Assembly: GCA_040757335.1 (NCBI GenBank)
Contig: JBFLXB010000010.1
Location: 1 to 64,000 of the forward strand
Length of the DNA stretch: 64,000 bases
Direction: 5' to 3'
From: Nitrospirota bacterium
GTDB taxonomy: Bacteria > Nitrospirota > Nitrospiria > 2-01-FULL-66-17
In this document: positions 1 through 64,000 of the stretch, piece after piece
Layout: the number at the start of each line of letters is the position of its first letter
How positions within the stretch are numbered: the first letter of the stretch is position 1
Program-made: the position numbers and the translations under genes
The notes under the pieces: generated by a model
What the model was told of the DNA's origin: nothing
What the model saw: only the letters and a program-made list of their open reading frames with translations
Databases searched by the model: none

Positions 1-1
1 C

Positions 2-559
2 TATCAGGCGCTCACCGACCTCTCCGCGGATTTTTCCCAGTCCACCACAGTCCCGGGGTTCGCCACCACGCTGCAATCCAAGGGCAAGTTGTACCTGGCC
101 AAGGGCAAGATGCGGTGGGACTACACGGAGCCGAGCAACCAACAGATCTACGTCAACGACCGGCGGATCCAGTACTACATCCCGGCCCACAAACAGGTCA
201 TCGTGAGCACGCTGGCGCCGGAGAACGACGACCAGATTCCGCTGCACCTGTTGATGACCTTGGAGCGGTTGGACCAAGACTTCGCCGTAGCCTGGGAAGA
301 CCCGGCGTCCCCGCGCCGCGAGGGAGAGTATCGATTGCGGCTCGTGCCCAAACAGCCGGCGGCGGAGCTGGAGTACGTGACGGTGGGCGTGGACGTGGAG
401 CGCCGGGTGGTCACCTCGGTGGCGCTGTATCCGAAGAACGGCAACGTCTCCTCGTTCGTGTTTTCCAAGCTCGCGGTCAACCCGCGACTTGACGCATCAT
501 TGTTCTCATTTACAGTGCCTTCGGGTATTGAAGTGGTCGAGACCCCGACGCTCCGGTAG
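2..559 (+). CDS. lolA: Outer-membrane lipoprotein carrier protein LolA (5' truncated by window edge)
   Basis: The reading frame is open from base 2, so the signal peptide and start codon lie before the window. The visible 185 residues match the LolA half-barrel: an FSQSTTVPGF stretch, a GKLYLAKGKMRWDY strand pair, then the YYIPAHKQVIV strand typical of the family. LolA carries lipoproteins through the periplasm from the LolCDE complex to the outer membrane, so its presence implies a diderm cell. The gene ends directly before the first copy of the window's intergenic repeat and is followed by an ABC exporter. I am fairly sure of the family. Only the 3' part is seen. Confidence 0.85.
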   Translation, partial: YQALTDLSADFSQSTTVPGFATTLQSKGKLYLAKGKMRWDYTEPSNQQIYVNDRRIQYYIPAHKQVIVSTLAPENDDQIPLHLLMTLERLDQDFAVAWEDPASPRREGEYRLRLVPKQPAAELEYVTVGVDVERRVVTSVALYPKNGNVSSFVFSKLAVNPRLDASLFSFTVPSGIEVVETPTLR

Positions 560-560
560 G

Positions 561-790
561 GGAGCCTGTCCATGAGCGGTCATCTGCGGCGTTGCCGCTG
601 CGCTTGCTTCGCCAAGCGAGAGGAACGGACCATTGCCAGCGCGAGAAATCCGCGCGAAGCGCTTTCCGCTCCTCACGTACGCACACAGTACGCTCCGGTG
701 CGGTGCTCGCGTCGCCTTGCGACCCACCTTGGGGCATGGCAATGTCGGGAGTCCCCGAAGGGGGCATCTGGCTGTTCCTGAACAGGCTCC
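561..790 (+). repeat. Intergenic inverted-repeat element, copy 1 (long variant)
   Basis: The ends are GGAGCCTGTCC and GAACAGGCTCC, which pair as an imperfect terminal inverted repeat. The interior shares the blocks TCATCTGCGGCGTTGCCGCTGCGC, split here by an insertion, and CTCACGTACGCACACAGTACGCTCCGG with the other copies. This copy carries extra internal sequence (about 605-660 and 715-765) absent from the short copies. It fills the gap between lolA and the ABC ATPase. Confidence 0.85.
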
Positions 791-831
791 GACGGGCCGG
801 CGTCGGGGAAGACCGCAAAAGGCACTCCGTA

Positions 832-1785
832 ATGATGATTAATGTGCGCCACCTCCGGCGCATCTTTCAAACCAAGAAAGGACCGGTCACGGCCGTGGAC
901 GACGTGTCGTTCGCCGTGGAACGGGGCGAGATATTCGGCTTCTTGGGCCCAAACGGCGCCGGAAAGACGACCACCATCGGGATGTTGTGCACGTTGCTGC
1001 GCCCGACCTCGGGCACCGCGATTCTCAACGGGTACGACATCGTGACGCAGCCGCACTTCGTGCGCAAATCGATCGGGTTGGTCTTCCAGGATCCCAGTCT
1101 CGACGAACGGCTGACCGCCAGAGAGAATCTGGAGTTTCACGCCCGGCTGTACAGCGTCCCGCTCGACGTGGCGCGCGCCCGGATCGACCGGATGTTGGAG
1201 ATGGTCGAATTGGTGAGTCGGCAGGACGATCTGGTCAAAAACTTCTCCGGAGGGATGAAGCGACGCCTCGAGATCGCGCGGGGCCTGATCCATCACCCCC
1301 GTATCCTGTTTTTGGACGAGCCGACCCTGGGACTGGACCCTCAAACCCGTTGCCTCATCTGGGACTATATCCATGAGCTGCAGGAGACGGAGGAAATTAC
1401 GATCTTTCTGACGACCCATTATATGGAGGAGGCCGAGCACTGCCGCCGGATCGCCATCATCGACTACGGCACGCTCGTGGCGCTCGACACGCCGTTGGGG
1501 TTGAAGAAGACCGCGGGAGGCGACCGCATCGCGGTGACCACGCATCAGATCGACCAGGCCATGGCGTACCTGGCCGCGCGCGGGTTGTCGCCGGTCAAAG
1601 TCCGGGAGCGCGAGCTGTCGTTCGAGGTCCCAAACGGCGAGGAATTCCTCCCCGCGTTCGTCCGGCAGGCGCCGTTCGACGTCACCAGCGTGAACCTCAC
1701 GCGGCCGACGCTGGAAGACGTGTTCCTTCGAAAAACCGGGCGGCACCTTCGGAGCGAAGGCGACGGTGCTCGGAGGGACTCGTGA
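832..1785 (+). CDS. ABC-2 type exporter, ATP-binding subunit (DrrA/CcmA-like)
   Basis: ATPase of an ABC export system working with the permease encoded immediately downstream. It has Walker A (GPNGAGKTT), the signature FSGGMKRRLEIARG, Walker B (ILFLDEPT) and the switch histidine in FLTTHYMEEAEHC. A C-terminal domain of about 90 residues after the ATPase core is typical of DrrA-type subunits. I start at ATG 832 (or 835), because the frame upstream runs only through repeat copy 1. The stop overlaps the permease GTG by four bases, so the two are translationally coupled. The substrate cannot be read from sequence; drugs, lipids and polysaccharides are all possible. Confidence 0.9.
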   Translation: MMINVRHLRRIFQTKKGPVTAVDDVSFAVERGEIFGFLGPNGAGKTTTIGMLCTLLRPTSGTAILNGYDIVTQPHFVRKSIGLVFQDPSLDERLTARENLEFHARLYSVPLDVARARIDRMLEMVELVSRQDDLVKNFSGGMKRRLEIARGLIHHPRILFLDEPTLGLDPQTRCLIWDYIHELQETEEITIFLTTHYMEEAEHCRRIAIIDYGTLVALDTPLGLKKTAGGDRIAVTTHQIDQAMAYLAARGLSPVKVRERELSFEVPNGEEFLPAFVRQAPFDVTSVNLTRPTLEDVFLRKTGRHLRSEGDGARRDS

Positions 1786-2636
1786 GCGCGACCCCGTCGA
1801 CGGGGCGTCTCCGACCGGCGCCGGTGTTCGGCGCCACCTCCAGTCGGTGGGCGGACGACCTCACCGGGATTTACACGATCTGGCTCCGAGAAGTGCGGAA
1901 GTTCTGGCGGGACAAACCCCGCATCATCGGCGCCACGGTACAGCCCGCGTTGTTCCTGCTGTTGCTCGGGACCGGGATCGGCCAGGGCATTCCCCACGCG
2001 TTCGGAGTCGAGACCTCCTCCCGGGAATTCGCGCCGGGCGTGCCGGACTACTTGACCTTCATCTACCCGGGCATCATCGCGATGACCCTGCTGTTTACAT
2101 CGGTGTTTTCGGCCATCTCGATCATCTGGGACCGGGAGATCGGGTTTTTGAAGGAGGTGATGGTTGCGCCGATCTCGCGGGCCGCAGTGTCCGTGGGCAA
2201 GACCTTGGGCGGCAGCACCGTGGCGATGCTCCAAGGGTGCTTGATGCTTTTGTTCGCGCCCTTTCTGGACGTCCACTTTTCGTGGGCCGCGGCCGCGGCG
2301 CTGCTCCCTCTGCTCCTGTACATCTCGTTTTCCCTCACCGCGATGGGGATCGCGGCGGCCTCCCGCATGCGGTCGATGCAGGGGTTCACCGTGATCATGA
2401 ACTTTCTGACGCTGCCGATGTTTTTTCTCTCCGGCGCCATGTTCCCGGTGGACGGTCTGCCGCGCTGGATGACGGTGCTCGTCACGCTCAACCCTCTCAC
2501 CTACGGGGTGGACGCGCTGAGGTCGGTGGTCATCGGTTTTCACCGCTACGGCGTTCTTCAGGATTTGGTGGTGATGGGGGTATTCGGGGTGGCGATGCTG
2601 GCGCTCGCGGTGAGGGGGTTTGAATCTCGTGACTGA
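1782..2636 (+). CDS. ABC-2 type exporter, permease subunit
   Basis: Integral membrane partner of the preceding ATPase, 284 residues. An amphipathic N-terminus (IYTIWLREVRKFWRDKP) precedes six hydrophobic segments. The ABC2_membrane pattern is clear, including the cytoplasmic-loop region WDREIGFLKEVMVAPISR and the late segment FFLSGAMFPVDGLP followed by LNPLTYGVDALR. It starts with GTG inside the end of the ATPase gene and its 3' end overlaps the next gene, suggesting one transcript for exporter and kinase. The substrate is unknown. Confidence 0.9.
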   Translation: MSATPSTGRLRPAPVFGATSSRWADDLTGIYTIWLREVRKFWRDKPRIIGATVQPALFLLLLGTGIGQGIPHAFGVETSSREFAPGVPDYLTFIYPGIIAMTLLFTSVFSAISIIWDREIGFLKEVMVAPISRAAVSVGKTLGGSTVAMLQGCLMLLFAPFLDVHFSWAAAAALLPLLLYISFSLTAMGIAAASRMRSMQGFTVIMNFLTLPMFFLSGAMFPVDGLPRWMTVLVTLNPLTYGVDALRSVVIGFHRYGVLQDLVVMGVFGVAMLALAVRGFESRD

Positions 2637-5600
2637 CGACCAACGACCGCGCGGCGGGGCGCGGCGACGCGATACCACGCCCGGGTCGGGTTTCCAACGC
2701 ACGCTGGCCTCCGCGTTGTTGGTGGCGGGCCTCGCGCCGCCGACGATCGCGTTCGCCGCGTGGCTCACGGCATCCCAGGAGTGGATGGCGTGGAGCGCCG
2801 GCGCCGCCATCGCGCTGTACGCGGCGTTGGCCGGGGCGGTGGCGTGGCTCGCCGTCGCGCTGTCTCGCCGGTTGGCCGGACCGGTGGCGGGGCTGCGGGA
2901 GGGCATGCGCCGGATCGGCGACGGGGATCTTGATCACCGGCTGGATATCGCGGCCGACGACCTCGCGCAACTCGCCTCGGCGTTCAACGCCATGGCGGGG
3001 CGGTTGGCGGAGTCCTGGCGTACCCTCGAGCAGACCGTGGCCGACCGGACGCTGGCTCTGACCGCCGTGCATACCGTGGCGGTCACCGCGAACCGCTCGT
3101 TGGATCCGGACGAGATCCTGGGGAGCGTGCTGGACCGCTTGCCCGTCGTCCTCAACCTCGAAGCCGCGTTTATCCGGCTGCTGGACGAGCAGGGGCTCAG
3201 GCTGCGCGCCCAGCGCGGCGTGCCCGCCGAGGTGCTGGAGGCGGCGGCCGTCTGCCCCATCGGCGAGGGGTTGTCGGGCCGTGTGGCGGCGCACGGGGCG
3301 CCCTTGGTGGCCGATGCGCAGTTCGAGGGGTTGGGCGAGTCCGGCGAGGCGGCGCTGTTTCGTGAAGGCTTCCGGTCGGCCGCGTGCGTGCCCATCACGG
3401 CCAAGGACCACGTGGTCGGCACCCTGGCCGTGGCCAGTCGCTACCCCCGCACGTTCACCCCGCAGGATCTCCAATTGCTCACGTCCATCGGCAACCAGAT
3501 CGGCACGGCGCTGGAGAACGCGGGTTTGTACGAGCGCGCGTGCGCCATGGCCAAGGAGTCCGAAGCACTCAATCGGCTCAAGACCGAGTTCCTTTCCAAC
3601 GTAGGACACGAACTGCGGATTCCGCTGACCGCGATCATCGGATTCGCGGAACTGCTGCTCGAACGCATCCCGGGCGATTTGAACGGAGAGCAGGAGCGCT
3701 ACGTGCGCACCATGCTTGACAGCGGGCGCGAATTGCTCGGCATGATCAACAACCTGCTGGACCTCTCCAAGATCAAAGCGGGGAAGACGCCCTGGCGCGC
3801 GGCGGACTTTGACCTCCGACCGCTGCTCGAGGCGGTGGCCGACACGGTGCGGCCACTGATCGCCAAGAAACACCTTCACCTCGCCGTGGACGTGGAAGCC
3901 GACGAGGGGCCGGTGGTGGCGTTCGCGGACGAGGGGTTGGTCAAACAAGTCCTCCTGAATCTGCTGTCCAACGCCGTGAAGTTCACGCCCGCCGGCGGCA
4001 CGGTCAGCGTGCGCGCGCGGGCCGCGTCCGATGCGCCAGAGGCGGTGGAGGTGCGCGTCGAAGACACGGGCATCGGCATCCCGCCGGGCGATCTGGAACG
4101 CATTTTTTACGAGTTTCACCAGGTGGACGGCAGCCCGACGCGGGATCACCCCGGAACCGGGCTCGGGTTGGCCATCACCAAGCGGCTCGTCGAGCTGCAG
4201 GGCGGGCGGATCTGGGCGGAGAGCCGCCTGGGGGAGGGCAGCCGCTTTACCGTGCGGTTGCCGCTGGGGCGGATGCCGGAAACGCCGCAGCCTGTTCCGG
4301 CCCGGCAGCCCAGCATCATGGAGTCGGTGATGGAGTCGTTGGTCGCCACCGCGGCCGCCCGGACCATCGATGCGCGGCGTACCCCCAAGTTCGTGACCGC
4401 GTCGCCGCGCATCGCAGCGCGGCTGCGCCAAAGCCTGGAACCGGAAGGCTACGAAGTGGAAGCCATGACATCGGATGGCCTGGCCACGTTGCGGGCGCGG
4501 CCGGCCAGGCCGTTTGCGGTGGTGATCGACGCGCGGGAGGAGGTCGCGGCGCGCGCGTCGTTGGGCGCCTTGCGGGCCGCGCCGGACGTGCCGGCGGTGT
4601 TGTTGGGCGTGTCCGACGACGGCATCCGCGCGTGTGCCGTGGCCGTGGTCGGCGTCGTGCCGTCACCCGTGACGCCGGAATCCCTGCGGGCGGTGCTCCG
4701 CGCGTGCGGGGTCTTGGGCGCGGTCAGGCGGCGGTCGATTACCGTGCTGGTGGTCACCGACGCCAACGCGGGCGTAGCCCTTCGGCAGGCGCTCAGGGCG
4801 GACGGGGTGGCGGTTCAGCGAGCGGACCCGGACGAAGCCGTGAACATGACGAGCGAACTCGCGCCGGACCTGCTCCTGCTCGATGTGGGGTGCGCCGACC
4901 CGTTTGCGCTCGCGCAGCGCCTCGCGTCGCACGCCGCCGCGCGGGCGGTGCCTCTGGCGCTCGCGGTTCCGGATCACGCCGAGACCGGGGCGTGGGCCCG
5001 CCTGGCCACGCAGGCCCGTCTGGCCTCGGCCGGCGGCGAATTGTTCCGGGACGAGTTGGTGGGCGCGTGCTACCGGTTGGAGCGCGCGTTGCCGGAGCGC
5101 GCGGGCCTGGTCGATCACGCCACGCGGTTGTACACCGGACGCTACCTTCATCACTGTCTGGTGGAAGAGGTGGAACGGGCCTGGCGGCTCCACCGGCCGT
5201 TCTCGGTCGTCTTGTTCGAGCCCGACGCGGCGGCGCGGGCCGAAGCAGGCGACGGGGGCAGAACCGAGCGGCTGTTGCGGGAGCTGGCCGACGTTCTGCG
5301 TCGGCACACCCGCTCCGTCAACCCCATCTGCCGATACGGACCCGCCACGTTTGCGGTGCTGCTCGCGGAAACCTCGAAGGAGAGCGCCCAGTTCGTGGCG
5401 GAGAAGCTGCGGCGCCTGATCACCGAATCGACGTTCGCGGTGCGAGGGCTCGAAACCGGCGGAGCCGGTGGAAACGCGGGCTTTTCCGTGACCGTGAGCG
5501 GCGGGGTGGCGACGTTTTTCACGGACGGCGAGACCGCGGAAGACGTGTTGACCTCGGCCCGTCGCGCGCTCAGACGCGCCAAGCAGGGCGGGGGTAACCG

Positions 5601-5679
5601 GGTCGAAGCCGCCGAACGCGCGGCTCGGGGAGCCAACCGGCAGACCGACGCGCGGGCAGCGGGGGAGCCTGAGAGTTAA
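2629..5679 (+). CDS. Large membrane histidine kinase with HAMP, GAF, degenerate REC and degenerate GGDEF domains
   Basis: About 1,016 residues. Order: two N-terminal membrane segments, a HAMP linker (LREGMRRIGDGDLDHRLDI), a GAF domain, HisKA with the phospho-accepting H box NVGHELRIPLTAIIGF, and a HATPase domain with NLLSNAVKFTP, DTGIGI and GTGLGL. The last 430 residues hold two receiver-like folds (only the second keeps a plausible phospho-Asp, LLLLDVG) and a GGDEF-like domain whose active site reads RYGPATF, so it is unlikely to make cyclic di-GMP. I prefer GTG 2629, placed about 10 bases after GAGGGGG, over TTG 2620. It overlaps the exporter permease. Its role may be to sense envelope stress linked to the exporter; that is inference. 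Confidence 0.85.
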   Translation: MTDDQRPRGGARRRDTTPGSGFQRTLASALLVAGLAPPTIAFAAWLTASQEWMAWSAGAAIALYAALAGAVAWLAVALSRRLAGPVAGLREGMRRIGDGDLDHRLDIAADDLAQLASAFNAMAGRLAESWRTLEQTVADRTLALTAVHTVAVTANRSLDPDEILGSVLDRLPVVLNLEAAFIRLLDEQGLRLRAQRGVPAEVLEAAAVCPIGEGLSGRVAAHGAPLVADAQFEGLGESGEAALFREGFRSAACVPITAKDHVVGTLAVASRYPRTFTPQDLQLLTSIGNQIGTALENAGLYERACAMAKESEALNRLKTEFLSNVGHELRIPLTAIIGFAELLLERIPGDLNGEQERYVRTMLDSGRELLGMINNLLDLSKIKAGKTPWRAADFDLRPLLEAVADTVRPLIAKKHLHLAVDVEADEGPVVAFADEGLVKQVLLNLLSNAVKFTPAGGTVSVRARAASDAPEAVEVRVEDTGIGIPPGDLERIFYEFHQVDGSPTRDHPGTGLGLAITKRLVELQGGRIWAESRLGEGSRFTVRLPLGRMPETPQPVPARQPSIMESVMESLVATAAARTIDARRTPKFVTASPRIAARLRQSLEPEGYEVEAMTSDGLATLRARPARPFAVVIDAREEVAARASLGALRAAPDVPAVLLGVSDDGIRACAVAVVGVVPSPVTPESLRAVLRACGVLGAVRRRSITVLVVTDANAGVALRQALRADGVAVQRADPDEAVNMTSELAPDLLLLDVGCADPFALAQRLASHAAARAVPLALAVPDHAETGAWARLATQARLASAGGELFRDELVGACYRLERALPERAGLVDHATRLYTGRYLHHCLVEEVERAWRLHRPFSVVLFEPDAAARAEAGDGGRTERLLRELADVLRRHTRSVNPICRYGPATFAVLLAETSKESAQFVAEKLRRLITESTFAVRGLETGGAGGNAGFSVTVSGGVATFFTDGETAEDVLTSARRALRRAKQGGGNRVEAAERAARGANRQTDARAAGEPES

Positions 5680-5709
5680 GCGACGAGGCAAGCCCAAGGA
5701 GGTGCTCTG

Positions 5710-6207
5710 ATGGCTGATCAGAATTCATTCGACGTGGTCTCCGAGGTCAACGTCCAGGAAGTCAAAAACGCGCTGGATCAGACCATGAAGGAGATCACCC
5801 AGCGCTTCGATTTCAAAGGCAGCAAGAGCAAGGTGACGCTGGAGGAGAACGAAACCGCGCTGGTGCTGATCTCGGACGACGAGGCCAAGCTGAAAAGTGT
5901 GACCGACATTCTCCAGAACAAATTGGTCAAACGCGGGGTGTCCCTCAAAGCGCTCGACTACGGCAAAGTCGATCAGGCGCTGGCTGGCACCGTGCGCCAG
6001 CGCGTCGCCATCACGCAAGGCATTCCGTCCGAAAAAGCCAAAGACATCAGCAAAGCCATCCGCGACGCGAAATTCAAAGTCCAAGCCCAAATCCAGGGCG
6101 ACCAGCTCCGCGTCACCAGCAAGAGCCGCGACGAACTGCAGTCGGTCATCGCGTTCCTAAAGGGGAAAGACTTCGGGATTCCGCTGCAGTTCACGAACTA
6201 CCGGTGA
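5710..6207 (+). CDS. yajQ: YajQ family cyclic-di-GMP-binding / nucleotide-binding protein
   Basis: 165 residues, full length for the YajQ (UPF0234) family: MADQNSFDVVSEVN at the N-terminus, EITQRFDFKGSK in the middle and the ending GKDFGIPLQFTNYR, all hallmark stretches. Members fold as two ferredoxin-like domains, and some bind cyclic di-GMP and modulate transcription regulators. A strong AGGAGGTG ribosome site precedes the ATG. It follows the kinase gene by 30 bases and may share its transcript. The link to the window's many GGDEF/EAL/HD-GYP proteins is contextual only. Confidence 0.95.
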   Translation: MADQNSFDVVSEVNVQEVKNALDQTMKEITQRFDFKGSKSKVTLEENETALVLISDDEAKLKSVTDILQNKLVKRGVSLKALDYGKVDQALAGTVRQRVAITQGIPSEKAKDISKAIRDAKFKVQAQIQGDQLRVTSKSRDELQSVIAFLKGKDFGIPLQFTNYR

Positions 6208-6308
6208 CGACGAGTCAGCTGCCTCGACGAAAACGGGACCTCACCTGCGATTTGCCGGGAAGCTGTTCCGGTGCAGGATGCCATCGCCGGAAGGGATGCG
6301 TATAACGA

Positions 6309-6347
6309 TTTAGTCGATGACCTAAATTTAGTCGATCGACTAAATTT
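6309..6347. promoter_or_regulatory. AT-rich palindromic operator-like site with an extra half-site
   Basis: A perfect 24-bp palindrome lies at 6324-6347; each arm is AAATTTAGTCGA or its complement. A further half-site TTTAGTCGA (6309-6317) is repeated exactly 18 bp upstream of the same motif in the palindrome. It lies between yajQ and the methyltransferase cassette in AT-rich DNA, and has no GC stem or U-tract, so it is not a terminator. A dimeric repressor site is the simplest reading; the regulator is not identifiable here. Confidence 0.6.
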
Positions 6348-6416
6348 TAGATGCCAGCTCTATTTTTTGATGAGCAGTTTCTGTCGCGACTTACCCCGGT
6401 TGGCGAGGAATCGTTG

Positions 6417-6445
6417 TTGACTTCGAGTTCGATTCGTTCTATTCC
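6417..6445 (+). promoter_or_regulatory. Possible sigma-70 promoter for the methyltransferase cassette
   Basis: TTGACT (6417-6422), a 17-bp spacer and TATTCC (6440-6445) lie 60 bp before the methyltransferase ATG. The -35 is good and the -10 weak. The remaining non-coding sequence from 6208 to 6504 shows nothing else I can name. Confidence 0.35.
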
Positions 6446-6504
6446 TGGACCGAGCGCAAGCTAACATCTAAAACGAGCGGCTAAAGCCCACCTAATTTGC
6501 TGAG

Positions 6505-7800
6505 ATGCAAGCACAACTGACATTGTTTGAGGAGTCTGCCGAATACTCGGTGGATCTCAAAACATCGAGATCCGGCACTTTTGTTGACAACCTGTCCCTG
6601 CCGGTTCACCGGTGGTTCCGATATTCGGCTGGTTTTGCGGCGCAGTGGGTCGAGCAAGTTCTGGCAGACTGGGGGATTAAGACTGGAGGCGTGGTCCTCG
6701 ATCCATTCGTAGGCTCCGGCACGGTTCCGGTGGTGTGCGATACGCTCGGAATCGAGAGCGTGGGAATAGAAGCTCATCCTATTGTCGCCCGCATTTGCAG
6801 GACAAAGTTGTTGTGGACTACACCCGTTGATCGTGTCGCCAAATTTGCTGAGGAAGTTTTGAACCGGGGGTGTGGCCTGAAGCACAAGGCGTCCGATTAC
6901 GCGCCCTTAATACAGCGCAGTTTCGATGAAAACGCGCTTGCGGTCCTGACTGGCTTGAAAGAATCGTGGTCAGCACTGCAGGACAAATCACCTGAATCCG
7001 AACTCGTCTGGCTTGCGCTGACGGCAATTCTACGGCCGACGTCAAAAGCGGGGACCGCACAATGGCAGTACATCCTCCCCAATAAGACCAAGAGCAAGGT
7101 TCTAGCACCTTTGGTCGCATTTCAGCAGCAAATCGAGATGATGAAGTCTGACATGCGATGGATGCAACGCCGTGTGATTGAATCCAAAGCACAAGTTATC
7201 GCCGGAGATGCCCGGAATCTGTCCCAATCAATCAATCAAGAAGTGGATGCCGTCATCACGTCTCCGCCTTACGCGAACAACTACGATTACGCCGACGCCT
7301 TGCGGTTTGAAATGACCTTCTGGGGAGAGGTCAGCGGCTGGGGCGACATCCATGAAGCCGTACGCAAGCACCTTATCGTCTCATCGTCTCAGCACTCGTC
7401 ACGTGAGCGGTTGAAACCCGAAGCCCTATTGGCAACCGAGGAGGTCAAGCCAATCAGAGACGAACTCGCAAAAGTGGTTCGGCGGCTTTCCACAGTTCGA
7501 GAAAACTACGGGGGGAAAAAGCACTACCACACGATGATCGCGGCCTATTGTCGCGACATCAGCCTCGTACTGCGCCAGTTGCGGCAAGTCTGCAAGCCAG
7601 GAGCCCGCATGTGTTGGGTCATTGGCGACTCAGCTCCGTATGGTGTCTACTGCCCCGTCGAAGCATGGATTGGCGAACTGGCCCTAGATGCAGGGTTTAA
7701 GCGTTATCAATTCGAGAAGCTCCGAGATCGAAATATCAAGTGGAAGAACCGAAAACACCGTGTTCCACTGAAAGAAGGATTGCTTTGGATCGAGGCGTGA
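6505..7800 (+). CDS. DNA N4-cytosine/N6-adenine methyltransferase
   Basis: 431 residues. SAM-binding motif I is DPFVGSGT (residues 66-73) followed by GIEAHP. Catalytic motif IV is SPPYANNYDYAD (253-264). Motif I therefore comes first, with about 180 residues between them that probably hold target recognition. The C-terminal RNIKWKNRKHRVPLKEG stretch is a recurrent ending in this methylase class. Coding sequence is visibly poorer in GC than its neighbours, with different codon use, which suggests transfer. It is followed after three bases by a nuclease-like gene, as in type II restriction-modification operons. The recognition site cannot be predicted. Confidence 0.85.
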   Translation: MQAQLTLFEESAEYSVDLKTSRSGTFVDNLSLPVHRWFRYSAGFAAQWVEQVLADWGIKTGGVVLDPFVGSGTVPVVCDTLGIESVGIEAHPIVARICRTKLLWTTPVDRVAKFAEEVLNRGCGLKHKASDYAPLIQRSFDENALAVLTGLKESWSALQDKSPESELVWLALTAILRPTSKAGTAQWQYILPNKTKSKVLAPLVAFQQQIEMMKSDMRWMQRRVIESKAQVIAGDARNLSQSINQEVDAVITSPPYANNYDYADALRFEMTFWGEVSGWGDIHEAVRKHLIVSSSQHSSRERLKPEALLATEEVKPIRDELAKVVRRLSTVRENYGGKKHYHTMIAAYCRDISLVLRQLRQVCKPGARMCWVIGDSAPYGVYCPVEAWIGELALDAGFKRYQFEKLRDRNIKWKNRKHRVPLKEGLLWIEA

Positions 7801-7803
7801 CGC

Positions 7804-8661
7804 GTGGCTGAATCGCTTGCACACACGTTCGGCCAGATCGTCGGAAACGTCCTCGAAGAGGCGATTGAACCTCACCTGCGGAAATTCGCTCTTGAACACG
7901 GTTTGTATTTGGACAAGAAAGGCCCGCGCAAGGCCAGAGACGGGAAGAAGGTTACGTGGACCGATCTCTATGGCAATGCCCACGACCTGGACTTTGTCCT
8001 CGAACGTGGGGGGACGGATGGGAGCAGGGGTGCACCGGTGGCGTTCATCGAGACGGCGTGGCGCCGATATACGAAGCACTCGCGGAACAAAGCACAGGAG
8101 ATTCAGGGTGCAATACAAGTCCTGGCCTTGACGCACAAATATAGTTGTCCGTTTACTGGCGCCATTCTTGCTGGCGTTTTCACCGAGGGGGCGCTGACGC
8201 AACTGAAGTCGCTTGGTTTCCAAGTCCTGTTCTTTCCATACCGCTCCATCGTCGAGGCTTTCCAAACGGTGGGTGTTGACGCAAATTTTGATGAGGATAC
8301 TCGGGAGAGGGAGTTCCGTAAGAAGATCAGCCGCTGGAAAAACCTGAGTAAGAAGGCAAAACGAGGCGTCGCAGAGCATCTCGTCACGAAGCACGAGAGG
8401 GACATCGCTAATTTCTTGGGTGTACTTGAGAAGACCGTGACGCGGCGAATCGACAAAGTCATTGTCATCCCTTTGCACGGTCGCGAAACAGAATGTTCAT
8501 CCATCACAGAGGCCATCGAATTCCTGGCATCCTACGAATCCGCATCCGTGCAGGGCCCTGTCTTCAAATACGAAGTTCACATTCGCTACAACAACGGCGA
8601 CAAGGTCATGGCCGAATTTACAGAAAAAACCGCGGCGATGGATTTCCTCAAGAAATATTGA
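7804..8661 (+). CDS. Probable type II restriction endonuclease (PD-(D/E)XK-like)
   Basis: 285 residues, GTG start three bases after the methylase stop. A candidate nuclease core reads HDLDFVLERGG (Asp61, Asp63), then a short loop, then AFIETAWRRYTKHSRNK (Glu83). This resembles D...(D/E)xK, but the usual lysine two residues after the acidic residue is absent, and Lys91 or Lys96 may substitute. An all-helical region follows. Its position beside a methylase is the main support for a restriction role; I did not recognise a named enzyme. GC is low like the methylase. Alternatives: a nicking enzyme or a catalytically inactive relative. Confidence 0.6.
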   Translation: MAESLAHTFGQIVGNVLEEAIEPHLRKFALEHGLYLDKKGPRKARDGKKVTWTDLYGNAHDLDFVLERGGTDGSRGAPVAFIETAWRRYTKHSRNKAQEIQGAIQVLALTHKYSCPFTGAILAGVFTEGALTQLKSLGFQVLFFPYRSIVEAFQTVGVDANFDEDTREREFRKKISRWKNLSKKAKRGVAEHLVTKHERDIANFLGVLEKTVTRRIDKVIVIPLHGRETECSSITEAIEFLASYESASVQGPVFKYEVHIRYNNGDKVMAEFTEKTAAMDFLKKY

Positions 8662-8686
8662 AGATCCCTTACCGTATTGATGATGG

Positions 8687-9502
8687 ATGTTGAGACGCAT
8701 CGAAGATATCGAACCCGAACTGGCCCATATGACCACAAATGCAATCGATATGGTTTGCAGCGTCATCGATTCTAGGCCGGAGCACACTCTCTTGGCTCGT
8801 CAGGCAGAATGGCACATCTGCGGTATCCACTATCATTGCGAGAGATTCTACGAACAATACCGTCGTTTCGTGGAAGAGGCGGCTGCGAGGGTAGCTACAG
8901 GTGCCGAGGCGGTCGTGATGTATTCGCCCGACTCACAGAGAATGTTTTTCGAGTTTTATGCACTCGTAGTGCTCGCTCGTATTGTCCTGGACAACTTGCG
9001 GCACTATGTTGCCCCGGCCTTTACGACCAGGTTCGGCGAGATTCCGAAGTCCGTGACCGCGGTGTTAAAGGGCGAGACTAACTGTCCTCTGTATGAAGAG
9101 ATTCGGGGCAACGCTCTCCTCGCATACTTGATTGATCTGAGGGATTGTCTTGTGCATTACCACTCATTTGCCGTAAGCGACAATGTGCTTCTGATTCAGG
9201 AAGGTGCCACTACCCCAGGGGCTATGGACAGGCACTCTTTCTTCGCCGGGATGGCTCGTGCGTTCTTCAGGCGTGTGAATAACTGTGGGGCTTCCGTCAA
9301 TGTCTATCTGCCGGACAAGATATTTGAAACCCATTCCGGTCACAGGAGGCTGGCAGACTTCACTTATGACAAGAAGTGGCACATCCTGTCGATGGCAGTA
9401 GGGTTCGCGAATTTAAGTGTAAGTGCTGTCGCGAAGGCTCTTAAGGTTCTTCAAGAAACGGACACTCCGATCTTTCGTTACGCCAAACGGTGCTCGACCT
9501 GA
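8687..9502 (+). CDS. HEPN-like protein of the methylase/nuclease cassette (putative RNase)
   Basis: 271 residues, no family recognised outright. Predominantly helical. The segment FFEFYALVVLARIVLDNL followed by LLAYLIDLRDCLVHYHSF resembles a HEPN four-helix bundle, and RDCLVH (Arg152 to His157) fits the R-x4-H motif of HEPN ribonucleases. It lies 25 bases after the nuclease gene, has the same low-GC composition, and ends nine bases before a high-GC housekeeping gene, so it marks the island's right edge. A role as toxin effector or accessory defence protein is inference; it could also be a non-catalytic HEPN-fold protein. Confidence 0.45.
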   Translation: MLRRIEDIEPELAHMTTNAIDMVCSVIDSRPEHTLLARQAEWHICGIHYHCERFYEQYRRFVEEAAARVATGAEAVVMYSPDSQRMFFEFYALVVLARIVLDNLRHYVAPAFTTRFGEIPKSVTAVLKGETNCPLYEEIRGNALLAYLIDLRDCLVHYHSFAVSDNVLLIQEGATTPGAMDRHSFFAGMARAFFRRVNNCGASVNVYLPDKIFETHSGHRRLADFTYDKKWHILSMAVGFANLSVSAVAKALKVLQETDTPIFRYAKRCST

Positions 9503-9511
9503 GAACAAGCC

Positions 9512-10267
9512 GTGAAAAGTTTCCTCATCGACATGGATGGTGTCCTGGTCCGGGGGCCGCAGTTGGTGCCGGGGGCGGATGTGTTTATTGAAAGGCTGAC
9601 CCAGCAGGGGCGGAAGTTCCTGGTGCTGACCAACAACTCGGAGCGCACGCCCAAAGACCTCGAGCATCGGCTGAAGCAGATCGGCCTCAGCGTCGGGGCG
9701 GAGCATATCTATACGTCGGCACTGGCGACCGCGCGGTTTCTCAACAGCCAGCGGCCCAAGGGCACGGCGTTCGTGATCGGGGAGTCCGGGCTCATGGGCG
9801 CGCTGCACGACGTGGGGTACGTGGTGACCGAGTATCACCCGGACTATGTCGTGGTCGGGGACACCCAGCACTACGACCACCAGCGCATCACCCAAGCCAT
9901 CCGGTTGATCAACGACGGCGCGCGGTTCATCGCCACGAATCCGGACGTCACGGGGCCCACCGAATCCGGCATCATTCCCGCCACCGGATCGTTGGTCGCG
10001 CTCATGGAGAAGGCCACCGGACGCCACGCGTACTTCGTGGGCAAGCCCAATCCCTTGATGATGCGGACCGCGCTGCACCAGCTCCAGGAGCACTCCGAAA
10101 ACGCGGTGATGGTCGGCGACCGGATGGACACGGACGTGGTCGCCGGGATCGAGAGCGGCATGGAGACCATCCTCGTGTTGACCGGCGTCACGCGGCGCGA
10201 AGACGTGGACCGTTTTCCCTATCGCCCGGCTCGGATCGTCGAGTCGGTCAGCGCGATCGAGTTGTAA
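9512..10267 (+). CDS. HAD-IIA family sugar phosphatase, NagD-like
   Basis: 251 residues, GTG start. HAD motif I is DMDGVLVRG (nucleophile Asp and acid Asp), motif II LTNNS, Lys in VGKPNPLM, motif [12 protein letters not shown]. The large C2a cap between motifs II and III is typical of NagD and phosphoglycolate or p-nitrophenyl phosphatases. It dephosphorylates small metabolites in the cytoplasm; the substrate is not predictable. Codon use and GC return to the window's normal level here, right after the island. No operon partner is evident. Confidence 0.9.
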
Positions 10268-10361
10268 CCCCGCCCGGTGCTTGTCCCGCCCGATCGAGCA
10301 ACTCGAGGCGCCAGCGCGCTCACCGGCGGTCGGCGCGACCTTTCAAGCACCCACATCCCCC

Positions 10362-10390
10362 TTGACTGGCGAGGCGAGATTGTCTAGCAT
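10362..10390 (+). promoter_or_regulatory. Sigma-70 promoter upstream of the PEGA-like gene
   Basis: TTGACT (10362-10367), 17-bp spacer and TAGCAT (10385-10390), 70 bp upstream of the ATG at 10461. Confidence 0.5.
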
Positions 10391-10460
10391 CGCCCTCTCA
10401 ATCTGACCGAGGCTGTGCGCAGCGCGGTCTGCGCCGGCTGGAAGCGGGGGAGCGTCGGGT

Positions 10461-10736
10461 ATGAAATCGTTTCCTGTTGCCGTAGGTCCGTCGTCTGGAG
10501 AGGCGTCGGCGATTGCGGGCGTGCAATATCTGTTCGTGGCGTGCAATGTGACGCGCGTGGTCACTGTGGATGGCCGGAACGTGGGCCGAACCGACGAAGT
10601 GATCGAACTGCCTGCCGGCGAACACACGGTCAGCTTGCTCGCTCCGCCTCAAAACTTTCGTCCCAAAGAACGACGGATCACCCTCGCCGGGACGTCGCCG
10701 GAAAAGCCCATGGTGGTTCGTTTCGAGACCCGATAG
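10461..10736 (+). CDS. Small PEGA-domain-like protein
   Basis: 91 residues with no signal peptide. The core VTVDGRNVGRTDEVIELPAG followed by EHTVSLLAPPQNFRP is the beta-sandwich pattern of PEGA domains (xVxVDGxxxGxT...LxAGxHxVxL). The remainder is short, so the protein is essentially one domain. A promoter-like pair precedes it. PEGA domains are usually surface or envelope modules, but this copy lacks an export signal, so its location is unclear. The gene is likely real given the domain match and independent promoter. Confidence 0.6.
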   Translation: MKSFPVAVGPSSGEASAIAGVQYLFVACNVTRVVTVDGRNVGRTDEVIELPAGEHTVSLLAPPQNFRPKERRITLAGTSPEKPMVVRFETR

Positions 10737-10761
10737 CCGCGTGGAGCCACAGACGGCCGGT

Positions 10762-10790
10762 TTGACTTGGCCGGAATAGGTTTGTTAACA
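10762..10790 (+). promoter_or_regulatory. Sigma-70 promoter upstream of the DksA-like gene
   Basis: TTGACT (10762-10767), 17-bp spacer and TTAACA (10785-10790), 46 bp before the ATG at 10837. Confidence 0.55.
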
Positions 10791-10836
10791 TCACGGCTCG
10801 TTTTACCCAAACTGTGGTCGCCTGACGAGGACCCTG

Positions 10837-11259
10837 ATGCCCAAGGACACCAAAACCAAGACTGAACCCAAGAAATCCCCCAAGGCGGCCGCCTCCGAGA
10901 AGGAGCGCGACCTGGCGGAGATTCGTGACGCGCTCGAGCAGCAACGCAGGGCGTTGCTGTCCGACGCAGGGGAGATGATCGGGCAAGGCATTACCTACGG
11001 GGCCGAGAACCTCCCGGATCTCGGCGACCAGGCGAGCGCGGTGACGGATCAGAACTTCATGCTGCGGCTCAAAGAGCGCGAGCAGAAGCTGCTGAAAAAG
11101 ATCGACGAGGCGCTGGAGCGGATGGCGAACGGCACGTTCGGTGTGTGCGAGTCGTGCGGCGGCGAGATCGGGATCAAGCGCCTCAAGGCTCGTCCGGTCA
11201 CCACGCTGTGCATCGAGTGTAAGACCAAGCAGGAAGAGGACGAAAAGGTTCGTCAGTAG
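10837..11259 (+). CDS. dksA: TraR/DksA family zinc-finger transcription regulator
   Basis: 140 residues. A lysine-rich N-terminus leads into a coiled coil (LRLKEREQKLLKKIDEAL) and a C4 zinc finger, CESCGGEI to CIECK. This is the architecture of DksA/TraR proteins, which enter the RNA polymerase secondary channel and tune promoters together with ppGpp. RBS GACGAGGA lies before the ATG. The acidic pair at the coiled-coil tip of E. coli DksA is not clearly conserved, so functional equivalence is uncertain. It is probably first in a short unit with the small membrane protein downstream. Confidence 0.85.
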   Translation: MPKDTKTKTEPKKSPKAAASEKERDLAEIRDALEQQRRALLSDAGEMIGQGITYGAENLPDLGDQASAVTDQNFMLRLKEREQKLLKKIDEALERMANGTFGVCESCGGEIGIKRLKARPVTTLCIECKTKQEEDEKVRQ

Positions 11260-11283
11260 TCCCACCGCTGGTTTTCCCGCCGC

Positions 11284-11457
11284 ATGAGCGCTGCCAAGAA
11301 TCTCGGCGGCTGCCTGATGGTGATCGTGGCGATCCTGGGGTTTTACGTCGCGATCACGCTCAGCTTTACGTTCTGGGCCTTGCCGATCGCGGCGATCCTG
11401 TTTTTCATCTCCCTTATCCTCTTTTCGCTCGCGCTGGGGTCATCGGATCGGCGCTGA
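11284..11457 (+). CDS. Small membrane protein, 57 residues
   Basis: ATG 11284 to TGA 11457 encodes MSAAKNLGGCLMVIVAILGF, then a second hydrophobic stretch (FWALPIAAILFFISLILFSLAL) and a short charged tail SSDRR. Two membrane helices are predicted by eye. It lies 24 bases after the dksA-like gene in the same orientation. I recognise no family. The strongly hydrophobic pattern in one frame argues that it is coding. Confidence 0.5.
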   Translation: MSAAKNLGGCLMVIVAILGFYVAITLSFTFWALPIAAILFFISLILFSLALGSSDRR

Positions 11458-11490
11458 TCGACCTGCGCGAACCGATCTCCATACTCGGAC

Positions 11491-12672
11491 ATGTCCGACC
11501 CGTCAGACGCGTCTGAGCACGATCCCGAAGTCCTGGCCTTGATCCGCGACGAGATCGCGCGCCGCGGCGCCATCACGTTCGCCCGCTTCATGGAATTGGC
11601 CCTGTACGCGCCAGGCGCGGGCTACTACATGCGCGATGCGGAGCGGATCGGGCCGCGCGGGGATTATTACACGAGCAGCAATCTGCACCCTCTGTTCGGC
11701 GAGCTCATCGCCAAACAACTGGTCCAGATGGCAGAACGCCTCGGGCCCTTGCCCGTCACGTTCATCGAACAGGGCGCAGGCCGGGGCGCGCTGGCGTTCG
11801 ATATCGTCCACGCGCTGGTTCACGCGACGCACCTGCCGGCGTGGAGGTACCTGATCGTCGAGAGGAGTCCCGCGATGATCGCGCGGCAGCGGCTTCTGCT
11901 CGAACCGGTTCTGGCTTCGGGGCGCGTGGAGTGGGCGGACGGGCTGCCGACGGAGCCGCTCGACGGGTGCGTGTTGTCCAACGAGTTGGTGGACGCGTTT
12001 CCCGTGCACCGCGTGGTTCAGAAGGACGGCCGGCTCCAAGAGATCTTCGTCGATGCGGCGGGCGAGGGCGTGGCGGAGCGAGTCGATACTCCTTCGACAC
12101 CCGCCTTGGCCGCTTACCTGGATCGCGTGGGCGTCACGCTGGACGAAGGGCAGCAGGCGGAGATCAATCTCGCGGCGATCGATTGGATGCGCGCGGTCGG
12201 GCGATCGCTGCGCCGGGGGTTTGTGCTCACGATCGACTACGGATATCCCGCGGATGAATTGTACGATTCGAGCCGTCGGCGGGGCACGTTGTTGGCGTAT
12301 CATCAACACCGGGCCGGCGAGGCCTTCTTTGAACGCATCGGGCGGCAGGATCTGACCGCGCACGTGGACTTCACCACGCTGGCATGGGCGGGCCGGGGCG
12401 CCGATCTGGAGGTGGAGGGGTTTGCGGATCAGACGAGCTTCTTGCTCGGCTTGGGCGCGCACGACGCGGCCGAGCGGCTGCTCGCCGCTGCGACCGACGC
12501 AGCCGAGCGTGAGCGCACGCTGGCGAGCATTCGCGGCCTGCTCGACCCGCACGACATGGGTCGCCTCTTCAAGGTCCTGATCCAACGCAAGGGCGTGCCC
12601 CCGAGCCGCCTCCTGGGCCTCTCCCTGGGCTCGGGCCGAGCCGGCCGGCTCGGCCCCGCAACCGCCCGATAA
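11491..12672 (+). CDS. SAM-dependent methyltransferase of the MidA/NDUFAF7 family
   Basis: 393 residues. The N-terminus has the family pattern GAITFARFMELALYAPGAGYY and GDYYTSSNLHPLFGELIA; the SAM site is EQGAGRGALAFDI; later VLSNELVDAFPVHRV and TIDYGYPADELY are characteristic. In mitochondria the homolog NDUFAF7 dimethylates an arginine of the 49-kDa (NuoD-type) subunit and is needed for complex I assembly. Here the gene lies directly upstream of nuoA, with the nuo promoter in between, so an assembly role is an attractive inference. The start ATG 11491 fits the family's usual length. Confidence 0.88.
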   Translation: MSDPSDASEHDPEVLALIRDEIARRGAITFARFMELALYAPGAGYYMRDAERIGPRGDYYTSSNLHPLFGELIAKQLVQMAERLGPLPVTFIEQGAGRGALAFDIVHALVHATHLPAWRYLIVERSPAMIARQRLLLEPVLASGRVEWADGLPTEPLDGCVLSNELVDAFPVHRVVQKDGRLQEIFVDAAGEGVAERVDTPSTPALAAYLDRVGVTLDEGQQAEINLAAIDWMRAVGRSLRRGFVLTIDYGYPADELYDSSRRRGTLLAYHQHRAGEAFFERIGRQDLTAHVDFTTLAWAGRGADLEVEGFADQTSFLLGLGAHDAAERLLAAATDAAERERTLASIRGLLDPHDMGRLFKVLIQRKGVPPSRLLGLSLGSGRAGRLGPATAR

Positions 12673-12686
12673 GCCGTCGAATCTGC

Positions 12687-12716
12687 TTGACACTCAAAAC
12701 AGCAGTCGATTAAGAT
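12687..12716 (+). promoter_or_regulatory. Sigma-70 promoter of the nuo operon
   Basis: TTGACA (12687-12692), 18-bp spacer, TAAGAT (12711-12716). A transcript would start near 12723 and carry a leader of about 70 bases before nuoA. Confidence 0.65.
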
Positions 12717-12794
12717 GTCACCCCTGCTCTACAGCCGGAAGTGTGGTCACGGCGGCAGAGCCGGCAATCGGTATTTCGTCTCCGAGGAGGTCCC

Positions 12795-13166
12795 GTGCCT
12801 GGAGAGTACGTTCCTCAGCAGTACCTGCCGATTCTGATTTTCGCCGGCATCGCGGCGGTGTTCGGGTTCGCCCAACTCTTTGTCGCGTCGTTCGTCCGGC
12901 CGCACGACCCCTATCGTGACAAGCTCCAGCCCTACGAAAGCGGCGTCCAACCGTTCTCGGATGCGCGCATCCCGTTTCCGATGCGCTACTACGTGATCAC
13001 CATGCTCTTTGTCATTTTTGACATCGAAGCCGTGTTCCTGTTTCCGTGGGCCGTGGTGTTCAACCAGATCGGCCTCTACGCGCTGGTGGAAATGGTGCTG
13101 TTCATCGCCATCCTGCTCGTGGGCTACGTGTACGCGTGGAAAAAGGGGGCGTTGGAATGGGAGTAG
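12795..13166 (+). CDS. nuoA: NADH-quinone oxidoreductase subunit A
   Basis: Membrane subunit of complex I, 123 residues with three transmembrane helices. [20 protein letters not shown] and [16 protein letters not shown] are the conserved loop and helix of NuoA/ND3. GTG 12795 is chosen because GAGGAGG lies four bases upstream and it removes a non-conserved 18-residue extension. It is first in the nuo operon and overlaps nuoB by ten bases. Confidence 0.95.
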
Positions 13167-13636
13167 GCGGCGCGCTCGACTCCACGCTGATCACCACGAA
13201 AGTGGACTCCGTCATCAACTGGGCGCGCAAGTCCTCGCTCTGGCCCATGACGTTCGGCTTGGCGTGCTGCGCCATCGAAATGATCGCCTCGGTGTCGGCC
13301 CGGCACGACATCGACCGCTACGGCGCCGGCGTGTTCCGCGCGTCGCCCCGCCAGTCGGACCTGATGATCGTCGCCGGCACGGTGTGCCGCAAGATGGCGC
13401 CGATCATCCGCCGGATTTACGACCAAATGCCGGAACCTCGGTACGTCATCTCGATGGGGTCGTGCGCGACGTCCGGGAACATTTACAACAGCTACTCGGT
13501 CGTGCAGGGCGTCGACCAGATCGTCCCGGTGGACATCTACGTCCCCGGGTGCCCGCCTCGCCCTGAAGCCCTCTTCGACGGGATCTTGAAGCTGCAACAG
13601 AAGATTATGCAGCGCAAGGTATTGACGAAAGCCTAG
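13157..13636 (+). CDS. nuoB: NADH-quinone oxidoreductase subunit B
   Basis: 159 residues. This subunit holds the terminal 4Fe-4S cluster N2 next to the quinone site. The cysteines are visible: tandem CC in [10 protein letters not shown], then GSCATSG and [13 protein letters not shown] 13157 overlaps the end of nuoA, so translation is coupled. Family length is normal, with no extension. Confidence 0.96.
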
Positions 13637-13638
13637 GC

Positions 13639-14145
13639 GTGCATCCCCTGGCGCAATTCGTCCAAGACCGGTTTCCCGGTGCGATCACCGATGTCACGGA
13701 AGCCTTCGGCGAGTTGACGGTTTCCCTGCGCAAGGATCGCATCGTGGGAGTGTGCCGGGCCCTGCGGGACGACCCCGCGTGGCGGTTCGACCTCTTGAGC
13801 GACGTGTTGTCGGTGGATTTCCCGGACGACGAGGAGCGCTTCGAGGTGATTTACCATCTCTGCTCCATCGAGAAGCACCACCGCGTCAGGCTCAAAGCGC
13901 GGGTGTCCGAGGATGACTGCCGCATCGAGTCGGTGACATCGGTGTGGCCGGGCGCAAACTTTATGGAGCGCGAAGTCTACGACCTGATGGGGATCGAGTT
14001 CACCAACCACCCCGATCTGCGGCGGATCCTCCTCACCGACGATTTCGACGGCCATCCGCTCAGGAAAGACTACCCCACCGAGGGCACGGGATGGCGCAAC
14101 ACGTTCGAGTTCTTGCCAAAGGGTGAGGGGCCCTCAGTCGTATGA
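13639..14145 (+). CDS. nuoC: NADH-quinone oxidoreductase subunit C
   Basis: 168 residues, GTG start two bases after nuoB. This is the 30-kDa subunit of the complex I connecting module. The signature VTSVWPGANFMEREVYDLMGIEF is the family's conserved block, followed by LRRILLTDDFDGHPLRKDY. It is a separate gene, not fused to nuoD as in enterobacteria. Repeat copy 2 separates it from nuoD. Confidence 0.95.
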   Translation: MHPLAQFVQDRFPGAITDVTEAFGELTVSLRKDRIVGVCRALRDDPAWRFDLLSDVLSVDFPDDEERFEVIYHLCSIEKHHRVRLKARVSEDDCRIESVTSVWPGANFMEREVYDLMGIEFTNHPDLRRILLTDDFDGHPLRKDYPTEGTGWRNTFEFLPKGEGPSVV

Positions 14146-14150
14146 CGCTG

Positions 14151-14339
14151 GGAGCCTGTCCATGAAAAGTCATCTGCGGCGTTGCCGCTCTTACGGTACC
14201 ACGGCCGCCTCACCGTCTCGGCGGCGCTCGTGGATAGGCGCCACTTCTTCGTGGCGCCACTCGCCTCACGTACGCACTCAGTACGCTCCGCTCCGGTGCT
14301 CAGCGGCGCCTGGCATCTGGCTTTTCCTGAACAGGCTCC
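14151..14339 (+). repeat. Intergenic inverted-repeat element, copy 2 (inside the nuo operon)
   Basis: Lies between nuoC and nuoD. Ends GGAGCCTGTCC and GAACAGGCTCC match copy 1. The interior has a 60-70 bp block, including the hairpin GGCGCCAC-TTCTTC-GTGGCGCC, that is shared with copy 4 but not with the short copies. A partial extra terminus (ACAGGCTCC, 14358-14366) follows, just before nuoD. Insertion has pushed nuoD about 240 bp from nuoC. Confidence 0.85.
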
Positions 14340-14381
14340 GCTCTCGCAGGTTAGTCAGACAGGCTCCCGGTGAGTGTACTT

Positions 14382-15656
14382 ATGGCTGACGCTACCAAGA
14401 CCCAGCGCCCGGTCTCGAACGGGCAGCGCGACGACTTCGGCGTCATCTACCACGAGCCCGAAGCGCCGGCCGACGATCGCGCGGTGCTGCGCACCGAAGA
14501 ACTGTTGCTCAACATGGGGCCCCAACACCCCAGCACCCACGGGGTCCTTCGCGTGGTGCTCGAGCTGGAGGGCGAACGGATTCTCAAAGCCACGCCGCAC
14601 CTGGGGTATCTCCACCGTGGCACCGAGAAGCTTGCCGAAGGCAAGACCTATCAGCAGATCGTGACGTTGACGGACCGGCTCGATTACGTCTGCGCCATGA
14701 CCAACAACTTCGCCTACGTCCGGGCGGTCGAGAAATTGTTGGGGGTCAAGGTGCCTCCGCGCGCCGAATACGTCCGGACCATCGTGGCGGAGATGCAGCG
14801 CATCTCGGGCCACCTGTTCTGGTTGGGCACCCAGGCGCTCGACATCGGCGCCATGACCGTATTTTTCTACACGTTTCGTGAACGGGAGATCCTGATCGAG
14901 CTGTTCGAGAAGCTGTGCGGCGCGCGCCTGACGTACAGTTACTATACGATCGGCGGGGTGAGCAACGACCTCACGCCGGAGATCATCAACCGGCTCCGTG
15001 CGTTCCTCAAAGCGTTCCCGGACAACGTCTCCGAATACAACACGCTACTGGAGAACAACCGGATCTGGCTGGCGCGCACTAAAAACGTGGCCGTCATCTC
15101 GGCCCAAGACGCGGTGGCCTACAGCCTCACCGGGCCCACGCTGCGAGGCTCGGGCGTGAACTACGACATCCGGAAAGCCGAGCCCTACGCCGCCTACGCC
15201 GACGTGGACTGGGAAGTGCCGCTGGGCAAGAACGGCGACACCTACGATCGCTACTTCATTCGCATCGAGGAGATGCGGCAGAGCGCGCGGATCATCAGCC
15301 AGTGCCTGGACAAGCTCCCCGACGGTCCGGTCTCCATCGACGTGCCCGGCATCACCTTTCCGTCCAAGGATCGGGTCATGGTGGACATGGAGAGCCTGAT
15401 CCATCATTTCAAGATGGCTTGTGAAGGCATCAAAGCGCCCAAAGGCGAGGTCTACTGCGCGACCGAGGTGCCCAAGGGTGAGTTGGGGTTCTACATCAAC
15501 AGCGACGGCGGGAACCACCCCTACCGCTTGAAAATCCGCTCGCCCAGCTACGTCCACCTGGGCGCGTTCGACTATATGGCGAGGGGGTATCTCATCGCCG
15601 ACATCGTGACGATCTTCGGCACGTACGATGTGGTGATGGGGGAGTGCGACCGCTGA
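14382..15656 (+). CDS. nuoD: NADH-quinone oxidoreductase subunit D
   Basis: 49-kDa subunit lining the quinone pocket, 424 residues from ATG 14382. Conserved stretches are LLNMGPQHPSTHGVLR, LGYLHRGTEKLAEGKTY, ISGHLFWLGTQALDIGA and the C-terminal DIVTIFGTYDVVMGECDR. ATG 14382 is preferred, with GGTGAG as its ribosome site; GTG 14370, at the tail of the repeat, is an in-frame alternative. Arg79 in HRGTEK lies in the region where NDUFAF7 modifies the mitochondrial subunit, of interest because a MidA-type gene is adjacent to the operon. Confidence 0.95.
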   Translation: MADATKTQRPVSNGQRDDFGVIYHEPEAPADDRAVLRTEELLLNMGPQHPSTHGVLRVVLELEGERILKATPHLGYLHRGTEKLAEGKTYQQIVTLTDRLDYVCAMTNNFAYVRAVEKLLGVKVPPRAEYVRTIVAEMQRISGHLFWLGTQALDIGAMTVFFYTFREREILIELFEKLCGARLTYSYYTIGGVSNDLTPEIINRLRAFLKAFPDNVSEYNTLLENNRIWLARTKNVAVISAQDAVAYSLTGPTLRGSGVNYDIRKAEPYAAYADVDWEVPLGKNGDTYDRYFIRIEEMRQSARIISQCLDKLPDGPVSIDVPGITFPSKDRVMVDMESLIHHFKMACEGIKAPKGEVYCATEVPKGELGFYINSDGGNHPYRLKIRSPSYVHLGAFDYMARGYLIADIVTIFGTYDVVMGECDR

Positions 15657-15657
15657 T

Positions 15658-15685
15658 GAGCCCGTCCAGGAAAGGCCACGGGCTC
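15658..15685 (+). repeat. Deleted remnant of the inverted-repeat element
   Basis: GAGCCCGT (15658-15665), a 12-base loop beginning CCAGGAAAGG, then ACGGGCTC (15678-15685). The left end resembles GCCTGTCCAGGAATGG of copy 5, and the sequence after the right arm (CGCTTTCGCGG) resembles the flank of copy 5. It reads as an element whose interior has been lost, leaving an 8-bp hairpin between nuoD and nuoE. Confidence 0.5.
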
Positions 15686-15713
15686 CGCTTTCGCGGCTAC
15701 CGGAGAGGCGTTG

Positions 15714-16235
15714 ATGCTGTCTGAAGCCGCCAAGACCAGGATCCAGGAGCTGTTCCCGCGCTACCCCGACAAGCGGTCGTGCACGCTCGCGGCGTTGCGC
15801 ATCGCGCAGAAGGAACAGGGATACATCAGCGAAGAGGCGATGGCCGACATCGGCGTGCTCCTGGAGCTGACCCCGGTGCAGGTGTACGAGACCGCCACGT
15901 TCTACACGATGTTCACCCTGCAACCGGTCGGCAAGTACCTGATCCAAGTCTGCCGAACCCTCTCGTGCGCGCTGGTTGGGGCGGGGAGCCTGATCCGGCA
16001 CCTGGAGCAGAAACTGGGCATCACCGCGGGTGAGACCACGCCCGACGGCCTCTTTACCCTGAAAAAGGTCGAGTGCCTGGCGGGGTGCGGGGCGGGCCCG
16101 ATGATGCAGATCAATGATGAGTACTACGAGTATCTGACAACGGACAAGGTGGACCGGATCCTGGAGGATCTCAGACGCGACGGCAAGTCCTCGTTGGCGT
16201 CCGGTCCATTCCTCATCCCCCTGCAGATGGCATAG
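15714..16235 (+). CDS. nuoE: NADH-quinone oxidoreductase subunit E
   Basis: 173 residues, thioredoxin-fold 2Fe-2S subunit (24 kDa) of the NADH-oxidising module. The four cluster cysteines are in VCRTLSC and ECLAGCGAGP. ATG 15714 follows GGAGAGG; TTG 15711 is one codon upstream. It lies six bases before nuoF, its partner. Confidence 0.95.
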   Translation: MLSEAAKTRIQELFPRYPDKRSCTLAALRIAQKEQGYISEEAMADIGVLLELTPVQVYETATFYTMFTLQPVGKYLIQVCRTLSCALVGAGSLIRHLEQKLGITAGETTPDGLFTLKKVECLAGCGAGPMMQINDEYYEYLTTDKVDRILEDLRRDGKSSLASGPFLIPLQMA

Positions 16236-16241
16236 GCGACC

Positions 16242-17543
16242 GTGCCCAAGTACGAACCGGTTCTCCTGAAGAACATCCTGACGCCCGGTTACGCCGGGGA
16301 TCTGGCGGCGTACGAGCGCGCCGGCGGGTACCAGGCGATCCGCAAGGTCCTCAAGGAATACCAGCCCGAACAGGTGATCGACCTCGTCAAGAGGTCGGGG
16401 CTTCGCGGGCGCGGGGGTGCGGGATTTCCCACCGGCACGAAGTGGAGCTTCATCCCCAAAGACCCCTCGGTGCCCAAGTACCTCTGCGTCAACGCGGACG
16501 AAAGCGAACCGGGCACGTTCAAAGATCGCGAGCTGATCGAACGCGATCCGCACCAGATGATCGAAGGGACCTTGATCGCCGCGTACGCGATCGGCGCCAA
16601 GGTCGCCTACATTTATATACGGGGAGAATTCACCCTGGGGGCCAAGGTCCTGGCGCGCGCCTTGGACGAAGCCCGCGCCAAGGGCTACATCGGAACGAAC
16701 GTCTGCGGGAGCGGGCGTGAGATCCAGGTCTGGCTGCACCGCGGGGCAGGGGCCTACATTTGCGGAGAGGAGACCGCGCTGATCGAATCGATCGAGGGCA
16801 AGCGCGGGCTGCCCCGAGCCAAGCCGCCGTTTCCGGCGATCAACGGGCTGTACCAGCGGCCCACGGTGGTCAACAACGTCGAAACGCTGGGCAACCTGCC
16901 GCACATCATCAACCGCGGCGTGGAGTGGTACACCTCCCTCGGCACGGCCAAAAGTCCGGGCACGCGCATCTTCTCGGTGAGCGGGCACGTCAACCGGCCC
17001 GGGAACTACGAGGTCCCGCTGGGGATTCCGCTGCGCGAATTGATCGAGGAACACGCGGGCGGGGTGCGCAACGGGCACCGCATCAAAGCCATCATCCCCG
17101 GCGGAGCGTCCGCAGCGTTCTTCACCCCGGAGCACCTCGACGTGAAACTGGATTTCGAGTCGGTCGCACAAGCCGGGTCCATGCTCGGGTCCGGCGGCGT
17201 GACGATCATGGACGAGACGACGTGTATGGTGTGGGCCGCCTACAACCTCATGGGGTTTTTCCACCACGAGTCGTGCGGCAAATGCACGCCCTGCCGCGAA
17301 GGCAGCGGCTGGCTGCACACGATCCTCGGACGCATCGAACACGGTGAGGGCCGGGCCGAGGATTTGGCTCAACTGGAACACCTGTGCGGCAATATCGCGG
17401 GCAAAACCGTCTGCGCGTTCGGCGATGCCGAGGTCGCGCCGGTTCTGAGCACGCTGAAGCATTTCCGAGAAGAATATGAAGCGCACATTCGCGAGAAGCG
17501 CTGTCCAATGGGTGAACGCGTGTTGGCCCACGCGGGGCACTAA
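16242..17543 (+). CDS. nuoF: NADH-quinone oxidoreductase subunit F
   Basis: 433 residues, GTG start. NADH- and FMN-binding 51-kDa subunit. FMN/NADH region RGRGGAGFPTGTKW, ICGEETALIESIEG, SLBB domain after SVSGHVNRPGNYEVPLG, and cluster N3 ligands SCGKCTPCREG plus the cysteine in GNIAGKTVCAFGD. Two further NuoF-type genes occur in this window (at 35.5 and 62 kb); this one, between nuoE and nuoG, is the canonical complex I subunit. Confidence 0.96.
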   Translation: MPKYEPVLLKNILTPGYAGDLAAYERAGGYQAIRKVLKEYQPEQVIDLVKRSGLRGRGGAGFPTGTKWSFIPKDPSVPKYLCVNADESEPGTFKDRELIERDPHQMIEGTLIAAYAIGAKVAYIYIRGEFTLGAKVLARALDEARAKGYIGTNVCGSGREIQVWLHRGAGAYICGEETALIESIEGKRGLPRAKPPFPAINGLYQRPTVVNNVETLGNLPHIINRGVEWYTSLGTAKSPGTRIFSVSGHVNRPGNYEVPLGIPLRELIEEHAGGVRNGHRIKAIIPGGASAAFFTPEHLDVKLDFESVAQAGSMLGSGGVTIMDETTCMVWAAYNLMGFFHHESCGKCTPCREGSGWLHTILGRIEHGEGRAEDLAQLEHLCGNIAGKTVCAFGDAEVAPVLSTLKHFREEYEAHIREKRCPMGERVLAHAGH

Positions 17544-17560
17544 CCGGTGACGAGGCGGAC

Positions 17561-20236
17561 ATGACCACGCAGACCCCAGTGGCGACCAACACCGTCACGC
17601 TGACGATCAACGGCCAGTCCGTGACCGTTCCCAAGGGGACCTTGCTCATCGAAGCGGCCAAACATGCGGGCGCCGACATCCCCCATTTCTGTTACCACCC
17701 CAAATTGAAGCCCGACGCCAATTGCCGGATGTGTCTGGTCGAAATCGAAAAATCGCCCAAGCTGCAGACCTCATGCAACCTGCCTGTCGCCGAGGGCATG
17801 GTGGTGTCCACGCATTCCCCCAAGGTGGCGGAGGCGCGGGCGGGGGTGTTGGAGTTCATCCTCGCGAACCATCCGCTCGATTGTCCCATTTGCGACAAGG
17901 GCGGGGAGTGTCAGCTCCAGGACGAATCGCACGCGTACACACCCAACTACAGCGCGTTTCGCGAGACCAAACGCTTCTTTGACAAGGAGTACTTCGGTCC
18001 GCTGATCGACAAGGAAATGACCCGCTGCGTGCAATGTCTGCGGTGCGTGCGGTATTGCGACGAGATCGTGGACTCGCGCGCCCTGGGTTCGCGCGATCGC
18101 GGCAACGCCCTTCAGATCGGCGCGCAGGTCGGCCACGATTTGGACTGCGAGTTCTGCGGCGGGTGCATCCAGATCTGCCCGGTCGGGGCGCTCACCAGCC
18201 GGGTCGCAATGTACGACTACCGCCCCTGGCAGCTGAAGAAGATCGAGACCATCTGCCCGCACTGCGGCGACGGCTGCCGGCTCAAAGTCGAGAGCCGCGA
18301 CAACGTGGTGCTCCGGATCACGTCGGACCACGGGCGCGGCCGCAACAACGGCGATCTGTGCGCCAAGGGCTACTTCGGATTCGACGTGGTGAACCGAGCC
18401 GATCGACTGCGCAAACCGCGCATCCGGCGCGAGGGGCGTCTGGGGGACGCCTCCTGGTTCGAAGCCAGCGCCCTGGTAGCCAAGCGCTTGGCGGCCATCA
18501 AGACGCAGTACGGCGGAGCCGCGATCGGGGGGATCATCTCGGCGCAGGCGCCGAACGAAGACGTCTACGTCTTCCAGAAGTTCATGCGGCTCGTGCTCGG
18601 GAGCCCGCACGTGGACAGCACGGCCCGCCTGGGGCATCACAACGCGGTGGCGGCGCTGCGGGAGATCGTGGGCCACGGACGCATGACCGCGTCGTACGAG
18701 GACATCGACCGGGCACAGACCATCGTCGTGGTCGGGGCGGACCTCACGGAAACCAATCCGGTCTTGTCGTATCGCGTCAAACACGCGGCCCGTATGGGCG
18801 GCGCCGCGCTGGTCACGATCGGGCGATATGGGACCAACCCCGGCGCGTTCGTGAGCAATCTGGTCAACCGCGCCGCGCATCCCCTGGTCACCAAACCCAA
18901 TCGGGAACGCACGGTGGTCTTGGGGATGCTCAAGGCCGTGATCGAGTCCGGCAAGAGCGATCCGGCGCTGCCGGCCGGTCTGCTCGACCGCGTGCGGCAA
19001 TTGGTCGGCCGCGTGAGCTGGGACACGATCGCGGCGCACGGCGGCGTATCCCGTCCGACCATCGAGGCCGCGGCCGCGGCGTACGCCGCGGCCGAACGCG
19101 CCGTCATCCTGTTCGGACGCGACGTCGTGCGCTCTCCCGAGGCGGTGGACACGATTCGCCTGATCGCGGATCTCGCGATCGCGGCCGGAAAACTTGCCAA
19201 ACCCGGCTGCGGCCTGTGCCCGGTTTGCGACGAGGCCAACGAGCTGGGCGCGGTGGAGCTGGGCGCGGCCCCGGAATACTTGCCGGGCCTCGCGCCGGCG
19301 AACGATCCCAAGGCCCGCCAGACCACGGCGGCGCTGTGGAAGGACGAACTGCCCGCCGGCCCCGGCTGGTCCATGATGGACATGCTGGAGCAGGCGCGCT
19401 CGGGAAAACTCAAAGCATTGTATCTGGTCGGCGAGGACCCGCTGGGCGATCTTCCGGCGTCGGCCGACCTGCGCGGGGCGCTCGAGAAGCTGGAGTTGCT
19501 GATCTGTCAGGACTCGTTCGCGGGGCCGTCCGCCGAATGGGCGCATGTGTGCCTGCCGTCGGCGAGTTTCGCGGAGAAAGAGGCGACCTGGACCAACCAA
19601 GAAGGACGGGCGCAACGGGGCAAACAGGCCGTGGAACTGATGGAGCAGGCGCGCCCCGACATCGACATCTTTTCGGAAATCGCGGGGGCGATGGGGTATC
19701 CCCTTGCCTACGCGGGTCCGCGCGACGTGACGGCCGAGATCGCGCGCGTGGCGCCCGCGCTGGCGCCCAAAGCCGCGGCCGGTCATCCCGGCGCAGTCCA
19801 CCCGTCGGCCTTGGAAGGGTACCTCGCCGGCGGATACGCTCGGGACATGGAGCGGCGATTCGCGGTGGGCGCGGCGCCTGACGGGACCTCGGAGTATCCG
19901 TTCCACCTGACCATCACGCGATCGTTGTTTCGATCCGGGGCGTTGCTTGCGCGGTCCGAGGTGCTGGCCAACGCGCCGCACCAGGGCGTTCTGCTGATGC
20001 ACCCGGACGACGCGGTCAGGCTGCGCGCGGGTGATGGATCGACCGTGCGCCTGCGATCCCGCCTGGGCTCGGCTTCGGTCAAAGTCAGGGTCAGCTCCAA
20101 GGCGCGACCGGGACAGGTCTTGTTTCCCGAACACTATTCGGACGCGGTGCGCGACCTGGTCGGCGTAGAGGTCAACCCCCTCACGCGGGTACCGGTGTTC
20201 GGCGACGCCGCGGTGGCGGTGGAGATCGAGCGATGA
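17561..20236 (+). CDS. nuoG: NADH-quinone oxidoreductase subunit G
   Basis: 891 residues. An N-terminal 2Fe-2S ferredoxin domain ([15 protein letters not shown]) is followed by the His/Cys 4Fe-4S motif ([14 protein letters not shown]) and a 4Fe-4S ferredoxin-like pair ([27 protein letters not shown]). A molybdopterin-oxidoreductase-like domain begins with [17 protein letters not shown] and ends with a molydop-binding fold. The CxxCxxxC ligands at the start of that domain suggest the extra N7-type cluster is present. The 3' end overlaps nuoH by four bases. Confidence 0.95.
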
Positions 20237-21264
20237 GTGGAGTGGGACAGATCGTGGTGATTTTGCTCACCATCGGCGTGGTCATGGGGACGGTGCTCAT
20301 TCACGTCGCGTACCTGACCTTGGCGGAACGGAAAGTGTTGAGCTGGATGCAGGATCGGATGGGACCGATGGAGGTGGGCCCGCGCGGACTGTTGCAGCCG
20401 ATCGCGGACGGCATCAAGCTTCTGCTCAAGGAAGACATCGTTCCCAGCGGAGCGAACAAGATCATCTTTACGCTGGCGCCCATCCTCTCGCTGATCCCGG
20501 CGCTGATCGGGTTTGCCGTCATTCCATGGGGCGACGGGAAGGTCGAGCTCTTTGGGTTGGAATTCCGGCCGTTCATCACGGACCTCAACATCGGCATCCT
20601 GTATTTGCTGGCGTTGTCCTCGGTTGGCGCCTACGGCATCCTGCTCGGCGGGTGGGCGTCCAACAGCAAGTATTCGTTGCTCGGAGGATTGCGTTCGGCC
20701 GCGCAGGTCATCAGCTACGAACTCGCGCTCGGGATGTCCCTCGTCGGGGTCCTGCTTATGGCGGGGTCGCTGTCGCTGGTCAAGATTTCCCAGGCGCAGG
20801 CCGGGGGCTTCTGGCACTGGTACGCGTTCGCGCTCCCGTTCCCGCAGATCGTTGCGCTGGTCCTGTACACGATTTCGGCGGTCGCCGAGACCAACCGCCT
20901 GCCGTTCGACCTTCCGGAGGCGGAAAGCGAGCTGGTGGCGGGTTTCTTCACCGAGTACAGCGGGATGCGGTTTGCGTTTTTCTTTCTCGCGGAGTACGGC
21001 AACATGATCCTGGTGTCCTGTATCGCCACGGTCGTGTTCCTCGGCGGCTGGCACGCGCCGTTCCCGTTCCTGGACTTCGTTCCCGGCATCGTGTGGTTCC
21101 TGCTCAAGGTGTACGCGTTCCTGTTCTTCTTCATCTGGATCCGCGGGACCCTGCCGCGCCTGCGATACGACCAGCTGATGACCTTTGGGTGGAAAGTGAT
21201 GATCCCGCTGGTGCTGGCGAATATTCTGATTACGTCCATCGCCGCGTACTTTTGGATGAACTAG
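20233..21264 (+). CDS. nuoH: NADH-quinone oxidoreductase subunit H
   Basis: 343 residues, about eight membrane helices, linking the quinone pocket to the proton-pumping arm. Signature stretches: [52 protein letters not shown] and [21 protein letters not shown] overlap with nuoG couples translation. Repeat copy 3 abuts its stop codon. Confidence 0.96.
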
Positions 21265-21389
21265 GAGCCGATCCATGAATGGCCATCTGCTGCGTTGCCG
21301 CTGCGCTTCCGGTCCTCACGTACGGAGTCAGTACGCTCCGGTCCGGTTCTCACGGCGCCTTGCATCTGGCGCATTCCTGAACCGGCTCC
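21265..21389 (+). repeat. Intergenic inverted-repeat element, copy 3 (short variant, inside the nuo operon)
   Basis: Lies between nuoH and nuoI. Relative to copies 1 and 2 the left arm reads GAGCCG instead of GAGCCT, and the right arm reads CGGCTCC instead of AGGCTCC, a compensatory pair that keeps the stem. The core CCTCACGTACGGAGTCAG followed by TACGCTCCGG is conserved. Length is about 125 bp. Confidence 0.85.
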
Positions 21390-21431
21390 GGTCATCGGCC
21401 TCGGGGATACTCTCTTAGAAGAGGTTGCGCC

Positions 21432-21983
21432 ATGTCGCTCGCGAACGCGGTCAACAAAGTCATTTTCGGCGAGATCCTCAAGGGGCTGGCGTTGACCTTC
21501 GGTCACCTGTTCCACAAGCCGATCACGCAACAGTACCCGCACACCAAACCCAAACTGCCCGACGGCTACCGCGGGATCATGTCGCTCCTGCGTTACGACG
21601 ATGGGACCGAGCGGTGCGTGGGCTGCGCGCTCTGCGAGATCGCGTGTCCCTCCGGCGTGATCAAGGTCGTCAGCGCCGAGGAACCGGACCGGCCGCTCAA
21701 CCGCTACGCCAAGACCTATACCTTCGACGTCACGCGCTGCGTGTTCTGCGGGTTCTGCGTGGACGCATGTCCGGTCGATGCATTGGCCATGACCAAGGAG
21801 TTCGAGTGGGCGTCCGAAAACAAGCGGACGTTGTTCCTGGACAAGGAGCAGCTGCTGGCCAACGGTGACCGCTGCTTCCCGGTCCGCGGGAAAAAGCCCG
21901 CGTACCTTGGGTCGATCGAGGGCGATTGGTACCTCGACAAGGTCAAAAATAAACATTATCCCACGCACGCCGAGACCGATTGA
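21432..21983 (+). CDS. nuoI: NADH-quinone oxidoreductase subunit I
   Basis: 183 residues with two 4Fe-4S ferredoxin motifs, [16 protein letters not shown] and [16 protein letters not shown], which bind clusters N6a and N6b on the path to N2. The N-terminal [19 protein letters not shown] is the amphipathic membrane-anchoring part. ATG 21432 fits family length. Its stop overlaps the nuoJ ATG. Confidence 0.96.
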
Positions 21984-22486
21984 TGGCTCAGGTCCTGTTC
22001 TTCTATTTCGGCGCGATCGTGGTGGGCACCGCGGCACTGGTGGTGACGCTTCGCAACCCCGTGTACAGCGCCATGTCCTTGTTGATCACGTTCTTTCACG
22101 TGGCGGGGTTGTTCGTCCTGCTGAACGCGGAGTTTATCGCCGCGATTCAGGTGCTGGTGTACGCCGGCGCGATCCTGGTCCTGTATCTCTTCGTCGTGAT
22201 GTTGTTGAACCTCAAGCGCGAGGAGCGCTACCACCAACAGTACCTGCTGGGGGCGCTGTTGGGCGCGGTCATTCTGACCGAACTGGTCCTGATCTTGTTT
22301 CGCACCCGGTTTCAGCCCGCGATCGGCGCGTACACGCCCGCGCAGATCCAAGCCATCGGCAACACCGAGGCCGTGGGCAAAGCCCTGTTCACCACCTACC
22401 TCCTGCCGTTCGAGGTGGCCTCGCTGGTGTTGCTGGTGGCCATGATCGGCGCGATCGTCTTGGCCAAGCGAGTCGTACAACCCTGA
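21983..22486 (+). CDS. nuoJ: NADH-quinone oxidoreductase subunit J
   Basis: 167 residues, five membrane helices. The segment [25 protein letters not shown] is the conserved third helix of NuoJ/ND6 that contains the pi-bulge. ATG 21983 overlaps the nuoI stop by one base, and the stop overlaps nuoK by one base, so I, J and K are tightly coupled. Confidence 0.95.
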
Positions 22487-22788
22487 TGGTGCCCCTGTCC
22501 TACTACCTTGCGCTGTCCGCCGTGCTGTTCGTGATCGGCGTGGTGGGCGTGTTGATCCGCAAGAACATCATTATCATTCTCTTGTCGATCGAATTGATGC
22601 TCAACGCGACGAACATCAATTTCGTCGCGTTCTCCCACTACCTCCAGGACATCACCGGCCAGGTGTTCGTGTTCTTCGTGATGACGGTGGCGGCCGCCGA
22701 AGTGGCGATCGGCCTGGCCATCATCATCGCCTTGTACCGCAACCGCTCGACCATCAACGTCGAAGACATCAGTTTGATGAAATGGTGA
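22486..22788 (+). CDS. nuoK: NADH-quinone oxidoreductase subunit K
   Basis: 100 residues, three helices. The motif [20 protein letters not shown] carries the conserved helix-2 glutamate; [12 protein letters not shown] carries the helix-3 glutamate. Both are proton-channel residues in this family. The ATG is embedded in the nuoJ stop (TGATG). A GTG one codon later is possible. Confidence 0.95.
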
Positions 22789-22816
22789 TACCGGTATCGC
22801 GCCCGGGGAACCCGTA

Positions 22817-24748
22817 ATGGCCTCGCTTGTCCTCATCCCATTGTTGCCCTTCCTCGCGTTCCTGATCACCGGCCTGCTCGGGAAGTGGATCAGCGATCGC
22901 GCGCATTGGGTCGCAGTATCCGCGGTCGGAGTTTCGTGGCTGCTGTCGGTGATGGTGTTTTTCGAGGTGGCCTCGGGGAGCGGGCCGCTGCACGTCACGG
23001 TATACGAGTGGATCGCCTCGGGCTCGTTGCGCGTGAACATCGCGCTGTACGTGGATCAACTCGTCGCGGTGATGCTGCTGCTCGTCACCACGGTCAGCGG
23101 GCTGGTGCACCTCTACACCGTCGGCTACATGCACGGGGACAAAGGGTACGCGCGGTTCTTCTCGTACATCGCGTTGTTCACGTTCTCCATGCTGATGCTG
23201 GTGATGGCCGACAACTTCCTGCAACTGTACGTGTTCTGGGAGGCGGTCGGTCTGTGTTCGTATCTTCTGATCGCGCACTGGTACGAACGCAAGTCCGCCT
23301 GCGACGCCGCGACCAAGGCGTTCGTGGTCAACCGCGTCGGCGACTTCGGGTTCGGGCTGGGGATCTTGCTGGCGTTCGTGACGTTCGGCTCCCTGGACTA
23401 CGCGACTGCGTTCCAACTCGCCCCGGATCACGCGGGGCGGACCGTGAATCTCCTGGGCTGGGCCGGCGGCGATTGGCAGGTCGGCGTGATCACCCTGATC
23501 GCGCTGCTCCTGTTCGTGGGGGCGATCGGCAAGTCCGCACAGCTCCCGCTGCACACGTGGTTGCCCGACGCGATGGAGGGTCCCACGCCGATCTCGGCGT
23601 TGATCCACGCCGCCACCATGGTGACTGCCGGCGTGTTCTTGGTGGCCCGCTTAAACCCGATCTTTTCCCTCTCACCCGTGGCTATGGACGCGGTGGCTTG
23701 GGTGGGCGGCTTGACCGCGATTTTTGCGGCCACCATCGCCATCACGCAGTTCGATATCAAGCGGATCGTGGCGTATTCGACCGTGAGCCAGCTCGGGTAC
23801 ATGATGATGGCCTGCGGCCTCGGGGCGTACACGGCCGGGATCTTCCACCTGCTCACGCACGGGGCATTCAAGGCGTTGCTCTTCCTGGGTTGCGGCAGTG
23901 TGATCCACGCGCTGGCGGGGGAGCAGGACTTGCGGCGGATGGGCGCGCTGCGCTGGGCCATGCCCATCACCTACTGGACGTTCGTGGCGGGCGCGGTCGC
24001 GCTCGCGGGGCTCCCGCCCTTCGCGGGCTTCTTCTCCAAAGACGAAATTCTGTGGGAGGCGTTCTCAGCGGGCGGGGTGGGCGTGGCGTTCTGGTTCATC
24101 GGGCTCGTCACCGCGTTTCTAACCGCGTTTTACATTTTCCGGCTGGTGTTTTCGGTCTTTTTCGGCACGTCGCACGTTCCCAAGGAGGTGCGACATCACC
24201 TCCACGAGTCGCCCGCGGTAATCACCGTTCCGTTGGTGGCGTTGGCGGTGCTTTCGTTGGTGTCGGGCTGGGTGGGGGTCCCGGTCGAAGGGCTGAACGC
24301 CATCGGCCCGTTCTTGGCTCCCGTACTCGACGCGCACCCGGCTGCAGTGCACGCGGAGAGCCACGCGCTGGAGTACGCGCTGATGCTGGTCTCGGTGCTG
24401 GTGGCAGCGGCCGGGGTCTGGCTCGCGTACCTGTTCTACGTGCGTTCGCCTGAGCTGCCGGGCCGACTGGCCGCATCCGCGGCCGGCTTGTACCGCCTGT
24501 CGCTCAACAAGTGGTACGTGGATGAGGTGTACGACCGCCTCTTCGTGCGCCCCACCGTGGCCGCGGCTCAGGCGTTGTGGAGAGTGATCGACGTGTTGGT
24601 GATCGATGGCGCCGTCAACGGCGTCGCCCGGGTCACGCAAGCGTGGGGTACCGTGCTGCGGGTGATGCAGAGCGGGCAGCTCCAGCACTATGCGTTGTTT
24701 ATGGCGGTGGGGGCGGTGTTGGTCGTCGGCGTCTACCTCTTGCGGTAG
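22817..24748 (+). CDS. nuoL: NADH-quinone oxidoreductase subunit L
   Basis: 643 residues, Mrp antiporter-like proton-pumping subunit at the distal end of the membrane arm. Conserved features include FWEAVGLCSYLLIAHWY (key glutamate), SAQLPLHTWLPDAMEGPTPISALIHAATMV and the C-terminal lateral helix region before NKWYVDEVYDRLFVRP. A 28-base gap follows nuoK. Repeat copy 4 lies after the stop and separates it from nuoM. Confidence 0.96.
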   Translation: MASLVLIPLLPFLAFLITGLLGKWISDRAHWVAVSAVGVSWLLSVMVFFEVASGSGPLHVTVYEWIASGSLRVNIALYVDQLVAVMLLLVTTVSGLVHLYTVGYMHGDKGYARFFSYIALFTFSMLMLVMADNFLQLYVFWEAVGLCSYLLIAHWYERKSACDAATKAFVVNRVGDFGFGLGILLAFVTFGSLDYATAFQLAPDHAGRTVNLLGWAGGDWQVGVITLIALLLFVGAIGKSAQLPLHTWLPDAMEGPTPISALIHAATMVTAGVFLVARLNPIFSLSPVAMDAVAWVGGLTAIFAATIAITQFDIKRIVAYSTVSQLGYMMMACGLGAYTAGIFHLLTHGAFKALLFLGCGSVIHALAGEQDLRRMGALRWAMPITYWTFVAGAVALAGLPPFAGFFSKDEILWEAFSAGGVGVAFWFIGLVTAFLTAFYIFRLVFSVFFGTSHVPKEVRHHLHESPAVITVPLVALAVLSLVSGWVGVPVEGLNAIGPFLAPVLDAHPAAVHAESHALEYALMLVSVLVAAAGVWLAYLFYVRSPELPGRLAASAAGLYRLSLNKWYVDEVYDRLFVRPTVAAAQALWRVIDVLVIDGAVNGVARVTQAWGTVLRVMQSGQLQHYALFMAVGAVLVVGVYLLR

Positions 24749-24753
24749 TGGTG

Positions 24754-24944
24754 GGAGCCTGTCCATGACTGGTCATCTGCGGCGTTGTCGCTCTCTTAAG
24801 GTGCCACGGCCGCCTCACCGTCTCGGCGGCGCTCGTAGCTTGGGCGCCACTTCTTCGTGGCGCCACTCGCCTCACGTACGACCCAGTACGCTGCGGTGCG
24901 GGCGCTCGCTCCGCCTTGCATCTGACGCAGTCCTGAACAGGCTC
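24754..24944 (+). repeat. Intergenic inverted-repeat element, copy 4 (long variant, inside the nuo operon)
   Basis: Lies between nuoL and nuoM. It shares the internal 60-70 bp block, including the GGCGCCAC/GTGGCGCC hairpin, with copy 2, so the two form a subfamily. Ends are GGGAGCCTGTCC and GAACAGGCTC. Confidence 0.85.
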
Positions 24945-24990
24945 GGCTTCGCCGGAGACGCAAAGAGTCAAAGGCAAGCAGGAAAAGAGA

Positions 24991-26526
24991 ATGGGTGACT
25001 CTTCGTTCCCGATAGTTTCTCTGGTGGTCTTTCTGCCGCTGGTGGGGGCGCTGGTGCTTTTGGCGCTGCGCGACGTGGAAGCCGTGCGGTGGACGGCGCT
25101 GGGTGCGACGGTCGCGGCGCTGCTGGCATCGCTTCCCCTGTGGTCGGATTTTGATCGGGGCAGCCACGCGTTCCAGTTCGTCGAACGCTACGACTGGATC
25201 CCCACGTTCAATATCGAGTACGCGGTGGGCCTGGACGGGATCAGCCTGTTGCTGGTGCTGCTGACGACTTTTCTGTCGCCGATCGTGATCCTATGCTCGT
25301 GGCGGTCCATCGAGAAACGGGTCAAAGAGTTCATGGCGTCCGTCCTGCTCATGGAGACCGCCATGCTCGGCGTGTTCGTGGCGTTGGACTTCGTCCTGTT
25401 CTACGTGTTCTGGGAGGCCATGTTGATCCCGATGTACCTCATCATCGGGGTCTGGGGCGGACCCAACCGGATCTACGCCGCGATCAAGTTTTTCCTCTAC
25501 ACCCTGGCCGGATCGCTCTTGCTCCTGGTCGCGATGATCGCGTTGTACTTCGCGGGCGGCCACACGTTCTCGATCCCGGCGTTGATGGGACAACCGTATT
25601 CCCCGCAATTCCAGTTCTGGGTGTTTCTGGCGTTTTTCCTGGCGTTCGCGGTGAAGGTCCCCATGTTTCCGTTCCACACCTGGTTGCCGGACGCGCACGT
25701 GGAAGCGCCCACGGCCGGGAGCGTGATCCTGGCCAGCGTGCTCCTGAAAATGGGAGGGTACGGATTCATCCGGTTCTGTTTGCCCATGTTGCCCCAGGCG
25801 TCGGCCCTGTTCACGCCCCTGATCCTGGTGCTCTCGGTGGTGGCGATCATCTATGGGGCATACATGGCGCTCGCTCAGAGCGACCTCAAGAAGCTCATCG
25901 CCTACTCCAGCGTGAGCCACATGGGGTTTGTCATGCTCGGCCTGTTTGTGTTCACGGTGCAGGGCATCGAGGGCGCGATGCTGCAAATGGTCAATCACGG
26001 AATCACCACCGGCGCCCTGTTCCTGTGCGTGGGCCTGGTCTACGATCGGACGCACAGCCGCCTGATCGCGGACTACGGCGGCCTCGCCAAGACCATGCCG
26101 ATCTATGCCGCCATGCTGGTGATCTTCTCGCTGTCATCTTTGGGGTTGCCAGGGACCAATAGTTTCGTGGGAGAGTTCCTGGTGTTGTTGGGGGCGTTCA
26201 TCACGTACCCCGTGTTCGCTGTGGCGGCGTCGCTCGGCATCATTCTCGCCGCCGTGTACATGTTATGGATGGTGCAGCGCGTGGCGTTCGGCGAGGTCAA
26301 TCCCAAGATTGCCCGCCATCCTGATCTGAATCTGCGAGAGCTCGCGACCGTGGCCCCGCTCGCGGTGGCGGTGTTCTGGATCGGAGTCTACCCGGCGCCG
26401 TTGCTCGATGTTCTGCACGTGTCGGTGGATCACCTGCTCGAGCAGACCCGGCTGACGAGCGGCGATGTTGCGGGCTTGGGGTGGTCCGACTTGTGGGGCA
26501 TGGTCCGGGCCGCTTTCGCCTCATAG
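24991..26526 (+). CDS. nuoM: NADH-quinone oxidoreductase subunit M
   Basis: 511 residues, second antiporter-like subunit. FYVFWEAMLIPMYLIIGVWG contains the conserved helix-5 glutamate, and PMFPFHTWLPDAHVEAPTAGSV is the family hallmark loop, followed by LLKMGGYGFIRF. An ATG 46 bases after repeat copy 4 is preceded by AGGAAAAGAGA. It is followed after 13 bases by nuoN. Confidence 0.96.
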   Translation: MGDSSFPIVSLVVFLPLVGALVLLALRDVEAVRWTALGATVAALLASLPLWSDFDRGSHAFQFVERYDWIPTFNIEYAVGLDGISLLLVLLTTFLSPIVILCSWRSIEKRVKEFMASVLLMETAMLGVFVALDFVLFYVFWEAMLIPMYLIIGVWGGPNRIYAAIKFFLYTLAGSLLLLVAMIALYFAGGHTFSIPALMGQPYSPQFQFWVFLAFFLAFAVKVPMFPFHTWLPDAHVEAPTAGSVILASVLLKMGGYGFIRFCLPMLPQASALFTPLILVLSVVAIIYGAYMALAQSDLKKLIAYSSVSHMGFVMLGLFVFTVQGIEGAMLQMVNHGITTGALFLCVGLVYDRTHSRLIADYGGLAKTMPIYAAMLVIFSLSSLGLPGTNSFVGEFLVLLGAFITYPVFAVAASLGIILAAVYMLWMVQRVAFGEVNPKIARHPDLNLRELATVAPLAVAVFWIGVYPAPLLDVLHVSVDHLLEQTRLTSGDVAGLGWSDLWGMVRAAFAS

Positions 26527-26539
26527 CACGGTTGAGGGC

Positions 26540-27985
26540 ATGATGGAATTTTCGTGGATGCAATTGATGGCGATCGCCCCGGAGATGGTGTTGACCGCGG
26601 GCGCGTGCGCGCTCCTGCTCTTTGATCTGGTGATCCCCAAGGAGCAGAAGGATAAGCTGGGGTACTTCGCGATCGGCGTATTGTTGATCGCCTGCTACGG
26701 GAGTTGGAAGCTCGCTGACGTGGAAACCGACGTGTTCTCCGGGATGTTCGTGCTCGACCCCTACTCCGCGTATTTCAAGGTGTTGGTCTACCTCGCCGGC
26801 GCGCTGACGATCCTGCTGTCGATGACGTACCTGGAAGTGGAGCGCATCCACTTGGGCGAGTACCACGCGTTCGTGTTGCTCGCGACCGCGGGCATGATGG
26901 TCATGGTGTCCGCGGGCGACCTGATCATGATCTATCTCGGGTTGGAGCTGCTCTCGATCTCGTTGTACACCTTGGCGGGGTTCAAACGGCACGAGAGTCG
27001 GTCGGTCGAGGCGTCGGCGAAATACCTGATCCTAGGATCGTTCTCCTCCGCCATCCTGTTGTACGGGATTTCCCTCCTGTACGGCATCGCCGGGACGACC
27101 AATCTCAAGGCGTTGGGGGCGTTTTTCGCCCAGGGCTCGTTGGACAACCCCGGTCTGTTCATGAGCATGGGGTTCCTGGTGGTGGGATTCGGATTCAAGG
27201 TGGCCGCCGTGCCCTTCCACATGTGGACGCCGGACGTCTACGAGGGGTCGCCCACCCCGGTGACGGCCTACATGTCGGTCGCACCCAAAGCCGCGAGCTT
27301 TGCGGTGTTCTTGCGGGTGTTCGCCGAATCGTTGGGCGCGCTCAAAGCGCACTGGCAACCGATCCTCATCACGCTCGCCATCGCGACCATGATCATCGGT
27401 AACGTGGTGGCCATCGTGCAAGACAACATCAAAAGGATGCTCGCGTACTCGTCGATCGCGCACGCCGGCTACGCCCTCATCGGAATCATCGTGGGCGGAA
27501 GCCTCGGCACGATGAGCCTGATGTTGTACCTGATGATCTACGCGGTGATGAATCTCGGCGCGTTCGGCGTGGTCATCCTGCTGCGCAAAGGCACGCTGCG
27601 CGGGGAGGAGATCGCGGATTTCACGGGCCTCGCCAAAACCAACCCCATCGCCGCCTTGATCATGTTGATTTTCATGTTCTCGCTCGCGGGTATTCCACCC
27701 ACTGCGGGCTTCGTGGCGAAATTCTATGTGTTCATGGGCGCGGTGGAGGCGGGGATGGCGTGGCTGGCCGTCATCGGGGTCTTGTTGTCAGCCGTGTCCG
27801 CCTACTACTACCTGCGCGTGGTCATGGTCATGTACATGCGCGAGCCCGAGGGCCGGTTTGACCTGGCCACGTCCCCGGCCACGCAGTTTGCCCTGGTCGT
27901 CACCACGGTCGCCATCCTCTTCTTCGGCATTTACCCCACCCCGCTGATCGATTACACGAAGGCCGCGATCCTGCAGGCTCCGTAG
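26540..27985 (+). CDS. nuoN: NADH-quinone oxidoreductase subunit N
   Basis: 481 residues from ATG 26540 (second ATG at 26543). Third antiporter-like subunit: YLGLELLSISLYTLAGF, AAVPFHMWTPDVYEGSPTPVTAYMS and SIAHAGYALIGI are diagnostic. The longer frame back to 26465 lies within nuoM and is not used. It is the last gene of the nuo operon and its stop abuts repeat copy 5. Confidence 0.96.
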   Translation: MMEFSWMQLMAIAPEMVLTAGACALLLFDLVIPKEQKDKLGYFAIGVLLIACYGSWKLADVETDVFSGMFVLDPYSAYFKVLVYLAGALTILLSMTYLEVERIHLGEYHAFVLLATAGMMVMVSAGDLIMIYLGLELLSISLYTLAGFKRHESRSVEASAKYLILGSFSSAILLYGISLLYGIAGTTNLKALGAFFAQGSLDNPGLFMSMGFLVVGFGFKVAAVPFHMWTPDVYEGSPTPVTAYMSVAPKAASFAVFLRVFAESLGALKAHWQPILITLAIATMIIGNVVAIVQDNIKRMLAYSSIAHAGYALIGIIVGGSLGTMSLMLYLMIYAVMNLGAFGVVILLRKGTLRGEEIADFTGLAKTNPIAALIMLIFMFSLAGIPPTAGFVAKFYVFMGAVEAGMAWLAVIGVLLSAVSAYYYLRVVMVMYMREPEGRFDLATSPATQFALVVTTVAILFFGIYPTPLIDYTKAAILQAP

Positions 27986-28110
27986 GCGCCTGTCCAGGAA
28001 TGGTCATCTGCGGCGTTGCCGCTGCGCTTCCGCTCCTCACGTACGCACCCAGTACGCTCCGGTGCGGTGCTCGCGGCGCCTTGCATCTGACGCATTCCTG
28101 AACAGGCGCC
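27985..28110 (+). repeat. Intergenic inverted-repeat element, copy 5 (short variant, after nuoN)
   Basis: Ends are GGCGCCTGTCCAGGAATG and CATTCCTGAACAGGCGCC. Versus copies 1 and 2 the third arm base is A to C on the left and T to G on the right, again compensatory. It sits between convergent genes (nuoN and a minus-strand TPR gene). No U-tract follows, so it is not a standard terminator. Confidence 0.85.
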
Positions 28111-28132
28111 GCTTCGCGGTAGTGGGACATTC

Positions 28133-29812
28133 CTAGCGGGCTGACTGTCCGATCGCGGCCCGTGCGGCTCGATGATTCGGCTCGACCAGCAAGATTCTCT
28201 GGTAGCGCGCCAGCGCCTCGTCCCGTCTACCCATCCGCGTCAGCAGTTTGGCGGCCCGCTCGAGAAGGTCCGCGACCCACGGCTCGTCCGGGATGCCTTG
28301 CTCGTACGCGGCCAGCGCGAGATCCCACCGACCCGTCCGCTCGTAGGCGTTGCCCAGGTTGAGTCGGGCGTTGATGAAGAGCGGGCTGAGACGAACCGCC
28401 GTGGTGAACTCCGCAATCGCGCGATCCAAATCACCGAGTTGTGCGTAGGCGATGCCCAGGTAGTTGTGCGTGACGGCAAAATCAGGAGCCAGGGCGGCTG
28501 ATTGCTCAAAGGCGTCTCGGGCCTTGGTCGTCTCACCGGCCTCCAACCATCGCATCCCTTGGTGGTTGCGGGCCAGCACACTGGTCGGATACCGATCGAG
28601 GGTGTGCGCCCAGAGCCGGTCGGCGTCGCGCCAGACCGACGTTCGGGCCGCGTCCACGGCGACTGCGAGGGAGGTCAACGCGGCCGTCAGCACTCCGGCG
28701 CCCACTCCGAGCGGCGGACGGCTCACCAGCGCGTGGCCGATTCTCCGGAACACTTCACCGCCTGCCCAAGCCAGTCCGATTCCGGCTAAGTACACGCGGT
28801 GGTCCTGATACAGGGTCACCCGGCTGATCAACGGCAGGGCGGCGAGGGGAAGGAGCGAGACCCAGAACCAGGCCACGCACCAGCCGATGCGGCGATCGAA
28901 TCTGTACACGACGAGCGTGGCGATCGCCGCAACCAGTATCCCCCCGACGAGCACGGCGCCCTCGGTCGGTGCGATCCGCCACAGCCACCCGTGATCCACG
29001 GCCGAGCCGATTGGCACAAACCAGGACCAGAGCGAGGTGAGGAAGATCTTGATCGCGAACAGGGCGGGCTGCCAGATGCCCTCGTCGATCAGGCGTTCTG
29101 TCTGGCTGCCGGAAAGAATGAACGTGCGCCATGCGAGGTAGGCGGAGATGAGTCCCCACCAGGGGAGCGATTGGCGGATCGTTGCCGCGAAACTTCTCTC
29201 CCGATCCGACGTTGCGCGATCCCATACGATGATTAAAAGCGGGAGGACGACCGAGGTCTCCTTGGTGCCCAAGGCCAGCCCGCCCAGGATCAAACTGGCC
29301 GCAAGCCACCTGATGGCGGCGGGGCGACCGTCGCTCCATCGAGCCCACGCGGCCACGGCCCCCAGCGTGAAGAAGGTCGACAGCAGGGAAGACCTGGCGG
29401 AGACGTAATTGACGGCTTCGGCGTTGATCGGGTGCAGGGCGACGAGTCCTGCTGCGAGGACGGCACTCCACGGCTGGCCCCACAGCCGGATCGCCAGAAC
29501 CGACGTGAGCAGAATCACGCTGAGGTGGATCGCGATGTTCACGGCGTGAAACCGCGCCGGGTTACGGCCCCACAATGCGACGTCCAGTCCGAAGCTCGCG
29601 GTAATCACCGGCCGGTAACTGGCTTCGAATCGCGCGCTCCAGGTTTCCGGTCGTGTAAACCACGACGGCATGGACTTGAGCGAGTCGATCGCGCGGTTGT
29701 TGACGATGGTGTGGGAGTCGTCCCACACGAAACCGTTGCGCAGCGCACCGTGGTACGCAAACACGGTTGCAAACAGGAGGACGACGAGGGCTGCGCGATG
29801 GAAGCCGGTCAT
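28133..29812 (-). CDS. Polytopic membrane protein with C-terminal TPR repeats (TMTC/O-mannosyltransferase-like)
   Basis: 559 residues. The N-terminus FAYHGALRNGFVWDDSHTIVNN carries the WDD motif seen in TMTC-like, GT-C fold glycosyltransferases. About ten hydrophobic segments follow, with HPINAEAVNYVSARSSLLS as a second conserved loop. The last 140 residues are three or four TPR units (NYLGIAYAQLGDLDRAIAEF). It likely acts in the cytoplasmic membrane with TPRs outside. A paralog with the same order lies at 45.1-47.0 kb. The enzymatic role is inferred only from architecture. Confidence 0.7.
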   Translation of the reverse strand: MTGFHRAALVVLLFATVFAYHGALRNGFVWDDSHTIVNNRAIDSLKSMPSWFTRPETWSARFEASYRPVITASFGLDVALWGRNPARFHAVNIAIHLSVILLTSVLAIRLWGQPWSAVLAAGLVALHPINAEAVNYVSARSSLLSTFFTLGAVAAWARWSDGRPAAIRWLAASLILGGLALGTKETSVVLPLLIIVWDRATSDRERSFAATIRQSLPWWGLISAYLAWRTFILSGSQTERLIDEGIWQPALFAIKIFLTSLWSWFVPIGSAVDHGWLWRIAPTEGAVLVGGILVAAIATLVVYRFDRRIGWCVAWFWVSLLPLAALPLISRVTLYQDHRVYLAGIGLAWAGGEVFRRIGHALVSRPPLGVGAGVLTAALTSLAVAVDAARTSVWRDADRLWAHTLDRYPTSVLARNHQGMRWLEAGETTKARDAFEQSAALAPDFAVTHNYLGIAYAQLGDLDRAIAEFTTAVRLSPLFINARLNLGNAYERTGRWDLALAAYEQGIPDEPWVADLLERAAKLLTRMGRRDEALARYQRILLVEPNHRAARAAIGQSAR

Positions 29813-29830
29813 CGACTCGCTCCGGTCAGG

Positions 29831-30691
29831 TCAGCGGGATCCCCGCGCGGCGAACCGTTTGGCGTGCGCCTGCGCTTCGGCCAACACGCGTCGTTCGATG
29901 TCCGGAGTTCGCGCAACGATGAACGGCGGGAGGCGTTCGTTGGTGGCGGGCGTGGTATGGTCGCGTTCGTCCAGGAAACGCGGCGAGAGTCCGGCGGCGG
30001 CCAACACCCCGAGCCCGCCGACGATGTCCCAGGGATTTTTCGGCGTCACGCTGACGACCGCATCGGCTTCCCCGTAGGCCACGAGGGCAAGCTTGTACGC
30101 GATGCTGCCGATGGCGGTGAGCGGAAGCTCGGGACTCCATCCCGCGAAACGATCTTTGGAGAGGTCGGTGCGGCTGACCAGGATGCGAAGACCGGTCGCG
30201 GCGGCACGCGCGCCGGGCAGGGTCCGTGTGTCGGCCGGTCGGCGGCCGGTGGTGACGGCTCCGGCCATCACGACCCCGCTGGGAGGGTGCGCGATCGCCC
30301 CGGCGACCACGCGGCGCCGCCACACCAGGCCGACCGACACCGCGTATTCGGGCAGGCCTTCGACGAACTCGCGCGTGCCGTCGATGGGGTCGACCACCCA
30401 GGTGAACGCGCCTTGCACCGAGTCCACGAGGCTTTCTTCCGACAGCCATCCGTCCTCGGGAAACCGTGCATCTTTGGCGGCGCGGATGATCCGATCCGCG
30501 GCCCGGTCGGCGTCGGTCACCCAGTCGTTCGGTCGTTTCTCTACCGCGACGAAACGGTCCCGGAGCGCCCACACGGCGCTCGCGGCATCGCGCGCCGCGG
30601 TTTCCATCGCCGCGAACCGCGTCTCGATCGCCTCCTTCCACGCGGGCGAGGCGTCATCAAGGATCGATGATTCTGGTGGACGTGCCGTCAC
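29831..30691 (-). CDS. Inositol-monophosphatase superfamily phosphatase, CysQ-like
   Basis: 286 residues, GTG start. Metal-binding motifs: LSEES, then WVVDPIDGTREFV (DPIDGT box) and the C-terminal NPWDIVGGLGVLAAAG (WD box). CysQ hydrolyses 3'-phosphoadenosine 5'-phosphate, and related enzymes hydrolyse inositol or fructose phosphates. Because sulfate assimilation here appears to use APS reductase rather than PAPS, a PAP role is not required, so substrate assignment stays open. It lies 18 bases upstream of the TPR protein gene on the same strand and may be co-transcribed. Confidence 0.75.
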   Translation of the reverse strand: MTARPPESSILDDASPAWKEAIETRFAAMETAARDAASAVWALRDRFVAVEKRPNDWVTDADRAADRIIRAAKDARFPEDGWLSEESLVDSVQGAFTWVVDPIDGTREFVEGLPEYAVSVGLVWRRRVVAGAIAHPPSGVVMAGAVTTGRRPADTRTLPGARAAATGLRILVSRTDLSKDRFAGWSPELPLTAIGSIAYKLALVAYGEADAVVSVTPKNPWDIVGGLGVLAAAGLSPRFLDERDHTTPATNERLPPFIVARTPDIERRVLAEAQAHAKRFAARGSR

Positions 30692-30798
30692 GATCGTGGC
30701 TTGAACGGTGTTGCTCCATCATGGCATTGATCGCGCGTGAAGACAACCGCGCTCGTCTGGACGTGCTTTTAGCGCCGTGTTAGGATGGGACGCGACCC

Positions 30799-31923
30799 AT
30801 GGTACAGAAACCGCTGCTCATCATCGCCGCCAGCGAAGTCGACTCCAACCTCTACTACGCCACCCGCTTTCTGGCGCCCGACGCGTTTGTGTTCCTCCGC
30901 GATCGCGGCCAGTCCATCATGCTCATGAGCGATCTGGAAATGGATCGAGCCAAGGCGCAGGCCCGGGTCGACACGGTCCTCTCGTATACGGCATACGAAG
31001 AGCGTGCCAAGGCCAAGTTGAGCGAGCGGCCGCGGACCGTGCACGTGGTCCACGAGCTCTTGAGTGAACGCGGGATCAAGGAACTCGATGTCCCCGCAAA
31101 TTTTCCGATCGAGTACGCGGATCTGTTGCGAAGCATGGGCTACGCGATTTCGGTGCGGCCCGATCCGCTGTTTCCAGAACGTGTGCTCAAGCAGCCGCAC
31201 GAGGTGGAAGCCATTTCCGCCACCCAGCGGGCGGTTGAAGAGGCCGTGGCCGCGGCGATGCAGACCCTTCGCGACGCGGACGTCCGCAACGGCGTGCTTC
31301 ACGTCGGCGGCGACGTGCTCACTTCCGAACGGATCAAACAGATCATCAACGTCAAACTCATGGAGCGCGACTGCGTCGCACAGCATACCATCGTCGCGTG
31401 CGGGTTGGACGCGTGCGATCCGCACAACGAGGGGTCGGGCCCGTTGCTTGCGAACCAGCCGATTATTTTCGACGTGTTCCCGCGATCCAGCCGTAGCCGG
31501 TATTTCGCGGACATGAGCCGCACCGTGGTCAAGGGGCGCGCGAGCGACGGCATGAAGCGGTTGTACGACACCGTGCTCGACGCCCAGGAATGGGGTGCGG
31601 CGCAGGTCAGAGCGGGGGTCGACGGCCAGACGATTCACGAAGGGATCTGCGAGCGCTTCAGGAGCAACGGATACGAGACCGGTCTGAAAGACGGCCGGAT
31701 GCAGGGGTTCTTTCACGGCACGGGTCACGGCGTGGGCATCGACATCCACGAAGCCCCGCGCGTGAGCAAAATCCATCACGTGTTGCAGGCGGGCGAGGTC
31801 GTCACGATCGAACCCGGTTTGTATTATCCGTCCATCGGCGCCGCGCGGATCGAGGACATGGTGTTGGTCACCGCGGACGGCGGTATCAATCTCACGCGCT
31901 TCCCCAAAGAGCTCGAACTGTAG
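30799..31923 (+). CDS. M24 family metallopeptidase (Xaa-Pro aminopeptidase-like)
   Basis: 374 residues. The creatinase-like N-terminal domain is followed by a pita-bread domain with metal ligands: Asp in IFDVFPRSS, Asp in YFADMSRTVV, His in HGTGHGVGIDIHEAP, Glu in TIEPGLYYP and Glu in ARIEDMVLVT. All five appear present. Such enzymes cleave the bond before proline or act as dipeptidases; the exact specificity is not visible. ATG 30799 follows a TAGGAT -10-like hexamer by 12 bases. Repeat copy 6 begins at its stop codon. Confidence 0.88.
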   Translation: MVQKPLLIIAASEVDSNLYYATRFLAPDAFVFLRDRGQSIMLMSDLEMDRAKAQARVDTVLSYTAYEERAKAKLSERPRTVHVVHELLSERGIKELDVPANFPIEYADLLRSMGYAISVRPDPLFPERVLKQPHEVEAISATQRAVEEAVAAAMQTLRDADVRNGVLHVGGDVLTSERIKQIINVKLMERDCVAQHTIVACGLDACDPHNEGSGPLLANQPIIFDVFPRSSRSRYFADMSRTVVKGRASDGMKRLYDTVLDAQEWGAAQVRAGVDGQTIHEGICERFRSNGYETGLKDGRMQGFFHGTGHGVGIDIHEAPRVSKIHHVLQAGEVVTIEPGLYYPSIGAARIEDMVLVTADGGINLTRFPKELEL

Positions 31924-32047
31924 AGCCTGTTCATGAGTGGCCGTCTGCGGCGTTGTCGCTGCGCATCCGGTGCTCACGTACGCACACAGTACGCTCCGCT
32001 CCGGTGCTCGCTCCGCCTTGCATCCGACGCACTCCTGAACAGGCGCC
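31923..32047 (+). repeat. Intergenic inverted-repeat element, copy 6 (short variant)
   Basis: Ends are GAGCCTGTTC and GAACAGGCGCC; core GCTCACGTACGCACACAG followed by TACGCTCCG. It lies between the M24 peptidase and the thioesterase gene. One arm position is mismatched (A against G), so this copy is slightly decayed. Confidence 0.85.
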
Positions 32048-32065
32048 AGCCGACTAGTCGGCTGG
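32046..32065. promoter_or_regulatory. Perfect 20-bp palindrome upstream of the thioesterase gene
   Basis: Each 10-base arm is CCAGCCGACT with its exact complement, with no loop. It starts at the end of repeat copy 6 and lies 15 bp before the GTG at 32081. It could be a regulator site or a cruciform; there is no U-tract. Confidence 0.4.
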
Positions 32066-32080
32066 TAAGGGCGTGACGAC

Positions 32081-32551
32081 GTGGCGGGTTTGCGTTCTGA
32101 AAAAACTGTGGCCGAGTCGGCGTCGGAAATGGTTCAGGTCGTATTGCCCAACGACACTAACCCCTTGGGCAACGTCCTGGGAGGCCGGGTGATGCACTGG
32201 ATCGACCTGGTGGGGGCGATCGTGGCCTATCGTCACTGCCACGGTCCGATCGTGACGGCGTCGATCGACCGTCTGGATTTCCGGCATCCCATCAAGCTGG
32301 GAGAAATCGCGCTCCTGAAGGCGCGCTTGATCTACGTCGGGCGAACGTCGATGGAGGTCGTCGTGGACGTGTACGTGGACGATCCGCCGAGCGGGACGCG
32401 CAAACAGACCAGCACCGCGCGCGTCACCTACGTGGCCATCGACAAGAAGGGCCAACCCGTCCAGGTGCCGGGTTTGCGCCTGACGTCGGACGAGGAACGT
32501 CGTCTGTTCGAGGAGGCGTTGGCTCGACGCCGAGCCGAGGGGCGGGCCTAA
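32081..32551 (+). CDS. Acyl-CoA thioesterase, hot-dog fold (YciA/BACH type)
   Basis: 156 residues, GTG start. VLPNDTNPLGNVLGGRVMHWID is the hallmark N-terminal block, with the active-site Asn/Asp region, followed by SIDRLDFRHPIKLGE and VGRTSMEVVVDVY. These hexameric enzymes hydrolyse acyl-CoA esters in the cytosol. A mildly basic, low-complexity C-terminus (RRRAEGRA) follows. It is 54 bases upstream of sdhB in the same orientation. Confidence 0.9.
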   Translation: MAGLRSEKTVAESASEMVQVVLPNDTNPLGNVLGGRVMHWIDLVGAIVAYRHCHGPIVTASIDRLDFRHPIKLGEIALLKARLIYVGRTSMEVVVDVYVDDPPSGTRKQTSTARVTYVAIDKKGQPVQVPGLRLTSDEERRLFEEALARRRAEGRA

Positions 32552-32605
32552 AGAGCGTGGGGTTCCGTTTTTGGGATTCTCGGCTATCCTGTCTGCGATA
32601 ACTCC

Positions 32606-33550
32606 ATGCGCGCCACCGTCCAGGTTCAGAAGTTCAATCCCGAAACCGACGCCGCGCCCCGGCTGCGCGAGTATCAGCTCGACGTGGCGTGGCGCGGGAA
32701 CACGGTCCTCGACGCCCTATTTCAAATCAAACACGAGCTGGATGGCTCGTTGACGTTCCGCGCCTCCTGCCGGAGCGCCATCTGCGGATCGTGTCCGATG
32801 GTCATCAACGGCCGCGAGCGGCTCGCTTGCCAGACGCTGGTGGCAGACGAGATCGACCGCTGCGGGCGGATCGAGGTGCGGCCGTTGCGGCAGATGCGGG
32901 TGATCAAAGACTTGGCCGTGGAGCTCGATCCCTTCTGGGGCAAGGTCCGCGCGATCACCCCGTACCTAACCCCGAAACCGAACCGTGACGCCGTGGCGCT
33001 CCCTCAAGATGTCGAGGGCGGGTTCCACAACGTGGACGCCTGCATCATGTGCGGAGCGTGCGTGTCGGCCTGTTCGAGTCTGGAGGTCTCGCCGGGCTTT
33101 CTCGGGCCGGCCGCGCTGGCCAAGGCGTACCGGTTCGTCGCCGATCCTCGCGAGGGCCGGACGCGCGACCGACTGGAGTCGCTGGGCGGCGAACATGGGA
33201 TCTGGGATTGCGTGCGCTGCAATTTCTGCGTGGAGGTCTGCCCCAAGGACGTCAAACCCATGGAAGCGATCATTCGGCTACGCCGCGAGGCCCTGCGAGA
33301 GGGACTGACGGACCACCCCGGCGCCAGGCACATCACCACGTTCATGGCGATCGTGCGACGCGAGGGCCGACTCAACGAGGCACGGATGCCGGTGGCCATG
33401 GTGTGGCCGAACCTGCGGCGGATGCTCGCCATCGTTCCGCTCGGGATCAGAATGTTTCTGAAAGGCAAAGTTCCGGCGTGGTTTCACCGGCCGATCCCGG
33501 GCATCCGGGAGATCCGCCGCCTGTTCGATGCCAGGGAGACCTCCAAATGA
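32606..33550 (+). CDS. sdhB: Succinate dehydrogenase/fumarate reductase iron-sulfur subunit
   Basis: 314 residues, longer than the usual 240. An N-terminal 2Fe-2S domain (CRSAICGSCPMVINGRERLAC) and C-terminal clusters (CIMCGACVSACSS, then CVRCNFCVEVCPKDVKP) are complete. An extra 60-residue C-terminal part (LGIRMFLKGKVPAWFHRPI) looks amphipathic. Its stop overlaps the next gene, which encodes a CCG-domain subunit, as in type E succinate:quinone oxidoreductases. No flavoprotein (sdhA) is present in the window, so the catalytic subunit must be elsewhere. Confidence 0.92.
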   Translation: MRATVQVQKFNPETDAAPRLREYQLDVAWRGNTVLDALFQIKHELDGSLTFRASCRSAICGSCPMVINGRERLACQTLVADEIDRCGRIEVRPLRQMRVIKDLAVELDPFWGKVRAITPYLTPKPNRDAVALPQDVEGGFHNVDACIMCGACVSACSSLEVSPGFLGPAALAKAYRFVADPREGRTRDRLESLGGEHGIWDCVRCNFCVEVCPKDVKPMEAIIRLRREALREGLTDHPGARHITTFMAIVRREGRLNEARMPVAMVWPNLRRMLAIVPLGIRMFLKGKVPAWFHRPIPGIREIRRLFDARETSK

Positions 33551-34431
33551 AGTACGCATTCTACACAGGCTGCGCCGCCAAAGGCGCTTGCCCCGAGCTC
33601 TATCAGTCGGCCGTCAAAGTGGCCAAGCTGCTGGGCATCGAACTGGACGAAATGACCAGCGCGGCGTGCTGCGGAGCGGGCGTCGTTCGAGAGGGGGACG
33701 CCGACCTGAGCCTGGCCATCAATGCCCGGACGTTCGCGCAGGCGGAAGCCAAGGGGCTGCCGGTCTTGACCATCTGCGGCACCTGCCAGGGCGTGTTGGC
33801 GAATGCGAATAAGACGCTCAAGGAGGACCCTGCGGCGCGCGATCGGGTCAATGCAATGCTGGCGCCCGACGGGATCGCGTACCGCGGCACCGTCGACGTC
33901 AAACACTTCCTGTGGGTGTTGATTCAAGACGTGGGGCTGTCGAAGCTGCGTCAAGCGGTCAAACGTTCGTTGGCCGGGCTGCGCGTGGCCCCGTTTTACG
34001 GCTGTTATATCCTGCGCCCGTCCAAGGATTTGGGGCTCGACGATCCGAACAACCCCACGTCGCTGGAGGAGTTGATCACCGCGTTGGGTGGGGAGCGCAT
34101 CGACTACAGCGGCCGGATCAAATGTTGCGGATTTCCGCTGGTCTTGGAGAATGAACCAATGGCGCTGGCCATGGGCGGAAACGCGACCGCCGAGGCCAAA
34201 GGCGAGGGCGCCGACTGTATGGTGACCCCGTGTCCGTTGTGCCACATGAGTTTGGATATTTACCAGGAACGCGCCGGTCGCCAGCGCGGCGAGCGTTTGG
34301 ACATGCCGGTGTTTCACCTTCCGCAACTGGTCGGCCTTGCCCTCGGTCTCTCGGAGCAGGACCTCGGATTGTCGCGCCACATGGTTCCGGTGACGAAGGC
34401 GATGGGTAAAATCGCGTCGCCGACCTCGTAA
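33547..34431 (+). CDS. CCG-domain subunit, SdhE/HdrB-like (type E succinate:quinone oxidoreductase)
   Basis: 294 residues starting with YTGCAAKGACPEL. Two CCG-type cysteine motifs are visible: first half CC in SAACCGAG with CGTC, second half GRIKCCGFP with CPLCHMSLD. These motifs bind the unusual noncubane 4Fe-4S clusters in heterodisulfide reductase subunit B and in SdhE of type E enzymes. ATGA overlap with sdhB implies a stoichiometric complex, so SdhE is favoured over HdrB; no hdrA or hdrC is nearby. It probably forms the membrane-facing electron outlet. Confidence 0.85.
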   Translation: MKYAFYTGCAAKGACPELYQSAVKVAKLLGIELDEMTSAACCGAGVVREGDADLSLAINARTFAQAEAKGLPVLTICGTCQGVLANANKTLKEDPAARDRVNAMLAPDGIAYRGTVDVKHFLWVLIQDVGLSKLRQAVKRSLAGLRVAPFYGCYILRPSKDLGLDDPNNPTSLEELITALGGERIDYSGRIKCCGFPLVLENEPMALAMGGNATAEAKGEGADCMVTPCPLCHMSLDIYQERAGRQRGERLDMPVFHLPQLVGLALGLSEQDLGLSRHMVPVTKAMGKIASPTS

Positions 34432-34472
34432 TCGACCGGGCATAGGGCGACTGCCGGGTCGCCCAGCTTCCC

Positions 34473-35492
<1,020 letters not shown>

Positions 35493-35508
35493 GAAAAAGT
35501 CCGTCCCA

Positions 35509-36807
35509 GTGTCAGTCACAACGATTCTCCTCGAAGGCGTCCCACCCGACGGCACTCTCGATCTCGCGGCGTATGAAAGGGCCGGTGGCTACGAGGCGCT
35601 CCGGAAGGTGGTCGCGGGGTTGGCCCCGGAAGACATCGTTGAGGAGATCAAGCGCTCGAATCTTCGGGGCCGCGGCGGAGCGGGGTTCCCGACCGGCAAG
35701 AAGTGGGAAATGGCGCTTGCGAAGCGCGGCCGGGTCAAATACGTGTGCTGCAACGCCTCCGAAGGCGAACCCGGAACGCTGAAAGATCGCCACCTCATTC
35801 GGGCCAATCCCCACCTACTGATCGAGGGCGTCATCATCGCCGCGTACACCGTGGGCGCGGATGAGGCGTACATCTTCCTGAAGGACAAATTTCACGAAGA
35901 GCATCGGATCCTAGCCGGCGCTCTGGACGCGGCGCGAAATAAGGGATACTGGGGATCGTCGGTGCTCGGCTCGTCTTTTGGGGTGACGGTGCACCTCTTC
36001 CGCGGTCCAGACGCCTACATCGCGGGCGAAGAAACCGCGATGCTGGAGTCGATCGAGGGCAAGACGCCCCGACCGCGGCAGAAGCCGCCGTATTATCCGA
36101 TCCAATACGGGCTGTTCGGCCTGCCCACGCTGGTCAACAACGCCGAGACCCTCGCCAACGTTCCCAAGATCGTGCTGCGGGGCGGCGCGTGGTTCGCGGC
36201 CGTGGGTTCCCCGACCAGCCCAGGCACCATGCTCTTCAGCCTCACCGGTTCCGTGGTGCGACCCGGCGTGTACGAACTCCCTCTGGGAACACCGCTGCGC
36301 TCGCTCATCTACGAGACCGGAGGGGGGATCCCCGAGGGCCGTGCGCTGAAGGCGGTCTTCCCCGGGGGGCCATCGCAGACCGTCCTGACGGCGAAAGACC
36401 TCGATGTTCCCCTTGATTTCGATTCGCTCAAGCGGATCGGGTCGGGATTGGGAACAGCCGGGGTGATGGTGTACGACGACCACACGTGCCTGATCCGCGT
36501 GGCGATCGAGTTCGCGCGGTTCTACCAGGAAGGATCGTGCCGGCAGTGCCCGCCGTGCGAGCTGGGCACGCAAAACATCGCCGACCTGCTGGCCAAGGTC
36601 GAGAACGGGGAAGCGGCTCCCAAGGACCTGGACTTTTTGGTCCAGGTGTTCGGGTTGGTGAGGGGGCGAGGATATTGCGACCTCGTGAGCAGCGCGGTGC
36701 GATCAGCCGAGGGCACCCTCAGGCTTTTTCGCGACGAATACGACGCGCATATCGCTGGTCACGGCTGTCCGTTCCCCCAAGCCGTACCGCGTCCAAAGGC
36801 CCTATGA
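35509..36807 (+). CDS. Orphan NuoF-type NADH-binding flavoprotein (second NuoF paralog)
   Basis: 432 residues from GTG 35509. It retains FMN/NADH elements (RGRGGAGFPTGKKW, IAGEETAMLESIEG), the SLBB region (SLTGSVVRPGVYELPLG) and 4Fe-4S ligands CRQCPPC plus the cysteine in GRGYCDLV. No thioredoxin-fold NuoE partner or NuoG lies beside it; neighbours are mdh upstream and erpA downstream. It may be the NADH-oxidising part of another complex, such as an NADH:ferredoxin oxidoreductase. It starts 16 bases after mdh and is probably co-transcribed. Confidence 0.88.
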   Translation: MSVTTILLEGVPPDGTLDLAAYERAGGYEALRKVVAGLAPEDIVEEIKRSNLRGRGGAGFPTGKKWEMALAKRGRVKYVCCNASEGEPGTLKDRHLIRANPHLLIEGVIIAAYTVGADEAYIFLKDKFHEEHRILAGALDAARNKGYWGSSVLGSSFGVTVHLFRGPDAYIAGEETAMLESIEGKTPRPRQKPPYYPIQYGLFGLPTLVNNAETLANVPKIVLRGGAWFAAVGSPTSPGTMLFSLTGSVVRPGVYELPLGTPLRSLIYETGGGIPEGRALKAVFPGGPSQTVLTAKDLDVPLDFDSLKRIGSGLGTAGVMVYDDHTCLIRVAIEFARFYQEGSCRQCPPCELGTQNIADLLAKVENGEAAPKDLDFLVQVFGLVRGRGYCDLVSSAVRSAEGTLRLFRDEYDAHIAGHGCPFPQAVPRPKAL

Positions 36808-36849
36808 CCCCGCGTTTTGTTGCCCGGATGGCCTAGGACTCCGCGCTCA

Positions 36850-36879
36850 TTGACAAGGTTTCCAGCCCGATGCTACGAT
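36850..36879 (+). promoter_or_regulatory. Sigma-70 promoter with extended -10 upstream of erpA
   Basis: TTGACA (36850-36855), 18-bp spacer ending TGC, then TACGAT (36874-36879). The TG dinucleotide makes an extended -10. The distance to the erpA ATG is 66 bp. Confidence 0.6.
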
Positions 36880-36945
36880 ACCAACACTTTTCAAGTATTT
36901 TTGCAGCGGTTTCAATCACATCGGCGAAGACAACGAGGGCGACTC

Positions 36946-37269
36946 ATGTTGGTTATCACGGAGAAGGCGAGTGCCAAAATCAAGACGCTACTGGCTGACG
37001 AAAACAAGCCCCACCACGGTCTGCGGGTGTATGTCTCGGGTGGGGGGTGCCAGGGATTCCAGTACGGAATGACGTTCGAAGAGCACGCGAATCCCGACGA
37101 CACGATCGTCGAGGCGCATGGCGTCAAGGTATTCATTGACGCGCAGAGCGCGCCGATGCTCACCGGCGCGGAGGTCGACTACGTCGACAGCCTGCAGGGA
37201 TCAGGGTTTGCGATCAAGAATCCGCAGGCCAAGTCTTCCTGCGGGTGCGGAAGTTCGTTCAACGCGTAA
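36946..37269 (+). CDS. erpA: A-type iron-sulfur carrier protein (ErpA/IscA family)
   Basis: 107 residues. The three conserved cysteines are in SGGGCQGFQYG and the C-terminal SSCGCGSSF. These proteins deliver Fe-S clusters to apoproteins, fitting a window dense in Fe-S enzymes. ATG 36946 removes a 43-residue non-conserved upstream frame that covers the promoter. No other isc or suf gene is nearby. Confidence 0.93.
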   Translation: MLVITEKASAKIKTLLADENKPHHGLRVYVSGGGCQGFQYGMTFEEHANPDDTIVEAHGVKVFIDAQSAPMLTGAEVDYVDSLQGSGFAIKNPQAKSSCGCGSSFNA

Positions 37270-37281
37270 CGGCCAGGCCAC

Positions 37282-37449
37282 GTGGCGAGCGCTCGTTATC
37301 AACCGGAATGGGACAATGCGGAGCGCGCGCTGGCGGATCGCCCGCGGCTGGACGCGGATGAATTCTGCACCGCGGCGTGGCGCGAGTGGTTGACGGCGAT
37401 GGTCGTAGTCGAGATGGCGCGGTCCGAAACGCGCGTTTCGTGGCACTAG
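37282..37449 (+). CDS. Small hypothetical protein, 55 residues
   Basis: GTG 37282 to TAG 37449 encodes MASARYQPEWDNAERALADR followed by a tryptophan-containing middle (AAWREWLTAMVV). It lies between erpA and a ferredoxin on the same strand. Composition looks protein-like, but no family is recognised and no clear ribosome site is seen. It may simply be leader sequence of the ferredoxin gene. Confidence 0.3.
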   Translation: MASARYQPEWDNAERALADRPRLDADEFCTAAWREWLTAMVVVEMARSETRVSWH

Positions 37450-37535
37450 TCGGGACGTGGCGCATCCAGTGACGGAGCTCCTGGCGGTAACGGACGTGTT
37501 GGGCCGGCGGGACGACAACAGAAGGAGGAAGGCGT

Positions 37536-37883
37536 ATGTCGGTCAGGATCACTGAGGAATGTATTTCATGCGGGGCCTGCCTGCCGGAGTGCCCGAATGA
37601 AGCGATTTTTGACAGCCGGGCGGCGGCTGAGGCCGCCGGGTGGCACGTTTCCGAGGGAGACGGAATGGCCGACGGCCTGTACGTGATCACCTATGATCGG
37701 TGCACCGAATGTGTGGGCCACTATGACGCGCCGCAGTGCGCGGCCGTGTGCCCGGTGCCGGATTGCTGCGTGTCGGATCCCCAGCATCCCGAGACCAAAG
37801 ACGTGTTGCTCGAGAAAGCGCGACGACTCAATCCCGACAAGGAGATCGACCCGAACAAGGTCTGGTCCGGCGTGCGCGGTTAA
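37536..37883 (+). CDS. 2[4Fe-4S] ferredoxin, YfhL-like
   Basis: 115 residues. First cluster CISCGACLPECPNEAI, second CTECVGHYDAPQCAAVCPVPDCC, which contains the inserted loop typical of YfhL/Alvin-type low-potential ferredoxins. A basic C-terminal extension with KDVLLEKARRLNPDKEI follows. A strong GAAGGAGGAAGG ribosome site precedes the ATG. It ends in an intrinsic terminator. It is a possible electron carrier for the orphan NuoF or for reductive-cycle enzymes, by inference. Confidence 0.9.
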   Translation: MSVRITEECISCGACLPECPNEAIFDSRAAAEAAGWHVSEGDGMADGLYVITYDRCTECVGHYDAPQCAAVCPVPDCCVSDPQHPETKDVLLEKARRLNPDKEIDPNKVWSGVRG

Positions 37884-37903
37884 TCAAACCCGCGAAATGA
37901 GAC

Positions 37904-37947
37904 ACGAGAGGCTGGGCGGGCGAACCCCGTCCAGCCTCTCGTCTTTT
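37904..37947 (+). terminator. Intrinsic terminator after the ferredoxin gene
   Basis: Stem ACGAGAGGCTGGGCGGG pairing with CCCGTCCAGCCTCTCGT (17 bp, one G-T pair) and a short CGAAC loop, followed by CTTTT. Confidence 0.85.
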
Positions 37948-37969
37948 GCGTCGACACAGGATCGAACGC

Positions 37970-38584
37970 ATGGAGGCCTTTTCTCGCGACGAGGTGGAAT
38001 TCCTCAAACAGGAGGGCCCGTTTGCCTGGAAAGAACGTCTGACCCAGCGAATCAAGACCGCGCTGGAGGCTCTCCACGACGCGCTGGCCGCACGGCTCAC
38101 CCCGGACGCTCTGCTCGCTCCCGAGGAGATGGACTGGACGAGGTGGCAGCTCGTTCGCGGCGAACGGTTCGGCGACCGACCCTACGCCTACGTCGACTTC
38201 CCGCAGCATTTTTTCCGAGACGAGAAGTTTACCTACCGGTCGATGTTCTGGTGGGGGGAAGGGTTGTTTTTCGCACTGATCCTGGAAGGGAACCTGCTCG
38301 ATCGGTATCGGGCCAATCTCGACAAGTCGTACGCAGCCGTGGCGGACCAGGAGTTGTCCTTATCGCTGGCCCAAACTCCCTGGGTGTGGCGCGCTGCAGG
38401 ACCCAGCGTCCTTGCGATTCAGACGGACAACCGGGACTCGGTGATATCAGCCGCGCGAAACCGAACGGTGCTCAAACTGCAGCGCTGGGTGTCGCTCAAT
38501 CGGCTGATCGAGCCCGACATGATCGTGCGTGAAGGCGTGGAAACGTTCAGCCGGCTGTTGCCGGTGATTGCCAGGAACTCCTGA
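37970..38584 (+). CDS. Conserved-looking hypothetical soluble protein
   Basis: 204 residues from ATG 37970. No recognisable family. The middle has aromatic-rich segments (PYAYVDFPQHFF, YRSMFWWGEGLFFALIL) and the remainder is charged and helical. A DUF-type protein with an alpha/beta domain is likely. It follows the ferredoxin terminator by 23 bases, so it must have its own promoter. TTG 37946 would add eight residues and overlap the terminator. It is convergent with the CBS gene across repeat copy 7. Confidence 0.6.
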   Translation: MEAFSRDEVEFLKQEGPFAWKERLTQRIKTALEALHDALAARLTPDALLAPEEMDWTRWQLVRGERFGDRPYAYVDFPQHFFRDEKFTYRSMFWWGEGLFFALILEGNLLDRYRANLDKSYAAVADQELSLSLAQTPWVWRAAGPSVLAIQTDNRDSVISAARNRTVLKLQRWVSLNRLIEPDMIVREGVETFSRLLPVIARNS

Positions 38585-38599
38585 GAGCAAGCGACAGCG

Positions 38600-38748
38600 A
38601 GCCCGGCCAGGAATGCGTCAGATGCAAGGCGCCGCGAGCACCGGACGGAGTACTCCCAATGGGCTTTTACGTGAGAACGCGGTTTGTGCGTGGCGAAGCA
38701 ACCGGATGCACAGCGGCAACGCCGCAGATGGCCATTCCTGGCCGGGCT
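38600..38748 (-). repeat. Intergenic inverted-repeat element, copy 7 (opposite orientation)
   Basis: The arms AGCCCGGCCAGGAAT and ATTCCTGGCCGGGCT are perfectly complementary over 15 bp. Interior blocks match the other copies only as reverse complement, for example GTCAGATGCAAGGCGCCGCG and CAGCGGCAACGCCGCAGATG. It lies between convergent genes. The left half carries an atypical segment (38655-38695). Confidence 0.85.
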
Positions 38749-39127
38749 AAAACTGGTTTTTGAAGTAGACCAGGAGGTCGCGCACTGACAGGACACCCAC
38801 CATCTTGCCCTCTTCGGTGATCACGAGGTGACGGATGGCGCGTTCGCTCATCAAGGCGTTGGCTTCAACCGCGCCCTTCTTGATGTCCAAGGTAATGATT
38901 GGGCTGCTCATGACGCGGTGAACGGGCGAGTGGTCGACATCGAGGCCTTCGGCGACCCCTCGGCGGACCACGTCGGTCTCGCTGACGATTCCGATGTACT
39001 CTCCGTGCGACTCGACCAGCAGCGACCCCACGCCTTTCTCGCGCATCAGACGGGCGGCGTCGCGCACCGACGCGTCGCGATCGATGGCCTTGATGTCGCG
39101 GTTCATGAGGACGGCGAGTGGGAGCAT
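38747..39127 (-). CDS. CBS-domain pair protein
   Basis: 126 residues from ATG 39127, a stand-alone Bateman module: first CBS (SVRDAARLMREKGVGSLLV), second CBS (VEANALMSERAIRHLVI ending VGVLSVRDLLVYFK). Such proteins bind adenine nucleotides and regulate partners. The upstream TTG frame start at 39205 coincides with a promoter -35, so it is rejected. The 3' end touches repeat copy 7. The partner is unknown. Confidence 0.85.
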   Translation of the reverse strand: MLPLAVLMNRDIKAIDRDASVRDAARLMREKGVGSLLVESHGEYIGIVSETDVVRRGVAEGLDVDHSPVHRVMSSPIITLDIKKGAVEANALMSERAIRHLVITEEGKMVGVLSVRDLLVYFKNQF

Positions 39128-39175
39128 ACCGGCGTTTGCTCGGGGAGTGACGGCATCCGAGCACTCGACGGCGGG

Positions 39176-39205
39176 ATTATACAGAGGTCGAAAGAAAGGG
39201 GTCAA
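39176..39205 (-). promoter_or_regulatory. Sigma-70 promoter for the CBS gene
   Basis: On the minus strand TTGACC (39205-39200), 18-bp spacer, TATAAT (39181-39176), 48 bp before the ATG at 39127. Confidence 0.65.
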
Positions 39206-39273
39206 GCCGCGAGCGGTGCGCTGGCGCCGGTTGACAGGCGTGAGACCGAGCCGCTATCCTCACGCGACCGAGG

Positions 39274-39810
39274 TCACTCATCGTGGTCCAACTCGACGTT
39301 CCAATACAGGTAGTCTTTCCAGACCGATGGAGTATGAGACAGGCCGATGGTCATGGCCAGCGCCGGATTCCAGGCGGGTCTGACCGGCGCCTTGATCAGC
39401 TTCATCCGAGCCTCGCCCGGCGTGCGGCCGCTCTTGTGGTTGTTGCAGCGCCAGCACGCGGTGACGATGTTCTCCCAGCTCTTTCGTCCGCCCCGCGCAA
39501 TGGGTACGACGTGGTCGAACGTGAGATCCTCGGTCCGAAAGCGTTTGCCGCAATACTGGCACTGGTAGTGGTCGCGGATGAAAATATTCGCGCGCGAGAA
39601 CTTGACGCCGCGGCGAGTGGGTTCGATCCGGACCAGTTTGAGCAGGCGGAGCACCGCAGGCAACGGAAACGTGGTGGACACCCCGCGAATGCGCCGATCG
39701 TAGACTTCGAGGACCTCCACCTTTTCCTGCCACAACAGCGTGATAGCCTTCTGCCAGTGGATGATCCGAAGGGGTTCGTACGTGGAGTTCAGCAGCAGGG
39801 CTTGATCCAT
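39274..39810 (-). CDS. HNH endonuclease family protein
   Basis: 178 residues from ATG 39810. The N-terminal half MDQALLLNSTYEPLRIIHWQ and VEVLEVYDRRIRG is the common preamble of a stand-alone HNH family. The nuclease site CQYCGKRF, LTFDHVVPIARGG and CWRCNNHKSGRTP gives an HNH core with four zinc-binding cysteines. The biological role of this widespread family is unclear. The frame extends 20 codons further upstream from an unlikely start. It is divergent from the carbonic anhydrase-like gene. Confidence 0.85.
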   Translation of the reverse strand: MDQALLLNSTYEPLRIIHWQKAITLLWQEKVEVLEVYDRRIRGVSTTFPLPAVLRLLKLVRIEPTRRGVKFSRANIFIRDHYQCQYCGKRFRTEDLTFDHVVPIARGGRKSWENIVTACWRCNNHKSGRTPGEARMKLIKAPVRPAWNPALAMTIGLSHTPSVWKDYLYWNVELDHDE

Positions 39811-39899
39811 CAGCGCAGCTCGTTCCCGGTGCGTAAAATCCAGTTTATCAACTTTGGGTGCGAGGCGCAACGAGCCTGCGGCCGGGCTCCGGTCCCGTC

Positions 39900-40427
39900 G
39901 TGATCCGGCCCTACCGAGACAAAACGCCAGTGATCGACCCCTCGGTCTACGTTGACCCGGGAGCCCAGATCGTCGGGGACGTGGTGATCGGCGCGCACTC
40001 GAGCGTGTGGTGTAACGCCGTGGTGCGCGGCGACGTGAACGTGATCCGTATCGGCGCCCGGACCAACATCCAAGACCTCGCCATGCTCCACGTCACCCGG
40101 CGGACAGCGCCGTTGCACGTGGGAGACGAAGTCACGATCGGGCACGCGGCCATCCTTCACGGCTGCACGGTCAAGAATCGATGTCTGATCGGAATGGGCG
40201 CCATTATCATGGACGGGGCCGTCATTGGCGAGGAATCGATCGTGGGGGCCGGAGCGCTGGTGACCGAGGGAACCGTGATCCCCCCGCGAAGCCTGGCGGT
40301 TGGGGCCCCGGCCGCGGTGCGACGCGCGTTGCGTGCGGAGGAGATCGCGTTCTTGGCGGAAAGCGCCGCGAATTACGTCAGCGACGCGGCCGACTATCGA
40401 GCCGATCCGTCGAACAACCAGCGATAG
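39900..40427 (+). CDS. Gamma-carbonic anhydrase/hexapeptide-repeat protein (YrdA-like)
   Basis: 175 residues from GTG 39900, a left-handed beta-helix with repeated hexapeptides (VIGAHSSVWCNAVVRGDV, IGARTNIQDLAMLHV, IGHAAILHGCTVKNRCLIGMGA). The metal-binding histidines of gamma carbonic anhydrases (HV, GH, HG) appear in place. GTG 39858 would add 14 residues without family support. The 3' end overlaps a convergent gene by 34 bases. Carbonic anhydrase activity is plausible but many relatives are inactive. Confidence 0.85.
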   Translation: MIRPYRDKTPVIDPSVYVDPGAQIVGDVVIGAHSSVWCNAVVRGDVNVIRIGARTNIQDLAMLHVTRRTAPLHVGDEVTIGHAAILHGCTVKNRCLIGMGAIIMDGAVIGEESIVGAGALVTEGTVIPPRSLAVGAPAAVRRALRAEEIAFLAESAANYVSDAADYRADPSNNQR

Positions 40428-41512
40428 ACTGCGTCGTGGATCGCGGGGCGGAACGCGGCGATGCTCTGGTTGTCGCGGGTCGGGTGGACGCGATTGGTGA
40501 GCAGGATCACCGTCAGGTCGCGGTCGGGATCGACCCAGACCGAGGTGCCGGTAAACCCGAGGTGACCGTAGGCGCGCTGGGAAAAGAACCGGCCCGACGT
40601 TGACGGCGGCGTCGGCACGGTCCACCCGAGCGTCCAGCCGCCTTGTCCCAGATCGGACTGGCGGGTCAAGAATTGGGTCGTCAGATCGGCCGGCCATAAC
40701 GCGGAGCGACCGAGCGTCGCCTCCCGCCACGCTCGAACCAAGCCCCGCACCCCCAGCGCATCGCCGAACAGTCCGGCGTGGCCTGCCACGCCGCCCATGG
40801 CATAGGCGTTTTCATCGTGGACCTCGCCCCGCAACACCCGACCTCGCCACGGGCAGCGTTCGGTGGCGGCCACGCGGCGCCCGGTCGACCATTCACGCTG
40901 CTTCGGGTCTTGGACCGGAAGGTATCCCACTGACGACAGGCCGAGCGGCGTCAACAGGCGCTGGTGGGCCAACTCATCCAATGGGTGGCTCCCGCTCTGC
41001 TCCGCGACGGCGCCCAGCAAGATGAATCCCAGATCGCTATAACGACTTTCGGCGCCCGGTTCGCTCAGGAGAGGCTCCTGTACAACGGTCGTCACGATGT
41101 GACGCTTGCCCTCCGGGGTGGCCACGAGCGCAGGTTCCAGGTCCTGATACAGAGGGCGCCAGGCGGGCAATCCGGCGGTATGGGTCAACAGGTGCCGCAA
41201 CGTGACGCGAGCCTTGGCGCCCTCCGCCCAGCCGGGGAGGTGGGTGGCCACCCTGTCGTCGAGCGAGAGCCGGCGTTCCGCGACCAGCGACAAGGTGAGG
41301 GCGGCGGTGACCAGCGGTTTGGTGAGGGACGCGAGGTCAAACACCGTGTCAGGGGTCATCGGTTCCGCCACCGGGTCCGCGGCGGCGGAACCGTAGGCGT
41401 CGAAAAACACGATCTCTCTCGCCACGTCCACCAGGAGCACGCCGCCGGGAAACACGGCGTTGGAGACGGCATCCGTCATGGCGGCATGAAGGGGATGAGG
41501 CACGGCGGACAT
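40394..41512 (-). CDS. Serine beta-lactamase-fold hydrolase (class C/esterase-like)
   Basis: 372 residues from ATG 41512. Catalytic SxxK motif SLTK (FDLASLTKPL), YSD in SRYSDLGFILLG taking the YxN position, and HLGFTGTS in place of KTG. Family members include AmpC-like esterases and D-amino-acid peptidases; here no signal peptide is evident, so a cytosolic esterase or peptidase is more likely than antibiotic resistance. A TATAAT overlaps the ATG (41516-41511), so ATG 41479 could be the true start. Confidence 0.8.
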   Translation of the reverse strand: MSAVPHPLHAAMTDAVSNAVFPGGVLLVDVAREIVFFDAYGSAAADPVAEPMTPDTVFDLASLTKPLVTAALTLSLVAERRLSLDDRVATHLPGWAEGAKARVTLRHLLTHTAGLPAWRPLYQDLEPALVATPEGKRHIVTTVVQEPLLSEPGAESRYSDLGFILLGAVAEQSGSHPLDELAHQRLLTPLGLSSVGYLPVQDPKQREWSTGRRVAATERCPWRGRVLRGEVHDENAYAMGGVAGHAGLFGDALGVRGLVRAWREATLGRSALWPADLTTQFLTRQSDLGQGGWTLGWTVPTPPSTSGRFFSQRAYGHLGFTGTSVWVDPDRDLTVILLTNRVHPTRDNQSIAAFRPAIHDAVYRWLFDGSAR

Positions 41513-41569
41513 TATACTCCGATCGTGGTGTGAAGCGGCCCGCACCCGTGGTTCTGTCCAGCGCCCTTG

Positions 41570-41578
41570 TGCTATGAT
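41570..41578 (+). promoter_or_regulatory. Extended -10 element immediately upstream of the SirB1-like gene
   Basis: TGC-TATGAT at 41570-41578 lies seven bases before the GTG start, so the message would be nearly leaderless. No good -35 is visible. Confidence 0.4.
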
Positions 41579-41584
41579 AGCGGC

Positions 41585-42559
41585 GTGTTTCGCCTGAGCA
41601 AATCGCCGTCTTTACCGTCGCAAACCCTTCAAACCGCGCAGGCGAGCGCCGAGAAAATCCACCCATTGACCGACGGCGCGATCGCCGCCCTGGTGACGTT
41701 GTTGGAACGCGAATCCAAACGGGAGAACGTGGCCATCATCCGCTGTCGTCTGGAAGAACTGGGAGCCCTGGCGTTGCCGTGGCTGGACGCTGCGGCTGCG
41801 GAACGAGACACTCGGGACGGAGCCGCCGCAGCGTTGGCCACCCATATCCGTCGCCAAGCCCTCGACGCGGAGTGGAGCCGCTGGGCGGGCGCCCTCGACG
41901 CGGATCTCGAGGGCGGCGCGTTGTTGATCGATCGGTTCGGCGACCCCTTGCGCGATCCGTCGGAGGTCTCGCACCGCTTGGACCAGTTGGCCGACCGGCT
42001 GGGCCGCCAGCTGACCGGGGCGTCGGATGTCGAAGAGAAACTCACGCGGCTCAGGGCCTTCCTCTTTTCGCAGGTGGGATTTCGCGGCAACACTGCGTCG
42101 TATGACGACCCCCGGAACAGCTACCTGTCGGATGTCCTGGCTCGTCGACGGGGTATTCCGGTCTCGTTGTCGGTCGTGGTGATGCTGCTGGCGCGGCGGC
42201 TCAACCTGCCCATCGTGGGGGTTGGCATGCCCGGCCACTTCCTCGTCCGATACGGAACCCAGCCGTCCGGGCCCTACCTGGACGCGTTCGGAGGCGGGCG
42301 GGTGTTGACGCGTGAAGACTGCGCGGCGTGGTTGCGTGCGTCGGGGTTGACCTTCGATCCCCGCATGCTGCGCCCGGTGGGCCCCCGCTACATCGTCGCG
42401 CGCATGCTTCGCAACCTGGTGGCGGTCTTCACCAAACGAGGAGCCTCGACCGAAGCACAACTGTTGACCGGATATCTCAAGCGCGTCGTCGGCGTGTCCG
42501 AATCCGGCGCCGCGGGCGTGGCTGGGGTCAAACTTCCGGACGCTGACGGTCCGGCGTAA
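41585..42559 (+). CDS. SirB1/transglutaminase-like family protein
   Basis: 324 residues from GTG 41585. The core GNTASYDDPRNSYLSDVLARR followed by GIPVSLSVVVMLLARRLNLPIVGVGMPGHFLVRYG is the hallmark of the SirB1 family, a transglutaminase-like fold. An N-terminal helical part with weak HEAT-like spacing precedes it. The biochemical role of the family is unsettled. An extended -10 sits just before the start. It is the first gene of a short run leading to the 2Fe-2S ferredoxin and MsbA genes. Confidence 0.8.
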   Translation: MFRLSKSPSLPSQTLQTAQASAEKIHPLTDGAIAALVTLLERESKRENVAIIRCRLEELGALALPWLDAAAAERDTRDGAAAALATHIRRQALDAEWSRWAGALDADLEGGALLIDRFGDPLRDPSEVSHRLDQLADRLGRQLTGASDVEEKLTRLRAFLFSQVGFRGNTASYDDPRNSYLSDVLARRRGIPVSLSVVVMLLARRLNLPIVGVGMPGHFLVRYGTQPSGPYLDAFGGGRVLTREDCAAWLRASGLTFDPRMLRPVGPRYIVARMLRNLVAVFTKRGASTEAQLLTGYLKRVVGVSESGAAGVAGVKLPDADGPA

Positions 42560-42586
42560 CGCGAACCCCATGCGTTCGAGCGCTCC

Positions 42587-42889
42587 GTGAAGATCCCATT
42601 TCCGACCACACCGCCGGCCGCCGCGCTGGTCGATATCACGATTCTCGGCCGACGGTACCGCGTCCGGTCCGACGTCTCGTTGGTGTGGGCGCTCTATGAC
42701 GAAGGCTACATCGCCGCCAGCAATCGGTTCTGTTGGAACGGCACGTGTCTGTACTGCACGGTGACGCTGGTGCTGCCGAACAGCACCCTCGCCGTGAAGG
42801 CCAAAGCCTGCGAGGTGTATCCCACGCAGGGACTGGCCGTGATTAAACTCGGCGGGGAGTTCTGTCTGCCGGCGCGCCTCGCGTCGTGA
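42587..42889 (+). CDS. Small plant-type 2Fe-2S ferredoxin
   Basis: 100 residues, GTG start. Cluster ligands CWNGTCLYC (C-x4-C-x2-C) and the later cysteine in AKACEVYP fit the 2Fe-2S ferredoxin fold, with the beta strands VDITILGRRYRV before it. The spacing is compact and the protein short for this family. It overlaps the start of the MsbA-type gene by four bases, an unusual pairing that suggests co-translation, though a functional link is not evident. Confidence 0.7.
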   Translation: MKIPFPTTPPAAALVDITILGRRYRVRSDVSLVWALYDEGYIAASNRFCWNGTCLYCTVTLVLPNSTLAVKAKACEVYPTQGLAVIKLGGEFCLPARLAS

Positions 42890-44619
42890 AAGTCGACCTT
42901 ACTCCGTTCAAATCGCTGCTGAGCCCGCACCGAGGTGCGATGGTCGAGGCCTCGCTGCTCGTGATGGGGGTCGCCACGCTCAACCTGGCGCTCCTGTGGC
43001 TGTTCCGGTACTTCGTCGACCATGTGTTGGTCCGCCACGACACCACCGCCCTGTGGCGCATCATCTGGGCCGCGCTCGCCCTCTTCGCGCTGCACAGCGC
43101 GATGTCCGTCCGTCAATATGTGGTTATCGCCCGCGTCGGCCAGCGCATCGTCACCGCGTTGCGGCTGCGTGTGGTCGAGCATCTGACGACACTCTCGCTG
43201 GATTTTTTCGTCAAGCGGCGGACCGGAGAGCTCATGTCCCGCGTGACCAACGACGTCGGGACCGTCCAGCAGGTGGCCACGACCCTTCCCGTGGACCTGG
43301 CCAAACAGGCGGTCACCTTCGCGGGCGCGATGGCTTTGTTGCTGTATATGAACTGGCGCCTCTGTCTGGCCGTGTTGGCGGTGGTGCCGTTGGTCGTATT
43401 GGTGGCGCGAATCTTCGGACGTCGGCTGAAGACGCTCTCGACCGAGAGCCAGGACCGCACCGCTGAATCCGCCACCATCTTGGAGGAAATGATTTCCGGT
43501 ATCAAACTGGTGAAGTCGTTCGTGATGGAGCGCTGTGAGCGTGAGCGGTTGGCGGCGCAACTGGCTCGGGCGGACGCCGTGGCGTTGCGGCGTGCGACGC
43601 TGCTCGGGGTGTTCGTGCCCGTGATCACGTCGCTCACCCTAATCGGGGCGTTGGGCGTGTTGTGGTACGGCGGGGTGCAGGTGATCCGGGGGGCCATGAC
43701 CCCCGGGGACCTCGTGGCGTTCCTGTTGTTCGGCGGAATTCTGATGGGACCGTTTTCGGCCGTCGCGCGGCTGTTCACCCAGATCAAAGAGGCGCAGGGC
43801 GCCATGCAGCGCGTGAACGAAATCCTGAACGAACGGCCGACGGTGCAAGACGCGGCGCGGCCGGCCCCATTGGGAGTGGTGACGGGACGGGTCGAGGTCC
43901 GCGACGTGGTGTTTGCCTATGACAACGGCCGCCCGGTTCTCCAGGGCGTCAGTCTGACCGCTGAGCCGGACCAAATCGTGGCGTTGGTCGGGCCGAGCGG
44001 CGGCGGCAAAACCACGCTGGTGCATCTTATCCATCGGTTCTACGACCCCTCGTCGGGCGCAATTTTCGTCGACGGTCGCGACATCCGTTCGATCCGCCTC
44101 GCGGACCTCTATGCGCTGATCGCGTTCGTCCCGCAGGAGACCATACTCTTCGGGGGCACGGTGGAGGAGAACATCCGGTTCGGGCGGCCCGCCGCGACGC
44201 GCGAAGAGCTCGCCGCGGCGGCGGGAGCCGCCCACGCTCACGCCTTCATCCAAGCGTTGCCGAACGGCTACGAGACCGTGGTGGGTGAAAAAGGCGTCCG
44301 CCTGTCCGGCGGACAACGGCAGCGCATTGCCATCGCGCGGGCGATCCTCAAAGATCCGCGCATTCTGTTGCTGGACGAGGCGACCTCGGCGCTCGACAAC
44401 GAGTCCGAAGTGCTCGTGCAGGACGCACTCGATCGACTCATGAAAGGTCGGACCACCATCGTGGTCGCCCACCGACTGTCCACGATCCAGCGCGCGGATC
44501 AGATCCTCGTGTTGGATCAAGGGCGGATCGTGGAGCGGGGGACTCACGTCGAATTGCTGGCCACCCGCGGCCTCTACCACCGCCTGTCTCTGGCGCCTTC
44601 GGCTGGGACGGGTCTGTGA
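42886..44619 (+). CDS. msbA: ABC transporter, fused permease-ATPase (MsbA family)
   Basis: 577 residues, GTG start. Six transmembrane helices are followed by an ATPase domain with Walker A GPSGGGKTT, signature LSGGQRQRIAIARAI, Walker B ILLLDEATSALD and the H-loop VVAHRLSTI. The membrane half contains MSRVTNDVGTVQQV, typical of half-size lipid flippases. MsbA moves lipid A-core across the inner membrane in diderm cells. The MsbA rather than drug-export assignment rests on overall resemblance; other exporters of this class are possible. Confidence 0.85.
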   Translation: MKVDLTPFKSLLSPHRGAMVEASLLVMGVATLNLALLWLFRYFVDHVLVRHDTTALWRIIWAALALFALHSAMSVRQYVVIARVGQRIVTALRLRVVEHLTTLSLDFFVKRRTGELMSRVTNDVGTVQQVATTLPVDLAKQAVTFAGAMALLLYMNWRLCLAVLAVVPLVVLVARIFGRRLKTLSTESQDRTAESATILEEMISGIKLVKSFVMERCERERLAAQLARADAVALRRATLLGVFVPVITSLTLIGALGVLWYGGVQVIRGAMTPGDLVAFLLFGGILMGPFSAVARLFTQIKEAQGAMQRVNEILNERPTVQDAARPAPLGVVTGRVEVRDVVFAYDNGRPVLQGVSLTAEPDQIVALVGPSGGGKTTLVHLIHRFYDPSSGAIFVDGRDIRSIRLADLYALIAFVPQETILFGGTVEENIRFGRPAATREELAAAAGAAHAHAFIQALPNGYETVVGEKGVRLSGGQRQRIAIARAILKDPRILLLDEATSALDNESEVLVQDALDRLMKGRTTIVVAHRLSTIQRADQILVLDQGRIVERGTHVELLATRGLYHRLSLAPSAGTGL

Positions 44620-44665
44620 GTCGGGCGGGTGCGTCGGCTGACAGGGCCGGAGGAGGGTAGGAAAC

Positions 44666-45055
44666 GTGCTCGAAGCGTTCGAACCCGTTAAACAAGCCGT
44701 TGCGGAGAACCGCCTGCGGCTGGCGATCCAGAAACCCAAGGCACGCAAATTGTTGATCCTGCCGACGCCCGACCAGCGGCGGTGGGCACCGGCCGGTTTG
44801 GTGTGGTTTGCCCGCGCGCTGGGGGTACTGTTCATCGGTTCGTCGCTGGCTGCTGCCTACGCGTGGTTGACGTGGGAACTGATGCATATGATCTTCGCCT
44901 GTACGATCAGCCTGGTGTCCTTGCGATACCTCGATCGCATTGCGGCCCACTTTACTCAGGACAAAGCCTTGTCCGACGAAGCGTTCTTCCACGCGGGCCG
45001 TGAATCCGGGTTGATCGAGCTTGAGCCCGTCACCGGCAGCGCGGAATCCCGCTGA
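44666..45055 (+). CDS. Small membrane protein of unknown function
   Basis: 129 residues, GTG start with GGAGGG 10 bases upstream. Two hydrophobic segments (WFARALGVLFIGSSLAAAYAWL and MIFACTISLVSLRYL) are flanked by charged ends. No family recognised. It lies 46 bases after the MsbA-type gene and overlaps nothing else convincingly. It may be an accessory to the exporter, by position only. Confidence 0.6.
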   Translation: MLEAFEPVKQAVAENRLRLAIQKPKARKLLILPTPDQRRWAPAGLVWFARALGVLFIGSSLAAAYAWLTWELMHMIFACTISLVSLRYLDRIAAHFTQDKALSDEAFFHAGRESGLIELEPVTGSAESR

Positions 45056-45098
45056 TCGTTCCGATACGAGTCGCGCACCGCACCAAAGAGACGCGTCT

Positions 45099-47042
45099 GT
45101 GGACAGCCGACTGAGCGTCCTGGACCATCCGTCCGATCGCCCGCGCGAACCGGGGCGACGTGTTGCATTGGCGGTGGGTCTGGTCCTGCTCGTCTTCGCC
45201 GCCCACGGCGGTTCGCTCGCCGGTGGATTTCGGTACGACGATCATCACGTCATCGTGGAGAACCCGGCGATTCGTTCGTGGACCGCCAGCACGCCGTCAG
45301 AGGGCGCCGGCTTCCGACCCGTCACCATGATGTCGTTTGCGATCAACCACGCGGTGTTCGGCGACGGACCGGTCTCGTACCTCGCCGTCAACCTCGGACT
45401 GTACGCGTGTTTGACGCTGATGGTGTTCGCCGTGGGAAGCCTGTTGCTGGGCAGCGTGGCTTGGGGGGCGGTTGCCGGAGCGATCTTTGCGGTCCATCCG
45501 GTCAACACGGAGTCGGTCAATTATATCTCCGCGCGGTTCTCGCTGTTGGCGGGCTTGTGGACCGTGATCTCTGTGTGGGGGTTCGTGAAGGCCGTAGACT
45601 CCGGGCGGGGGAGATGGCTCGCCGTGGCGCTCGGGGCATTCGTGCTCGCACTGCTGAGCAAGGAGTCGGCGTTGGCCGTCGTGATCCCGTTGGCGGCCTA
45701 TGCGTTCGTCCTGCCAAGCGGATTGCTCGCTGACGCGCGTCGCGGACAGGTTCACCGTCGGCTGCTGGCGGTCGTCCCATTTGGAATCGTGGCGATCATC
45801 TACCTGGCGGCTCGGTCTTCCGTGGTTGGACAGGTGCCCGTGGAGCCGCACACGGCGGTCCATCCGGTCTGGACCTTTGTCGAAATCGTGTGGCGCTCGC
45901 TGAGCCTCTGGGTCTGGCCGTGGCCGCTCGGCACGGTGCACGAGCTGACGTTCGTCCAGCGCGCCGACATCGCCCTCGGCGCGCTGCTGGTCGCGGCTTC
46001 GGTGGCGTGGCTTGCGCTCGGCCTCGCGTGGTGGCGGCGCGCACCTCTGGCCGTGTGGCTGTCGATCTGGATCGTGTCGTCGTTCCTCATGCTGGCGCCG
46101 CTCCCGTGGATCACCACCAAGGCGTTGCTGATGGAGAACCGCATCCTCATGGCATCGGCCGGTCTGGCATGGCTCACGGCCCGCGGCGTTCAGCTCGCGT
46201 GGCGACGATGGGCGGATCGGTTGGGGGCTCGCTCCGCCGGGAGGACGACGGTCCTCGTCGCTGGGACCGCCCTGCTGGTCGTCGCGGTGCTGGTCGATCG
46301 GTCGCGGTCCGCGGTGTGGAGCGATGAGCGCCGGCTGTGGGCCGAGGTGGTGGAGCGAGCTCCGGACAACGCGTCGGCGTACGTGGAACTCGGTCGAGCC
46401 TATCGCGACCACGGGGAGCTGGACAAGGCGGAGGCGGTGTTGCGTCGCGCGGTGACGCAGCTTCCCGACTATCCGTTGGGATACTGGAATCTCAGCGCGG
46501 TCTACGCATCACAGGGGCGATACGACGAGGCCCGGCTGATGGTGATCCAGGGGATTGCCCGCGAGCCCGGGTTTTGGAAGGGTCACCACCTCTTGGGTGA
46601 AATCGAACTCAAGACGGGACGACTTCAGGATGCCGCCACCGCGTTTACGCGAGCGGTGGCACTCAATGCGTGCGACGTGGAGGCGCTGACCCGCCTGGCC
46701 GCGATCGCGTACCAGCAAGGCGACGCGACGGAAGCGAGGAGGCGATATCAGGACGCGGTGGCCTGCGATCCCGGCAACCGAGAGGCGCTGAACAGCCTCG
46801 CGGGGCTGGCGATCGCCCGCCGAGACTGGGAGGAAGCGCTCGCGTATGCGGACGCGGCGCTCCGCGCAGCCCCAGAGTTTCTCGAAGCGGAGTATCACCG
46901 TGCCGTGGCGTTGACCGGTCTCGGTCGCGGGGAGGCGGCGCGCGAAGCGCTTGAGCGCGTGTTGGCCCGTATGCCTGAAGAACCGCGGTACGCGGCGTAT
47001 CGCCAGGCGGTCGCGGATCTGCTCAACGCGAGCAGGCCCTGA
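45099..47042 (+). CDS. Polytopic membrane protein with C-terminal TPR repeats (TMTC-like, second copy)
   Basis: 647 residues from GTG 45099. Same plan as the 28.1-29.8 kb protein: GGFRYDDHHVIVENPAI replaces the WDD motif, then about ten hydrophobic segments with HPVNTESVNYISARFSLLAG. A longer TPR region (at least six units, for example ASAYVELGRAYRDHGELDKAE) makes up the last 230 residues. TTG 45021 would overlap the preceding gene, so GTG 45099 is chosen. A glycosyltransferase-like role is inference. Confidence 0.7.
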   Translation: MDSRLSVLDHPSDRPREPGRRVALAVGLVLLVFAAHGGSLAGGFRYDDHHVIVENPAIRSWTASTPSEGAGFRPVTMMSFAINHAVFGDGPVSYLAVNLGLYACLTLMVFAVGSLLLGSVAWGAVAGAIFAVHPVNTESVNYISARFSLLAGLWTVISVWGFVKAVDSGRGRWLAVALGAFVLALLSKESALAVVIPLAAYAFVLPSGLLADARRGQVHRRLLAVVPFGIVAIIYLAARSSVVGQVPVEPHTAVHPVWTFVEIVWRSLSLWVWPWPLGTVHELTFVQRADIALGALLVAASVAWLALGLAWWRRAPLAVWLSIWIVSSFLMLAPLPWITTKALLMENRILMASAGLAWLTARGVQLAWRRWADRLGARSAGRTTVLVAGTALLVVAVLVDRSRSAVWSDERRLWAEVVERAPDNASAYVELGRAYRDHGELDKAEAVLRRAVTQLPDYPLGYWNLSAVYASQGRYDEARLMVIQGIAREPGFWKGHHLLGEIELKTGRLQDAATAFTRAVALNACDVEALTRLAAIAYQQGDATEARRRYQDAVACDPGNREALNSLAGLAIARRDWEEALAYADAALRAAPEFLEAEYHRAVALTGLGRGEAAREALERVLARMPEEPRYAAYRQAVADLLNASRP

Positions 47043-47061
47043 TCACGAGCCGCGCGTCGGA

Positions 47062-48225
47062 TCAGGCGGGCTTTCGCATGGCGTCGATCAGAATTTGCGC
47101 GACCTCGGCCCGGGAAAACTCCGGGGGCGGCATGACGCCGGTGCTCAACATCTCTCGGACCTTGGTACCGGACAGGGCGACGTGATTGGCCGCGTCGTGG
47201 GGACACGTTTTCGCGGACGCCATGCTGCCGCACGTCTTGCAGTAGAACGTGTTGTCGAAAAATAACGGGGTGATGCCCAACTCACCGTCCTTGAACTCGG
47301 CAAAGATATGGTGCGCGTCGAACGAGCCGTAGAAGTTGCCGACGCCGGCGTGATCGCGCCCGACGATAAAGTGCGTACACCCCCAATTTTTCCGCACGAT
47401 GGCGTGAAAGATGGCTTCCCGCGGTCCCGCGTATCGCATCGCGGCCGGGAGCAGGCCGAGCAGGGTCCGGTTCTTGGGGTAATAGTTAGCCAGTAAGGCC
47501 TGGTAACAGCGCATTCGTACGTCTGCCGGAATGTCGTCCGACTTGGTTTCGCCGACCAAGGGATGGATAAAGAGCCCGTCCACGATTTCGAGCGCGCACT
47601 TCTGGATGTACTCGTGCGCGCGGTGAATAGGGTTGCGGGTCTGAAAGCCCACCACGGTCTTCCAGCCTCGTTCGGCGAAGGCCTTTCTGGCGTGGGCGGG
47701 GTCGAGACGATACTCGTGAAAATCCGGGTGAACCTGCCGCCGCAACACATCGACCTTCCCGCCCAGCAGCACCTCGCCGCGTCGGAACAAGTAGTCCACC
47801 CCGGGGTGTTTGCGGTCCTCGGTGCGGTAAATCGCGCGCGCCGCGTGGGCCTTGTCGCGCTGATACCGCTCTTCGAGGTGCAGAATCGCGGCCACCGCTC
47901 CCGACTCGTCCACCAGCGAGAGGTCGCGGCCGTCTCGGAGCGAACTCGCCTGGTCCTGATCAACCGCCAGGATGATGGGGAGACTCCACGGCAAGCCGTT
48001 GGCCAGATGCATGCTGTCGCGCACGCTCTCATAGTCCTTCCGCCCCATAAAGCCCTCGATCGGGCTGTACGCCCCGACCGCGATGAGATCGAGGTCCGAT
48101 CGCTCGCGCGCGTTGAGCGTCACCTTGGGCAACTCGCCGGCGCGACGTTCGAGCTCGGCTCGCTGGTCGGGGGGGACCATTCGGTTGATGAGGACCCCAC
48201 CGTGGGGGATGGACAGCGTGGACAT
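47062..48225 (-). CDS. sat: Sulfate adenylyltransferase (ATP sulfurylase, Sat type)
   Basis: 387 residues from ATG 48225, preceded by AAGGAG. Catalytic QTRNPIHRAHEYIQ (QxRNP and HxxH), VGRDHAGVGNFYG, and a zinc-binding FYCKTCGSMASAKTCPH near the C-terminus, common in Sat of sulfate reducers and archaea. It makes APS from sulfate and ATP. The upstream frame (28 more residues) lies over a terminator and is rejected. It sits downstream of cysH and the sulfite reductase on the same strand. Confidence 0.94.
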   Translation of the reverse strand: MSTLSIPHGGVLINRMVPPDQRAELERRAGELPKVTLNARERSDLDLIAVGAYSPIEGFMGRKDYESVRDSMHLANGLPWSLPIILAVDQDQASSLRDGRDLSLVDESGAVAAILHLEERYQRDKAHAARAIYRTEDRKHPGVDYLFRRGEVLLGGKVDVLRRQVHPDFHEYRLDPAHARKAFAERGWKTVVGFQTRNPIHRAHEYIQKCALEIVDGLFIHPLVGETKSDDIPADVRMRCYQALLANYYPKNRTLLGLLPAAMRYAGPREAIFHAIVRKNWGCTHFIVGRDHAGVGNFYGSFDAHHIFAEFKDGELGITPLFFDNTFYCKTCGSMASAKTCPHDAANHVALSGTKVREMLSTGVMPPPEFSRAEVAQILIDAMRKPA

Positions 48226-48281
48226 GTTCGGCAGCTCCTTTACTTCCAATTGACGAGCGAAATGGATGATGGCCAAAAGAG

Positions 48282-48305
48282 AGGGGCGTTCCAGGGAACG
48301 CCCCT
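48282..48305 (-). terminator. Hairpin terminator between the sulfite reductase gene and sat (minus strand)
   Basis: Arms AGGGGCGTTC and GAACGCCCCT (10 bp) with a 4-base loop. Read on the minus strand it is followed by CTCTTTTGG. It lies 21 bp beyond the sulfite reductase stop and 57 bp before the sat start, so sat may have its own promoter or be attenuated. Confidence 0.65.
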
Positions 48306-48326
48306 TCACGCGGACATCGTTGAATG

Positions 48327-50762
48327 CTATGACGCTTTATTTTCGATCACGAGCTTGTAGTGGTCCCCTTCCTGCTCCATCGAGATGACGCGATACCCGT
48401 CGGATCTCACGCTGCGCGGGACGTTTTCAGCGGGTTCCCCCGCGTCCAGCAGGACCTCGAGGATCTGAAGGGGGTCCATCTCCTCGAGCTGCAGTTTGGT
48501 CTTCACATAATTCATGGGGCACGCCACGCCCAACAGGTTCATCTTAATGACCGGGGCCGCAACCGGTTGAGGCGTCGGCGCGGCCGACACGGCGGGCCCT
48601 GCATTCAGTTGCGGTGTCCCCTGCGCCACTTTGAGCGAGGCGTCGATCTTCGCGAACGCCTGCCGACAGGCGTCGGCGAGCGCCTTGGCGTCGCGGACAA
48701 ACGCTTTCGCGTCATCGAGTGTGAGGTGCGACTTGATCGTCTGGCTCCGCCGCATGGCCGCGTCGTACGCCTCGCGCGGCACCACGCCCTTGTCCACCAT
48801 CCGTTCCGCGAACTCTTTGAGCACGAGTTCGTTGCTGGTCGGCTCGATGGCCTGGGTGACCAACAGGCCCTTGGCCGCGGCCACGATGCCCAGTTCAGCC
48901 CGCATCACGGCGTCCACCGGCTTGTGTTTCTCGATCAGGACGCCGGCGTGGGCGAGTTCGTACTTGGCGTCTTCCAGGTGTTGTTCCACCATGTTGATGA
49001 CGCCGCCCGCGCACTCGCCCGCCCCGGCCTCGTCCAAGGAGAAGGGTTCGTACGCGCCGTAGTCCAGGTACTGGGCGGGCGCCTGGTCGTGGGCGGGAAG
49101 CGTGGTGTAGGGCTCCAGCGCTTTGACGATCGGAGCTTTGCCCACGCGGTCGGTAAACGCGGTGAACGATTCGCCTTGTTGGCGGTGTTCGCGGTAGTAG
49201 GCCAGCAAGGCGTCCACCACTTCCGGGATCCGCTTCGCCGGATACTTACCGGCCAGTTGACCGAACGCCACGCCCTGATCGGTCGACCGGCCGCCTAGGT
49301 GCAATTGATACGCCGGGATCAAGTGGCCTTCGATGCGATGCCCCAGGCCGTGAAAACCGATGGACGCGATGTGGTGCTGGGCGCAGGAGTTGGGGCAGCC
49401 GCTGATCTTGATGTCGACCCCCTTCAGGTCCTCGGCGAACGCGGACCCGCTGTGGGCCAGATGGTCGGTGAGCGCGCTGCCGACTCCCTTCGAGGAGGTG
49501 ATGCCCAATCCGCACGTATCGGCACCGGGGCACGTGATCACGTCACCCACGCGGTCCGCGCCCGGATTGCCGAGCCCCAATGCGGTGAGCGCGTCGTACA
49601 GGGCCGACAAGTCCGCGTCGGCGACCCATCGGAGCAGGAAGTTCTGCTGCACGGTGATGCGGATCGACCCGTGGGCGAATCGCTCCGTGACATCGGCCAG
49701 GCCCCGAAGCTGCGCGGTGGTGAGGTCTCCGATCGGAAGGGTGACGAGCGCAGTGGAATAGCCGGGCTGTTTCTGGGCCTTGACGTTGGTGGCGAGCCAG
49801 GCGTCGAACCTCGGCGTGCGGCTACCGTTCGTGTGTGTTCGCTTGGCGCCGTTGGTCGGAATCGGTTCCGGTGTCAGATCGAACGGTGCGAGCGTGGATG
49901 CTTCGCGACCCTCGCGAATGAACGCGTACTCCTCGGTGTACAGGGCGTAGAATTTCTCAAAGCCGATCTTCTCGATCAGGAACTTGATGCGCGCGAGGCT
50001 TCGGTTCTTGCGGTTTCCGTGTCGGTTGAACACGCGCAACACCGCCTCGCAGCGCGGGCGCAGCTCGTCGGCCGGGACCCATTCCTCAAGCAGGTAGGGC
50101 TTTTTGGGGCTCGGTCCCAGACCCCCGCCCACGGTGAGGCGGAACCCGGTCTCGGTGCGGCCGTTGACCACCCGGTTCACGGCCAGCACCCCGAAGTCGT
50201 GAATCCCGGTCAGGGCGCAATCGCTGGCGCACCCGGAAAACGCGATCTTGAACTTTCGGGGCAAGTTTTCGCACACCGGGTTGCGCAAGAAGTGATACGC
50301 CACGCCCTTGGCGTACGGTGTGACGTCGACCACTTCGCCCTGGCAGACCCCGGCGTAGGGGCAGGCGGTGACGTTGCGAACCGTGTTGCCGCACGCTTCG
50401 CGGGTGGTGAGCCCCACCTCGGCCAACTGCCGCATGATGGCGGCCGTATACTCCAGCTTGACGAAATGGAGCTGGATGTCCTGCCGAGTGGTCAGATGTG
50501 CGATCCCGCGGGAGTAGCGATCGCCGATGTCGGCTACGCGACGAAGCTGGTCCGCGTTCATCCCCCCGAACGGGATCTTGATCCGGACCATCTGCACGCC
50601 GTCTTGCCGTTGGCCGTAGATGCCGTGTTGGAGCCGAAAGCGCCGGAAGACCTCGGGGTGGATCTCGCCGCGCAGGAATCGCTGCGCCTCGCGCTCGTAG
50701 TTGGCGATTTCTTCCTCGATCTCCTGGGGGATGGTTTGAGTGGCGACGGCCGTCGGTGTCAT
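48327..50762 (-). CDS. Sulfite reductase (siroheme) fused to HEPN-like and TusA-like domains
   Basis: 811 residues. Both ferredoxin-like/siroheme halves are present, and each has a full cysteine set: C134-x5-C140, C178-x3-C182 and C411-x5-C417, C456-x3-C460. The second matches the spacing of E. coli CysI (38 residues between pairs). Residues about 590-706 resemble a HEPN bundle (LEDAKYELAHAGVLI, with RSQTIKSH near its end). Residues 740-808 form a TusA-like domain (NLLGVACPMNYVKTKLQL, Cys748). It probably reduces sulfite to sulfide, with the TusA-like cysteine as a possible sulfur acceptor. Operon: cysH, then this gene, then sat. Confidence 0.85.
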   Translation of the reverse strand: MTPTAVATQTIPQEIEEEIANYEREAQRFLRGEIHPEVFRRFRLQHGIYGQRQDGVQMVRIKIPFGGMNADQLRRVADIGDRYSRGIAHLTTRQDIQLHFVKLEYTAAIMRQLAEVGLTTREACGNTVRNVTACPYAGVCQGEVVDVTPYAKGVAYHFLRNPVCENLPRKFKIAFSGCASDCALTGIHDFGVLAVNRVVNGRTETGFRLTVGGGLGPSPKKPYLLEEWVPADELRPRCEAVLRVFNRHGNRKNRSLARIKFLIEKIGFEKFYALYTEEYAFIREGREASTLAPFDLTPEPIPTNGAKRTHTNGSRTPRFDAWLATNVKAQKQPGYSTALVTLPIGDLTTAQLRGLADVTERFAHGSIRITVQQNFLLRWVADADLSALYDALTALGLGNPGADRVGDVITCPGADTCGLGITSSKGVGSALTDHLAHSGSAFAEDLKGVDIKISGCPNSCAQHHIASIGFHGLGHRIEGHLIPAYQLHLGGRSTDQGVAFGQLAGKYPAKRIPEVVDALLAYYREHRQQGESFTAFTDRVGKAPIVKALEPYTTLPAHDQAPAQYLDYGAYEPFSLDEAGAGECAGGVINMVEQHLEDAKYELAHAGVLIEKHKPVDAVMRAELGIVAAAKGLLVTQAIEPTSNELVLKEFAERMVDKGVVPREAYDAAMRRSQTIKSHLTLDDAKAFVRDAKALADACRQAFAKIDASLKVAQGTPQLNAGPAVSAAPTPQPVAAPVIKMNLLGVACPMNYVKTKLQLEEMDPLQILEVLLDAGEPAENVPRSVRSDGYRVISMEQEGDHYKLVIENKAS

Positions 50763-50786
50763 GACGTGCTCCTTACCGTGAACGCG

Positions 50787-51533
50787 TTAGCGCGCGACCT
50801 TCGTGCTCGCATGCGTGTGCAATCCGCATTCTTTGTGCTCAGGGGACTCCCACCACCAGCGTCCAGCCCGGATGTCCTCGCCCGGTTTGATTGCTCGGGT
50901 ACAGGGCGCGCATCCGATGCTGGGGAATCCCTCGTCGTGCAGCTTGTTGTACGGCACCTTGTGGGCCTTGATATAATCCCAGACCTGCGATTCTGACCAG
51001 TGGATCAACGGGTTGATTTTGGCGATCCCGCGGTGCGCGGCGTCGTGTTCGACCATCGGCGTGTCGGATCGGGTCACGGCCTGGGCGCTTCGCAGCCCGG
51101 TGATCCACGCCTGCAAACCGGACAACGCGCGATTTAACGGCTCGACCTTCCGCACCCCGCAGCACTCCTTGCGGTTCTCGATGCTCTGATAGAACAAATT
51201 GACCCCTTTGCTGCGAACCATCTTCTCGACCGCGTCCGCTTGAGGAAAATAGGCCTCGATCGAAATGCCGTAGCGGTCGCGAACCGCGTCCATGACCTCG
51301 TATGTTTCCGAATGCAGGCGGCCCGTATCCAGGCAGAAGACCCGGGGAGAAGGATGCAGCTTGCGCAGCATGTCCACCAAGACGACGTCTTCGGCCCCGA
51401 AGCTGCAGGCCAGCGCCACCTGTCCCTGAAACGTGTCGAGCGCCCACTTGAGCACGGCCTCGGGCGGTTGGGTGGTGAACCGCTGATTGATCGTTTGAAG
51501 TTGTTCCTGGCTGTGGCTGGCAGTGGTCGTCAT
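50787..51533 (-). CDS. cysH: Adenylyl-sulfate (APS) reductase, CysH family
   Basis: 248 residues. Tandem cysteines Cys124-Cys125 (KECCGVRKVEPL) and Cys208/Cys211 (GCAPC) form the 4Fe-4S site that marks bacterial APS reductases rather than PAPS reductases. The catalytic cysteine is Cys236 in ECGLH. It reduces APS to sulfite with thioredoxin. ATG 51533 follows GAGGAGCTGA. First gene of the sulfate-assimilation run; 24 bases separate it from the sulfite reductase gene. Confidence 0.93.
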   Translation of the reverse strand: MTTTASHSQEQLQTINQRFTTQPPEAVLKWALDTFQGQVALACSFGAEDVVLVDMLRKLHPSPRVFCLDTGRLHSETYEVMDAVRDRYGISIEAYFPQADAVEKMVRSKGVNLFYQSIENRKECCGVRKVEPLNRALSGLQAWITGLRSAQAVTRSDTPMVEHDAAHRGIAKINPLIHWSESQVWDYIKAHKVPYNKLHDEGFPSIGCAPCTRAIKPGEDIRAGRWWWESPEHKECGLHTHASTKVAR

Positions 51534-51669
51534 GATCGAGTCAGCTCCTCTTCATAAGTGCTTAAGAAAGGTAAGATTCCCGCTCGAAGCTCGGACTGTT
51601 CAGAGCCCAGACGGTCCAACCCCTCTGAATTACTCAGGATTTAGATACTATAGGGAGGGACAATGGAGC

Positions 51670-53091
51670 ATGTCAAGGTATTTCCTGGGAAGCGGGCTTT
51701 CCGGGCGCCTTGTCAGAATTCGGTCCGATTTGTTATCGTTACGGTCAGAGTGTCCCGCCCAGATTCTGCGTGAGATAGAGTTGCCCTGGTATTCGATATT
51801 CGCCATCCTGGCCCTGGTCTTGGCCAACGGGTTTTTCGCAGCCGCGGAGATCGCCATCCTCACGGTCCGGAAGGGCCGGATCTTGCAACTGGTCGAGGCC
51901 GGAAAACATCGGGCCAAAGATGTACAACGGCTTCAGGCCGATCCCGAGCGCTTTCTAGCCACCATTCAAATCGGCATCACGGTGATCAGCGCCCTGACCG
52001 GTGCGGTGGGCGGCGTCACCGCGATCGAGAACCTGAAACCCTATCTCGAAGGCATCCCGAATCCCGTGCTCCGAAGCGCCAGCGAGGGCATCGCGCTCAC
52101 CATCGTGGTCGTCTCCATCTCCTATCTCTCGCTCGTCTTCGGGGAACTAGTCCCGAAGTCCCTGGCCCTGCGGTATCCCGAGCACATCGCCCTCTGGGTC
52201 GCCTGGCCGATCGACGCGCTGGCGCGACTGTCCTCGGCGGCGGTCAAAATTCTCACGTGGTCGAGCCGGCTCATCTTGAGACCGTTGGGCGCTCCGTCGC
52301 GACCGGCGTTTATGCCCGAGGAGGAGATCAAGAGCCTCTTATTACAGGGCCGTGAATCCGGCGTAATCGATTCGACCGAACAGGAGTTGATCCACTCGGT
52401 CTTCGAGTTCGCGGACATTTCGGTCAAGGAAGTCATGATCCCTGCCCCGCGGATCCACGCGATCAAGCTGGATACACCGCTCGACGCGGTCTTGGCCGAC
52501 ATTGTCGAGAACAAGTTCTCCCGGTATCCGGTCTACCGCGAGGAACTCAACGACATCTGCGGCGTCGTGTACACCAAAGACATTCTGGATGCCATGGTGC
52601 GGCGCTTGCCCATCGACATCAAGGCCCTCATGCACCCGGCCTACTTTGTGCCCGAGAGCATGAAGGTGAGCCACCTCCTCAAGGAGATGCAGCGACGCCA
52701 CGCTCAGATGGCCATCGTGGTCAATGAATACGGCGCGGTCGAGGGCGTGGTGACCATGGAGGATTTGATCGAGGAGATCGTGGGCGAGATCAGGGACGAA
52801 TACGATCTCGAGGAACGGGCGGTGGAGCGCATGAAGGACGGCTCCTTGGTGGTGGACGCGTCGCTGTCGGTCCGCGATCTCAAGGAAGAGTACGGCCTCC
52901 CCATTCCCGAATCCCCGCTCTACGAGACTTTGGGCGGGTTCGTGATGGCCCAGTTGCAGAACATCCCGCGAAGCGGAGCCATCACACACTACAATCAGCT
53001 CAAATTTACGATCGTGGACATGGAAGGCCGGCGAATCATGAAGGTGAAAATAGAAAAGGTTCCAGGTTACGACAAGACGGCAGTGTCGTAG
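51670..53091 (+). CDS. CNNM/CorC family membrane protein (DUF21-CBS-CorC_HlyC)
   Basis: 473 residues from ATG 51670, chosen for the AGGGAGGGA ribosome site; TTG 51781, just before the first membrane helix, is an alternative. Four-helix DUF21 domain (LANGFFAAAEIAILTVRKGR), then a CBS pair (SVKEVMIPAPRIHAIKL, VEGVVTMEDLIEEIVGE) and a C-terminal CorC_HlyC domain. Such proteins are linked to magnesium homeostasis or membrane protection. It is divergent from cysH, sharing a 136-bp intergenic region. Confidence 0.9.
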   Translation: MSRYFLGSGLSGRLVRIRSDLLSLRSECPAQILREIELPWYSIFAILALVLANGFFAAAEIAILTVRKGRILQLVEAGKHRAKDVQRLQADPERFLATIQIGITVISALTGAVGGVTAIENLKPYLEGIPNPVLRSASEGIALTIVVVSISYLSLVFGELVPKSLALRYPEHIALWVAWPIDALARLSSAAVKILTWSSRLILRPLGAPSRPAFMPEEEIKSLLLQGRESGVIDSTEQELIHSVFEFADISVKEVMIPAPRIHAIKLDTPLDAVLADIVENKFSRYPVYREELNDICGVVYTKDILDAMVRRLPIDIKALMHPAYFVPESMKVSHLLKEMQRRHAQMAIVVNEYGAVEGVVTMEDLIEEIVGEIRDEYDLEERAVERMKDGSLVVDASLSVRDLKEEYGLPIPESPLYETLGGFVMAQLQNIPRSGAITHYNQLKFTIVDMEGRRIMKVKIEKVPGYDKTAVS

Positions 53092-53102
53092 TTTTCTCTC
53101 GT

Positions 53103-53966
53103 TTATCTCGTTCCAATCGTTTCCCTTACAAACTCCTGATATCTCCGTCGTAGCGCCAGCGTAACAGGACCGGGCTGTCCGGACCCTATGAGACGTCCGT
53201 CCACCCGCGTAACCGGCAGCACTTCCATTCCGGTACTCGTCAGAAACACCTCGTCGCCCTCCCGCAGCGACTCCGGCGAGATGGAGCTTTCCTCGGTGAC
53301 GAAGCCGTCGCGGCGGGCCAGATCCAGCACCACCTCGCGGGTGATGCCTTGAAGGATGCCGTCGGAAAGGGGAGGCGTCCGAAGGCGTCCGTCCTCCACG
53401 CAGAAGATATTGCTGACTGTTCCCTCGGCGACGAATCCTGATCCGGTACAGAGCACGGCCTCATCTGCGCCCTGTTCGGTGGCTTCGCGTTTGGCCTGGA
53501 CGTGGGCCATGAGGCTGAGCGATTTGACGTGCGGCGCCAAGGCTGCAGGCCGCAGGCGGCTCTCGTTCAGGACTACGATCGAGGCGCCGGACGTGTACAA
53601 CCGCTCTGGGTAACCGGAGAACGGCTGTTCCACGGCCACCAGGGCCGGATCAACGGCCTCACTCGGCTCCCATCCCGGAGACACGCCGCGGGTCAGCGTG
53701 GTACGGACCAGGGCGTGCAGGGGCTCGTTGCGGTCGATCAACTCGCGGATGAGCCGAGCCAACGTCGGCGGATCGGGGAGGGGGGTGATGCCCAGCGCGC
53801 GGGCTCCGTTGAGCAGGCGCGCGACGTGGCGTTCGAGCAGGAACGGTCGTCCCTCGTACACGCGGAGCGTATCGAACACCCCGTCGCCGTAGCGAAACCC
53901 GCGGTCGTGCACCGAGACGACCGCCTCGCTGTCGCGCACAAAGGTTCCGCCCACCAGGGCCCACAT
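53103..53966 (-). CDS. pabC: Aminotransferase class IV, aminodeoxychorismate lyase-like
   Basis: 287 residues. PLP lysine in APHVKSLSLMA, pattern FRYGDGVFDTLRVYEGRPFLLERH at the N-terminus, and EGTVSNIFCVEDG in the C-terminal half. Class IV also includes BCAT and D-alanine aminotransferase, but the gene starts two bases after a pabB-type gene, so release of pyruvate to give p-aminobenzoate for folate is the best call. Convergent with the CorC gene. Confidence 0.82.
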   Translation of the reverse strand: MWALVGGTFVRDSEAVVSVHDRGFRYGDGVFDTLRVYEGRPFLLERHVARLLNGARALGITPLPDPPTLARLIRELIDRNEPLHALVRTTLTRGVSPGWEPSEAVDPALVAVEQPFSGYPERLYTSGASIVVLNESRLRPAALAPHVKSLSLMAHVQAKREATEQGADEAVLCTGSGFVAEGTVSNIFCVEDGRLRTPPLSDGILQGITREVVLDLARRDGFVTEESSISPESLREGDEVFLTSTGMEVLPVTRVDGRLIGSGQPGPVTLALRRRYQEFVRETIGTR

Positions 53967-53968
53967 GC

Positions 53969-55501
53969 TCAGCGGACTGCGTCGATCAACGCTTGCGCTT
54001 TGTACAGAGTCTCGGCGTGCTCTTTTTCTGGGTCCGAGTCCGCGACGATCCCCGCGCCCGCGTAAAAAGCCAATTCGCCGCGGGAGAGCGTCAACGTTCG
54101 GATCACGATGTTCCAGTCCATGTGCCCGGACCAGGACACGTAGCCGATTGAGCCGGTGTACAAGCCTCGCGAGACCGGTTCCAGCTCCTCGATGATTTCC
54201 ATGCAGCGGATCTTGGGCACGCCGGTGATGGTGCCGCCGGGAAACATGGCGTCCAGTACGTCGAAATTCGTCGCGTTGTTGCGTAGCGTGCCGCGGATGT
54301 TGGACACGATGTGGATCACGTGGGAGTAGTGCTCCGTGACCATGAGCTCATCCACCTTGACCGATCCGTAGGCGCAGACGCGGCCCAGGTCATTGCGTTC
54401 CAAATCGACCAGCATCAGGTGTTCGGCCCGCTCCTTGGCGTTCAGCAGCAGATCGGTTGTCAGCCGCGCGTCGTCAGCCGAGTTCGCGCCGCGGGGCCGC
54501 GTGCCCGCGATGGGCCGAGTCTCCACTTCGCGCCCCGCGCGGCGCACCAGTCGCTCCGGAGATGAGCAGATCACGTGCGTGTCGCCGAGGTCCAGAAACG
54601 CGGCGAAGGGCGAGGGATTGATCGTGTGGAGGCGTCGATACACGTCCAGGCCGTCGCGTCCCGCATACGGAGCGGTGAACCGCTGCGCCAGATTGGCTTG
54701 AAAAATATCGCCGGCGGCAATGTAGGCCTTGGCCCGCTCCACCATGGCGCAGTAATCCTCGCGGGACATGCCGGTTGCAACGATTGGGCGCGTCTCCCGG
54801 AGATTGGACGGCGACGCCACCGGATGCGTCACTGTAGCCAGGAACGCCTCCAACCGTTCTCGCCCCTCCTTCAAGAGGCCGGCGCGCGACTCACCGGCAA
54901 ACCGCTCCGGAGCTGGGCAGAACGACGCAGTCAAGGTGCGTTCCGCGAGATCGAATGCGCCAACGAGGTCCACGAAGAGCCAGTACAGATCGGGAAACAG
55001 CGCCGCGCGAGCGGGATGACCGGGCCGGAGATGGCGGCGGGACAAGCCGTACCCCAAACAGCCGACCACGCCGCCGACAAACGGCGGCGCGCCGGGAGGC
55101 ATGCTAACCCCAGAGCCGTCCATCAGGGCAAACGCGTCGCGGAGCGGATCAGCAGTCGGCGTCCAACTTTGCCACTGATCGTGCGGCGTCCATTGCCTCA
55201 GGAGTCTGTTGCGGGCTTCCAAGATCTGGTACGGGGACCCGCCGATAAACGAGTAGCGCGCTTGGGCACCACGGCCGGCCGGGGCGCCGCTTTCGAGTAG
55301 AAACGAGGGCTGATCACGTAAGATCGCGTGATACGCGTCGAGGGGCGTGAGATGGTGAAACGGGATTCTGGCCAGCAGCGGAACCGGGCCGGGGGCATTC
55401 AGAAATTGCGAGGCGTTGATGAGCACGCGCCATCTTCCCGCGGCGTCCCGGACAGTGTCAAGCGCGTTGGGTTTGCGTGAACCCTGCGTCAGCGTTGACA
55501 C
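53969..55501 (-). CDS. pabB: Aminodeoxychorismate synthase component I (PabB)
   Basis: 510 residues, GTG start (family-typical length, start not certain). Chorismate-binding signatures: PIAGTRPRG, LVDLERNDLGRVC, FPGGTITGVPKIRCMEII and GLYTGSIGYVSW. TrpE is the main alternative; the coupled pabC-type gene favours PabB. No glutamine amidotransferase (PabA) is present in the window. It makes aminodeoxychorismate, feeding folate synthesis. The non-coding 80 bp to the next divergent gene hold nothing clear. Confidence 0.85.
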   Translation of the reverse strand: MSTLTQGSRKPNALDTVRDAAGRWRVLINASQFLNAPGPVPLLARIPFHHLTPLDAYHAILRDQPSFLLESGAPAGRGAQARYSFIGGSPYQILEARNRLLRQWTPHDQWQSWTPTADPLRDAFALMDGSGVSMPPGAPPFVGGVVGCLGYGLSRRHLRPGHPARAALFPDLYWLFVDLVGAFDLAERTLTASFCPAPERFAGESRAGLLKEGRERLEAFLATVTHPVASPSNLRETRPIVATGMSREDYCAMVERAKAYIAAGDIFQANLAQRFTAPYAGRDGLDVYRRLHTINPSPFAAFLDLGDTHVICSSPERLVRRAGREVETRPIAGTRPRGANSADDARLTTDLLLNAKERAEHLMLVDLERNDLGRVCAYGSVKVDELMVTEHYSHVIHIVSNIRGTLRNNATNFDVLDAMFPGGTITGVPKIRCMEIIEELEPVSRGLYTGSIGYVSWSGHMDWNIVIRTLTLSRGELAFYAGAGIVADSDPEKEHAETLYKAQALIDAVR

Positions 55502-55583
55502 GCCTTTGCCCGCGGATATACTTGCCCCGGTTGCGCGAGGCTGGGCAAGGGTTTCCGGCCCGCGCAGGTCTTTCTAGCACACT

Positions 55584-57317
55584 ATGGCGAGCGACACCGT
55601 GCAGTCTGCCCCGTCGGGTTCCTCGCCGACGTCGGATCCCGACGATCCCCAGTTGGTCGAGTCGGCCCGCGAGGTCATGCGGGCGCTGACCAAGGCCGTC
55701 AAAGCCTCCAAGATGTACCTCCCTGAGCATGACATTTGTCGCCGCTTTCGCGACGAGTTCGCGACGCGACTGGCGCGACACCTGGATGAACACGGGAACC
55801 TCCCGCTGACGATCCGAGGGTATGAGTTCTTGGTCGGGACCACCCCGGTCTATGAGGAACCCACCCGATTCGAAAACCTGGCGTTTCGGTGTTCTTCGGA
55901 CGGGCTGAGAGAGCTCGTCTTACACCAAGGACTGACCAGGGGAGAACTCGATGCCGTGCTGGGGGTGTTGACTGCTGAGTCGCGGCCGTTGGACAGCGAT
56001 ATGGTGACCAGGTTGTGGGAGTTAGCGCTGCCGCACGTGACCTACCAGGTCGCGGAAGTCCAGGACGGTCCGGAGACCAGTAACCCAGGGCTCTCGTCCT
56101 TGCCGGCGCCAACCGCTGCGCTGGCCGGCGCGGATCGGCCGACCTCCGGCACGGAATCCGCTCCTTCGGTTCCGGAACCAGAGTTGATTCCCGAAACGCC
56201 GATTGATTCGGGCAGCGTCGTGTTCACGCTGACGGATGAAGAGATCGCCTCGCTGCAGCAACAGGTGACTGACGACACCGCGCAGGACTACGTGGAACAG
56301 TTGATCGATATCCTGGTGTCGATCCTTGCGCTGGACGATGACGAGCAGTCGTTTCTGGAAGTGTTGCAAGTGCTGGACGATATCGTGGCCACGTGCGTGC
56401 GACAGGGCCGGTTCATTCGCGCCAGAGACATCGTCGCGAGGCTGCTCGCGCTGCGTGACGACGAAGCCAGGGTGTCGGAGCGTAGCCGAGAACTCATTCG
56501 GGTCGTGTGGACCCAACTCGGGCGCTGGGAGCGCGTGGCGGTGCTCGAAGAGGCGCTCAATCAACCAGGCACGTGGGACCGCGACGCATTGGCCGCCTAC
56601 ATGGGCGTCCTCCCGCCGGCGGCGGTCGAGGCGTTGATCACGTTGCTCGAACGCGCGCAGACGGCCACGGGGCGACGGATGGTGTGCGACGCGCTCGAAG
56701 CGTTCGGGGCGGAAGGCGTGGAGGCGATTCTTCTGGGACTTCCCTCCGCGCCGTGGTACGTGGCGCGGAACCTGATCCACGTGCTCGGGTCGGTCAAGGA
56801 CCTTCGCGCGATGCCGGCGTTGGAAACTGCGATGCGTCATGCCGAGGTACGGATCCGCAGGGAGGCGCTCAAGGCCATCGACGCGCTGGGCGTGGAACAT
56901 GTGAAACACGCGCTCCCCAAATGGTTGAACGATGCGGACGAAGGCGTGCGGCTGCACGCCCTCAAACTGGCGCGCCGGCACGCGTGGCCCGGGCTGTTCA
57001 ACGCGCTGTCCGACGTGATCGCGGACCACGCGTTCGTCCATCGCAGCGAGGTGGAGCAGCGCGAGTGGTTCGACGCGCTGGCCGCGGTGGGGGCTGACGC
57101 CGCGCTACCACTCATCGCCCGATACTTGACGCCGGAACGCGCGTGGCCGTGGATCTTCGTGACGCGCCACGATCCCCGCGCTCGTCACGCGGTGGCGGCG
57201 GCTCGACGCATCGGCACGCCGGCTGCGACCGCTCTGCTGCGAGACGCTGCGGCGCGCCGTGGACCGGTGAGCGACGAGGCGCGTCGCGCCCTGCGCGAGT
57301 TGGAACGGGCCGCGTGA
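55584..57317 (+). CDS. HEAT-repeat protein upstream of an HD-GYP protein
   Basis: 577 residues. The N-terminal 130 residues (LTKAVKASKMYLPEHDICRRF) are helical and unrecognised. A Pro/Ser-rich linker lies at 165-215. The C-terminal 300 residues hold HEAT-like repeats (AVEALITLLERAQTATG, AMPALETAMRHAEVRIRR, ALKAIDALGVEHVKHALP). No catalytic motif is seen, so it is probably a scaffold. Its stop overlaps the start of the HD-GYP gene by one base, indicating coupled production. Confidence 0.7.
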   Translation: MASDTVQSAPSGSSPTSDPDDPQLVESAREVMRALTKAVKASKMYLPEHDICRRFRDEFATRLARHLDEHGNLPLTIRGYEFLVGTTPVYEEPTRFENLAFRCSSDGLRELVLHQGLTRGELDAVLGVLTAESRPLDSDMVTRLWELALPHVTYQVAEVQDGPETSNPGLSSLPAPTAALAGADRPTSGTESAPSVPEPELIPETPIDSGSVVFTLTDEEIASLQQQVTDDTAQDYVEQLIDILVSILALDDDEQSFLEVLQVLDDIVATCVRQGRFIRARDIVARLLALRDDEARVSERSRELIRVVWTQLGRWERVAVLEEALNQPGTWDRDALAAYMGVLPPAAVEALITLLERAQTATGRRMVCDALEAFGAEGVEAILLGLPSAPWYVARNLIHVLGSVKDLRAMPALETAMRHAEVRIRREALKAIDALGVEHVKHALPKWLNDADEGVRLHALKLARRHAWPGLFNALSDVIADHAFVHRSEVEQREWFDALAAVGADAALPLIARYLTPERAWPWIFVTRHDPRARHAVAAARRIGTPAATALLRDAAARRGPVSDEARRALRELERAA

Positions 57318-58783
57318 TGAAGGCCGGGGCCGCTCAAAACGCCGCGCCCAAGTTGTTCGAAGCGCTCAAGGGCAGCCGCATTCGGGACGAGAACCTTCAC
57401 CGTATCGGCAAACGTCTGGTCTACCAGATCCACATCCTGCTCAAGACCGCCCACATCCACCTGGCCGGGAACGTGGCGCTGAATCAGCCGGCGGAACGGT
57501 TGGTCAAGACCGTGGCTGAGATCGACGAATGGCGCGGCGAGCCGGTCTTGCGGCAGGACGGGGATCATCTCTATCTGGATGACTTCCGACTCAAGATGGA
57601 TCTGGAAGGCTACATCGGATTTACCGAGCTCATGGCCGAGATGCGGAAACGAGGCGTGGGCAGCATTCGATTAGATCCCATGATCAGCGTCGAGGAAGTC
57701 ATCGAGTTCGCGCGCCTGTGGGCCACTGGGTCGCCGGCGACCATGGACGAGCTGTCGGTCGTGCTGCGCGAGCGCGGGGTGTCGCATGTGGAACTCGCGC
57801 CGCCGGCCTCGTCGCGCGGGAAGCCCGCTCGCGAACGCGAGAGCCACAAGGCGGTGGCGAAGCGCACGTACTTTCGCACGATCTCGGCCGTGGGCGAAGT
57901 CATGGAAAGCGTCAAGCTCAAGCAGGCGGTGGGGGTCCGAAAATCCAAGCGGGTGGTGCAGGGCTTGGTGGACCTCATGCTCCAGGACGAAAACACCTTG
58001 TTGGGGCTGGCCACGTTGCGCAGCCACGACGAATACACCTACAGCCACTGCGTCAACGTCTGCATCCTGGCCCTGACCATGGGCCAACGCCTGGGCTACG
58101 ACCGCGCGCACCTGTCCGAACTGGGTGTGGCCGCGCTGTTTCACGACGTGGGCAAGGCCGACATTCCCTTGGAGATCCTCAACAAGGGGAGCGCGTTCAC
58201 GCCCGAGGAATGGCGCGTGATCCGGCGACACCCGATACTCGGCGTCAAGAGTCTCTTGCGCCTCAAAGGGCTCGACGACGTGTCCACCAAGATCGTGATC
58301 GCGGGGTTCGAGCACCATCTCAACTACGACCTGTCCGGTTACCCCAAGCTGGCGCAGCCGCGGAAACTGACGTTGTTCGGGCGCATCATCTCGCTGGTGG
58401 ACTGCTACGACGCGATGACCGCCTCGCGGGTGTACAGCCGGGTCCCGCTCGCGCCCGACAAGGCGCTCCGCCTGATGGTGGCCAAAGCCGGGACCGTCTA
58501 CGATCCGCTGCTGCTCAAGGTGTTCGCCAACTGCATGGGCGTGTACCCGGTGGGGACCATTGTCCGGTTCGACACCGGCGAGGTGGGGGTCGTGGTGGGG
58601 AGCCATCCGTCGCCGGACCGCCGCGCGCACCCGATGGTCAAGGTGATTCGCGGCGCCGCAGGAACGGACCTGGACGGAGAAATGATCGATCTCGCGGACC
58701 ATGACGCTCGTCCGATCCGACGGATCGTGGACACGAGCGACGCCCAGTCGCTCGGTATCGACCTCGCTCGGTATTTTTGCTGA
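57317..58783 (+). CDS. HD-GYP domain protein (cyclic-di-GMP phosphodiesterase family)
   Basis: 488 residues from ATG 57317. The N-terminal 200 residues are related in style to the HEAT partner's N-terminus (HRIGKRLVYQIHILLKTA). HD domain: HDVGK (His276), HCVNVCILALTMG, and HHLNYDLSGYPK (GYP at 341-343), then DCYDAMTASRVYSR. Against the canonical HHExxxGxGYP, the glutamate is leucine, so activity may be altered. ATG overlaps the HEAT gene stop. Likely cyclic-di-GMP turnover or binding. Confidence 0.85.
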   Translation: MKAGAAQNAAPKLFEALKGSRIRDENLHRIGKRLVYQIHILLKTAHIHLAGNVALNQPAERLVKTVAEIDEWRGEPVLRQDGDHLYLDDFRLKMDLEGYIGFTELMAEMRKRGVGSIRLDPMISVEEVIEFARLWATGSPATMDELSVVLRERGVSHVELAPPASSRGKPARERESHKAVAKRTYFRTISAVGEVMESVKLKQAVGVRKSKRVVQGLVDLMLQDENTLLGLATLRSHDEYTYSHCVNVCILALTMGQRLGYDRAHLSELGVAALFHDVGKADIPLEILNKGSAFTPEEWRVIRRHPILGVKSLLRLKGLDDVSTKIVIAGFEHHLNYDLSGYPKLAQPRKLTLFGRIISLVDCYDAMTASRVYSRVPLAPDKALRLMVAKAGTVYDPLLLKVFANCMGVYPVGTIVRFDTGEVGVVVGSHPSPDRRAHPMVKVIRGAAGTDLDGEMIDLADHDARPIRRIVDTSDAQSLGIDLARYFC

Positions 58784-58910
58784 CGCATCCACGCCTCACC
58801 TTGATTTCTCCCAGGCCGGGGTGGTATGGGTATGCCCGTTTTGCGACGTGTGTTCCGCGCCCGTGACGATTCGAAAATAAATGAATGAGGGAGAGGGGGT
58901 GACGTGACTG

Positions 58911-59186
58911 ATGAAGAAGCTCGTGATGGTACCGTTGATCGCCGCGCTCATGATCTTGCCTTTAACGGGATGTGAATCGAAGAAACTCAAGGAAGAGAAC
59001 GCCAGCCTCAAACAACAAGTAGACTCGTTGACCATGGAAAAGAACGGGTTGGCGGCCAAGGCCGATGAATTGAGCAAGGCGAATGCGGACCTTCAGGCCA
59101 AAGTCGGGGACCTGGAAAAGAAGGTGGCGGAGTTGTCCAAACCGAAGCCCGCGCCGGCGAAAAAGACTACAACCAAGAGGAAATAG
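58911..59186 (+). CDS. Small coiled-coil lipoprotein (Lpp-like)
   Basis: 91 residues. A type II signal sequence ends in the lipobox LTGC (lipidated Cys21), followed by a heptad-repeat helix (LKEENASLKQQVDSLTMEK) and a basic C-terminus PAPAKKTTTKRK. The general plan is that of Lpp-type outer-membrane lipoproteins, with the lysine-rich end possibly bound to peptidoglycan. ATG follows GAGAGGGGG. A promoter-like TTGATT (58801) with a weak -10 lies upstream. It ends in a strong terminator. Confidence 0.8.
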   Translation: MKKLVMVPLIAALMILPLTGCESKKLKEENASLKQQVDSLTMEKNGLAAKADELSKANADLQAKVGDLEKKVAELSKPKPAPAKKTTTKRK

Positions 59187-59209
59187 TCGATCTTTCAGGT
59201 AAATCGGTT

Positions 59210-59243
59210 CCGGGGCGGACCCATTGGGTCCGCCCCGGTTTTT
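59210..59243 (+). terminator. Intrinsic terminator after the lipoprotein gene
   Basis: Perfect 13-bp stem CCGGGGCGGACCC/GGGTCCGCCCCGG with ATT loop, followed by TTTTT. Confidence 0.9.
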
Positions 59244-59266
59244 CCCTAATCCAGCCCAACCTAACT

Positions 59267-59302
59267 GCCCGAAATACGGCGCCTGAACGCCGTATTTCGG
59301 GC
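59267..59302. repeat. Perfect 15-bp inverted repeat (hairpin) in the lipoprotein/exported-protein gap
   Basis: GCCCGAAATACGGCG and CGCCGTATTTCGGGC flank the loop CCTGAA. No U-tract follows on the + strand. It lies 24 bp after the terminator. Role unknown; possibly a terminator for the opposite direction or an operator. Confidence 0.6.
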
Positions 59303-59377
59303 GGAACCGCCCATCGGTTTCGTGCCCTGACTTTCATAACCCTCGCTGTGTCGGCGGTTTTCGAGCTTGCCTGAACG

Positions 59378-59393
59378 TGGCACGCCCTGTGCT
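59378..59393 (+). promoter_or_regulatory. Sigma-54-type promoter upstream of the small exported-protein gene
   Basis: TGGCACG-CCCT-GTGCT matches the -24/-12 consensus TGGCACG-N4-TTGCW with one change; GG and GC are exactly 10 bp apart. The predicted start near 59404 is about 22 bases before the ATG at 59426. Confidence 0.55.
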
Positions 59394-59425
59394 CTGCACC
59401 GCGGGCAAGGGGGAGGTGATCAGGG

Positions 59426-59710
59426 ATGAAACAGTGGACAACGAGCCTCTGCGCAATGGCGGCTGTGCTCGCTCTTTCCGTCGCGGCCTACGCGGGGATG
59501 ACGATGGTCAGCGGCGAGGTGACGAAGTACGAAGTAGGAAAAACGATCGCGGTCAAAGATACGCAGGGAATGGTGCACGCGCTCGAGATCACCAAAGACA
59601 CCAAGGTGGAGGGTGACGTTAAGGTAGGCGCGAACGTCTCGGTGGAAGCCGAAGGCAAGACCGCGCAGATCGTGAAAGCCGCCAAGGTGGGCGGCGAGTT
59701 CGGCGGTTAG
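59426..59710 (+). CDS. Small exported beta-rich protein (DUF5666-like)
   Basis: 94 residues with a signal peptide (MKQWTTSLCAMAAVLALSVA, cleavage likely after AYA). The mature part GEVTKYEVGKTIAVKDTQG followed by VKVGANVSVEAEGKTAQI resembles small OB-fold periplasmic proteins. Ribosome site GGGGGAGGTGAT is unusually strong. It is preceded by a sigma-54-type promoter. The function is not known. Confidence 0.7.
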   Translation: MKQWTTSLCAMAAVLALSVAAYAGMTMVSGEVTKYEVGKTIAVKDTQGMVHALEITKDTKVEGDVKVGANVSVEAEGKTAQIVKAAKVGGEFGG

Positions 59711-59731
59711 CGGCATTAGCGAGCCTCCAAC

Positions 59732-59820
59732 GGTACGACAGGGGCGGCGGCCGATTCTCACGGGAGGGGGGATCGGGGGGCCGCGGTGAACACCCGGTTG
59801 TCAACCGCCCCTGTCGTACC
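59732..59820. repeat. Wide 16-bp inverted repeat flanking a 57-bp GC-rich loop
   Basis: GGTACGACAGGGGCGG (59732-59747) and CCGCCCCTGTCGTACC (59805-59820) are perfectly complementary. The region is non-coding between the small exported protein and the FHA gene. It could form a long stem-loop or be two operator copies; no U-tract follows. Confidence 0.55.
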
Positions 59821-59852
59821 TGACTTCCCTCCCGGAAGCGATTTCCCGCCGG

Positions 59853-59880
59853 TTGACAGCATCAGATTCCCCCCTATAGT
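59853..59880 (+). promoter_or_regulatory. Strong sigma-70 promoter upstream of the FHA gene
   Basis: TTGACA (59853-59858), 16-bp spacer, TATAGT (59875-59880). The predicted start site near 59887 is only about 5 bases before the GTG at 59892. Confidence 0.6.
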
Positions 59881-59891
59881 TGTAGACGGCA

Positions 59892-60290
59892 GTGCGCCTC
59901 GATCCCGGAGTTGGGTTGGATCCTGAACAGACCATTCGGCCGGATTTCTCTCATCCATACTTGCCGAGCCCGGAGCCGCAGTACCCGCTGCTTCGCGTGT
60001 TAAGTGGACCATTGGAGGGTCGCGAGTTTGCATTGACCGCGGATCAGTACTCGGTCGGACGGGACCCGCAGTCCGACATCGTCATCGACCAGCGCGAGGT
60101 GTCCAGGCGGCACGCCGAGATCGTGCGAATGGCGAGCGAATACGTCTTGACCGACCTCAAGAGTGCAAACGGCATCTACGTGAACAATCTCAAGCTCGAT
60201 CGGGCCGTGTTGAGCCACGGTGATGTCTTCCAGATCGGCGCCTGCGTGTTCCAGTTTATTTGGAACCGCGTCCGCGCGACGACGCGCTGA
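59892..60290 (+). CDS. FHA-domain protein
   Basis: 132 residues, GTG start. FHA phosphothreonine-binding motifs: YSVGRDPQSDIVI, EVSRRHAEIV and SANGIYVNNLKL, so the Gly-Arg, Ser-x-x-His and Asn-Gly contacts are all present. About 45 disordered residues precede the domain. A promoter abuts the start, so a nearly leaderless message is likely. It ends four bases before the GGDEF-EAL gene, with which it is probably expressed. No Ser/Thr kinase is nearby. Confidence 0.85.
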   Translation: MRLDPGVGLDPEQTIRPDFSHPYLPSPEPQYPLLRVLSGPLEGREFALTADQYSVGRDPQSDIVIDQREVSRRHAEIVRMASEYVLTDLKSANGIYVNNLKLDRAVLSHGDVFQIGACVFQFIWNRVRATTR

Positions 60291-60294
60291 CGTC

Positions 60295-61929
60295 GTGGGA
60301 AGTCGGTCCGTCGTGCGGTCGTCGAATCGCCGTCGCGGGACGCGCGGCCGCCGCGTCATTGCCTCTCCGAGCAAACTGCTCGCGCTGCTCGGTCACCTCC
60401 CCGGTATGGTCTACCGTCGCCGGGCCGATCAGGCCGGTACCATGGAGTTTGTCAGCGGCGGCTGTGCCGAACTGACCGGGTATCGGCCTTCCGACCTCAT
60501 GTTGCCCGACGCCGAGGTGCGGCAGAGGTTGATCCATCCCGACGATCGGTCATCCGTGGAACGGGAGATCGAGGAAGCGCTGCGGGCCAAGCGGGTCTTC
60601 CACGTTGCGTATCGGTTACGCACCGCGTCCGGGCAAGTTCGGTGGGCGTCCGAGCACGGGCGCGGTCTTTTCAGCCGGCGTGGTGCGCTCACGGCGGTGG
60701 AGGGGTACATCAGCGACATCACCGAACAGAAGTTGGCCGAACAACTGTTGGCCGAGCAGGCGATTCGCGACGCATTGACCGGCTTGTACAACCGTCGATT
60801 TTTCGACGAGCGGATCGACATCGAACTGGCGCGCGCGAGCCGCAACCGGCACGGCGTCGCGTTTCTGATGTGCGATCTCGACTACTTTAAATCCGTGAAT
60901 GACGCGCACGGCCACCAGGTCGGCGACGAAGTCCTGAGGACCGTGGCGGGCGCCGTCTTGTCGTCAACGCGTGGAAGCGACCTGATCGTTCGATGGGGCG
61001 GGGACGAAATGGTGGTGGTGCTCGCGGAGACCAACGAGGCCGGCGGCCGCATCGTGGCCCAACGTATCCAGCGGGCGGTTCGACGGTTGAGCGACGTGCG
61101 GGGCATCCGGTTCGACATCAGCATCGGGATCGCGGTCTTCCCCACCCACGGAGAATCCGTGGACCAATTGATCCGGCTTGCGGACCGCGCGCTCTACATT
61201 GCCAAAAAGACCGGTGACAGACTTCACATCGGCGACGAGCACTACCGGCTTGACGCACAGGCCGTCACCGCGGTTTTTCAGCCGATCGTCGATGTCTGGT
61301 CGAATCAGGTCCTGGGCTACGAGGCACTGAGCCGGGACCCCGAAGGGCGGCTCAGCGTCGCCGAGCTGTTCAAAAAATATCACGTGGTGGGACAACTGGA
61401 CGACCTCAAGGCCATCTGTTTCAGGGAACAGCTACGAGCGGGCCGCGACGCGAGCCTGAGGAGAATCTTCCTCAATGTCGATCTGCGGGTGTTGGAGCGG
61501 TTGGAGCCGATCGCGAAGCCGGAAGGGATGGACGTGATCCTCGAGATCTCGGAGCGCACGGTGTTGCCCGATGTGGCGGGCTACCTGTCGGCGGCGATGA
61601 AGTGGCGGGCTCAGGGATATAAGTTTGCGATCGATGACTTCGGCGAGGGATTCGTATCGCTTCCGCTGGTGGCGCGTCTGAACCCTGAGTACATCAAGAT
61701 CGACCGCTCGCTGGTGCTGCAGGCCGTGTCATCGGATACGTTCAAGGGATTCCTCAAACATCTGCTGCAGGCGCTGCGCATGTATGCGACCGAAGGGGTC
61801 ATCGCCGAAGGCGTGGAAACCGAACAGGAGTTGGCCGCGATGAAGGGGATCGGGATCTTCGTGGTCCAGGGGTTCCTGACCGGCCGTCCGCAGGCCCTTC
61901 TGCCCGAACCGGCGGCGAACGCCGCCTGA
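60295..61929 (+). CDS. PAS-GGDEF-EAL cyclic-di-GMP signalling protein
   Basis: 544 residues from GTG 60295 (start uncertain, no good ribosome site). PAS domain GMVYRRRADQAGTMEFVSG and later HPDDRSSVE, then GGDEF with active site RWGGDEMVVV (Phe to Met), preceded by ALTGLYNRRFFD and DLDYFKSVND. EAL domain with GYEALSR, NVDLRVLE, EISERTV, DDFGEGF, KIDRSLV and EGVETE, so most metal and catalytic residues are kept. It may make or break down cyclic di-GMP. It lies directly after the FHA gene. Confidence 0.88.
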   Translation: MGSRSVVRSSNRRRGTRGRRVIASPSKLLALLGHLPGMVYRRRADQAGTMEFVSGGCAELTGYRPSDLMLPDAEVRQRLIHPDDRSSVEREIEEALRAKRVFHVAYRLRTASGQVRWASEHGRGLFSRRGALTAVEGYISDITEQKLAEQLLAEQAIRDALTGLYNRRFFDERIDIELARASRNRHGVAFLMCDLDYFKSVNDAHGHQVGDEVLRTVAGAVLSSTRGSDLIVRWGGDEMVVVLAETNEAGGRIVAQRIQRAVRRLSDVRGIRFDISIGIAVFPTHGESVDQLIRLADRALYIAKKTGDRLHIGDEHYRLDAQAVTAVFQPIVDVWSNQVLGYEALSRDPEGRLSVAELFKKYHVVGQLDDLKAICFREQLRAGRDASLRRIFLNVDLRVLERLEPIAKPEGMDVILEISERTVLPDVAGYLSAAMKWRAQGYKFAIDDFGEGFVSLPLVARLNPEYIKIDRSLVLQAVSSDTFKGFLKHLLQALRMYATEGVIAEGVETEQELAAMKGIGIFVVQGFLTGRPQALLPEPAANAA

Positions 61930-61986
61930 CTGACCGATTCTCACCAGACGCCGGAAGCCCGGCGCACGTCCTGCGACAGCGGACCG

Positions 61987-63390
61987 CTAAATCCGGCGCT
62001 GGAACTGGTGGTCGTCGGAAACGAGCACCGGGAACGGCGAACCCGACACCCACCGCAACTCGCTGTCCATCGTGTCGTAGACGAAATCTTTCCCGTCGAA
62101 CTCTAGGATTTTGGGAATGGGCAGCGTTCGGGGCGTGGGACAGGGCTTTCCCACGTGGTTGGTGAACTCTTCGGGAAAGTGTTTCAGGATGCTGCGAACG
62201 ATGATCGACTCGGCGTTGATCAAGAAGCAGCGGCCCTTACCGGGCATCCGTTCGGTGATTTCCCACGCCTCGACCATGTCGTCTTCGACCCCGGTGCCTT
62301 GCTCCATCTTCAGGATCAGGCGCGTGATCTCTTTGGTGCTCCAGTTGCAGGAAAAACACTGGCCGCAGCTTTCATTGGAGAAGAACCGCGAGAAGTTGTA
62401 CGCCACGTGGACCATGCACGCCGTGTCGTCGTACACGATGACACAACCTGAACCGAGCCCCGAGTCCACCTTTTTCAGTGAGTCGAAATCCAGGGGCGTG
62501 TCGAACTTGTCGGGTGTCAGCAACCCGCAGGAGGGGCCGCCCGGGAACACCGCCTTGAACTTCCGCCCCGGTTTCGGCCCACCCGCGGTCTGGAGAAGTT
62601 GCGCCATGGTGGTGCCCATCGGGAGTTCGTAAAAGCCCGGTTTGGCGACGTCGCCGGACACGGTCCAGATGAAGTTGCCGGGGCTTCGCGGCGGCCCGAT
62701 GGCCTTAAACCAGTCCGCTCCGTTTCGCATGATGTGGGCGACATGGGACAAGGTCTCGACGTTGTTGACCACCACGGGAGAGGCGATGCCCCCGCCGGAG
62801 AACGGCAGCCCCCATTCAAAGGGTTTGACCTGTCGGGGCATCGCGGCGTTCCCCATGATCGATTCCAACATGGCCGTCTCTTCGCCGTACAGGTACGTGG
62901 CTGGGCCGATCGAGAGCTCGACCTGGACTCCCCGACCGGAGTTGAGCACGTTCGGCCCCAGATAACCTTTCATTTCGCACTCGGCAATGGCCTCGCTCAG
63001 TCGCTTGATCTGGGGGTGAAAAATCTCCTTGAGGCAGATAAACGCCTTGTCCGCGCCGATGGTCAGCGACGCGATCGCCACGCCTTCAATCAACTGGTAG
63101 GGGTTGAGAAAGATCAGAGGGCGGTCTTTGTAAGTCCCCGGTTCGCCCTCGGCTCCGTTGCAGGCAAGGTACTTCTTGCCGTCCGGCGACTCCTTCTGCC
63201 GGGTGCCGGCCCACTTGATCCCGGTGGGAAATCCGGCTCCCCCGCGCCCGCGCAGACCGGACTTCTTGATTTCGTCGATCACCGCTTCCGGGGACATGGA
63301 AAGGGCGCGTTCAAGCCCCTTCCATCCGCCGGTTTTTGCATACTCTTCAGCGGAGGTGATGGGTTTCTCGGGTAACAGATATCCGGGCAC
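61987..63390 (-). CDS. Orphan NuoF-type NADH-binding flavoprotein (third NuoF paralog)
   Basis: 467 residues from GTG 63390, preceded by GAGGAGG. FMN/NADH site RGRGGAGFPTGIKW, YGEETAMLESIMG, SLBB region TVSGDVAKPGFYELPMG, cluster ligands CGQCFSC plus the cysteine in GRCFLINAE. It differs from the other two paralogs by a C-terminal extension (EFDGKDFVYDTMDSELRW). No NuoE or NuoG neighbour. Possibly the NADH-side subunit of another oxidoreductase; partner unknown. The frame upstream of 63390 is not family-like. Confidence 0.88.
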   Translation of the reverse strand: MPGYLLPEKPITSAEEYAKTGGWKGLERALSMSPEAVIDEIKKSGLRGRGGAGFPTGIKWAGTRQKESPDGKKYLACNGAEGEPGTYKDRPLIFLNPYQLIEGVAIASLTIGADKAFICLKEIFHPQIKRLSEAIAECEMKGYLGPNVLNSGRGVQVELSIGPATYLYGEETAMLESIMGNAAMPRQVKPFEWGLPFSGGGIASPVVVNNVETLSHVAHIMRNGADWFKAIGPPRSPGNFIWTVSGDVAKPGFYELPMGTTMAQLLQTAGGPKPGRKFKAVFPGGPSCGLLTPDKFDTPLDFDSLKKVDSGLGSGCVIVYDDTACMVHVAYNFSRFFSNESCGQCFSCNWSTKEITRLILKMEQGTGVEDDMVEAWEITERMPGKGRCFLINAESIIVRSILKHFPEEFTNHVGKPCPTPRTLPIPKILEFDGKDFVYDTMDSELRWVSGSPFPVLVSDDHQFQRRI

Positions 63391-63547
63391 CGGGGCCTCC
63401 TCGTGATCGGCGCGGCCGACAAAGTCGGCACGCCGTCGATTGCACCAGACCATACCTTAGCCGCGTCAGACTCAAGCCCAGCAGGGTTCGGCAGACAGCG
63501 GAAGGCGCATAGGATAATGGAGATGTTGGGTGGAAGTCAATCAGGGA

Positions 63548-64000
63548 TTACACCTCGATCCGAGGGGCGCAGCTCCTCCCTCGTTCAAGAGCCACGGCGT
63601 CGTCTTGCAGCGTCAGCCCGTAGGTCTGAGCATCAGGGGTCAGAGGGTGTCGCTCCAAGATCAGGGTGGTGCGCCCGTCGTCCCACATCTCCACTTCGCC
63701 CCCGGGGGTGGGGAGGTGAAAGCCCGATCCGTATTTGCGTACCGCCATGGCCACGAACTCCTCCCACGAGGTGCGGGTGGAATAGGCCGCAGAATAGGTG
63801 ACTTCGATGCGTGAGAGGCGGTCCTGGGCAAAGGCCACGATGACCCCCTCGAGGTCGTTGGGCATGTGGGTGATCGCAAAAACCCGTTCACCCGCTTCTC
63901 CCTGAATCTCCGCAGTCGGGGTCGTCGCGATGAATGTTTCGATCGGCATGCCGAGTTGGAGCGAGAGAAAACCGCGATAGATGGGAGCGGCGCGAGCGGT
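63548..64000 (-). CDS. Hypothetical protein, 5' part beyond the window
   Basis: Reading from the right edge, the frame is open to base 64000 (APIYRGFLSLQLGM precedes the first methionine at 63949), so the gene probably starts outside the window. The 133 residues after Met include ITHMPNDLEGVIVAF and RIEVTYSAAYSTRTSWEEFV. No domain recognised; the GM(P)IE motif after a short segment recalls SmpA/OmlA-like outer-membrane assembly domains, but this is weak. It is divergent from nothing visible and ends 158 bases before the third NuoF gene. Confidence 0.5.
   Translation of the reverse strand, partial: TARAAPIYRGFLSLQLGMPIETFIATTPTAEIQGEAGERVFAITHMPNDLEGVIVAFAQDRLSRIEVTYSAAYSTRTSWEEFVAMAVRKYGSGFHLPTPGGEVEMWDDGRTTLILERHPLTPDAQTYGLTLQDDAVALERGRSCAPRIEV

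Follow-up and report, generated by a model that had tools for sequence, protein, structure and literature searches.

Textbook sulfate assimilation frees sulfide, which is toxic and volatile. In the DsrAB-DsrC system, the C-terminal arm of DsrC inserts between DsrA and DsrB, with its terminal cysteine at the siroheme (PMC3397948), and DsrC accepts a sulfur intermediate (PMC10229431). For assimilatory sulfite reductases (aSirs), the paper describing the Fsr structure states that the cluster motif has been lost in one half of the protein (PMC10229431), and zero-valent sulfur has been reported as the direct product of four assimilatory sulfite reductases (PMC13188885). In the CysO pathway of cysteine synthesis, the sulfur source was stated to be unknown in 2011 (PMC3227635). 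Here we describe a siroheme sulfite reductase (SiR) in which the reductase core is followed, within one chain, by an invariant cysteine, a HEPN-fold domain and a TusA domain.

A fusion gene between cysH and sat

The window (the whole stretch of 64,000 nucleotides analysed here) carries on its minus strand a sir-hepn-tusA fusion gene (48327..50762), an open frame of 811 aa with an ATG start. Upstream lies cysH, encoding an APS/PAPS reductase of 248 aa (50787..51533, minus strand; 309.6 bits for NCBIfam PRK02090 and 280.2 bits for TIGR02055, both above cut-off), and downstream lies sat, encoding sulfate adenylyltransferase (47062..48309, minus strand; 566.8 bits for PRK04149, above cut-off). Because cysH and sat adjoin the fusion gene on the same strand, in the order cysH-sir-sat, we place it in a sulfate-assimilation operon, for which the spacing suggests co-transcription; given these neighbours, the predicted function of the fusion protein is sulfite reduction in sulfate assimilation.

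The surroundings of the gene vary among relatives. An Rrf2-family-like regulator occurs near sir in 17 of 28 HEPN-TusA loci (e.g., L035 5120-5575 and L063 5065-5514); none was seen next to the window's operon. In several Nitrospirota, an AprB/AprA-like pair, named by eye from sequence, adjoins sir and sat (L052 7840-9987; L053 4165-6441; L039 7907-10154); no cysH was found near sir in the Nitrospirota loci with this pair, where it possibly acts as an APS reductase serving assimilation. The window's genome also encodes a separate 962-aa NirB-like protein, likewise named by eye, with pyridine-nucleotide oxidoreductase and nitrite/sulfite reductase halves (L002 10-2898; G000 C48), which is likely a nitrite reductase.

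The reductase core and its two sets of cluster cysteines

The core (residues 20-552; 49107..50705, minus strand) consists of two NIR_SIR_ferr + NIR_SIR halves (Pfam E = 2.7e-38 and 6.2e-56) and matches NirA, NiR and SiR structures in the PDB. The cysteines of the C-terminal half that would bind the [4Fe-4S]-siroheme centre (C411, C417, C456 and C460; 49383..49532, minus strand) show no variation across the 106 rows of the tree alignment; nor do R93, R129, K170 and K172, which we take to be the siroheme-pocket Arg and Lys residues equivalent to those of E. coli. The fusion protein scores far below all cut-offs of the curated NCBIfam equivalogs of SiR, NiR and YedF (e.g., 295 of 523 bits for NirA, 107 of 757 for CysI and 130 of 732 for sir). 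Judged by its sequence, it is an assimilatory-type siroheme sulfite reductase, with ferredoxin probably the electron donor.

The loss of the N-half cluster motif stated for aSirs is not seen in the fusion protein, which keeps C134, C140, C178 and C182 (residues 134-182; 50217..50363, minus strand). All four cysteines of this CX5C...CX3C pattern are present in 58 of 61 Nitrospirota relatives, 43 of 47 HEPN-type proteins from other phyla, 6 of 18 tail-type proteins (those that end shortly after the core; see below), and 0 of 4 outgroup SiRs. The pattern suggests that the fusion protein may bind a second cluster in its N-terminal half.

An invariant cysteine in the tail of the core

The linker that joins the reductase core to the HEPN domain contains the pattern G-x-G-E-C-A-G-G, GAGECAGG in the window's protein (residues 580-587; 49002..49025, minus strand), with Cys584 encoded at 49011-49013. 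This cysteine is present in 61/61 Nitrospirota and in 83/83 relatives from across phyla, compared to 0/4 outgroup SiRs. The 83 wider relatives comprise the best 80 from a scan of the genomes of 84,980 species, which used patterns from other parts of the reductase and not GECA, plus three plasmid loci; the 80 are those nearest to a Thermus query and form an uneven sample. In 18 of the relatives, from Thermus, Omnitrophota, Methylomirabilota, Acidobacteriota, Chloroflexota, Myxococcota and other taxa, the chain stops at ...GxGECA[A/V/S/T/I]*, that is, one residue after GECA; these tail-type proteins share ~40-50% identity in the core. The profile matches to the solved structures of NirA, plant NiR/SiR and E. 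coli SiRHP end ahead of this tail, and the AlphaFold2 model has a pLDDT of only about 55-70 around Cys584. As far as sequence comparison goes, the GECA cysteine is both more general and more striking than the domain fusion that was first noted.

The HEPN-fold domain

The region after the tail (residues about 588-712; 48627..49001, minus strand) is assigned to the HEPN fold by a family profile and by Foldseek with an AlphaFold2 model, and in relatives by Pfam. When this region of the fusion protein was scanned alone, it scored 21.9 bits against PF05168 (residues 592-652), compared to a cut-off of 22, and 29 of 40 relatives had PF05168 matches with E ≤ 0.1, the lowest being 9.8e-8. A profile of the family matched the solved HEPN protein AF0298 (2HSB) along the entire domain (E = 9.3e-8); in the same search, 2HSB was outranked by the designed helical repeat 6EGC, which covered half of the profile. 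The AlphaFold2 model of the region has a pLDDT of 88, and its top four Foldseek matches are the HEPN structures 2hsb, 1ufb, 1wol and 1o3u, with a probability of 1.00, target TM scores of 0.68-0.73 and modest E-values (0.008-0.03). Profile and model evidence thus indicates a HEPN fold for the family, which is marginal for the window's single sequence; the HEPN-like helical region that had been proposed after the core is borne out to this extent.

The same does not hold for the R-x6-H string RSQTIKSH (residues 672-679; 48726..48749, minus strand), which the preliminary description had read as part of the HEPN pattern. The string is present and not conserved: among the 61 Nitrospirota, V or L prevails in alignment column 672 and D or E in column 679, and the only protein with R-x6-H at the aligned positions (1/61) is the window's own. 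Moreover, 52% of shuffles of the HEPN region contain R-x4-6-H, and no Arg or His is invariant in the domain among the 61 Nitrospirota. We therefore discarded the idea that R-x6-H forms a HEPN active site, because its aligned frequency is 1/61 and such motifs arise at chance level. These observations also weigh against the reading of the HEPN domain as a catalytically active RNase that couples sulfur assimilation to cleavage of RNA or tRNA; the HEPN fold and the presence of the string in the window's copy speak for it, and we consider it extremely improbable. One SiR-HEPN relative (L112 5890-8823, 977 aa) carries ~220 extra C-terminal residues without a Pfam match.

The TusA domain

The chain ends with a TusA domain (residues 740-807; 48342..48545, minus strand), which matches PF01206 with E = 1.6e-17 in the whole protein and 2.3e-19 when the tail is searched alone (63.5 bits, compared to a gathering score of 28.6). 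The proposed TusA-like tail with Cys748 is certain: this residue (48519-48521) is conserved in 55/55 fused relatives, and 55 of the 61 Nitrospirota relatives have it in the chain. The motif of the TusA family is CPxP; that of the fused domain is CPxN in the relatives and CPMN in the window's protein. In one family (f5), the reductase ends after the HEPN domain, and a separate tusA gene follows directly downstream, on the same strand, after 8-50 bp. The window's genome also encodes, at another place, a stand-alone TusA with CPYN (G000 C4:91847-92053; L003 1360-1749), a paralogue that is 49% identical to the fused domain.

The TusA domain has been lost in one Nitrospirota assembly (L058 5325-7490), where sat starts one base past the stop codon of sir, and no separate tusA was found beside tail-type or HEPN-only SiRs within the flanks examined. 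As TusA is missing from L058, and is not found near the reductase in most phyla that have the GECA tail, the reductase does not appear to depend on it.

Distribution of the architectures

The search for the reductase covered 296 genomes of the phylum; about 120 of them contain it, mostly with full-length coverage. The survey of the co-occurrence of SiR, HEPN and TusA shows that the fusion is conserved, in 55/61 Nitrospirota and in Nitrospinota, and the SiR-HEPN-TusA type was found only in these two phyla. Among the members of the clade are Nitrospira and Nitrospina, which are known as nitrite-oxidising genera. Three architectures occur among the 83 GECA relatives: 18 with the tail only, 47 with a HEPN-like extension, a call that outside Bacteroidota rests on the Nitrospirota profile, as Pfam gives no HEPN match in those phyla, and the HEPN-TusA type. 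In many phyla, SiRs of this clade carry a HEPN-type extension and no TusA. A search of plasmids returned close relatives only from Bacteroidota (HEPN, no TusA) and Thermus (tail only). In a quick tree (LG+G4), which has long branches and is approximate, the GECA-type reductases are separate from the outgroup, and the TusA type lies near tail-type Methylomirabilota.

In the open-access literature, we found no description of the fusion or of the tail (HEPN with sulfite reductase or TusA; TusA with assimilatory SiR), and the fusion is apparently an undescribed conserved variant of assimilatory sulfite reductase. The preliminary description is partly confirmed in what it observed, the profile searches having returned HEPN and TusA and neither an ordinary helical linker nor a different ferredoxin-like fold, and partly supported in how it interpreted this; it missed Cys584 of GECA, the additional cluster cysteines of the N-terminal half, and the HEPN extensions without TusA in many phyla.

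A candidate acceptor cluster

The window's genome contains a cluster thiS-cysM-moeB-(thrC)-moaD-NIL-moeB-JAB (L165 6253-11324; G000 C9), which includes the only cysK/M of this genome above cut-off. By analogy, the cluster looks like the protein-thiocarboxylate (CysO) pathway of cysteine synthesis. Pfam finds only ThiF, and no rhodanese, in the first MoeB of the cluster; the second MoeB is of similar length. In the tail-type loci L068-L070, cysM and a JAB gene lie ≤6 kb from sir. However, the cysM-JAB pair occurs in 11 of 20 Nitrospirota without this SiR, compared to 20 of 30 with it, and given that the pair is nearly as frequent in the control set, we discarded its clustering as a specific pointer to the acceptor. 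Because the pair is common without this SiR, a CysO-type acceptor for the fusion protein is kept only as a suggestion.

A proposed sulfur relay and its alternatives

The reading that we slightly favour is that of an assimilatory, probably ferredoxin-dependent siroheme SiR with a sulfur relay within the chain. The siroheme would reduce the sulfite produced by CysH; Cys584, on the GECA segment after the core, would take the sulfur off the siroheme as a persulfide; the persulfide sulfur would move to Cys748 of the tethered TusA; and TusA would hand it to a biosynthetic acceptor, so that free sulfide would not be the chief product. The HEPN domain may be a helical scaffold without catalytic function, or may serve dimerisation, and in this way hold the tail and TusA in position, and a plausible acceptor would be a protein thiocarboxylate of the ThiF/MoeB-CysO type that feeds CysM and Mec for cysteine. 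The path from the siroheme over Cys584 to Cys748 is proposed because of the analogy with the DsrC arm, and capture of the sulfur directly as a persulfide, as suggested in the preliminary description, is in our judgement the best hypothesis. The report of zero-valent sulfur as a direct SiR product counts for the relay by analogy, yet concerns four other SiRs, and the CPxN motif of the fused TusA, instead of CPxP, counts against it. Also in its favour are the gene order cysH-sir-sat, the intact active-site and cluster residues of the core, the conservation of Cys584 and Cys748, the separate tusA of family f5 and the CysO-type cluster of the window's genome; the low pLDDT around Cys584, the relatives without TusA and the frequency of the cysM-JAB pair in Nitrospirota that lack this SiR also speak against it.

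It is also possible, if somewhat doubtful, that the protein is an ordinary sulfide-releasing assimilatory SiR. The GECA cysteine would then have a structural role or seal the active-site channel, and HEPN would mediate oligomerisation; TusA would be a domain for docking or regulation, or would only collect sulfane sulfur derived from the released sulfide for the thiolation of tRNA or cofactors. Such an enzyme would be consistent with the canonical core, with the presence of GECA and HEPN without TusA in many phyla, with the TusA-less L058, and with the statement that C-terminal extensions of SiRs strengthen dimerisation and bind partners (PMC10229431). A structural role, however, poorly explains why the 18 tail-type relatives all have this cysteine at their free C-terminus, or why TusA is repeatedly tied to the SiR, fused or adjacent. 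We regard as improbable an operation in the oxidative direction, from TusA persulfide over the siroheme to sulfite or APS, as in sulfur oxidation by reverse Dsr: cysH or cysDN neighbours in the window and in many relatives point to assimilation, as does the Rrf2-type regulator that adjoins in 17/28 loci, and members of Nitrospira and Nitrospina are known nitrite oxidisers, even though AprBA and sat lie beside the gene in some Nitrospirota loci. In sulfur oxidisers, TusA supplies sulfur oxidation via DsrEFH (PMC10839748), which is in line with the oxidative direction.

The proposed relay may extend beyond the window's protein. We tentatively envisage a broad bacterial clade of assimilatory SiRs that have a DsrC-like cysteine tail within the chain and transfer sulfur as protein persulfide, most HEPN-bearing members retaining the cluster motifs of both halves; the fused TusA would complete the relay in Nitrospirota and Nitrospinota, from sulfite to a carrier-bound thiocarboxylate to cysteine without free sulfide. 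If true, this would be a protein-bound route of assimilation instead of the release of free sulfide; it would link to the recent claim of zero-valent sulfur as a direct product of assimilatory SiRs (PMC13188885), and would bear on where CysO-dependent cysteine synthesis obtains its sulfur (PMC3227635) and on the evolution of the DsrAB-DsrC relay.

Comparison with known systems

With the CysO-CysM-MoeZ-Mec pathway of M. tuberculosis, the window's genome shares ThiS/MoaD-like carriers, CysM, MoeB and a JAB peptidase, all encoded in a single cluster, whereas its first MoeB has no rhodanese domain, and the tie to the SiR is only suggested. The HEPN domain resembles HEPN proteins of the AF0298, TM0613 and TTHA1913 type in its helical-bundle fold and by profile similarity, but differs in having no conserved R-x4-6-H and in standing in cis with a metabolic enzyme. 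With the TusA family (E. coli TusA, YedF), the C-terminal domain shares PF01206, a cysteine at the active-site position and a fold match to TusA structures, whereas its motif is CPxN and not CPxP, and it is fused to, or encoded beside, a SiR. The likeness to DsrAB and DsrC lies in the cysteine of a C-terminal arm that is proposed to accept sulfur from the siroheme and in cluster motifs in both halves; unlike that system, the fusion protein is a single chain, with the tail within the reductase and in a context of assimilation, its DsrC-like action is only proposed, and no DsrC domain was matched by Pfam in it. Finally, the two-half fold, the cluster cysteines of the C-terminal half and the siroheme-pocket Arg and Lys residues are common to the fusion protein and to the assimilatory SiR/NirA enzymes (E. 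coli CysI, maize SiR and M. tuberculosis NirA). Compared to these enzymes, it scores far below the NCBIfam cut-offs, is ~40 residues longer before the extra domains, a stretch that ends in GECA, keeps the cluster cysteines of the N-terminal half, and adds HEPN and TusA.
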